Shown piece after piece: positions 1-33,441 of a DNA stretch of 33,441 nt; positions within the stretch are counted from its first letter, which is position 1, and each line of letters opens with the position of its first letter. The position numbers and the translations under genes were made by a program. The notes under the pieces are model-generated. The model was given only the letters and a program-made list of their open reading frames with translations. It did not search any database and was not told the DNA's origin. This stretch comes from an uncultured Ruminococcus sp. (GTDB taxonomy: Bacteria > Bacillota > Clostridia > Monoglobales > Monoglobaceae). The stretch spans positions 1-33,441 of the forward strand of contig CACWIG010000015.1 in assembly GCA_902760955.1 (NCBI GenBank). Direction: 5' to 3'.

Positions 1-18
1 ATTATAGCTAATAGCCAT
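1..18 (-). CDS. Start of a gene running off the left edge, possibly an XRE-type HTH regulator
   Basis: Only six codons are inside the window (MAISYN). GGAGG stands 8 nt before the ATG, and a good sigma-A promoter lies upstream, so a real gene start is likely. MAISYN is a common opening for small Cro/C1-type helix-turn-helix proteins in Clostridia. Six residues cannot prove that, so the family is a guess from memory while the gene start itself is well supported. Confidence 0.5.
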
Positions 19-55
19 ATCTACAACCTCCATAGTAATTAATACATCTTACCGT

Positions 56-84
56 ATTATACCATATCATAGTAATAAAATCAA
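56..84 (-). promoter_or_regulatory. Sigma-A promoter for the gene at the left edge
   Basis: On the minus strand TTGATT (79-84) and TATAAT (56-61) are separated by 17 bp. The predicted transcript starts about 30 nt before the GGAGG-ATG of the edge gene. Confidence 0.6.
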
Positions 85-120
85 TATTTCAGATACAATT
101 TCTAATACTTTTTGTGCAAA

Positions 121-158
121 ACAATACGCTGGAAGCTACACGACTTCCAGCGTATTGT
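121..158 (-). terminator. Hairpin terminator downstream of the 97-residue gene
   Basis: A perfect inverted repeat (ACAATACGCTGGAAG and its complement) closes an 8-nt loop. It lies just past the stop of the gene at 174-467. Read on the minus strand it is followed by a T-rich stretch, so it probably ends that transcript. The stem is symmetrical and could act in both directions. Confidence 0.7.
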
Positions 159-173
159 TTGAAATTATTTTCA

Positions 174-467
174 TTAATCTCTCAAATCTTCAATCTCTAC
201 CTGTTCAACCCCTAATAGAAGTTCTCTACAAAAATGAGAAATCACGTCATAAGCTGTAAAGCTCACCCTCTCTATTATGATACGCTCTAAATCACCGATA
301 GCAGCAAACATCTCCCGATTGAAATATTTACTCCGCTTCGCAGGAAGAACACCCCGAAGGTCATTCATTATATCCTCAATTTCAGCGGACACTCTTTGAT
401 ATTCAACTGACTTCTGCAATTCAACTTTATCTTTTATAATTTCCAGCATCTCATTTTTCACTCTCAT
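174..467 (-). CDS. Unrecognised 97-residue charged protein
   Basis: I do not recognise this protein. It is soluble and mostly helical in appearance. The N-terminal half is rich in Glu, Lys and Arg (MRVKNEMLEIIKDKVELQKS...) and could form a coiled coil. There is no signal peptide, membrane segment or metal motif. The start is set at 467 because GGAGG lies 8 nt upstream of that ATG, and the promoter at 496-524 would start transcription around 489. A longer reading to 512 would begin before the transcript. It lies between the edge gene and another small unknown gene on the same strand. Its own promoter and terminator suggest a single-gene unit, and no function is proposed. Confidence 0.6.
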   Translation of the reverse strand: MRVKNEMLEIIKDKVELQKSVEYQRVSAEIEDIMNDLRGVLPAKRSKYFNREMFAAIGDLERIIIERVSFTAYDVISHFCRELLLGVEQVEIEDLRD

Positions 468-495
468 ACGGCTGTTCCTCCAAATATTTTGTCCC

Positions 496-524
496 ATCAT
501 ACCGTATACCAAACCTTAAGTCAA
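496..524 (-). promoter_or_regulatory. Sigma-A promoter for the 97-residue gene
   Basis: TTGACT (519-524) and TATGAT (496-501) have 17-bp spacing on the minus strand. This promoter decides the start choice for the gene ending at 174. Confidence 0.6.
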
Positions 525-543
525 CCACTATTTAACTATAACT

Positions 544-813
544 CTATATTCCCATACGAAGAATCATAGCCCTGTCAAGCAAGATACCCATCTTAATTAG
601 ATTCTCTACACAAGGCTCTAACCCTGAAATTATCTCTAAATAAAACATCAACGTCCACCATTCCTGTTCTTCTTCGCCGAACTCTCGACAACCTTTTTCT
701 AATTCCAATTTAACCCTATTAAAAGCACCTTCATAAGTATAAATACCCAATAATCTATTTACTGGGTATGTGAACTCATACTCCATAACATCTATCTCAT
801 CCAAATCAAACAT
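544..813 (-). CDS. Unrecognised small acidic protein, about 89 residues
   Basis: I do not recognise this product. It is acidic (FDLDEIDVMEYEF near the N-terminus, EFGEEEQEWW in the middle) and has one moderately hydrophobic stretch that is too short to be a clear membrane helix. The ATG at 813 is preferred because GAGGTG lies about 8 nt upstream. The frame stays open to a TTG at 846, with another ATG at 831, so five to eleven extra residues are possible. The stop lies 20 nt before the promoter of the next minus-strand gene, so the two are adjacent but probably transcribed separately. Confidence 0.5.
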   Translation of the reverse strand: MFDLDEIDVMEYEFTYPVNRLLGIYTYEGAFNRVKLELEKGCREFGEEEQEWWTLMFYLEIISGLEPCVENLIKMGILLDRAMILRMGI

Positions 814-1052
814 AAATACCACACCTCTCATTCTTTCTTTATCCAACTAGTACTATTTAAGAAGTAATTGTGATTTAACAATGTTTCTTTTTTAATAATT
901 ACTAATAAATTTTTTCCCTCATTAATATATGTCAACAATGCATCCATTTCTCTTCAAATTGAAAAAAATATGCCTATTCATCCATAATTGACAATAAATA
1001 TATTGTTATTTAAGCATAAGATTTTTTAATAAGCAAAATAGTTTATGATTCA
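814..1052. other. AT-rich gap without a recognisable gene
   Basis: This stretch is very AT-rich. A minus-strand TTGACA occurs near 930, but I found no well-placed -10 for it. I see no hairpin or coding remnant until the in-frame cotJC residues begin at about 1053. The right part marks the break that removed the 5' half of cotJC. Confidence 0.4.
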
Positions 1053-1466
1053 GGCACCGAAGAATTAGCACACTTGGAAATGGTTGGAACAATAGTAAGA
1101 CAGCTTGCAAGGAATGCAACAACAGAGGAAATAGAAAATAGTCCGTTCGGTGCATACTTTATGAATCACGGCAGAGGTGTATACCCTGCAAATTCAGGCG
1201 GAATGCCATTTGATGCAAATTGCCTTGCTGTTACGGGCGATCCAATCGCTGATTTGGTTGAAGATTTAGCAGCAGAGCAAAAGGCGAGAGCGGTATATGA
1301 CAATATTTTAAGAGTGTCAGACGACCCTGATGTAAGTGATGCAATAAAGTTCTTGCGTGAGCGTGAAATCGTACACTTTCAGCGTTTCGGTGAAGCGTTA
1401 GATAGAATACAAAACAAGCAAAGTCATAAAACCACAAAAGGAATCGGAATAAAGGATCGCTTTTAA
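1053..1466 (+). pseudogene. cotJC: 5'-truncated cotJC / manganese-catalase family gene
   Basis: The reading frame encodes the second part of a CotJC-type spore-coat protein of the Mn-catalase family. GTEELAHLEMVGTIV begins at 1053, then NHGRGVYPANSGGMPF, GDPIADLVEDLAAEQKAR and FLREREIVHFQRFGEAL follow in the expected order. The family is normally about 190-200 residues. Here roughly the first 55-60 residues are missing, including the first glutamate ligand of the dimanganese site, while the E-x2-H ligand helix remains. An in-frame stop lies at 1017-1019, with no ribosome site or cotJA/cotJB upstream. A TTG at 1074 could formally start a 130-residue product, but nothing supports translation. 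I read it as a relic. A scrap of a related 3' end occurs again at 11098. Confidence 0.75.
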
Positions 1467-1477
1467 CAAATGGGAAA

Positions 1478-1531
1478 GGGGCTGTAGTCAACCCGATTTA
1501 AAAAAATCGTTTTGCTACAGCCCCGTTTTGT
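1478..1531 (+). terminator. Strong hairpin downstream of the cotJC relic
   Basis: GGGGCTGTAG (1478-1487) pairs perfectly with CTACAGCCCC (1515-1524), followed by GTTTTG. A second complementary pair, CGATTT and AAATCG, lies in the loop. It can end plus-strand transcription of the relic. It may also stop minus-strand read-through from the redox operon that ends at 1593. Confidence 0.65.
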
Positions 1532-1592
1532 AATGCCTGATTATTAGCTTTTTAAAACAATCTATTTATTATCATTTAATCTGACTGACATA

Positions 1593-2765
1593 TTAATAAT
1601 TTTCTGCATTAACTTCAAAGTAAGCCTTCGGATGAGCGCATACAGGACAAACCTCAGGTGCTTTTGTTCCAACTACGATATGACCGCAGTTGCGACATTC
1701 CCAAACCTTAACTTCGCTTTTTTCAAACACAGATGCTGTTTCTATATTGTTAAGAAGTGCTCTGTATCTTTCTTCGTGGTGTTTTTCTATTGCGGCAACC
1801 ATACGGAATTTTGCGGCAAGTTCTGTAAAGCCTTCAGCCTCGGCAGTTTTTGCAAAATCTTCGTACATATCTGTCCATTCATAGTTTTCACCATCAGCGG
1901 CTTCTTTCAAGTTTTCAGAAGTATCACCGATACCGTTTAATTCCTTAAACCACATTTTTGCGTGTTCTTTTTCATTATCAGCAGTTTTAAGGAAGAGTGC
2001 AGACATCTGCTCATATCCTTCTTTTTTAGCAACCGATGCAAAATATGTATACTTGTTTCTTGCCTGAGATTCACCTGCAAAGGCTGCTTCTAAATTTTTC
2101 TCAGTCTGTGTTCCTGCATAAGGATTCTTTTTAGCTTCCTCCTCAAGCTTTACAAACTTGCTTGACGGCTGTTTGCAAACAGGACAGGTTTCGGGAGGAG
2201 TATCTCCCTCGTGGATATAACCACATACAGTACATTTCCATTTAGCCATTTTTACCACTTCTTTCTTTTCGTTATTTGGAATTAATTTAAGTAATTTTTT
2301 TGCTACTTCAACGGGGAATTCCTCGGTGGGTGGATCTGCAATAAGGTCTTCTAATAATTTGTGAGCATTATCACTTTGGGGGAGCATATATCCTGCTTCA
2401 CGCATAACATCCTCAGCAATAAGTCTTTCGGATTTTGCCACAGCCGTCATTAAGCGATAAAGTGTATCGCTGTTTGTATCCTGGGCAATCTGCAGAGCCG
2501 CCTTTTCCTCATTCGCTTTATTTTCTGATAAAGCGTTAAGCACAGACTTAACTTCATCAGTTTTTGATTGCTGAGGCGGATACTCTTTTGGCACCATACT
2601 GATAGCACCGCTTGGACAGGCATCAGCACAGGCTCCACAACCGATACATTTGTTTACATCAATAATACTGTTTTCTGTATCTGTTGCACCTACAGGGCAA
2701 ACATAAAGACAAAGGCAATCCTTTGTACAAAGTCTTAAATTTCTAACAGCTACTTTTTCCATCAT
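1593..2765 (-). CDS. Ferredoxin-rubrerythrin fusion with two rubredoxin-like domains
   Basis: This 390-residue protein joins parts that are usually separate. Residues 1-57 are a 2[4Fe-4S] ferredoxin-like domain: the second cluster motif is canonical (C40, C43, C46, C50), but the first has unusual spacing (C13, C17, C19, C23). Residues 58-172 are an alpha-helical spacer. Residues 173-204 are a short rubredoxin-like domain (CTVCGY...CPVC). Residues 217-342 are the ferritin-like di-iron rubrerythrin domain, with NEKEH and EKHHEERY. Residues 354-383 are a second rubredoxin-like domain. The family reduces hydrogen peroxide in the cytoplasm of anaerobes. The ATG overlaps the stop of the upstream rubredoxin gene (TAATG), with AGAAGGGAG before it, so translation is coupled. 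M173 opens a sequence that looks like an ordinary rubrerythrin start, with only a weak ribosome site, suggesting an old gene fusion. Confidence 0.9.
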
Positions 2766-3397
2766 TATGCTCTCCCTTCTATTTTTTCAAATTTCCAATC
2801 AGGCACTTTGCATACGGGGCAAAGCTCGGGAGGATTATCGCCTACATACACAAAGCCACAGGTTGTGCATACCCATATGTTTGTGTTTTCAAGCATTTTT
2901 TCGCCCTCATTTAAGTAACGGTTAACTAAAGATGCAAGCATTCTTGTTACCTTTTCGCCCCAAACACAGATACGAGCCGCACCTCTGTCGGAGTTTTCGT
3001 CTGCAACAGCCCTGACGCCTGCATAGTTATCTGTATCCGTCATTAATGCTTCGTACAATTTTTCCACTGTGGGATCATAAACTTTAGGAGTAACTGCTGA
3101 AAAATAATCTGCAAGTTCCTTAAATAATTTTGACTCCTCCGACTTATATTGTTTTTCACAGCCACGAGCCAGATTTGAACAAAGAGCGGCAAGCTGACCT
3201 GCTGACAATTTTTCTTCTGCCTGTTTCATTGGAACAGATGCAGATTTTGTTTTCTCTGCCGATGTTTCCTCCGCCTTGAAATCGGATTTTGCCGCACCGC
3301 AAAGGGGACATTTCCAATCGTCAGGCAACTTAGCAAATGGAACCTTTTCTTTTGCGTCATCATATACATATCCGCAAATTTGACACACATACCTCAT
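2765..3397 (-). CDS. Double-rubredoxin electron carrier
   Basis: Residues 1-45 are a full rubredoxin domain with its iron ligands C5, C8, C30 and C33. Residues 50-165 are a helical linker that I do not recognise. The C-terminal 40 residues form a shortened rubredoxin-like module (C177, C180, C193, C196) like those in the neighbouring rubrerythrin fusion. The likely role is to carry electrons in the cytoplasm to the peroxidase encoded next door. It starts 30 nt after trxA with a GAGGAGG ribosome site, and its stop overlaps the next start by one base. Ordinary rubredoxin is about 52 residues, so this is an enlarged form. The iron sites are clear; the partner is inferred from the operon. Confidence 0.85.
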
Positions 3398-3426
3398 TTT
3401 TAAAACCTCCTCGTATTTTAATTTAT

Positions 3427-3741
3427 CTACTTTTCAAGCAATGCCTCCAAATCCTTTTTTGGTCTTGCTCCGATTAAACTGTCGGTAACTTGTCCGTTTT
3501 TAATTACCGCAAACATAGGAATACTCATAACCTTAAAAGCTGAGGCAAGCTCAGGTTCTTCATCTACATTTACCTTACAGATTTTGGCTTTGCCTTGGTA
3601 CTGTTCCGCAAGCTCTGCAACAATAGGTGACATCATTTGGCACGGACCGCACCAGGTTGCCCAAAAGTCAATAAGTACAGGAATATCGGATTTTAATACT
3701 TCGTTTTCAAAATTGTTTTTTGTTATTTTAAGTTCAGCCAT
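3427..3741 (-). CDS. trxA: Thioredoxin
   Basis: This is a single-domain thioredoxin of 104 residues, the normal family length. The active site is WCGPC with redox cysteines C31 and C34. The cis-proline loop is present (MSIPMFAV), and the C-terminal part ends in the usual helix. It reduces disulfides in cytoplasmic proteins, usually recharged by thioredoxin reductase, which is not in this window. It is the first gene of the thioredoxin-rubredoxin-rubrerythrin run, with GAGG about 8 nt upstream of ATG. The candidate Crp/Fnr-regulated promoter at 3778-3819 would control it and the two genes behind it. Confidence 0.95.
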
Positions 3742-3777
3742 TGTTTTTTCCTCGCTTTACATTTATTTTGTAATTAC

Positions 3778-3819
3778 ATAATACACAAAAGAAAGTAAAG
3801 TTTCTGTAACCGAGTCACA
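3778..3819 (-). promoter_or_regulatory. Candidate Crp/Fnr operator and promoter for the trxA operon
   Basis: TGTGACTCGGTTACA (3805-3819, minus strand) is an interrupted palindrome of Crp/Fnr shape: TGTGA, 5 bp, TTACA. A TATTAT -10 lies at 3778-3783 and there is no good -35. With transcription starting near 3771 the operator centre sits at about -41, the position expected for a class II activator site. A smaller perfect palindrome, TGTAATTACA, lies at 3769-3778. The regulator gene is immediately upstream. The binding itself is inference. Confidence 0.4.
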
Positions 3820-3829
3820 TTAAATAAAA

Positions 3830-4495
3830 TTAATTTGCAATTTTTTCAAGAGCATTCAAATCTTTAATTGTTATAGAACCCCTGCCGACAGAGATAATCC
3901 CGTCATTTTCAAACTGCTTTAACATTCGTGCAACCACTTCGCGAGCGGAGTTCACTTCTCTTGCGATTGCCTCTTGAGTCATTCTTATTATATTGGAGCC
4001 TGTGTGTTCATAAACAGAAATCAAAAACTGTGCCATTCGGGCATCAAAATGGGCAAATAAAATCTGCTCCAAAATCCAGACAACGCTTGAAAGTCGTTTG
4101 GCCGTCAATTCATAAGCAAAGGATTTTACATATATGTTGCTTTGGGTAAGTTTTTCAAAAGTGCCTGCCCCTACTGCAAGAAGCTCGGTATCACTTTCCG
4201 CAACCATTTGAACATCAAGAGAAACGCCCGAAAGAGCACAAGCGGACGATAAAATGCAAGTATCATCTTTTGTAATATGAAACAGCGTAATTTCCCGCCC
4301 TTCATCAGATGTGATATATACTCTGATTGAGCCTTGTTTTACATATACAAAGCCAAGACAAGCATCAGTAAAGCCGTAGATAAAGGTACCATTATCATAC
4401 GTCTTAATGACAGAGCCGCGAGAAGCTGTTTCTTTTTCATTATCTGTCAGGTCATTCCAAAACGATAATTTTGAAAGTATATCTTGATTATCCAT
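3830..4495 (-). CDS. Crp/Fnr-family transcriptional regulator
   Basis: About 221 residues. An N-terminal cyclic-nucleotide-binding-like beta barrel (GTFIYGFTDACLGFVYVKQGSIRVYI...) is followed by a long helix and a C-terminal winged HTH (MTQEAIAREVNSAREVVARMLKQFENDGII). I see no N-terminal FNR-type cysteine cluster. There are scattered cysteines (about C47, C79 and C85 from this start), so the effector is unknown. The ATG at 4495 is chosen because AGGTG lies 8 nt before it; the frame extends to 4528 without a ribosome site. It is followed after 88 bp by trxA, whose promoter region holds a matching palindrome. The likely role is control of the oxygen/redox defence operon; this is inferred from position. 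Confidence 0.85.
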   Translation of the reverse strand: MDNQDILSKLSFWNDLTDNEKETASRGSVIKTYDNGTFIYGFTDACLGFVYVKQGSIRVYITSDEGREITLFHITKDDTCILSSACALSGVSLDVQMVAESDTELLAVGAGTFEKLTQSNIYVKSFAYELTAKRLSSVVWILEQILFAHFDARMAQFLISVYEHTGSNIIRMTQEAIAREVNSAREVVARMLKQFENDGIISVGRGSITIKDLNALEKIAN

Positions 4496-4596
4496 ATTTT
4501 TAACACCTATGATTTCCGCATCCACCATTTCCGAAATTGTGTTCGCGTTCTGTGTGATGATGGTTGCAATTTATTTTTACTTAATACAGGTTTTAT

Positions 4597-4725
4597 TCAT
4601 ACAACAGGACAAACCTCTTTGACAAAGGCGATAGTTTCCGACTGAGGATTGCCTATATACTTCGATGCAAAATTCGAAGTAATCGGCTTTCGGCAAACTC
4701 GCCTGCATCTTTTATGCCTTGCCAA
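4597..4725 (-). CDS. Possible 42-residue cysteine-containing small protein or leader peptide
   Basis: A TTG codon at 4725 has AGGAG 8 nt upstream and opens a 42-residue frame: MARHKRCRRVCRKP at the start, EVCPVV at the end. It is strongly basic at the N-terminus and has cysteines at 7, 11 and 39. It begins about 25 nt downstream of the transcript start predicted from the promoter at 4756-4784, and the Crp/Fnr gene follows about 100 bp later on the same strand. I do not recognise the family. It could be a small redox or metal-sensing protein, a leader peptide or a decayed gene. A second frame over the same bases is also open, so coding is not certain. Confidence 0.35.
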   Translation of the reverse strand: MARHKRCRRVCRKPITSNFASKYIGNPQSETIAFVKEVCPVV

Positions 4726-4755
4726 TGTGAGCACTCCTGTTTCCGTTATATGTCG

Positions 4756-4784
4756 ATTATATCACTTTTTTGAGGTTTTGTAAA
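4756..4784 (-). promoter_or_regulatory. Sigma-A promoter for the Crp/Fnr gene
   Basis: TTTACA (4779-4784) and a consensus TATAAT (4756-4761) are 17 bp apart on the minus strand. The predicted transcript carries the small ORF at 4597-4725 and then the regulator gene at 4495. Confidence 0.7.
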
Positions 4785-4823
4785 TAGGATTTGTACTATC
4801 ACCCTAAAGATACAATATTTTTC

Positions 4824-4852
4824 TTGCAAATACGGTGTAAAAGTGTTACAAT
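4824..4852 (+). promoter_or_regulatory. Sigma-A promoter for the GH36 gene
   Basis: TTGCAA (4824-4829) and TACAAT (4847-4852) are 17 bp apart. It faces away from the regulator promoter, so 4496-4954 is a divergent control region. The untranslated leader to the ATG at 4955 is about 95 nt, and I see no riboswitch in it. Confidence 0.6.
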
Positions 4853-4954
4853 GAAAATGGTCAAATATTTTGAGAGAGATGAATTTAAAAATAGATTGAA
4901 AAATGCTTTTTACAGATATTGATTGTTAAGTTATTTATTTAAGGGGACAAGAAA

Positions 4955-7030
4955 ATGAAAAGTAACAATTTTTTTGAAGAAAATTGCAAGGAAAATGTTG
5001 TACTGAATTTTGAGGGCGATAAGAATGGTTTTACCGGTGTAGTCTTCACAAATTACTCATCAGCAACCTTTTCAAAGGGTGAAAAGACGTATACAAAGAC
5101 GCAGACAGAAAAGGGTGCGGATATAGCTGTAAAAAATATTGATAGTGGAGTTGAGGTTGTACAGCATTATGAGGTTTTCGGCAATGCGGTAAGACAGTAT
5201 AATGACATAAAAAACAATGCAGATGATGAAAAGGTGTTATCACGTGCAGCAAGTGCATCATTTGTCTTTAATTATAGAGGTCTGTTGCCGTGGAATGATG
5301 AAAGACGCTTTAAGCTCCATACCTGCCAATCGGCCTGGTCTGCTGAGGCACAATGGTATTCAGGAAGTCTTGCGGATTTTGGATTGATGCCTATACGTGA
5401 TCTTGAAGATGGTATGCAATGTCGGCGTAGGATAACGCTGTCAAGCAAGGGTTCCTGGTCAACGGCAAACTATTATCCAATAGTGATTTTAGAGGACCTT
5501 GAAAAAGGCGAAGCGTACTTTATGGAACACGAGGGCGGTCTTGCGTGGGAAATAAATATAGGTATAGTAGGCGATAGAATTAGTTTTGACTGCGGTAGTG
5601 CAGATGTTCACCTTGACGGATTTTGCAAAAAGCTGCGTCAGGGAGATGTATTTACAACAACCTCGGCGGTTTACGGTAAGGTTTCAGGCGGTTTTGAAGA
5701 GGCAGTTGCCGAGCTGACACGATATAAGAGAGCTGTAACAAAGCGTACCTGGAATGATGGTGTTCCGCCTGTTTGCTATAACGTTTTTATGGGTGCAATA
5801 TATGGTATTCCCAACGAGAAAAACCTAAGCAGCCTCATTCCTGCGGCGGCAAAATTAGGATGTGAGATTTTTTGTATAGATGCAGGTTGGTATCGTGAAA
5901 GAGGGGATTATTCATATCCGATGGGTGATTACACTCCGAAGGATGACTTATTCGGAGAAGGTGGACTTGCCAAGATAATTAAGATGATAAAGGATTATGG
6001 AATGATCCCGGGACTTTGGTTTGAGTTTGAAGCGGCAGGTGCTGACTCGGAATGTGCAAAGCTTAATGCAAATACTATGCTTAAGCGTAACGGTAAGGTT
6101 ATTGCTGCAGAAAGAGGCTTTTTTGACTTGACAAACAGTGAGGTCAGAGAACATTTGTTCTCTGATATAGACAGAGTTTATAAAATGGGTGTCAGATATA
6201 TAAAAAATGACTATAACGATTCCACAGGTATAGGAACAGGAGATGCAATATCAAGCTACAATGAAAATGAACGCATAAGAGATAAGTCAATCTGTGATTT
6301 TATTGATGAGATATATCGCAGATACCCTGATATGATAATCGAAAACTGCGGTAGTGGCGGTATGCGTGAGGATAACGGCACATTGGCTCATTTCCACGTT
6401 CAAAGTACCAGCGACAACGAAAAATATTTTAATTATTCGTCCATATCAGCTTCAACGGCTGCAATTATGCCTCCTGAAAAGGCAGGAAATTGGGCAAATC
6501 CGTATTGTCTCTCAGAGGATGAGTATATGGAATTTGATGAGGGTGGAGATACCGATTTCCTCATAGAACGAAATAAAGACGGAGAGGCAACTGTTTTTAC
6601 AATGATAAACGGACTTGTGGGAGTGCCGTTTATATCGGGAAGAATAGATTACTTTGATGAGTTGAACTTTGCTTTGGCAAAGGAGGGGGTTGAGTGCTAC
6701 AAGAGCATAAGAGCGGATATTCCGCACTGTTATCCAGTATATCCTACAGGTATGGAACATATGGGAATCCGCACATATATGACCTTCGGACTTACTGATG
6801 AAAACAGGAATTATATGTATCTTGCAGTATGGAAAATAAATGCACCTGAGGATGAGACTGTGATTGATTTGTCTAAATATATCCCGGGAAATGCAGAGGT
6901 TGAGATGATATATCCGAAAAATGATAAAAAATGTGATTTTACATATGCAAGGTCAATTAAAAAGCTCACAGTTAAAATGGATAAGTGCAAATATATGGCA
7001 AGACTGTTTAAAATTACGATAGAAAAGTAA
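4955..7030 (+). CDS. GH36-family alpha-galactosidase-like glycoside hydrolase
   Basis: The protein has 691 residues, a usual length for the family, and no signal peptide, so it should act in the cytoplasm on imported alpha-galactosides. An N-terminal beta-sandwich (about 1-260) is followed by a TIM barrel with the GH36 landmarks. GLWFEFEAAG is the barrel strand near 350. KNDYN holds the predicted nucleophile D419, ENCGSGG follows, and STSDNEKYF holds the predicted acid/base D487. A C-terminal beta domain ends the protein. The nucleophile motif is KNDYN rather than the classic KWDxN, so this is a divergent GH36 member and substrate could differ. The ribosome site is AAGGGGA. It is followed after 21 bp by tsaD and within 1.4 kb by galactose mutarotase. 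Confidence 0.85.
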   Translation: MKSNNFFEENCKENVVLNFEGDKNGFTGVVFTNYSSATFSKGEKTYTKTQTEKGADIAVKNIDSGVEVVQHYEVFGNAVRQYNDIKNNADDEKVLSRAASASFVFNYRGLLPWNDERRFKLHTCQSAWSAEAQWYSGSLADFGLMPIRDLEDGMQCRRRITLSSKGSWSTANYYPIVILEDLEKGEAYFMEHEGGLAWEINIGIVGDRISFDCGSADVHLDGFCKKLRQGDVFTTTSAVYGKVSGGFEEAVAELTRYKRAVTKRTWNDGVPPVCYNVFMGAIYGIPNEKNLSSLIPAAAKLGCEIFCIDAGWYRERGDYSYPMGDYTPKDDLFGEGGLAKIIKMIKDYGMIPGLWFEFEAAGADSECAKLNANTMLKRNGKVIAAERGFFDLTNSEVREHLFSDIDRVYKMGVRYIKNDYNDSTGIGTGDAISSYNENERIRDKSICDFIDEIYRRYPDMIIENCGSGGMREDNGTLAHFHVQSTSDNEKYFNYSSISASTAAIMPPEKAGNWANPYCLSEDEYMEFDEGGDTDFLIERNKDGEATVFTMINGLVGVPFISGRIDYFDELNFALAKEGVECYKSIRADIPHCYPVYPTGMEHMGIRTYMTFGLTDENRNYMYLAVWKINAPEDETVIDLSKYIPGNAEVEMIYPKNDKKCDFTYARSIKKLTVKMDKCKYMARLFKITIEK

Positions 7031-7051
7031 AAAATCGGAAAGGTAGATAAT

Positions 7052-8053
7052 ATGAGAATACTTGCGATAGAGAGTTCGTGTGATGAAACAGCGGCGGCTG
7101 TTGTGGAAAATCGCATAAATGTATTATCAAATGTGATTAACACACAAATTGAACTTCATAAACTTTATGGAGGTGTTGTACCTGAAATCGCATCAAGAAA
7201 TCATATAGAAAATATAAGTACGGTAGTGGACAAGGCTATATATGAAAGCGGATTGTCCTTTGATGAAATAGACGCCATTGCTGTTACATACGGCCCGGGG
7301 CTTGTGGGTGCTTTGCTTGCAGGGGTGTCCTACGCCAAAGGCTTGGCGTATGCGCTAAATAAGCCGCTTATACCCGTTCATCATATAAAGGGGCATATTT
7401 CTGCAAACTATATCGAAACACCTGAGCTTAAGCCTCCGTTTATCTGCCTTGTTGCATCAGGCGGACACAGCCATATTGTAAACGTAAAAGGCTATGCCGA
7501 ATATGAGGTGTTGGCGAGAACCCGTGATGATGCCGCAGGCGAAGCCTTTGACAAGGTTTCAAGGGTATTGGGATTTGGCTATCCGGGAGGCCCTGCTATA
7601 CAGAAAGCCGCCGAAAAGGGAAACTCAGATGCTATACATTTCCCTCGTGTGAATTTAAAGGACAAGGGCTTTGACTTCAGCTTTAGCGGTGTGAAAACTG
7701 CGGTTCTGAATTATATAAACAATGCAGAGCAAAAGGGCGAGGAAATCAATAAATACGATATTGCAGCCTCATTCCAAGAGGCAGTAGTTGATGTTCTGTC
7801 AGAGCACCTTATCGAATGTGCAAAGCTTACAGGTGCGGACAAGGTGGCATTGGCAGGCGGAGTTGCGGCAAATGTTCCGTTGCGGGAGCGTGTCAAAAAC
7901 AAGGCGGCAGAGGCAGGAATGGGTTTTTATTTTCCCAATATGAAGCTGTGTACTGACAATGCTGCAATGATTGGCTGTGCGGCATTTGCCGAATACGAAA
8001 ACGGTGTTGTTGCTGATTTAAGCCTTAATGCAATCGCAAACTTGCCACTTTAA
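7052..8053 (+). CDS. tsaD: tRNA N6-adenosine threonylcarbamoyltransferase TsaD
   Basis: This is a full-length 333-residue Kae1/Qri7/TsaD protein. The N-terminal ATP/metal segment is [19 protein letters not shown]. The metal-binding histidine pair is in HHIKGH (H111 and H115), [10 protein letters not shown] is present, and the C-terminal phosphate loop reads [15 protein letters not shown]. It transfers the threonylcarbamoyl group from TC-AMP to A37 of ANN-decoding tRNAs, together with TsaB and TsaE, which are not in this window. It starts 21 bp after the GH36 gene with GGAAAGG as ribosome site, so it is probably co-transcribed with a carbohydrate gene. That is unusual company for a housekeeping gene. 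Confidence 0.97.
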
Positions 8054-8054
8054 T

Positions 8055-8177
8055 TGTTATATCCGCAATGCCCATATCAGTATAGTGTAACATCTTTTTT
8101 GACTTTTCGATACGGCATCTATTAAGGTATTCCTTAAAAGTCATCTGCATTTGCTGTTTGAACAGTCTGCCGTCATA
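8055..8177 (-). pseudogene. Fragment of an AraC-family regulator (C-terminal HTH)
   Basis: Forty-one minus-strand codons read YDGRLFKQQMQMTFKEYLNR, then CRIEKSKKMLHYTDMGIADI and T. This matches the end of the first HTH and the start of the second in AraC proteins (consensus like FK..TGMSFKEYLNRLRIEKAK.LL). A stop lies just before the tyrosine codon, and at the other end the similarity stops 2 bp from the tsaD stop codon. Only a piece of the regulator remains, probably the former controller of this carbohydrate locus. Confidence 0.65.
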
Positions 8178-8377
8178 TTATTCGTTTATGATGTATAAAT
8201 TTGACAGTTTGTTATGCATGTATACAGGAATTATAATACTTTGGTGAGGAATATTATAAGAAATTTATTATAAGTGTGATTTTTACCTTAGATGGTACAG
8301 ATTTAATCTAAAATCAGTGTGTGTTAAATAGAGACAATTTGTACTATTCAAGGTATTTTGTTGAGGAGAGTATAAAT
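8178..8377 (+). promoter_or_regulatory. Promoter and leader of the galactose mutarotase gene
   Basis: TTGTTA (8209-8214) and a consensus TATAAT (8232-8237) are 17 bp apart. A TTGACA at 8201 is too far from that -10 to be its partner. The leader is about 130 nt and AT-rich, ending in the ribosome site GAGGAGAG. I see no riboswitch. Confidence 0.5.
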
Positions 8378-9403
8378 ATGAGTATAAGTAAGAAAGTTTA
8401 TGGAGAATATGGCGGAAAGACTGTTTACGAGTTTGTTATTGATAATGGAAAGGGACTTTCTGCCCACATTTTAAATTATGGTGGCATAATAACAAAATTG
8501 ATATTTAATGGAACAGATGTTGTTCTCGGCAGAGATAGTCTTGAGGAATATCTCGATAATGACGGATACTTTGGTGCGTTGATAGGCAGAAATTCAAACA
8601 GAATTGAAAATTCAGAATTTGAATTAAACGGAAAAGTATATAAGCTTTACCCTAACGACGGAAGGAATAGTCTTCACGGCGGTAAAGTTGGATTTAATGC
8701 TAAAGTTTGGGATGCAGATGTTGCGGAGGGTGATGAACCATCACTTATGCTTACATTGGTAAGCCCAGATGGCGAAGAAGGATATCCGGGAAATTTAAAT
8801 ATCAAGGTTACGTATACTGTGACTTTAGACAATGCTTTAATCATTCATTATGAGGGCATTAGTGACAAAGACACGATATTTAATATGACAAATCATTCGT
8901 ATTTCAATCTTAACGGCCACAACAGCGGAACAATAGATAATCATAAGCTGTGGCTTGCAAGCAGTTTTTATACGCCAAATAGCGATGAATGTATGCCAAC
9001 GGGTGAGATCTTGTCTGTGAGTGGAACAGCGTTTGATTTCAGCACTGATAAAACATTGGGTGAGAGATTTAATTCAAACAACGAACAGATTGAGATGTTC
9101 GGCGGATTTGACCACAATATATGTCTTGATGGTCGCGGATACAGATATGCAGGAAAGCTGGTTGGTGACAAATCAGGAATTACAATGGAGATGTATACCG
9201 ATTGCAATGGAGTTCAGCTTTATACGGGCAACTGTATAAACGAGGATAGAGTTTGCAAAGAAGGTGCACGTTATCCAAAACATGGTGCCTTGTGTCTGGA
9301 AACGCAGACTTTTCCTAATTTCACTAAATATTCGCACTTTCCAAGCGGATTTATTAAAAAAGGAGAAAAATTTGAATCTGTAACGGAATATAAATTTAAA
9401 TAA
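8378..9403 (+). CDS. galM: Galactose mutarotase (aldose 1-epimerase)
   Basis: The 341-residue protein interconverts the alpha and beta anomers of galactose or glucose in the cytoplasm, feeding the Leloir pathway. Family landmarks are all present: GRNSNRI, NSLHGG, the catalytic histidine in NMTNHSYFNLNG, the FDHN motif and the catalytic glutamate in LCLETQTFPN. The start at 8378 is chosen because GAGGAGAG precedes it and MSISKKVYGEYGGKTVYEF is a normal family N-terminus. An upstream in-frame start at 8321 would add 19 residues with no ribosome site. It complements the GH36 enzyme: one releases galactose, the other equilibrates its anomers. Confidence 0.95.
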   Translation: MSISKKVYGEYGGKTVYEFVIDNGKGLSAHILNYGGIITKLIFNGTDVVLGRDSLEEYLDNDGYFGALIGRNSNRIENSEFELNGKVYKLYPNDGRNSLHGGKVGFNAKVWDADVAEGDEPSLMLTLVSPDGEEGYPGNLNIKVTYTVTLDNALIIHYEGISDKDTIFNMTNHSYFNLNGHNSGTIDNHKLWLASSFYTPNSDECMPTGEILSVSGTAFDFSTDKTLGERFNSNNEQIEMFGGFDHNICLDGRGYRYAGKLVGDKSGITMEMYTDCNGVQLYTGNCINEDRVCKEGARYPKHGALCLETQTFPNFTKYSHFPSGFIKKGEKFESVTEYKFK

Positions 9404-9638
9404 TAAACATAAAGTGGATAAAAAATTTATATTTATAAAGGTATACACACGATTTATTTAAAGGCGTCTCTTTCTTGATGAAGAATAAAGGATATGCTAT
9501 ATTGTACTCTAATGATGAAAAATGAGTAAATTTACAAGAAGTCATAGTCAAATCAAGATATGCCATATTTTATTCTGAAGAGAAATTCAGCAAAATATCC
9601 CAAGAAACGTATGAGGGTGAAAGATAATAAAACAAATA
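9404..9638. other. Intergenic stretch with two related degenerate segments
   Basis: No complete gene is present. Two related 40-bp segments begin with GATATGCTATATTGTACTCT (from about 9491) and GATATGCCATATTTTATTCT (from about 9558). In one frame they read GYAILYSNDEK and RYAIFYSEEKFSK, so they may be remains of a repeated peptide unit in a lost gene. A stop at 9618-9620 separates them from the pseudogene that follows. Confidence 0.35.
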
Positions 9639-11050
9639 GTGATTGAAAACAAAAACTTCAAGCTGTTAATCAGTGAAGATTGCAGAGGGCAGAGTTTGAT
9701 ACATAAAGCGACAGGTGAAGAATGTCTGTTTGCTGATAAAAAAATGCCGATATTTTCCGTTACGGAAAAAAGACCATATAATAACGAAATCAAGCTTGCT
9801 TACCCTAACAAGTGTACAACTTTTTATGCAAACAGAGTACGCAGAGAACAAGATCGTCTGATTATAGGATTCGAATTGGTTTTGTTTGAGGCGGTTGTTC
9901 AAATAAAGGAAAATGACGATTATATTGCCTTCGTTCTTGAGAAATTTATAGTTGAGCCAGAGCATTTTGAAGGGCTTATATTAGATACACCACCTGTTGA
10001 AGAATTCAGACTTTTACAGCTCCCAATAAAGAAAAGAACATCTTTTGGGCAGTGGCTCAATGTATGTTTTGATGGGAAAATTGCTGTGAATTTGCTTGCA
10101 GCATCTCCGTGCGAGCGAATTGACAGTGTAGAAGAGGATGAATATTACATTCTGACTGCGGACGCAGTAAGAGATATTAAACTAAAGGGTGCTGAGGCAG
10201 CGTTGATTGTGACGTAAAAAAGCAGGCTTTTAGACAGTATAGAAAAATTTGAAGGAGATTACAATTTGCCAAAAGGCGTGAAAAGCCGACGCTCCAAAGA
10301 GATAAATTCATCTATTTATTGGACGAGGGATATATCTCCGCAAAATGTGGAACAGCATATTTCGTATATGAAAAAATGCGGATTTACAAAGGCTCAAATC
10401 TTTTTTCCTGCGATATTTCAATCCGATGTGCAATATTCCGGCATAGTCGAGTATAAGATTAACAAAAATTTCCGAACGGAATTGAAGATTTAAAGAAAAT
10501 GCTTGACAGGCTTAAAGAAGAAGGTATTGCTCCAGGACTTCATATTCTTCATACTCATATTGGATTTCATACGCCGTATTTAACGCCGTCAGCCGACAGC
10601 CGTATCAACCTTACAAGGTTCTTTACCTTAGCTAAACCTTTACTCAAAACGGACGATAAAATTTATGTGGAAGAAAATCCCTGTGGTGCGGTTATGCACG
10701 AAAAATGCAGAGTGTTGAATTTCGGCGGAGAGCTGATACACTATGACGGATACACAACAGAGTGGCCATACTTTTTTTATGGATGTAAAAGGGGCTTTAA
10801 TGATACCGATGTTAAGGAATGTAGCAAAGGAACAATTGGCGGTATACTCGACATAAGCGAGTACGGTGCAGGAAGTGCATATATAAATCAAAATACAGTA
10901 TTGCAGGATGAAATAGACGGTCCACCGATTGTGTGCCAAACAGCAAACAAAAAGACAGTTTTGCCGTTATCCAAGAGAAGATATTTTTCGTCCGCTCTTC
11001 CTAAAGAGAAAATAAAGGAAATATTTGAAAATGCGATTTTAGAGCAGTAA
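9639..11050 (+). pseudogene. Broken glycoside-hydrolase-like gene with a nonsense codon and a frameshift
   Basis: Three reading-frame pieces form one former gene. Piece 1 (9639-10214) is a beta-rich domain. It is stopped by TAA at 10215-10217, but the same frame continues as LLDSIEKFEGDYNLPKGVKS into piece 2, which shows SSIYWTRDISPQNVEQHISYMKKCGF, a barrel-like start. At the run of five A's (10464-10468) the frame is lost. Adding one base there gives NKKFPNGIEDLKKMLDRLKE and runs straight into piece 3 (10499-11050). Piece 3 contains EEGIAPGLHIL, EENPCGAV and GCKRGF, as I remember from large uncharacterised (beta/alpha)8 hydrolase-like proteins. The C-terminus also looks short for that family. 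It starts at GTG or ATA with GAGGGTGAAAG upstream. I cannot assign a GH number. It lies beside alpha-galactosidase and mutarotase genes. Confidence 0.75.
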
Positions 11051-11097
11051 CGAATACATTCTGGGGACACATATCGGATTTTCCTTGAATTAATAAG

Positions 11098-11142
11098 TTC
11101 GGTGAAGTCCTCAACAGAATACAAAACAAACCTAAGAATAAG
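11098..11142 (+). pseudogene. Scrap of a cotJC-like 3' end
   Basis: Fifteen codons read FGEVLNRIQNKPKNK, against FGEALDRIQNKQSHK at the end of the cotJC relic near 1386-1430. At DNA level the stretch AGAATACAAAACAA is identical and TTCGGTGAAG is shared. Nothing upstream continues the catalase frame. It is best read as a second, much shorter remnant in the same orientation. The match is short, so confidence is moderate. Confidence 0.5.
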
Positions 11143-11168
11143 ACAATGTACCGAGGTATAGTAGATAA

Positions 11169-11210
11169 TAATCCCCCTTATATTGAGAAATTTCAGTATA
11201 AGGGGGATTA
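11169..11210. terminator. 14-bp perfect hairpin downstream of the pseudogene
   Basis: TAATCCCCCTTATA (11169-11182) is perfectly complementary to 11197-11210, with a 14-nt loop. There is no strong T run on either side, so termination is likely but not certain. The symmetrical stem could act in both directions. Confidence 0.5.
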
Positions 11211-11326
11211 AAAATTTAGCCTTCAACTGATTCTCCTTTCAATCTAAGTCGCTTTCTCATTGTTCCAATTTATTAAAGCCTCCGACCAAGTTATAAATTT
11301 ATCGCTGTTTCCGTAATATCACCTCT

Positions 11327-11367
11327 CAAGTATATGTAACATTTACATCCAAAAAGTGATAATACTA
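11327..11367. repeat. Dispersed 40-bp repeat, copy 1
   Basis: It contains ATATGTAACATTTACATC and CAAAAAGTGATAA. The second copy is at 33353-33395 in the same orientation. The two differ at a few positions and by a one-base indel. The nature of the repeat is unknown. Confidence 0.55.
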
Positions 11368-11433
11368 TTATACGTCGTACGAAATGTTTTGAATATTGAA
11401 AAATGAATACACATAAAAAATAAATATTTTGTA

Positions 11434-11462
11434 TTGCAAACATTAATCAGTTGTGGTACAAT
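11434..11462 (+). promoter_or_regulatory. Sigma-A promoter for the TPP riboswitch and thiC
   Basis: TTGCAA (11434-11439) and TACAAT (11457-11462) are 17 bp apart. Transcription would start near 11469, just before the riboswitch. Confidence 0.65.
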
Positions 11463-11471
11463 ATAGAAAGA

Positions 11472-11560
11472 ATATTGAGTGGGAGCTTGTGTCACAGGCT
11501 GAGAGGAAGGTGTAACCTTCGACCGAGAACCTGATTTGGATAATGCCAACGTAGGGATAT
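11472..11560 (+). ncRNA. TPP riboswitch (THI element)
   Basis: The conserved THI-box parts occur in order: GGGAGC, GGCTGAGAGG, a short variable hairpin, CGACCGAGAACCTGATTTGG, then ATAATGCCAACGTAGGGA. The flanking ATAT pairs close P1. It binds thiamine pyrophosphate and sits before an intrinsic terminator and thiC. High TPP should therefore end the transcript early. Confidence 0.97.
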
Positions 11561-11588
11561 CTGATATACAACTATCGGGATAACAAAT

Positions 11589-11624
11589 ACGGAAGCTGCC
11601 AAATCGGCAACTCCCGTTTTTTAT
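11589..11624 (+). terminator. Attenuator of the TPP riboswitch
   Basis: ACGGAAGCTGCC pairs with GGCAACTCCCGT with small mismatches, followed directly by a T run at about 11617-11622. It lies between the aptamer and thiC, so it is probably the expression platform. Confidence 0.8.
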
Positions 11625-11689
11625 TGCACAGCTTTAACAAGTTGTAATAAATTATTTAAAAAATATATTACTGAAAGGGAATGCATACA

Positions 11690-12994
11690 ATGGGAAGTTA
11701 TACAACACAAATGGATGCCGCAAGACAGGGCATCATTACAAAAGAAATGGAAGCAGTAGCGAAAAAGGAATTCAGAACACCTGAGGAGATACGCGAGCTT
11801 GTTGCAAAAGGTCAGGTCGCTATCTGTGCAAATAAACTGCACAAGTGCATTGAGCCTAACGGAGTGGGGTCAATGCTCCGCACAAAGATTAATGTAAATT
11901 TAGGTGTATCAAAGGATTGCAAAGATTATAATGTAGAGATGGAAAAGGTTATGGCGGCGGTCGATATGGGAGCCGAGGCGATTATGGACTTGTCCTCTCA
12001 CGGCAATACACAGCCTTTCAGACAAAAGCTGACAAGCGAATGTCCTGCTATGATTGGTACTGTTCCTGTTTATGATAGTGTAATTCATTATCAGAGAGAT
12101 TTGGATACACTTACCGCAAAGGACTTTATTGACGTTGTAAGGCTTCACGCACAGGATGGCGTTGACTTTGTAACTCTCCATTGCGGAATTACAAGAAAGA
12201 CAATAGAACAAATTAAAAAGCACAAAAGAAAAATGAATATAGTATCTCGCGGGGGTTCTCTTGTGTTTGCGTGGATGAGTATGACAGGAGAAGAAAATCC
12301 GTTTTATGAATACTATGATGAGATACTTGACATTTGCCGTGAATACGATGTAACAATCTCTCTCGGTGATGCCTGCCGTCCCGGCTGTCTTGCAGACGGA
12401 AGTGATGTGTGTCAGATTGAAGAGCTTGTAAGACTCGGTGAGCTTACAAAAAGGGCTTGGGAAAAGGACGTTCAGGTTATGGTAGAAGGCCCTGGACATA
12501 TGCCCTTAGACCAGATTGAAGCAAATATGAAGCTGCAGCAGACAATTTGTATGGGTGCACCGTTTTATGTATTAGGACCTATCGTAACAGATATTGCTCC
12601 TGGATACGACCATATCACATCTGCTATCGGCGGTGCGGTTGCCGCCTCTGCAGGTGCGGCTTTCTTGTGCTATGTTACGCCTGCCGAGCATTTGGCTCTT
12701 CCGAATGTTGACGATGTAAAACAGGGAATTATCGCATCGAAGATTGCGGCTCACGCGGCGGACATTGCCAAAAAAGTTCCTCACGCAAGAGATATTGATG
12801 ATGCTATGGCAGATGCAAGGCGAACATTTGATTGGGAAAAGCAATGGGAGTGTTCAATAGACCCTGAAACTGCAAAGAAAATCAGAGACGACAGAAAGCC
12901 TGAAATCGAGGAAAGCTGTTCAATGTGCGGCAAGTTCTGTGCTGTCAGAAGTATGAATAAGGCTTTAAACGGAGAACATATTGATATTTTATAG
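11690..12994 (+). CDS. thiC: Phosphomethylpyrimidine synthase ThiC
   Basis: ThiC is a radical SAM enzyme that converts aminoimidazole ribotide into HMP phosphate, the pyrimidine half of thiamine. The protein is 434 residues, the short bacterial form. It shows [14 protein letters not shown]-like [17 protein letters not shown] and VEGPGHMP. The C-terminal cluster motif is [11 protein letters not shown] (C-x2-C-x4-C), which holds the 4Fe-4S cluster. The ATG at 11690 is chosen because AGGGA lies 8 nt before it. The upstream ATG at 11681 sits almost on the ribosome site. It is a stand-alone transcript under the TPP riboswitch; no other thiamine gene is in the window. Confidence 0.97.
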
Positions 12995-13086
12995 TTTTTG
13001 ATAAAAAGATATTGAAAAGTTTTCAAAATATTTTATTATAAGACATAAAACACCTATGTTCCTTTACATATGGTGGGAATTATAAG

Positions 13087-13165
13087 TCCGAAATAATTTT
13101 AGTGAAAGATTGCCCCTCACCCATACAGTTGCCAAGCACAACTGCAATGAAGAAATTATTTCGGA
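13087..13165. repeat. Palindromic intergenic repeat, copy 1 (79 bp)
   Basis: The ends are inverted copies of each other: TCCGAAATAATTTTAGTGAA on the left and AAATTATTTCGGA on the right. Inside, CAGTTG and CAACTG form a second hairpin. The same ends and several inner blocks (TTGCCC, CCCATA, AACTGCA) recur at 25421-25521. It resembles a small non-autonomous inverted-repeat element. Confidence 0.7.
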
Positions 13166-13221
13166 TATTCCACATCTGTATTAGTTGTAGCCCTCTTTAC
13201 GTAAAGAGAGTCAATTGTGCG

Positions 13222-13266
13222 AAACCCCACAAACACAACTCGTTTGAGTAATGTTTGTGGGGTTTT
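13222..13266 (+). terminator. Intrinsic terminator after thiC
   Basis: AAACCCCACAAAC (13222-13234) is perfectly complementary to GTTTGTGGGGTTT (13253-13265), and T's follow. It ends the thiC transcript, 230 bp after the stop. Confidence 0.85.
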
Positions 13267-13301
13267 ATGTATTTTGGCGTAGTCATTTGTCTAATGAATT
13301 A

Positions 13302-13330
13302 TTGACATATAATACGACTTGTGCTATTAT
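13302..13330 (+). promoter_or_regulatory. Sigma-A promoter for the sulfite reductase fusion operon
   Basis: Consensus TTGACA (13302-13307) and TATTAT (13325-13330) are 17 bp apart. It should drive the fusion gene and the three coupled transporter genes. The leader is about 65 nt. Confidence 0.75.
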
Positions 13331-13402
13331 GAAAATGGTTTACATCATATGTTGTTTATTGATATTTTATTGCAATTTTAAATATAAAGTGAGGTAATTA
13401 TT

Positions 13403-15973
13403 ATGAAAGTAGTAGTTATTGGCGGTGTTGCGGCGGGTACAAAGGCTGCGGCAAAAATCAAACGTGAAGACCGTTCGGCACAGGTTGATATTTACACAAA
13501 GAGCAGTGATATTTCATATGCAGGTTGCGGTCTGCCTTATTATGTGGGTGGCGATATAGAAACACGTGACGAGCTTATTGTAAACACTCCCGAAAAATTT
13601 GCCTCACTGACAGGTGCGTCGGTTCACATCGGTCAAGAAGCAACGGAGGTTGATCCAAAAGCAAAAACAGTTGTTTTTAAGAATGCATTTGACGGCACAC
13701 AAAAGACAGTTGAATACGATAAATTGATAATTGCAAGCGGTGCTTCTCCGATTATTCCCAATATAGACGGAGTAAAGCTTGAAGGCGTATTTGCAGTCCG
13801 CACACCTGATGACGCCATTGCAATGCGTAATTATATAGAAAAGAATAACTGCAAAAAGGCGATTGTTGTGGGTGCAGGCTTTATCGGTATGGAAATGGCT
13901 GAAAATCTTATGGCACAAAATTTGTCGGTAACAGTCGTTGATATGGAACATCAGATACTTCCCAATATTCTTGACTCTGAGATGGCAGGATATGCTGCGA
14001 GAAATCTTCGTAAGCTGGGTATGAAAATTATGACGGGAACAACTGTTTCTGCCATAAAGGGCGAAAATTCAGTAACGGGACTTTTGACAAGCTCGGGCGA
14101 ACTTCAGGCAGATATTGTTGTATTGAGTATAGGTATCCGTCCTTCAACCGATTTCGTTGCAAATACGGGAATTGAGATGATTAAAGGTGCCATTGTCGTT
14201 GACGAATATCAGAAGTCAACCATTGACGATATATATGCAGCAGGGGATTGTGCCATTGTTAAAAATCGCATAACAGGTAAGCCTCAATGGTCTGCTATGG
14301 GTTCAACTGCAAATATTACAGCACGTTGCCTTGCAAAGACACTTACGGGAACAACAACTTCTTACGGTGGTTGCCTTGGGACAGGTGTTGTCAAGCTGTC
14401 ACAAAACTTAGGTGCAGGACGTACGGGATTTTCCGAAGAACAGGCAATACAGGCAGGCTATAATGTTGAAACAGTTGTATGTGTCAGTGACGACAAGGCA
14501 CACTACTATCCTGACTCGTCTGTGTTTGTAACAAAACTCATTGCGGACAAAAATACTGAAAAGCTCTTGGGTATGCAGGTTATTGGTGGCGGAGCGGTTG
14601 ACAAAATGACTGATATTGCAGTTGTCGGAATTTCTGCAGGACTTAAGGTTGGTGATTTTGATACAATGGATATGGCGTATGCACCGCCGTTTTCTACTGC
14701 AATTCACCCATTTGTTCAGGCTTGTTACGTGCTTCAGAATAAGATGAGCGGAGCTTTTGAAACATTTACACCTGCTGAATACCTTGCAGGAAAAGCAAAA
14801 GGCTATCGTGTTATAGATGTACAGCCTGAGGCTAAAATCTTCGGTGCAACCTGGGTTAACTTAGGTCAGGTTAATGGCGAGATTGACGGCATAGGCAAGG
14901 ATGAAAAACTGCTTTTGGTCTGCACAAGAGGTAAAAGAGGTTACTTCCTTCAGAACCGCTTGAAGCACTATGGCTACACCAATACAAAAGTTTTGGAGGG
15001 CGGTGAGTTCTTCAATATTGTAAAGGTTGAAAACCCTGTGGGAGCTTTATCTCCTGCGGAGATTAAGAGGGTTAAAGGGCTTGGCTGTCTACAGGACAAG
15101 CGTTACGGAGACGTGTTCAATGTCAGAGTAATCACCAAAAACGGAAAGATTACTGCGGCTGAACAACGTACTATTGCACAGGCGGCTGAAAAGTTCGGAA
15201 GCGGCGAGGTTACTATGACTTCGCGACTCACCTTAGAAATTCAGGGTGTTCATTATTCAAATATCGAAGATGCTATTGCATACCTTAACGAAAACGGCTT
15301 GATTACAGGCGGTACGGGTTCTCTTGTTCGCCCTGTTGTTTCTTGTAAGGGTACAACCTGCCAATACGGACTTATTGACACATTTGGATTGAGTGAAAAG
15401 ATACACAATAGATTTTATCTCGGTTATCACGATGTTACACTGCCTCATAAGTTTAAAATAGCAGTTGGTGGATGTCCTAACAACTGTGTAAAACCTGACC
15501 TCAACGACTTGGGAATTGTAGGTCAGCGTGTACCGCTTTTAGACGTTGAAAAGTGCAGAGGCTGTAAAAAGTGTCAGGTTGAGAACAACTGTCCGATAAA
15601 AGCCGCAAAGATTGAAGACGGCAAAATTGTAATAGGTGCTGATTGCAACAACTGCGGACGTTGTAAGGATAAATGTCCCTTTGGTGCTATTCCCGAATAC
15701 ACAAACGGATATAAGGTATATATTGGCGGCAGATGGGGCAAGAAGTATGCAAACGGCAGACCGCTTGAGAAGGTATTTACATCAGAGGAAGAGGTTATGG
15801 ACATTGTCGAAAGTGCAATTCTTTTATTCCGCGACGAAGGTATATCAGGCGAGCGATTTGCGGATACAATTAAGCGTTTGGGCTTTGAATATGTGCAGGA
15901 CAAGCTGTTAAATAATAAAATCGATAAGTCTGCTATTCTCAACAAAACAGTAAAAGGCGGTGCAACTTGTTAA
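13403..15973 (+). CDS. FAD/NAD disulfide reductase - rhodanese - sirohaem sulfite reductase - ferredoxin fusion
   Basis: One 856-residue polypeptide carries four modules. Residues 1-450 are a CoA-disulfide reductase/NADH oxidase-type flavoprotein: GGVAAGTKAAAK binds FAD, and C42 in YAGCGLPYY is the redox cysteine. Residues 455-545 are a rhodanese domain with active-site loop CTRGKR (C507). Residues 560-715 are a sulfite/nitrite reductase half with C648-x4-C653 and C691-x3-C695, which should hold the coupled 4Fe-4S and sirohaem. The first spacing is one shorter than the usual x5. Residues 716-775 hold two 4Fe-4S ferredoxin motifs (CRGCKKC...CP and CNNCGRCKDKCP). A plausible flow is NAD(P)H to FAD to Fe-S to sirohaem, reducing sulfite or a persulfide to sulfide; this is inferred. 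It has GTGAGG before ATG, and its stop overlaps the next start (TAATG). Confidence 0.85.
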   Translation: MKVVVIGGVAAGTKAAAKIKREDRSAQVDIYTKSSDISYAGCGLPYYVGGDIETRDELIVNTPEKFASLTGASVHIGQEATEVDPKAKTVVFKNAFDGTQKTVEYDKLIIASGASPIIPNIDGVKLEGVFAVRTPDDAIAMRNYIEKNNCKKAIVVGAGFIGMEMAENLMAQNLSVTVVDMEHQILPNILDSEMAGYAARNLRKLGMKIMTGTTVSAIKGENSVTGLLTSSGELQADIVVLSIGIRPSTDFVANTGIEMIKGAIVVDEYQKSTIDDIYAAGDCAIVKNRITGKPQWSAMGSTANITARCLAKTLTGTTTSYGGCLGTGVVKLSQNLGAGRTGFSEEQAIQAGYNVETVVCVSDDKAHYYPDSSVFVTKLIADKNTEKLLGMQVIGGGAVDKMTDIAVVGISAGLKVGDFDTMDMAYAPPFSTAIHPFVQACYVLQNKMSGAFETFTPAEYLAGKAKGYRVIDVQPEAKIFGATWVNLGQVNGEIDGIGKDEKLLLVCTRGKRGYFLQNRLKHYGYTNTKVLEGGEFFNIVKVENPVGALSPAEIKRVKGLGCLQDKRYGDVFNVRVITKNGKITAAEQRTIAQAAEKFGSGEVTMTSRLTLEIQGVHYSNIEDAIAYLNENGLITGGTGSLVRPVVSCKGTTCQYGLIDTFGLSEKIHNRFYLGYHDVTLPHKFKIAVGGCPNNCVKPDLNDLGIVGQRVPLLDVEKCRGCKKCQVENNCPIKAAKIEDGKIVIGADCNNCGRCKDKCPFGAIPEYTNGYKVYIGGRWGKKYANGRPLEKVFTSEEEVMDIVESAILLFRDEGISGERFADTIKRLGFEYVQDKLLNNKIDKSAILNKTVKGGATC

Positions 15974-16932
15974 TGAAACTAATAAGACAATTAACTGCAT
16001 TGGTTATGGCTATGACGCTCTTAACTTTTTGCGGATGTACTTCAAATAATCAAAAGGATATTACAACGGCTGAAAATGCTGATACGATAACTTTTACCGA
16101 TGATTTGGAAAGGGAAGTTACTGTAAGCAAAAGTCCGCAAAATGTTGCGGCACTTATCGGAAGTTTTGCAGATGTGTGGATTCTTGCAGGAGGCAGTATA
16201 TGTGCCGCACCCGAAGATGCGTGGAGTGACTTTGGGCTTGAACTTGGCGACGCGGTAAACCTTGGCGGAGCACATTCTCCGTCATTGGAACAGTTGCTTT
16301 CGGCAGAACCTGATTTTGTTATAGCAAGTGCATCTACTGCGGCTGATGTGGATATGAAGGACGTTCTTGAAAACGCAGGAATTGCCGTTGCATATTTTGA
16401 TGTTGATTGCTTTGAAGATTACCTTAATATGCTGAATGTTTGTACGGATATAACGGGCAGAAAAGATTTATATGAACAAAACGGCTTAAATATTCAAAAG
16501 AAGATTGATAATATCAGGGAAAATATGAATAATAAAAATGTTCCCGAAAAAAAGAAGACCGTTCTTATGCTGAGAGCCGCTTCGGGCTTTGTCAAAGCAA
16601 AGGGCAGTAAGGGGACAATTTTAGGTGAGATGCTTTCTGATATGGGGTGTATCAATATCGCAGACAGCGATAAGAGTCTGCTTGAAAATTTAAGTATAGA
16701 GAGTATCGTAAATGCTAATCCCTATCATATTTTTGTTGTAACAATGGGTGATGATACGGAGGCGGCAAAGGGAAGTCTGTCCAGAATGATGGAGGAAAAC
16801 CCTGCTTGGAATGACCTTGATGCAGTAAAAGAAAACAGAATGCATTTTATGGATAAAAAGCTGTTTAATCTGAAACCAAATGCACGATGGGCGGATGCGT
16901 ATGAACAACTTTATGAAATCTTGCAAAAATAA
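15973..16932 (+). CDS. ABC importer substrate-binding lipoprotein (FecB/BtuF type)
   Basis: The protein has 319 residues with a lipoprotein signal: a short basic start, a hydrophobic stretch and the lipobox FCGC with C22 as lipidation site. The mature part has the two-lobed fold of class III binding proteins: ITFTDDLEREVTV at the front, EPDFVIASAS in the middle and a DMGCINIADS region near the back. Members bind iron-siderophores, haem, cobalamin or related cofactors. The ligand cannot be told from the sequence. It starts inside the stop of the sulfite reductase fusion (TAATG), so it is translationally coupled. The coupling suggests uptake of iron or a tetrapyrrole for that enzyme, which is inference. 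Confidence 0.88.
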   Translation: MKLIRQLTALVMAMTLLTFCGCTSNNQKDITTAENADTITFTDDLEREVTVSKSPQNVAALIGSFADVWILAGGSICAAPEDAWSDFGLELGDAVNLGGAHSPSLEQLLSAEPDFVIASASTAADVDMKDVLENAGIAVAYFDVDCFEDYLNMLNVCTDITGRKDLYEQNGLNIQKKIDNIRENMNNKNVPEKKKTVLMLRAASGFVKAKGSKGTILGEMLSDMGCINIADSDKSLLENLSIESIVNANPYHIFVVTMGDDTEAAKGSLSRMMEENPAWNDLDAVKENRMHFMDKKLFNLKPNARWADAYEQLYEILQK

Positions 16933-17920
16933 AAAAATCGTATTATTATATGCTGCTGCAATTACACTTTTGATAGTATCTTTTTTGCTTGGAATTATGT
17001 TGGGAAGCACTTCCGTTTCATTTGCGGATATATGGGGTGCAATTATAAATCGCAATGGTACAGGCAGTGGTACACGTATATTTTGGTATGTAAGATTGCC
17101 GAGAATATGTGCCTGCCTTGTCTGTGGCGGTGCGCTTTCGGTATCGGGTGCGGTTATACAAGGGGTGCTTGCCAACAGACTTGCATCGCCCAGCATTTTG
17201 GGCGTAAATTCAGGTGCAGGGCTTGCGGTTATATTATGCACAGCCTTTGAAATCTATGGGGGTTGGCCGCTTTCTGCATTTTCGTTCTTGGGGGCATTTG
17301 CCGCTGTTATGCTTGTAAGTATATGTTCGCGAAAGTTAGGAGCATCACGCGGTACGGTAATTTTACTTGGTGTTGCTCTTAACAGCTTGCTGAATGCTGT
17401 TTCGGATACTGTGATTACATTTAAACCCGAAGTTGGTTTTATGAGCAGTAATTTTAAGATTGGCGATTTTTCTGCGGTTACCTACCCGAAGTTAATCCCT
17501 GTGGCTGTTGTTGTAATAGTGACAATAATTATTTTATTAACGCTGACTAACGAGCTTGATATTCTTACTCTCGGAGATGATAATGCCAAAGGTCTTGGAA
17601 TGAACACAGGGTTTATGCGAACGCTGTTTTTACTGTTTGCCGCTCTGCTTGCAGGTTGTGCGGTAAGCCTTGCAGGTTTGCTTTCGTTTGTAGGATTGAT
17701 AGTACCTCATATCGTAAGGCGAATTTCAGACAACAAAGCTTCGCATCTTTTGCCGCTGTGTGCTATATTTGGTGCGGCGTTTGTTGCCCTGTGCGATACA
17801 ATATCCCGAACTGTTTTTTCACCTTACGAAATACCCGTTGGTATTATTATGGCGTTCCTTGGGGCACCTTTCTTTATATTTATTTTGGTAAAAGGGAAGG
17901 GAGGTCACGCCCGTGATTGA
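16901..17920 (+). CDS. FecCD-family ABC importer permease
   Basis: This is a strongly hydrophobic protein of about 339 residues with roughly ten membrane segments. It carries FecCD landmarks: RLPRICACLVCGGALSVSGAVIQGVLANRLASPSILGVNSGAGL across the second and third helices (described, not quoted in full, in databases as the family core), LAGLLSFVGLIVPHIVRR and a late EIPVGIIMAFLGAPFF. It forms the membrane channel of the cofactor or siderophore importer. It overlaps the end of the binding-protein gene. The exact start is uncertain: ATGs at 16880, 16895, 16901 and 16913 are in frame, and 16901 has a weak GGGCGG before it. Confidence 0.9.
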   Translation: MNNFMKSCKNKKIVLLYAAAITLLIVSFLLGIMLGSTSVSFADIWGAIINRNGTGSGTRIFWYVRLPRICACLVCGGALSVSGAVIQGVLANRLASPSILGVNSGAGLAVILCTAFEIYGGWPLSAFSFLGAFAAVMLVSICSRKLGASRGTVILLGVALNSLLNAVSDTVITFKPEVGFMSSNFKIGDFSAVTYPKLIPVAVVVIVTIIILLTLTNELDILTLGDDNAKGLGMNTGFMRTLFLLFAALLAGCAVSLAGLLSFVGLIVPHIVRRISDNKASHLLPLCAIFGAAFVALCDTISRTVFSPYEIPVGIIMAFLGAPFFIFILVKGKGGHARD

Positions 17921-18674
17921 AATAAAAGACCTGTCATTTGGATATGGAAAAAATAATGTTCTGCAAAATTTTTCCGTATGCTTTGAAAAAGGAAAACTCA
18001 CATCAATAACAGGCACGAACGGCTCGGGTAAAAGTACGTTGCTTAAAACGATTATAGGAATTTTGCCATCGAATACGGGCGAAATTCTGATTGACGGCAC
18101 ATCATTGTCGTCCCTTAAGCCTCAGGAAATCGCAAAAAAAATATCATATCTTGCACAAGGTAAGAATACCCCTGATATGACAGCGTTTCAAATGGTGCTT
18201 CACGGCAGATTTCCGCATTTGAACTATCCTCGCCGATACTCACAAAAGGACCGTGATGCAGCATATAGTGCAATGGAGCGTATGGGTATTTCCGACTATG
18301 CAGATAAAAGTATGGTATCGCTGTCGGGCGGTATGCGGCAAAATGTTTATATTGCAATGGCGTTGGCACAGGACACAGATTATATTTTGTTAGATGAACC
18401 TACAACCTATTTGGATATCTCTCATCAGCTTCATTTGATGAAAACTCTGCGGACTCTTGTCGACGACGGAAAGGGAATAATAACGGTTATGCACGACTTG
18501 CCTATGGCATTTAATTTCTCTGATAATATCGCAGTTGTAAGCGGAGGAAAAGCCGTTATATGCTCTTCTCCACAGGAAGTTTATAAAAATAATACTATTA
18601 AAGACATTTTCGGAATTGAGCTTAAATATTCACAAGATGAAGAAAATTATTATTACGGTTATAATCATAAGTAA
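17913..18674 (+). CDS. ABC importer ATP-binding subunit (FepC/BtuD type)
   Basis: This 253-residue ATPase drives the FecCD-type importer. Walker A is GTNGSGKST, the Q-loop is in SYLAQGK, the signature is LSGGMRQ, Walker B is YILLDEPT and the switch histidine is in TVMHDLPMA. The start is GTG with GGAGG 8 nt upstream, overlapping the permease gene by 8 bp. Binding protein, permease and ATPase are all present, so the importer is complete. It is the last gene of the four-gene unit; a terminator follows at 18682. Confidence 0.95.
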   Translation: MIEIKDLSFGYGKNNVLQNFSVCFEKGKLTSITGTNGSGKSTLLKTIIGILPSNTGEILIDGTSLSSLKPQEIAKKISYLAQGKNTPDMTAFQMVLHGRFPHLNYPRRYSQKDRDAAYSAMERMGISDYADKSMVSLSGGMRQNVYIAMALAQDTDYILLDEPTTYLDISHQLHLMKTLRTLVDDGKGIITVMHDLPMAFNFSDNIAVVSGGKAVICSSPQEVYKNNTIKDIFGIELKYSQDEENYYYGYNHK

Positions 18675-18681
18675 TAGATTA

Positions 18682-18730
18682 ATACCATTTATATTGAAAA
18701 TTATTTTTCGGTATAGATGGTATTTTTTTG
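18682..18730 (+). terminator. Intrinsic terminator of the sulfite reductase/importer operon
   Basis: ATACCATTTATA (18682-18693) pairs with TATAGATGGTAT (18712-18723) with one wobble, followed by a run of seven or eight T's. Confidence 0.85.
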
Positions 18731-18752
18731 ATATAAATATTACCCTAAGGTA

Positions 18753-18780
18753 TTGACATTTGCAAATTTTGTGGTATAAA
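18753..18780 (+). promoter_or_regulatory. Sigma-A promoter for the interrupted fucO gene
   Basis: Consensus TTGACA (18753-18758) and TATAAA (18775-18780) are 16 bp apart, with an upstream TG-like context. The leader contains a small hairpin (GTGGT...ACCGC near 18806-18821) before AAAGGAG. The promoter is intact although the gene behind it is split, so the inserted genes are probably expressed from it. Confidence 0.7.
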
Positions 18781-18848
18781 ATTAAAATATAATCATTATT
18801 AAAAAGTGGTGCCGAAACCGCAAAAATAAATATAAAGGAGAGATTAGT

Positions 18849-19399
18849 ATGGCTCAGAGATTTGTTCTGAACGAAACAAGTTACCACGGAAAAGGTGCGA
18901 TTGCTGAAATCGCAAATGAAGTTAAAGGCAGAGGCTTTAAAAAGTGCTTTGTATGTTCTGACCCTGATTTGATTAAGTTTAACGTCACTAAAAAGGTTAC
19001 CGATATTCTCGATAATGCCTCGATAGACTATGAGATTTATTCAGACATTAAAGCTAACCCAACTATCGAAAATGTACAATCGGGCGTTAGTGCTTTCAAG
19101 GCATCAGGTGCAGATTGTATAGTTGCAATCGGCGGCGGTTCTTCAATGGACACAGCTAAGGCAATCGGAATAATTGTTAAAAATCCTGAGTTTGCAGATG
19201 TTGTATCATTAGAGGGTGTTGCACCTACCAAGAATAAGTGTGTGCCGATAATTGCTGTTCCGACAACAGCGGGTACTGCGGCTGAGGTTACAATTAACTA
19301 TGTTATTACAGATGCCGCTAAGAACAGAAAGATGGTTTGTGTTGATGTTCACGATATACCTGTCGTTGCTGTTGTTGACCCTGATATGATGTCATCAAT
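18849..19399 (+). pseudogene. fucO: fucO-type iron alcohol dehydrogenase, N-terminal half (interrupted)
   Basis: Residues 1-183 match the front of FucO-type lactaldehyde/1,2-propanediol oxidoreductases (group III, iron-dependent). They contain FVLNETSYHGKGAI, the NAD-binding GGGSSMDTAKAIG, IPTTAGT-like AVPTTAGTAAEVT and the first metal-ligand region near VVDPDMMSS. At CAAT (19396-19399) the sequence switches to foreign DNA. The frame then runs 13 more codons (IWICRILSKGVFI) to a stop. The C-terminal half resumes at 21050. Excising 19400-21051 joins TCATCA to ATGCCT and gives DPDMMSSMPKGLTAATG, the expected family sequence. The enzyme would reduce lactaldehyde during fucose or rhamnose fermentation. 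As it stands the gene cannot give a full enzyme. Confidence 0.92.
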
Positions 19400-19435
19400 A
19401 TGGATATGTCGAATATTATCGAAAGGAGTTTTTAT

Positions 19436-20164
19436 ATGAAATCTATAAAAATTAATTCAAATGGAGTAAAGATGATAGCACATAGAGGTTTAAGCGGTAT
19501 TGAAAGAGAGAATACTTGTCCTGCATTTGTTGCGGCGGGAAATAGGAGTTATTTTGGTATAGAAACAGATGTGCACGTCACCAAAGATAGTAAATTTGTA
19601 ATTATTCATGATGAAACAACCGAAAGAATTTCCTCAGGGGAATACAGTATAAATGTAGAAGAAAGTGACTATTCGGAAGTCGAAAAAATTGTGCTACCTG
19701 ATTTAGATGGTACAACAGACAGAAAAGATATTAGAATACCTCTTTTGAGTGAATATATCAAGATTTGCAAAAAATATGAAAAAACTTGTGTACTCGAAAT
19801 AAAAAATCATTTTGATGAGCCCTATATAGAGAGATTGAAAGATGAAATCAAAGAACTGGAATACATAGACAAGATTATTTTTATTTCATTTGATTTTGAA
19901 AACTGTGTTAATGTCAAAAAGCTTCTTCCTGAAAATGATGTTCAATTCCTTTATTCAAAGGAAATAACAGATGAATTAATAGAAAGAATATCTCAACATC
20001 ACCTTAACCTTGACATTTATTACAAACAATTAACTGCAGAAAATATTGAAAAATTACATTCAAAAGGAATCAAAGTTAACTGCTGGACCTGTGACGATAA
20101 AGAAGTTGCAGAAAAATTGGTTTCTTACGGAGTCGATTTTATAACCAGTAATATACTGGAATAA
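19436..20164 (+). CDS. Glycerophosphodiester phosphodiesterase family protein (inserted)
   Basis: The 242-residue protein has the GDPD fold. The N-terminal IAHRGLSGIERENTCPAF holds the HRG and E-N-T motifs. ETDVHVTKDSKFVIIHDETTERISSG holds the catalytic ExD metal site and the second histidine. The C-terminal strand pattern GIKVNCWTCDD...GVDFITSN is typical. Such enzymes hydrolyse glycerophosphodiesters to glycerol 3-phosphate and an alcohol. There is no signal peptide, so it should act in the cytoplasm. The start at 19436 has AAAGGAG upstream. An in-frame ATG sits exactly at the first inserted base (19400), but it has no ribosome site. It is the only gene of inserted unit A. Confidence 0.88.
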   Translation: MKSIKINSNGVKMIAHRGLSGIERENTCPAFVAAGNRSYFGIETDVHVTKDSKFVIIHDETTERISSGEYSINVEESDYSEVEKIVLPDLDGTTDRKDIRIPLLSEYIKICKKYEKTCVLEIKNHFDEPYIERLKDEIKELEYIDKIIFISFDFENCVNVKKLLPENDVQFLYSKEITDELIERISQHHLNLDIYYKQLTAENIEKLHSKGIKVNCWTCDDKEVAEKLVSYGVDFITSNILE

Positions 20165-20209
20165 TGTTTTTTGACTCTAACACTACATAAATTTGCCAGC
20201 AAAACGGGT

Positions 20210-20235
20210 TGCATCTAAACCTTATGTGTCGCAAT
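20210..20235 (+). repeat. 26-nt 3' motif, copy A
   Basis: The sequence is TGCATCTAAACC, then T, TATG, TG and TCGCAAT. It lies 45 bp after the phosphodiesterase stop, at the end of unit A. It can fold as a bulged hairpin: TTGCAT (from 20209) can pair with ATG...GCAA. TGCCA (about 20194) and TGGCA (about 20250) flank it as an outer inverted repeat. Confidence 0.75.
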
Positions 20236-20315
20236 AGCTAAAAACATTGGCATCAGGATTATACAATCTTTATACAAAAGATGTTATAAAAAACAATTTC
20301 AAGGAGGTTTAAATT

Positions 20316-21023
20316 ATGATTTGTGGAAAAAATAAGTTCATCACTTTTAGCTATGATGATGGGGTGACACAGGATAAGCAGCTGATTGAGATTTTTAATA
20401 AATATAATTTGAAGGCAACCTTTAATATTAATTCGGAACTTTTGGGACAACCCGGGGCGCTTGTGCGAAATGGTGTACGTATCAATCATATAAAAAATAA
20501 TCCGGAAGATGTGAAATACATATATGACGGTCATGAAGTTGCTGTTCATACATTAACACATCCTAATCTTGTAGATATCGAAGATGATAAAGAGGTGTTG
20601 CGCCAGGTTGAGCAGGATAGAGTTAATCTTTCTGAACTTGTGGGATATGAAGTAGAAGGTATGGCATACCCGTGCGGCGGTAAAAATTGTGATGCCCGTG
20701 TTGCTGATATTATAAAAAACAATACTATTATTAAATATGCACGCACGATTGATACGACTAAAAGTTTTGAGCCGTTTGATGATTTGTACCGGTATAAAGG
20801 AACTCTGTATCATCATGAAGATTGGGATATTCTTTTTGATATGGGAAAGAAATTCTTGGAATTGCAAACAGATACACCAAAGATTTTCTATATCTGGGGG
20901 CACGCATATGAATTTGATATTTATCCTGAACGATGGAATATGTTTGATGAATTTTGTAAAATGATGAGCAATCGTTCTGATATTTTTTATGGAACCAATA
21001 AAGAAGTATTAAGTGTAATTTAA
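20316..21023 (+). CDS. Polysaccharide deacetylase (NodB-like) family protein (inserted)
   Basis: The 235-residue protein has the carbohydrate esterase 4-type motifs in order. FSYDDG near the N-terminus stands in for TFDDG. HEVAVHTLTH holds the zinc-binding H-x3-H, and GMAYPCGG follows. A C-terminal WGHAYEFD may supply the last histidine. Such enzymes remove acetyl or similar groups from sugar polymers or related amides. There is no signal peptide, which is unusual for a wall-acting deacetylase, so an intracellular substrate is possible. The ribosome site AAGGAGG is strong. It is the only gene of inserted unit B, and its stop lies 3 bp before the second copy of the 26-nt motif. Confidence 0.85.
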   Translation: MICGKNKFITFSYDDGVTQDKQLIEIFNKYNLKATFNINSELLGQPGALVRNGVRINHIKNNPEDVKYIYDGHEVAVHTLTHPNLVDIEDDKEVLRQVEQDRVNLSELVGYEVEGMAYPCGGKNCDARVADIIKNNTIIKYARTIDTTKSFEPFDDLYRYKGTLYHHEDWDILFDMGKKFLELQTDTPKIFYIWGHAYEFDIYPERWNMFDEFCKMMSNRSDIFYGTNKEVLSVI

Positions 21024-21025
21024 CC

Positions 21026-21051
21026 TGCATCTAAACCGTATGCCTCGCAAT
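21026..21051 (+). repeat. 26-nt 3' motif, copy B
   Basis: The sequence is TGCATCTAAACC, then G, TATG, CC and TCGCAAT. It is identical to copy A at 23 of 26 positions. It sits directly at the right junction, and the next base is the G of the fucO methionine codon. Confidence 0.75.
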
Positions 21052-21649
21052 GCCTAAGGGCTTAACTGCCGCAACAGGTATGGATGCACTTACACACGCG
21101 ATTGAAGGTTATATTACATTGGGTGCTTGGGAAATGAGTGATATGTTCCACTTAAAAGCAATAGAGATTATTGCTAAGAGTCTTCGCGGTGCGGTTGAAA
21201 ATACCGACGAGGGCAGAGAAGGTATGGCTCTTGGTCAATACATTGCAGGTATGGGATTTTCAAATGTTGGTCTTGGAATAGTACATTCAATGGCACATCC
21301 TCTCGGTGCGGTTTATGATACTCCTCACGGCGTTGCAAACGCTATTATTCTTCCTACTGTTATGGAATATAATGCACCTGCAACAGGCGAAAAGTATCGT
21401 GACATTGCAAAGGCAATGGGTGTTGAAGGTGTTGACTCTATGAGTCTTGATGAAGCAAGAAAGGCGGCTGTTGATGCAGTTAGACAGCTTTCGGCTGATG
21501 TTGGTATTCCGTCTGACTTAAAGGATATCGTTAAGATGGAAGATATTGACTTCCTTGCTCAATCCGCATATGATGACGCTTGCCGTCCAGGTAACCCTCG
21601 CGAAACATCAGTTGAAGAAATCAAAGAACTTTATATGTCATTGCTGTAA
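21050..21649 (+). pseudogene. fucO: fucO-type iron alcohol dehydrogenase, C-terminal half
   Basis: From MPKGLTAATGMDALTHAIEG to the normal family end (SVEEIKELYMSLL) this is the catalytic half. It has the iron-ligand histidines in GMDALTHAIEG, GIVHSMAHPLGA and DTPHGVANAI. It is full and undamaged over about 199 residues and begins with an ATG formed partly from the insertion boundary, but there is no ribosome site at 21050. Together the two halves make about 382 residues, the normal FucO length. Because neither half shows other lesions, the insertion is probably recent or excisable. Confidence 0.9.
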
Positions 21650-21666
21650 TAAGTTTAAAACATACT

Positions 21667-21703
21667 AAAAACACTCTCAGGGAATTATCCTGAGAGTGTT
21701 TTT
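21667..21703. terminator. Bidirectional terminator between fucO and the EamA gene
   Basis: AAAAACACTCTCAGG pairs perfectly with CCTGAGAGTGTTTTT around a short loop, with A's on the left and T's on the right. It serves two convergent genes. Confidence 0.85.
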
Positions 21704-21717
21704 GCATAATCCATATT

Positions 21718-22608
21718 TTAAAGTAAATTCATTATCAAAAGTCCGATAAATGTCAGAATAATTCCGACAATGCATCTCGGAGTCAGCTTTTCCTTAAAGA
21801 ATATTGAGGACATAAATGATGCAATAATCAATGAGGCACCCAAATTAAGAGGATACAGCTTTGCAGATGTTAACAGCGTTGCCGCAAGAGTTTTGAAGTA
21901 TGAGTTGGCGAAAAGGCATATTGCCATTATAATAACATATATTCCTATCCGTTTTATCAACACACCCTCTGTGCCTCTTATGGGATTCTTAATCCTTTCG
22001 ATTAAATATAAAATTATGAGTACGGCAGCAGAGAAAACATATGTATAAAAGCTGAAAACTGCTATGTTTCCGCCTACTGCTTTTGTGTATAGCTTTTGTG
22101 AAAAGTCGGTGAGTCCGCAAGATATACCGCAGAATATAAGCAGAGCAAGTGACGAAAGACTCATCTTTTCTTTAATTTGATTGTTGTAGGAACACATAAT
22201 AATAACTGCTATCAGCAAAACTGCAAGACCTATCCATTGGTTAGGTCGCATTACTTCGCCGAAGAAAATACTTGAAAGAGTAAGGGGAATTATGACTCCG
22301 ATTGTTGTAAAAACGTCCAACATCATATATGCACCTTTTTTTACTGCAAGCAGCCATAATACCACAAATGCCGATGTGGTAACACCTGACATAAATGTTA
22401 TTAGAATAACAGGCGTATCCACATTCAGTAAATTAATGTTTCCCTGCATCGCAAGCATTACAAGCCCGATAATAATACAAAGAAACATTCGTATGACGTT
22501 GGTAAAAAGTGCATCCTTATATTCGGATATAACGCCGCTTGTCTTTTTGCCGCAGAAGCCCTTAGCGGCACCGCAAATCAGCGCAATAAATAAAAATATA
22601 TAACCCAT
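21718..22608 (-). CDS. EamA/DMT-superfamily transporter
   Basis: This is a 296-residue, very hydrophobic protein with about ten predicted membrane helices in two repeats, the usual EamA layout. Loops are short, with charged stretches around SEYKDALF and NNQIKEKMS. C-terminal LTPRCIVGIILTFIGLLIM is the typical last repeat (GxxLIxxG style). Substrates of this superfamily are diverse (amino acids, sugars, nucleotide metabolites), and the sequence does not say which. It is last in the minus-strand run, 40 bp after the serine hydrolase gene, with AAAGGA about 15 nt before ATG. The shared terminator with fucO follows its stop. Confidence 0.85.
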   Translation of the reverse strand: MGYIFLFIALICGAAKGFCGKKTSGVISEYKDALFTNVIRMFLCIIIGLVMLAMQGNINLLNVDTPVILITFMSGVTTSAFVVLWLLAVKKGAYMMLDVFTTIGVIIPLTLSSIFFGEVMRPNQWIGLAVLLIAVIIMCSYNNQIKEKMSLSSLALLIFCGISCGLTDFSQKLYTKAVGGNIAVFSFYTYVFSAAVLIILYLIERIKNPIRGTEGVLIKRIGIYVIIMAICLFANSYFKTLAATLLTSAKLYPLNLGASLIIASFMSSIFFKEKLTPRCIVGIILTFIGLLIMNLL

Positions 22609-22648
22609 ATTAAAATAAAAGTCCTTTCGTTAGTAACACTTAGACGAT

Positions 22649-23566
22649 TTAAGCAAATAAATTATACCCTTTAGACCAGGTATCAACGCCAATACATTCG
22701 TAGACGGTCTTTCGGAGAATAGGATACATTTCAAGCTGTTTTACACCCATATTCATCAGATGCTGAGCGTAAACAATTGTTATCTTCTTTTTGACGTCAA
22801 TTAAAACAAGACTTCCGTTATATCCAATACAGACAAAGGCGTCATTCTTATCGGTTTCGTTGTAGATAAGTTCATTTATAAGCATATCTACACTTTCGGG
22901 ACTTAACAGCCTATATCCGTTTTGTGACATACCTTCGCCGCATATTGTTTCGCAAAAGCGTGCGTAATCGTTCACCGTGGTGATAAGACAACCACTGCTG
23001 CGTTTGTGCAATTCTTCAACATCGGTATCACATTCAACGGTGTTGTTGCTTTGTGTATCAAAGTCATATTGTTTGTTAATCCTTTTTCTGTTCTTGTCGT
23101 TCAGAGTAAAGGTAGTCGATTTCATTTTAAGCGGTTTTGTAATATTCTCATATATGTAACTGTCAAAATCTGTACCTGATACAACTTCGACAATTTTCTT
23201 CATATTCTCAAAACTGAAGTCTGTATCAGCTTCTTCAAGACTGCTAACGGAAGAATATTTTTTTATCATATCTTTAATTGTATAGCTTTCATCAAAATTG
23301 GGGATATACTCAGATACCTTATCCTTAAGAGAAAGCTTATAACGTTGTGCAAGAATTATAACAGCAACACAGCACATAATCTTTGCACCTGAGTGCAGAA
23401 AGTATAAATCCTTATTTGAAATACGTATTTTGTTAAATTTACTGGTGTAACCGCTCTTTGCACGGAACACGTTTATGTGGTTGTAATATACCGATATATC
23501 ACAGCCTGGTATGCCATAATCTTTGCCGAGAGTTTTAACGAACTTGGCAAGTGCTGAAAAATCCAC
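22649..23566 (-). CDS. Serine hydrolase of the beta-lactamase/PBP-like family
   Basis: The 305-residue protein resembles class C beta-lactamase-type serine hydrolases. The nucleophile motif is S59-G-A-K62 (HSGAKIMCC), followed by LSLKDKVSEYIPNF, which is typical of the family. RSSGCLITTVNDYARF is the usual segment after the active site. The third motif is poorly conserved. No signal peptide is visible, so it may act in the cytoplasm on an ester or peptide; the substrate is unknown. It starts at GTG with AAGGGGG 8 nt upstream and follows the GH26-like gene by 25 bp, so the two are probably co-transcribed. Confidence 0.75.
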   Translation of the reverse strand: MDFSALAKFVKTLGKDYGIPGCDISVYYNHINVFRAKSGYTSKFNKIRISNKDLYFLHSGAKIMCCVAVIILAQRYKLSLKDKVSEYIPNFDESYTIKDMIKKYSSVSSLEEADTDFSFENMKKIVEVVSGTDFDSYIYENITKPLKMKSTTFTLNDKNRKRINKQYDFDTQSNNTVECDTDVEELHKRSSGCLITTVNDYARFCETICGEGMSQNGYRLLSPESVDMLINELIYNETDKNDAFVCIGYNGSLVLIDVKKKITIVYAQHLMNMGVKQLEMYPILRKTVYECIGVDTWSKGYNLFA

Positions 23567-23591
23567 GAAAATTCCCCCTTAATATTTTTTA

Positions 23592-25304
23592 TCAGTCAAT
23601 CAATTTTTGGTTGCTGTAAGCTTTGACACCTTTTTTGAAGGCATCTATTGTTTCCTGAGTTTCGTCAAGCCTATACTGCCTTGAAACGACCGTCTCAAAT
23701 GGTTCTCTCGGGTCATAGTCCTGGGAGTTAAACCAAACGGCAATTTTAATTTCAGGATATTTAGGAAAAACAGAAAACATATCATTAATCCATTTTACCT
23801 TGTCACCGCCTGCAGAGGCAGAGGCAAACTCTGTTATCATCCAAGGAAATTCAGAGAAGTTAGGTTCATATGTTTCATATATCTGGTCATATATATCCTC
23901 AAAGTCACGCCATACCTCTCCGTATAATTCGTTGTAATAGTCACCTGTGTTATATCCTGTTATGCCAAACATTTGCACATATTCGTTGCCTGGATAGTAC
24001 GCAAGGGCGGAGTTCCAACCGCAAGGGGGGAATGAGATGTTATTGGGATTGAATACCCATATTGCGTTGTTTACGCCTTCCTCCTGAAATATATTATATA
24101 TTCTTCTCCAAACCTGAACATACAAATCAGGGTCGTTTAAAATTACGTTTCCGCCGTAGCTTGTCCAATCGGAATTCATTTCGTTATTCAGTCTGAATAT
24201 AAAAGGCTTTCCGAATGCGGCGGCATCACGTGCAAATTTTCTCAAATTCTCGTCACATACGCCGTCTAAAACATCATAAAATGGGTTGTAGTTATCAAGG
24301 TCCTCGTTCATAACACTTGATGTTTGCATAGTAAGCTCAACAATTTTGCCTGCGTCATATGCCTGTTGCATACCCTCTGTCGGAAAGTCCTCCCAATAAT
24401 AGATGTATTCAAGCAAAACAGGGAACTCAAAATCAACTTCCTTTTCAAGCTTTTCGGTGCGTTCTGTTTTGAGGTATCTAACCGCAAGAGGATTGAAGCA
24501 TCCCCAATAGGGATGTTCTGCATTTGCGATTTTTTCGTAAACCTCTTTCGTTTCAGCAGTCCAATTATCAGGAATTACAGGCTTAAAGTCGGTGTATACA
24601 TCAGAAGTTCCTGTGATTGGAACATCAGTTGAAAACGAATATAAAACCTTATATACCTCGTCCATCAAATGCTGAGAATATTCCTCTGTCTTGAACATTA
24701 CGCGATAGTAGTGGGGCGTTCCCGTGTATATGTAGGCGTATACATATGTGTTCTTTTTATAATCGCCCATTGGAGCAGGAGTCCTTGTAAATGCTACAAC
24801 CTGCATCCAAAAGTCGTTCACCTTTGTTGTGTTATCGCTGTGAACGGTAATGCGGTTCTTGTCTATGTACGTTTCGTCATAGATGTATTTGTTAAGATAT
24901 TTTGCAATATATTCCTTGACGTTATCCTCGTGTGCATATTCTTTTGAGATAACCATATCAAACTCTGATGATGACGCCTTTATAAATTCCTGTGCACAGG
25001 TGAAGTCAAATTCGGTATCTCTCGGTGCACCTATTGCAAAACCCCGTGAATGGTTGATAAGATATTTTCTGTCTTTGCTTACCTGAATCTCTCTGACGTC
25101 GCAGTTGTCAAAGTCAAGGTCCTTATAGTCATATACCAACTCATTGTTTTGGTAATAAATTTTATAGTCGCACTTGTCCGAGCCTATAAAGCTGAGCTTG
25201 TCCTTAACCCATACTCTTGCAGGGCGGTACAATATAACTGTTGCACCTGCCATAACGGCTAATGCGATACAAGCTGAAATTATAGAAATTATAATCTTTT
25301 TCAT
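23592..25304 (-). CDS. Membrane-anchored GH26-like glycoside hydrolase
   Basis: The 570-residue protein begins with one hydrophobic helix (MKKIIISIISACIALAVMAG), a signal or anchor with no lipobox, so the rest is outside the cell. Residues of about 40-240 form a domain I do not recognise. The C-terminal half (about 250-560) is TIM-barrel-like with GH26 features. FRLNNEMNSDW holds the predicted acid/base E375, and WMITEFASAS holds the predicted nucleophile E492. GH26 contains beta-mannanases and related endo-glycanases, so a plant-mannan or beta-glucan substrate is possible. The start is 25304 (GGAG before ATG); a reading from 25451 would run through the palindromic repeat. Confidence 0.7.
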   Translation of the reverse strand: MKKIIISIISACIALAVMAGATVILYRPARVWVKDKLSFIGSDKCDYKIYYQNNELVYDYKDLDFDNCDVREIQVSKDRKYLINHSRGFAIGAPRDTEFDFTCAQEFIKASSSEFDMVISKEYAHEDNVKEYIAKYLNKYIYDETYIDKNRITVHSDNTTKVNDFWMQVVAFTRTPAPMGDYKKNTYVYAYIYTGTPHYYRVMFKTEEYSQHLMDEVYKVLYSFSTDVPITGTSDVYTDFKPVIPDNWTAETKEVYEKIANAEHPYWGCFNPLAVRYLKTERTEKLEKEVDFEFPVLLEYIYYWEDFPTEGMQQAYDAGKIVELTMQTSSVMNEDLDNYNPFYDVLDGVCDENLRKFARDAAAFGKPFIFRLNNEMNSDWTSYGGNVILNDPDLYVQVWRRIYNIFQEEGVNNAIWVFNPNNISFPPCGWNSALAYYPGNEYVQMFGITGYNTGDYYNELYGEVWRDFEDIYDQIYETYEPNFSEFPWMITEFASASAGGDKVKWINDMFSVFPKYPEIKIAVWFNSQDYDPREPFETVVSRQYRLDETQETIDAFKKGVKAYSNQKLID

Positions 25305-25420
25305 AACTTTCTCCAATCCCTTATTGATATTTGTCGATTGTAAAACATAAAACCCGAGTATAATAATGATAAATTTATTTTTATAATGTTTATTTTCTTC
25401 GATTAGGGTGATAGTATAAA

Positions 25421-25521
25421 TCCGAAATAATTTTATTGAATAGTTGCCCAAAGCCCATATGTAGGGGACGGCGTCCCCGACGTCCCGTAAAGCCCAACTG
25501 CAGTGAAAAAATTATTTCGGA
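25421..25521. repeat. Palindromic intergenic repeat, copy 2 (101 bp)
   Basis: The ends are TCCGAAATAATTTTATTGAA and AAATTATTTCGGA, as in copy 1 at 13087-13165. The centre is longer and includes the hairpin GGGGACGGCGTCCCC. It lies between the stop of trmFO and the start of the GH26-like gene. Its arms can form a long stem in either transcript. Confidence 0.7.
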
Positions 25522-25568
25522 TTTTAGGCTCCCTTATTGATATGGATATTATATATTAATATGAAAAA

Positions 25569-26861
25569 TTAGTCAATATCCGAAATAATAGCCAAACTGC
25601 GTTTTGCGTATTCCTCAGCCTTTTGCTTCTTGTCTTTTATTCGCACGCCTAAGTCCTTCATTATTCCAAAGTTCACGTTCATAGGCTGAAAGTCCACAAT
25701 ACTTTGATTTGAAACATAGGCAGACAAAGCACCGATTGCAGTTTCGTTTGTGTAGGGTACAGCTGCTTTGCCTTGCTCTGCCATAGCACAAAAACGGCCT
25801 GCCAGCAAGCCTGATGAGGCAGACTCTACATAACCCTCTACGCCTGTTATTTGACCTGCGAAATAAATTTTGGGATACTTCTTCATTCTGTAAGTGTTGT
25901 CAAGGAGCTTGGGTGAATTTATATATGTGTTTCTGTGCATAACGCCGTATCTGATGAACTCGGCATTTTCAAGTCCGGGTATCATAGAGAAAACACGCTT
26001 TTGCTCGCCAAACTTCAGGTGAGTTTGAAAGCCTACAATGTTATACATACTGCCTGCCTGATTGTCCTGTCTTAGCTGAACAACAGCATATGGGCGTGAG
26101 TTGTCTCTCGGGTCACTAAGACCGACAGGTTTAAGAGGACCAAAACGCATTGTGTCCTCGCCTCTTGCCGCCATAATCTCAATGGGCATACAACCCTCAA
26201 AAACCTTAGGGTCGTCAACGCCGTGAACAGGAGCGGCATCCGCCTCCACAAGCTCCTTCCAAAAGGATAAGTACTCGTCTTTTGTCATAGGACAGTTGAT
26301 GTAGTCGGCACCGCCCTTGCCGTATCTTGCGGCACGAAATGCCTTTGTCATATCTATGCTGTCATAGGCTACAATAGGTGCGGCGGCATCAAAGAAGTGG
26401 AGATGCTCACCGCCTGTCATACGGCTTATGCTGTCAGCTATTCCGTCTGATGCAAGAGGCCCTGCCGCAATTATAGTATACTCGTCTGTATCTATATCAC
26501 ATACCTCGCCGTATTCAACTCTTATGTTTGGGTGTGACAGAATTTTATCCGTAACCATCTGCGAAAAACTGTATCTGTCAACCGCCAGGGCACCGCCTGC
26601 AGGAACCTTTGTTGCGTCGGCACATTCCATTATCAAAGAACCCATTTTACGCATCTCTTCTTTTAATAGTCCTACTGCATTATGAATACCATCGGCACGC
26701 AACGAATTACTGCATACAAGCTCGGCAAAGGTATCGCATTTGTGTGCAGGTGACTTCTTTTCGGGTTTCATTTCGTACAGAATTACCTCTGCTCCGTATT
26801 TTGCGGCTTGCCAAGCGGCTTCGCAACCTGCAAGACCTGCTCCTATAATTTTAATAGCCAT
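25569..26861 (-). CDS. trmFO: tRNA m5U54 methyltransferase TrmFO
   Basis: The protein is 430 residues, normal length. It is a folate- and FAD-dependent enzyme that makes ribothymidine at position 54 of tRNAs using methylene-tetrahydrofolate. The N-terminal FAD motif is [11 protein letters not shown], followed by the family signature [11 protein letters not shown] with its conserved cysteine. [22 protein letters not shown] and [21 protein letters not shown] follow in the right order. It lies in the topA-trmFO order common in Firmicutes, 48 bp after topA. Confidence 0.97.
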
Positions 26862-26883
26862 AGTTATTTCCTTTCATAAAATT

Positions 26884-26903
26884 GGGCGGACTATTGCCCG
26901 CCC
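26884..26903 (-). terminator. Short GC hairpin between topA and trmFO
   Basis: GGGCGG and CCGCCC form a 6-bp stem with an 8-nt loop, followed on the minus strand by AATTTTATG. It may end part of the topA transcript. It lies 20 bp before the trmFO start, so read-through is expected. Confidence 0.45.
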
Positions 26904-26909
26904 ATATCG

Positions 26910-29009
26910 TTATTTTTTTGTAGGCTTATATTCGTAGTCACATTCCTCGTTAAAGCATTTCATTGTGACAGGACCTTTGCCTTTGAAAGCCCTTGATTTC
27001 ATAAGAGAGTTTCCGCATTTAGGACACTTCTCGTCTGTTGGCTCACTCCAAGAGATAAAGTCACATTCGGGACTATTCTGACAAGTGTAGAATATACCGC
27101 CTTTTTTTGATTTGCGGACAGCAACCTCGCCGCCGCATTTCGGACATTTGGCATCTATTGTTTCAACAATTGCCTTTGTGTTTCTGCATTCAGGAAAGCC
27201 TGGACAAGCCAAAAACTTACCAAATCTACCCTGCTTATATACCATAAGTCTGCCGCATTTTTCGCATACAACATCTGAAACCTCGTCTTTGATTTCTATG
27301 TTTCCGATTGTTTCTTCAGCTTTTTTTAGTGTTTCGTTAAAGGGAACATAGAAGTCCCTGACGATATTTTTCCACTTTACATTACCGTCAGCCACATCTT
27401 CGATTTCGTCCTCCATACGAGCAGTGAACTCAACATCAACTATATCTTTGAAGTTTTCTTTCATCAAATCTGTTACTATAAAGCCCAGCTCGGTGGGGTA
27501 TATGGATTTACCGTCACGTGCCACATATCCTCTTGCTGAGATAGTAGCTATTGTTGGGGCGTATGTGCTTGGACGGCCAATGCCTTCTTCTTCCATAGCT
27601 TTTACAAGTGATGCCTCTGTGTACCTTGCGGGAGGCTGTGTAAAGTGCTGTTGAGGTGTTAATTCCTTTAAAAGCAATGTTTGTCCCTCAGTAAGAGTAG
27701 GAAGTTTAGACGATTTTTCTTCGCTTTCATCCTTGCCCTCTACATATAATGTCATAAAGCCTTGGAATTTAACCTCTGTTCCTGATGCCTTAACCATATA
27801 CTTATCAGCTAAAATATCAGCAGATACCATATCAAGAACAGCGTCAGACATTTGGCTTGCCATAAATCTCAGCCAAATAAGACGATACAACTTAAAGAGG
27901 TCAGGTTTTAGCTTAGTTTTCAATTTCTCAAATGTGTTAGCAACAGATGTGGGACGGATGGCCTCGTGAGCGTCCTGTGCACTCTTTTTAGCACGATATT
28001 GCTTAGGTGTTTTGGGAACGTACTCGCTTCCGTAGGTCGCTTCGATAAATTCTCTTGCCTCCATCTGTGCAACGGAGGAAATTCTCAAAGAGTCAGTTCT
28101 CATATATGTGATATAACCCATTTCGTACAACTGCTGTGCAGCAATCATTGTACGGCGTGAGGTAAAGTTAAGCTTACGTGACGCCTCCTGTTGCAATGTG
28201 CTTGTGGTAAAAGGAGGGGCACTTTTGCGTTTTGTTTCCTTGCGTGTCAGCTTCTTTACAGTATAGCTTGCTGTTTTGAGGAAGTTTGCGATTTCTGTCG
28301 AGGTTGCCTCGTCTTTAAGAGTCATCTTTTTGCCGTCAGATGTGCCGTGGAATTTAGCCTTAAACGGAAGTTTACCTTTGTCATTTGTAAGTTTTAAGTC
28401 TATTGTCCAATATTCTTCGGGATTAAATGCTTCTATTTCACGCTCTCGGTCCACAATCAGACGGACAACAACAGATTGAACACGTCCTGCGCTCAATCCC
28501 TTTTTAACCTTTTTCCATAAAAGAGGACTTATCTGATAACCAACTATTCGGTCAAGGACACGGCGTGTCTGCTGTGCATCTACTAAGTTCATATCTATAG
28601 GGCGAGCCTCTTTTATTGCCTCTTTTACAACGTCTTTTGTGACTTCGTTGAATGTAATACGGCAATCGCTTTGCGGGTCAATGCCGAGTACGTTTGACAA
28701 ATGCCACGATATTGCCTCTCCCTCGCGGTCAGGGTCAGTTGCAAGGTATACTTTAGAGGCACTCGCTGCCTTCTTTTTCAGTTTTGAGATAAGGTCGCCC
28801 TTGCCTCTGATTGTAATATACTTTGGTTCAAAGTCGTTTTCAATATCTATTCCGAGAGTGCTTTTCGGCAAATCTCTCACGTGACCCATTGTCGCTTCTA
28901 TATCATATCCGCTTCCCAGATATTTTTTAACAGAGTCCACCTTTGTCGGTGACTCCACAATAACCAATTTCTTTTTTGATGTGTGTTTACTTGCCTTTTT
29001 TTCGGCCAT
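26910..29009 (-). CDS. topA: DNA topoisomerase I
   Basis: The 699-residue type IA topoisomerase relaxes negative supercoils. The TOPRIM domain shows VIVESPTKV and the metal site DPDREGEA. The active-site tyrosine is in YITYMRTDS near residue 300. RPS-rich HEAIRPTS and GIGRPSTYAPTI mark the gate domains. The C-terminus carries three zinc-ribbon repeats (CEKCGR...CPGFPEC, CPKCGG...CQNSPEC, CPKCGN...CFNEEC). It follows dprA by 35 bp, the usual dprA-topA-trmFO order in Firmicutes. Confidence 0.98.
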   Translation of the reverse strand: MAEKKASKHTSKKKLVIVESPTKVDSVKKYLGSGYDIEATMGHVRDLPKSTLGIDIENDFEPKYITIRGKGDLISKLKKKAASASKVYLATDPDREGEAISWHLSNVLGIDPQSDCRITFNEVTKDVVKEAIKEARPIDMNLVDAQQTRRVLDRIVGYQISPLLWKKVKKGLSAGRVQSVVVRLIVDREREIEAFNPEEYWTIDLKLTNDKGKLPFKAKFHGTSDGKKMTLKDEATSTEIANFLKTASYTVKKLTRKETKRKSAPPFTTSTLQQEASRKLNFTSRRTMIAAQQLYEMGYITYMRTDSLRISSVAQMEAREFIEATYGSEYVPKTPKQYRAKKSAQDAHEAIRPTSVANTFEKLKTKLKPDLFKLYRLIWLRFMASQMSDAVLDMVSADILADKYMVKASGTEVKFQGFMTLYVEGKDESEEKSSKLPTLTEGQTLLLKELTPQQHFTQPPARYTEASLVKAMEEEGIGRPSTYAPTIATISARGYVARDGKSIYPTELGFIVTDLMKENFKDIVDVEFTARMEDEIEDVADGNVKWKNIVRDFYVPFNETLKKAEETIGNIEIKDEVSDVVCEKCGRLMVYKQGRFGKFLACPGFPECRNTKAIVETIDAKCPKCGGEVAVRKSKKGGIFYTCQNSPECDFISWSEPTDEKCPKCGNSLMKSRAFKGKGPVTMKCFNEECDYEYKPTKK

Positions 29010-29044
29010 AAACTTATCCTCCTAAATCCCTTATAGTTCAATAA

Positions 29045-30229
29045 TTAAGATATAGAATAATACTCACCAGGATGTTGTTTTATTACCCTTGCCATAAGCA
29101 ATTGAATGATTGTAAAGCTGAGTTCTGTCATATCAATGGAGCAATCTCTTGAAATGTCATTGATATGTACGGCAGAATTTGCTTTGTATAAATATTTGAG
29201 TACTATCTGTTGCTTTTCGTCAAAGCTGTCAAAGTCAGGCTTTGGTGCAGCCTGAAAATTGTATGTAATATCTTCTGCTGAAGTTTCAGAAGTATTTTTC
29301 TTTTGCTTGTTTTCATCTATAAGATCAATTCCGTATTTAAGCTCCTTTGGATATACGGAAATATATTCCTCAATTATGTCTTCGGCTGATACAATCAGCT
29401 TTGCACTATTCTTAATAAGGCTGTTGGGCAGTGCCGAGCCTTTATCGGTTGGCTTACCCGGAACAGCAAACAAATCTCTGTTTGAAGAAACCGCCCAATT
29501 TGCAGTGAGCTTAGTACCGCTTGAAAGTTCGCCTTCGATTATAACAACGCCGTGTGAAAGACCTGCGATAATTCTGTTACGTTCCCGATAGAACGAGGCT
29601 CTGCCTGTTACACCAGGCGGTCTTTCTGAGATAACAGCACCATTTGTGATTATTTTATTATAAAGACTTTTATTCTGATTTGGATATATAATATCCACAC
29701 CGCCTGCCAATACGGCGGCTGTGTTACTGCCTGCATCAAGTGAACCCTTATGTGCAGAGGAGTCAGCACCCAAAGCCATACCGCTTATAATAAACACACC
29801 TGCTTTTGCAAGCTTGTTCGCCAAGTCATAGGTGAATTTACGACCATAATCGGAGCATTTTCTCGAACCGACAATAGATATGCAGACTAAATTATTAAAG
29901 TCGGGCATTTCTCCCTTGACATACAGTATTTGCGGCGGAGCATAAACCTCAGCAAGCCTTGACGGATATCTTTTGTCATCAATTGAAATAACTGATATGC
30001 CATTGTCGTTGCAATATTGTATAAGTTCTTTTGCAGGTTCAAGGGAACGTCGTGCTTTAAGCCGAAATGAGAGCGGTAAATCGGAGAGTAATGATTTGTA
30101 TAATTCGTCCGAAGAATAAATCGTCTCGGCGGAGCCGTATTTTTTGATATACTTTTCAATATACATTGGATTGTGACCGCAGAGTATGTTAAGCCACAGT
30201 TTATATAAAATATCTTCTGTGTATTCCAT
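29045..30229 (-). CDS. dprA: DNA-processing protein DprA
   Basis: The 394-residue protein loads RecA on incoming single-stranded DNA during transformation. The Rossmann-like core has SIVGSRKCSDYGR, ISGMALGADSSAHKG, AVLAGGVDIIYPNQN and the RERNRIIAGLS patch. An N-terminal helical domain precedes it. The C-terminal 60 residues (HINDISRDCSIDMTELSFTI...) form a winged-helix domain. The start lies 1 bp after the trmH stop, with GGAG inside the end of that gene, so the two are tightly coupled. Confidence 0.96.
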   Translation of the reverse strand: MEYTEDILYKLWLNILCGHNPMYIEKYIKKYGSAETIYSSDELYKSLLSDLPLSFRLKARRSLEPAKELIQYCNDNGISVISIDDKRYPSRLAEVYAPPQILYVKGEMPDFNNLVCISIVGSRKCSDYGRKFTYDLANKLAKAGVFIISGMALGADSSAHKGSLDAGSNTAAVLAGGVDIIYPNQNKSLYNKIITNGAVISERPPGVTGRASFYRERNRIIAGLSHGVVIIEGELSSGTKLTANWAVSSNRDLFAVPGKPTDKGSALPNSLIKNSAKLIVSAEDIIEEYISVYPKELKYGIDLIDENKQKKNTSETSAEDITYNFQAAPKPDFDSFDEKQQIVLKYLYKANSAVHINDISRDCSIDMTELSFTIIQLLMARVIKQHPGEYYSIS

Positions 30230-30230
30230 T

Positions 30231-31016
30231 TTACATCTCCATACTCGGTTTTAGTATATACATTGCAATTCCTGCCGCAACGGCGGCGTTTAAAGACTCA
30301 ATTTGTCCGCACATATTTATTCTGACAGAAATATCGGATATACCGATTACGGCATCTGAAACACCGTGAGCCTCGTTGCCTATTACTATTGCACGCTTAC
30401 CTTTTATATTTGTGTCTTCAATGGCTACCGAGTTTGTCAAAGCGGTAGCCGCAACAGTAAACCCTGAATTTTTAAGATTTTCTATATCGTCAAGGATAAT
30501 ATCTGCAAAACTCATTCTAAATACAGAACCCATACTTGAGCGTACTGTCTTTGGGTTATATATATCTGTGCAGTTATTTATAAGGCATATTTGCTTAACG
30601 CCTGCGGCTTCTGCAGTGCGGATAATTGTACCCATATTTCCAGGCTCTGATATTCCGTCGAGGATGAGTATATAGTCACAGCTTAAGTCGATATTCTTTT
30701 TATGGGGAATTTTTATAACCGAGGCAATACCCTGAGGTGTTTCGGTATCACATACCTCATTAAAAAACTTATCTTCTGTAATATAAACGATTTTTCCTGT
30801 GCTGTCAAGAGTTTTAACAAAGTCTTTGTTATTATTGAAGAAAGTCTGTGATGCTAAAAGAAACTCAATTTCGTCAGGTATGTGAGCCACGCTGTCGCGT
30901 ACAATACGCAATCCCTCAGCAAAATAAAGACCGCTTTTTTCGCGGCCTTTTTTGCGGCTTAAACTACGCACTGTTTTAATGATTTTATTTTCACGGCTTT
31001 GAATTATATTTATCAT
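30231..31016 (-). CDS. TrmH/SpoU-family RNA 2'-O-methyltransferase
   Basis: The 261-residue SPOUT methyltransferase has an N-terminal substrate-binding domain (IIKTVRSLSRKKGREKSGLYFAEG). The catalytic knot carries motif 1 LDGISEPGNMGTIIRTAEAAG, motif 2 IVIGNEAHGVSD and motif 3 IRINMCGQIESLNAAVAAGIA-like INMCGQIESLNAA. It transfers a methyl group from SAM to a ribose 2'-OH in rRNA or tRNA; the target cannot be told. It lies 13 bp after folT and 1 bp before dprA, inside one minus-strand operon. Confidence 0.92.
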   Translation of the reverse strand: MINIIQSRENKIIKTVRSLSRKKGREKSGLYFAEGLRIVRDSVAHIPDEIEFLLASQTFFNNNKDFVKTLDSTGKIVYITEDKFFNEVCDTETPQGIASVIKIPHKKNIDLSCDYILILDGISEPGNMGTIIRTAEAAGVKQICLINNCTDIYNPKTVRSSMGSVFRMSFADIILDDIENLKNSGFTVAATALTNSVAIEDTNIKGKRAIVIGNEAHGVSDAVIGISDISVRINMCGQIESLNAAVAAGIAMYILKPSMEM

Positions 31017-31029
31017 GACCGTACCTCTT

Positions 31030-31716
31030 TTATTTTATTCTATGCACCGTCGCTTTCAAAACTATGTATGTAATAACAGTTTGTATAGGAAGCTGTAATA
31101 GGTTCTTTATAATGCGTGAAGGCATTATTCCAATCAATCCGCTTCCTGCTGTGGGAGCAAGTGCAATGGAATTTAAAATTATATTTACAACCAATATTAT
31201 AATTGTATTTGTCACCAATATTCTGATAACAGTCGGTTTCTTTTTGTACAGCATCATACCATAGAGGATACCGCCAACACCTACACTCAATGTATAAGTA
31301 AACAAAAAACCGCCTGTGGGTTTGATTATAAACGCGGTAATATCTGATAATATCGCAACAATTCCGCCGATAATCGGCCCGAAAAGCGAGCCTGCAATAG
31401 GGGTTATGATAAAGCTAAAGCCTATCCTCAGATATGATGTAAAATCAATCGAAAAATAGTTGAGTATTACCTTTGCCGCAATAAGCATAGCGCATATTGC
31501 CAATGTCTTTGTCTGCTTGATTTGTTTTGAAAAGTCAGCACCGTTACGTAATATACCAAATGCCAGCATAATAATAAAAACAGATATTATTACAGCAGCA
31601 CCGATATTGAAGTTTGAAAATACATTTAAAAAGGAACTGACAGTTTCAAGTCCCATACGGATAACACCTTTGATGCTATCCATTGCTCCGTCAAAAACCG
31701 AAACAAAATTTTGCAT
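31030..31716 (-). CDS. folT: Folate ECF transporter S component (FolT)
   Basis: The 228-residue membrane protein binds folate for an energy-coupling factor importer. It has about six membrane helices; LRIGFSFIITPIAGSLFGPIIGGIVAILSDIT is the signature region (shortened: RIGFSF and GPIIGG) with the typical folate-type S-component pattern. The shared ATPase and EcfT units are not in the window. The ATG at 31716 has AAGGAGG 7 nt upstream. The THF riboswitch upstream independently supports a folate role. A longer in-frame reading to 31851 is only the riboswitch translated. Confidence 0.9.
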   Translation of the reverse strand: MQNFVSVFDGAMDSIKGVIRMGLETVSSFLNVFSNFNIGAAVIISVFIIMLAFGILRNGADFSKQIKQTKTLAICAMLIAAKVILNYFSIDFTSYLRIGFSFIITPIAGSLFGPIIGGIVAILSDITAFIIKPTGGFLFTYTLSVGVGGILYGMMLYKKKPTVIRILVTNTIIILVVNIILNSIALAPTAGSGLIGIMPSRIIKNLLQLPIQTVITYIVLKATVHRIK

Positions 31717-31719
31717 AAA

Positions 31720-31769
31720 AATACCTCCTTTTGATAATAACACTGCCTTACACAGCAAAAGAGGTATTT
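31720..31769 (-). promoter_or_regulatory. Anti-Shine-Dalgarno stem in front of folT
   Basis: On the minus strand AATACCTCTTTTG (31768-31756) is complementary, apart from one bulged base, to CAAAAGGAGGTATT (31733-31720), which contains the folT ribosome site. When formed, this stem would hide the ribosome site. It lies directly after the THF aptamer, so it is the probable expression platform, acting on translation. Confidence 0.65.
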
Positions 31770-31780
31770 CGATGTGTACA

Positions 31781-31890
31781 ACAGCGGGATGCGGCACCCA
31801 CACCGCGGTAAAACACTTCGTCCGACTGCCAACTCCCTGTGCAGACGGCACTGAAGACCATAAAGGTCAACGCGTGGATGCCTACTCTGT
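31781..31890 (-). ncRNA. Tetrahydrofolate (THF) riboswitch
   Basis: Read on the minus strand the conserved THF aptamer parts occur in order: ACAGAGTAGG, CCACGCGTT, a variable hairpin, GGACGAAG, ACCGCGGTG, then GCCGCATCCCGCTGT. ACAG and CTGT close P1. These agree with the known aptamer (GAGUAG, CGCGUU, CGCGGUG, GCAUCC blocks). It precedes folT. Confidence 0.9.
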
Positions 31891-31913
31891 ATGTTTATTT
31901 TTCGTAGATGATA

Positions 31914-31956
31914 AAAGATTCTTCGCATTGCCTTGCGGCAGCATCGAAGAATCTTT
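31914..31956 (-). terminator. Intrinsic terminator of infC-rpmI-rplT
   Basis: AAAGATTCTTCG (31914-31925) pairs perfectly with CGAAGAATCTTT (31945-31956). An inner GCC/GGC stem extends it, and TTTTATC follows on the minus strand. It separates the translation operon from the THF riboswitch. Confidence 0.85.
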
Positions 31957-31964
31957 GAAATCAA

Positions 31965-32309
31965 TTATTTTACTTGGTCAACAAGACTCTTGAATGCTTC
32001 AGGATCGGATACTGCAATTTCAGCGAGCATCTTTCTGTTGATTTCAATACCCTTGTTCTTAAGGCCGCTCATAAACTTGCTGTAGCTGATACCATTCATA
32101 CGTGCAGCAGCGTTGATACGAGCAATCCAAAGCTGTCTGAAATCTCTCTTCTTAGCCTTTCTGTCTCTGTAAGCGTAAGACAGTGACTTCATAACTGCCT
32201 GATTAGCTGTCTTGTAGAGCTTGCTCTTAGCACCTCTGTATCCCTTTGCAAGCTTTAATATTTTTTTATGTCTTGCACGAGTTCTCATCGCACCTTTTAC
32301 TCTTGCCAT
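31965..32309 (-). CDS. rplT: Ribosomal protein L20
   Basis: The 114-residue protein has the usual length and sequence of bacterial L20: [26 protein letters not shown] at the start and the RNA-binding helices through [20 protein letters not shown]. It is an early-assembly protein of the large subunit and, in Firmicutes, the repressor of its own operon through a leader RNA. It is third in infC-rpmI-rplT, with a GGAGG ribosome site. Confidence 0.98.
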
Positions 32310-32353
32310 ATTAGTTATCCTCCTTGTAAATCAATTTAGAAGTTGTTTGCAAC

Positions 32354-32551
32354 TTATTTGTAAGGCATCATATTCTTGATTGTTGCCTCATTTGCAGCTG
32401 AAAGATAGCCGCCCTTTCTAAGATGTCTTTTTCTCTTTGTTGTCTTCTTGTTAAGAATGTGACTTCTGAAAGCCTTAGCTCTCTTAACCTTACCGTTTTT
32501 GGTAATACCGAAACGCTTTGCAGCTCCTCTGTGAGTTTTAATTTTAGGCAT
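32354..32551 (-). CDS. rpmI: Ribosomal protein L35
   Basis: This 65-residue basic protein has the normal L35 pattern: [24 protein letters not shown] at the front and [27 protein letters not shown] at the end. It lies between infC and rplT as in nearly all bacteria. Confidence 0.98.
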
Positions 32552-32607
32552 AAAATTTCTCTCCTTCCATATTATTACTGTTTTGGTTTAACCTTTTGGA
32601 AAAAGCT

Positions 32608-33123
32608 TTACGCTTTTGTAGGTGACAGAAGCATAGCCATATTTCTGCCTTCCATCTTGATGTCTTTGTCGGATGCTCCATATTCAGAAACACCGTCACG
32701 GAAACGCACCAAGATTTCTTTGCCGATGGCACTGTGTGTGATTTCACGACCGCGGAAACGAACCGAAACCTTAACCTTGTCGCCTGACTTAAGGAATTTT
32801 ATAGCTTGGTTTAACTTGGTGTTAAAATCGTGTTCGTCAATGTTCGGAGTCAATCGAACTTCTTTGATGTTGACAACCTTTTGATTTTTACGATTTTCTT
32901 TTTCGCGTTTTGCAAGTTCAAACTTATGCTTACCATAGTCCATAATTTTGCATACAGGCGGTTTTGCCTGAGGTGCAATTTTAACTAAATCTAAGTTGGC
33001 CTCGTCAGCAAGTCTTTGACCCTCTGCGGCAGAAACGATACCTAACTGTTCGCCCTCTGCGCCAATCAGACGTATCTCCTTATCTTTGATTTCGTCGTTG
33101 ATCATTAAATCCTGCTTTGCTAT
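32608..33123 (-). CDS. infC: Translation initiation factor IF-3, apparent AUA start
   Basis: The protein has about 171 residues with both IF-3 domains: LMINDEIKDKEIRLIGAEGEQLGIVS at the N-terminus, the linker, and VNIKEVRLTPNIDEHDF plus KVSVRFRGREI in the C-terminal domain. IF-3 checks the start codon and keeps the subunits apart. The best start is ATA at 33123: GGAGGTG lies 6 nt upstream, and the family N-terminus begins just there (AKQDLMIND). There is no ATG nearby except one six codons inside the conserved sequence. IF-3 genes are known for AUU-type starts that IF-3 itself discriminates against, so this probably gives feedback control. Confidence 0.93.
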   Translation of the reverse strand: MAKQDLMINDEIKDKEIRLIGAEGEQLGIVSAAEGQRLADEANLDLVKIAPQAKPPVCKIMDYGKHKFELAKREKENRKNQKVVNIKEVRLTPNIDEHDFNTKLNQAIKFLKSGDKVKVSVRFRGREITHSAIGKEILVRFRDGVSEYGASDKDIKMEGRNMAMLLSPTKA

Positions 33124-33282
33124 TGAAAACACCTCCAAAAAGTCTTTGCCGAATTATTTATAAAATAAAAAAACGGCCGCACCAAAAGTACACCGCAATA
33201 ATCATATAAAATAAAAATTAAATGACAGCCCTTTTGCCTTATAGCTGAGGGGAGAAGCGGTTTACTTCTGCTTTACCAAAAT
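33124..33282 (-). promoter_or_regulatory. Leader of the infC operon, candidate L20 leader
   Basis: The roughly 150-nt untranslated leader contains GCAGAAGTAAACCGCTTCTC near its start, as in Firmicutes infC leaders that bind L20. Near 33161-33198 there is a GC-rich segment followed by eight T's on the minus strand, which may be an attenuator; its stem is weak by eye. The assignment as an L20 leader rests on memory of the family and on position. Confidence 0.45.
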
Positions 33283-33311
33283 ATATTATCATAGGTTTTC
33301 ACATATGTCAA
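33283..33311 (-). promoter_or_regulatory. Sigma-A promoter of infC-rpmI-rplT
   Basis: Consensus TTGACA (33306-33311) and TAATAT (33283-33288) are 17 bp apart on the minus strand. Confidence 0.8.
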
Positions 33312-33352
33312 GGCTTTTTTGAAAAATTTTTCTAAAATATTGTCTGTAGTTG

Positions 33353-33395
33353 TCAAACATATGTTACATTTACACTCAAAAAAGTGATAACATAG
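33353..33395. repeat. Dispersed 40-bp repeat, copy 2
   Basis: It contains ATATGTTACATTTACACT and CAAAAAAGTGATAA, closely matching 11327-11367. It lies outside the infC promoter, near the right edge. The rest of 33396-33441 shows nothing I can name. Confidence 0.55.
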
Positions 33396-33441
33396 TTTTG
33401 CTTAAATCCCATAACTGCTTTTAAACTTAAATCGGATTGTC

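Follow-up and report, generated by a model that had tools for sequence, protein, structure and literature searches.

The window analysed here, a stretch of 33,441 nucleotides from an uncultured Ruminococcus, belongs to a genome assembly of 1.5 Mb in 62 contigs that is about 80% complete. At 13403-15973 on the forward strand it holds an intact open reading frame of 856 amino acids, which we call FRS (fused flavoprotein-rhodanese-sulfite reductase). A CoADR/Npsr-like flavoprotein occupies amino acids 1-445 (13403-14737), with the active Cys42 encoded at 13526-13528. It is followed by a rhodanese domain at about amino acids 453-545 (14759-15037), whose C507 lies in a CTRGKR loop (14921-14923), and by a sulfite reductase half at amino acids 553-856 (15059-15970). 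This last part contains the motif C648-x4-C653 (15344-15361) as well as the sulfite-site residues R575, R643, K683 and K685; a ferredoxin with two 4Fe-4S sites is inserted into it between C718 and C758 (15554-15676).

The stop codon of FRS overlaps by one base the ATG of a Peripla_BP_2 binding lipoprotein (15973-16932; the mechanical ORF start is 15967), which couples FRS translationally to the genes that follow. These are a FecCD permease (16880-17920) and an ABC ATPase (17913-18674), likewise on the forward strand and overlapping each other, so that binding protein, permease and ATPase of a FecCD-type importer are found together. A predicted promoter-like site precedes the operon at 13302-13330 (TTGACA-17-TATTAT with TG, 11/12 in a consensus scan) and a terminator-like hairpin at 18681-18724 lies at its end, both on the forward strand. 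Before the promoter-like site there is a strongly structured stretch (13080-13272), which ends in a 15-bp hairpin with a T run and for which neither Rfam nor any fetched locus gave a convincing match or similarity. No known riboswitch was found upstream of FRS.

Several other features of the window deserve mention. A lactaldehyde-reductase-like gene (18849-21649) is split behind its codon 184, where an insert of approximately 1.65 kb (19400-21048) with a 4-base junction overlap is found; two related loci (L065 and L069) lack this insert. The insert looks cassette-like and consists of two units, each with one ORF (a glycerophosphodiester phosphodiesterase and a polysaccharide-deacetylase-like protein) followed by a 32-nt repeat; the two repeats (20210-20241 and 21026-21057) are 84% alike. 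Riboswitches for TPP (11471-11574, forward strand) and tetrahydrofolate (31780-31891, reverse strand) lie upstream of thiC and across the start of the ORF at 31030-31851, respectively. The neighbouring ORFs 9639-10217 and 10499-11050 have no Pfam matches at all.

That four modules share one chain, as the preliminary description had read it, is borne out by the ORF, by Pfam domains and by PDB matches. Pyr_redox_2 matches residues 1-289 and Pyr_redox_dim 337-434, the Rhodanese model matches 466-534 just below its cut-off (21.7 vs 22.2 bits), and NIR_SIR_ferr (567-630; 54.1 bits, cut-off 24) and NIR_SIR (639-835; 103.4 bits, cut-off 27) cover the C-terminal part. Among sequences of known structure, residues 1-542 match CoADR-rhodanese persulfide reductases and residues 566-829 match the F420-dependent sulfite reductase Fsr, with an E-value of 5.6e-39 for the last third of the chain. 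The model of the full chain is of fair quality (pLDDT 85.8, pTM 0.68); in a Foldseek search, whose list was taken up by matches to the flavoprotein half, its first 540 residues or so matched the persulfide reductases/CoADR-RHD 8a56, 6pfz, 3ict and 3nta with TM-scores of 0.88-0.94 on the target. The features by which CoADR-RHD enzymes are recognised, namely the CoADR fold, the C-terminal rhodanese, Cys42 and the rhodanese cysteine (PMC7969121), are all present. FRS falls below the curated cut-offs for CoA-disulfide reductase (TIGR03385, 382.6 vs 578.8 bits; NF007123, 397.4 vs 458 bits), for the anaerobic sulfite reductase subunit AsrC (TIGR02912, 92.9 vs 324.1 bits) and for NirB (TIGR02374, 209.2 vs 578.35 bits). 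Judged by its sequence, FRS combines a persulfide reductase of the NADH-dependent kind with a sirohaem-type sulfite reductase half, into which two 4Fe-4S clusters are inserted. The modules had also been described as normally separate proteins; this is only partly right, since CoADR with rhodanese and sulfite reductase with a two-cluster ferredoxin are already known as single chains.

The residues expected to act in catalysis are conserved throughout. An alignment of 47 fused homologues shows no exchange at Cys42, at C507, at the four cysteines assigned to the sirohaem-coupled cluster (648, 653, 691 and 695) or at the eight of the ferredoxin (718-758). Sulfite binding in Fsr involves Arg355, Arg423, Lys460 and Lys462, together with the assimilatory-type Arg388 (PMC10229431). 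These align with R575, R643, K683, K685 and R608 of FRS, of which the first four are invariant in the 47 homologues and the last is found in 46/47. Both the sulfite-site residues and all cluster cysteines are kept irrespective of whether the genome carries sirohaem-synthesis genes.

One departure from the canonical pattern had been pointed out before and proved to be a trait of the whole clade: instead of C-x5-C ... C-x3-C, FRS has C-x4-C ... C-x3-C, one residue shorter, with all four cysteines kept. All relatives with more than roughly 39% identity have the shorter spacing, whether or not they are fused, whereas more distant homologues have C-x5-C. Since the entire clade shares it, it is not a sequencing error; loss of function can be dismissed on the same grounds, as the motif is also found in a copy that lies inside a cluster for sirohaem synthesis and sulfate activation. 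In this cluster (L064), an unfused C-x4-C reductase is encoded among hemB, hemC, hemL, SUMT-HemD, the CysG N-terminal domain, cysD and cysN, surroundings which argue for sirohaem and an assimilatory role in that relative.

A scan with one genome per species yielded at least 80 loci with FRS relatives, and among those listed nearly all encode the same fused chain, with the same domain order and at nearly equal length. The fused chain therefore represents a family of wide distribution and is not peculiar to the window. It is recorded in Lachnospiraceae, Oscillospiraceae, Gemmiger, Flavonifractor, Erysipelotrichaceae and Spirochaetota such as Bullifex porci; among the matches listed, the closest named relatives are the "uncultured Ruminococcus" genomes RUG12270 (locus L065, 97%) and RUG13671 (locus L069, 95%), compared over the reductase half. 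Unfused relatives also exist, and in one genome (G146) the two halves are adjacent genes. Judged by eye from the starts of the neighbouring sequences, about 33 of the loci L065-L144 have a divergent LysR-type regulator upstream of FRS, and a few have genes for cysteine desulfurase, IscU-like and IscR-like proteins; no recurrent neighbour pointing to the sulfur source was seen there.

What the enzyme may do can be derived from its two better-known counterparts. Enzymes of the Npsr type pick up sulfur on an exposed rhodanese cysteine and hand it, by way of bound CoA, to the active cysteine on the FAD side (Cys42), where reduction with NADH releases sulfide (PMC7969121). By analogy, FRS would load C507 with sulfane sulfur, whether drawn from thiosulfate, from polysulfide or from a persulfide of low molecular mass, pass it on to the CoA/C42 site and release it as sulfide at the expense of NADH. 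Fsr reduces sulfite at its sirohaem, to which the inserted clusters deliver the electrons (PMC10229431); the C-terminal half of FRS would likewise convert sulfite into sulfide at its sirohaem-4Fe-4S centre, fed via the two inserted clusters. If thiosulfate were the substrate, each half would find one substrate in it and both sulfur atoms would end as sulfide. The preliminary description had instead proposed a self-contained reductase in which persulfide sulfur on C507 is reduced at the sirohaem. Of this reading, the domain order, the active-site residues and a complete sulfite-reductase site are supported; the proposed route, in contrast, mixes two chemistries, as Npsr reduces the rhodanese sulfur at Cys42 with NADH and sirohaem sites reduce sulfite. 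The existence of unfused reductases moreover implies that a donor other than the FAD half can serve the sirohaem.

The cell from which the window derives appears to be unable to make sirohaem. None of the 38 genomes of its family has CysG_N, which the model used does detect in 9/14 control genomes. The five reductase carriers of the family (G000, G034, G035, G036 and G019, the last being 99% complete) lack HemC and SUMT, four of them having just 25-27-bit SUMT matches that we take to be other methylases, and CbiX was not found in these five either. The search covered CysG_N, HemC, SUMT and CbiX. An artefact of genome incompleteness was considered and rejected, given that relatives that are 92% and 99% complete also lack the genes. 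More distant carriers of the fused protein (G119 and G298) possess HemC and SUMT. The preliminary description had named a lack of bound sirohaem, together with a lack of synthesis genes, as what would speak against its reading. The genomic half of this is what we observe, and it weakens that interpretation; the linked importer offers a way out.

The importer accompanies the reductase well beyond the window. Three family members (G019, G035 and G036) keep the order FRS, binding protein, FecCD permease, ATPase; in G034 the same three importer genes lie downstream of an unfused reductase, and in G428, a 99% complete genome without HemC, they precede one. No same-strand importer was found within 5 kb in the HemC carriers G119, G298, G146, G084, G366 and G135, where the contig was long enough (that of G146 measures 4.4 kb). 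We then drew on 50 further genomes with the fused reductase, picked by whether a same-strand importer neighbours it (26 present, 24 absent). HemC is found in 0/26 genomes with the neighbouring importer vs 19/24 without. Five apparent exceptions, which have neither HemC nor a same-strand importer at FRS, dissolved upon a whole-genome search: the binding protein is encoded in these five as well as in all 26, and in 0/19 of the HemC-bearing genomes (E <= 1e-25). In one genome (G455) it is split over two contigs, and at one locus (L124) the importer adjoins FRS but is divergent. Overall, the binding protein occurs in 31/31 genomes without HemC vs 0/19 with it (Fisher p 3.3e-14, a value that ignores kinship). 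In a tree of 56 fused proteins the importer/HemC trait changes at least eight times on supported branches, and importer and HemC switch together in all of eight independent supported pairs (sign test p 0.008). Within the family of the window, the binding protein is found in 5/5 genomes with the reductase and 0/33 without it; HemC is absent from all seven of these 33 in which it was sought. Taken together, these counts indicate that the importer is present where a reductase coincides with an inability to make tetrapyrroles.

We consider it probable that the operon at 13403-18674 encodes a sirohaem-dependent sulfur reductase along with an importer for its cofactor: the co-transcribed binding protein-FecCD-ATPase system would take up the compound with which the reductase is loaded. 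In the genome of the window the most likely ligand would be sirohaem itself, the simplest import for a clade without SUMT, CysG_N and CbiX. A single ligand for all species is unlikely, since SUMT, and in places even HemD, persists in some species that have no HemC. In HemC-lacking Flavonifractor, Gemmiger and some Lachnospiraceae, CysG (precorrin-2 dehydrogenase/chelatase plus SUMT) follows the ATPase within the operon, and its presence there suggests that uroporphyrinogen III is probably what is imported wherever CysG joins the operon. At two loci (L181 and L183) the CysG of the operon is part of a longer chain; the one at L181 (8333-10426, reverse strand) has HemD as its extra part, in a genome that does not encode HemC, so that this part should lack a substrate. 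Four genomes (G428, G451, G465 and G491) have CbiF-like matches without HemC and SUMT, and here import of sirohydrochlorin, also feeding B12 synthesis, is possible.

The CysG genes of these operons and the CbiF-like matches could also be read as signs that in all species the importer takes up some other compound of the pathway, perhaps an earlier one (uroporphyrinogen III, precorrin-2 or sirohydrochlorin), with undetected enzymes finishing sirohaem inside the cell. We hold this to be possible though rather unlikely: with no SUMT, CysG_N or CbiX in five genomes of the window's clade, only enzymes that are unknown or of the CbiK type could finish the cofactor there. The protein families of the importer leave room for other cargo as well, since they carry haem, B12 and ferric siderophores. 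The binding protein stays below the cut-off for the haem-binding lipoprotein IsdE (TIGR03659; 81.6 vs 298.65 bits), and the closest structure to its model (pLDDT 91.8) is haem-bound IsdE, with several siderophore binders within 1 Z unit, so that structure alone does not decide the ligand; its conserved basic residues (R49, R203, K/R210, K212, K303 and R307) would suit a ligand with many carboxylates. A general importer of haem, another porphyrin or ferric siderophores that merely accompanies the reductase, for instance by providing iron for its clusters, nevertheless seems improbable to us. It would be expected in HemC-lacking relatives without the reductase, but was seen in none of the 33 reductase-lacking family genomes, and an iron importer would be expected also beside the reductase of HemC-bearing genomes, where it was seen in none of 19. 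Least credible of all, in our estimation, is the idea of a reductase half that has given up sirohaem and relies on its iron-sulfur clusters, or that is a relic. The absence of sirohaem-synthesis genes would fit such a loss; against it stand the cluster cysteines and the four sulfite-site residues, which are retained with and without these genes, and the two genomes (G034 and G428) that keep an unfused reductase alone together with the importer.

Returning to the import of the cofactor, we lean towards a broader picture in which many Clostridia of the gut and rumen, along with some Spirochaetes, have no tetrapyrrole synthesis and yet use a sirohaem enzyme, obtaining sirohaem or a late precursor from their neighbours through a dedicated ABC importer that was repeatedly gained or lost. 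Organisms that use sirohaem are generally assumed to synthesise it themselves. In the open-access papers covered here we found no description of the three-part fusion, and no report of sirohaem uptake or of such a system importing tetrapyrroles of the uroporphyrin type. If the proposal is true, this would be the first uptake system for sirohaem, which would become a shared nutrient of anaerobic communities. If cells trade sirohaem, a census of sulfide-capable gut and rumen species that relies on its synthesis genes would miss many of them, and the supply of the cofactor would become a control point for sulfide formation.

The modules of FRS, and pairs of them, are already known. Its N-terminal 540 residues resemble the NADH-dependent persulfide reductases/CoADR-RHD of A. 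fulgidus (6pfz), E. faecalis (8a56), B. anthracis (3icr) and S. loihica (3nta) in fold, in the order of flavoprotein and rhodanese, in Cys42 and in the rhodanese cysteine; those enzymes end after the rhodanese, whereas FRS adds a sulfite reductase with ferredoxin. With Fsr (7np8, 7npa) it shares the make-up of a single-chain flavin enzyme with a sulfite reductase half and an inserted two-cluster ferredoxin, as well as the four sulfite-binding residues and the assimilatory-type arginine. Fsr differs in its F420H2 oxidase and extra N-terminal ferredoxin, in place of which FRS has the persulfide reductase, and in its C-x5-C motif, which is C-x4-C in FRS. NirB likewise unites an NAD(P)H flavoprotein and a sirohaem reductase in one chain; to our knowledge, a rhodanese and an inserted 4Fe-4S ferredoxin are not among its features. 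The importer, for its part, is like the IsdE-type haem importers of the FecCD class in fold and gene make-up, and is set apart from them by a genome pattern that ties it to a sirohaem-dependent reductase and the absence of HemC.
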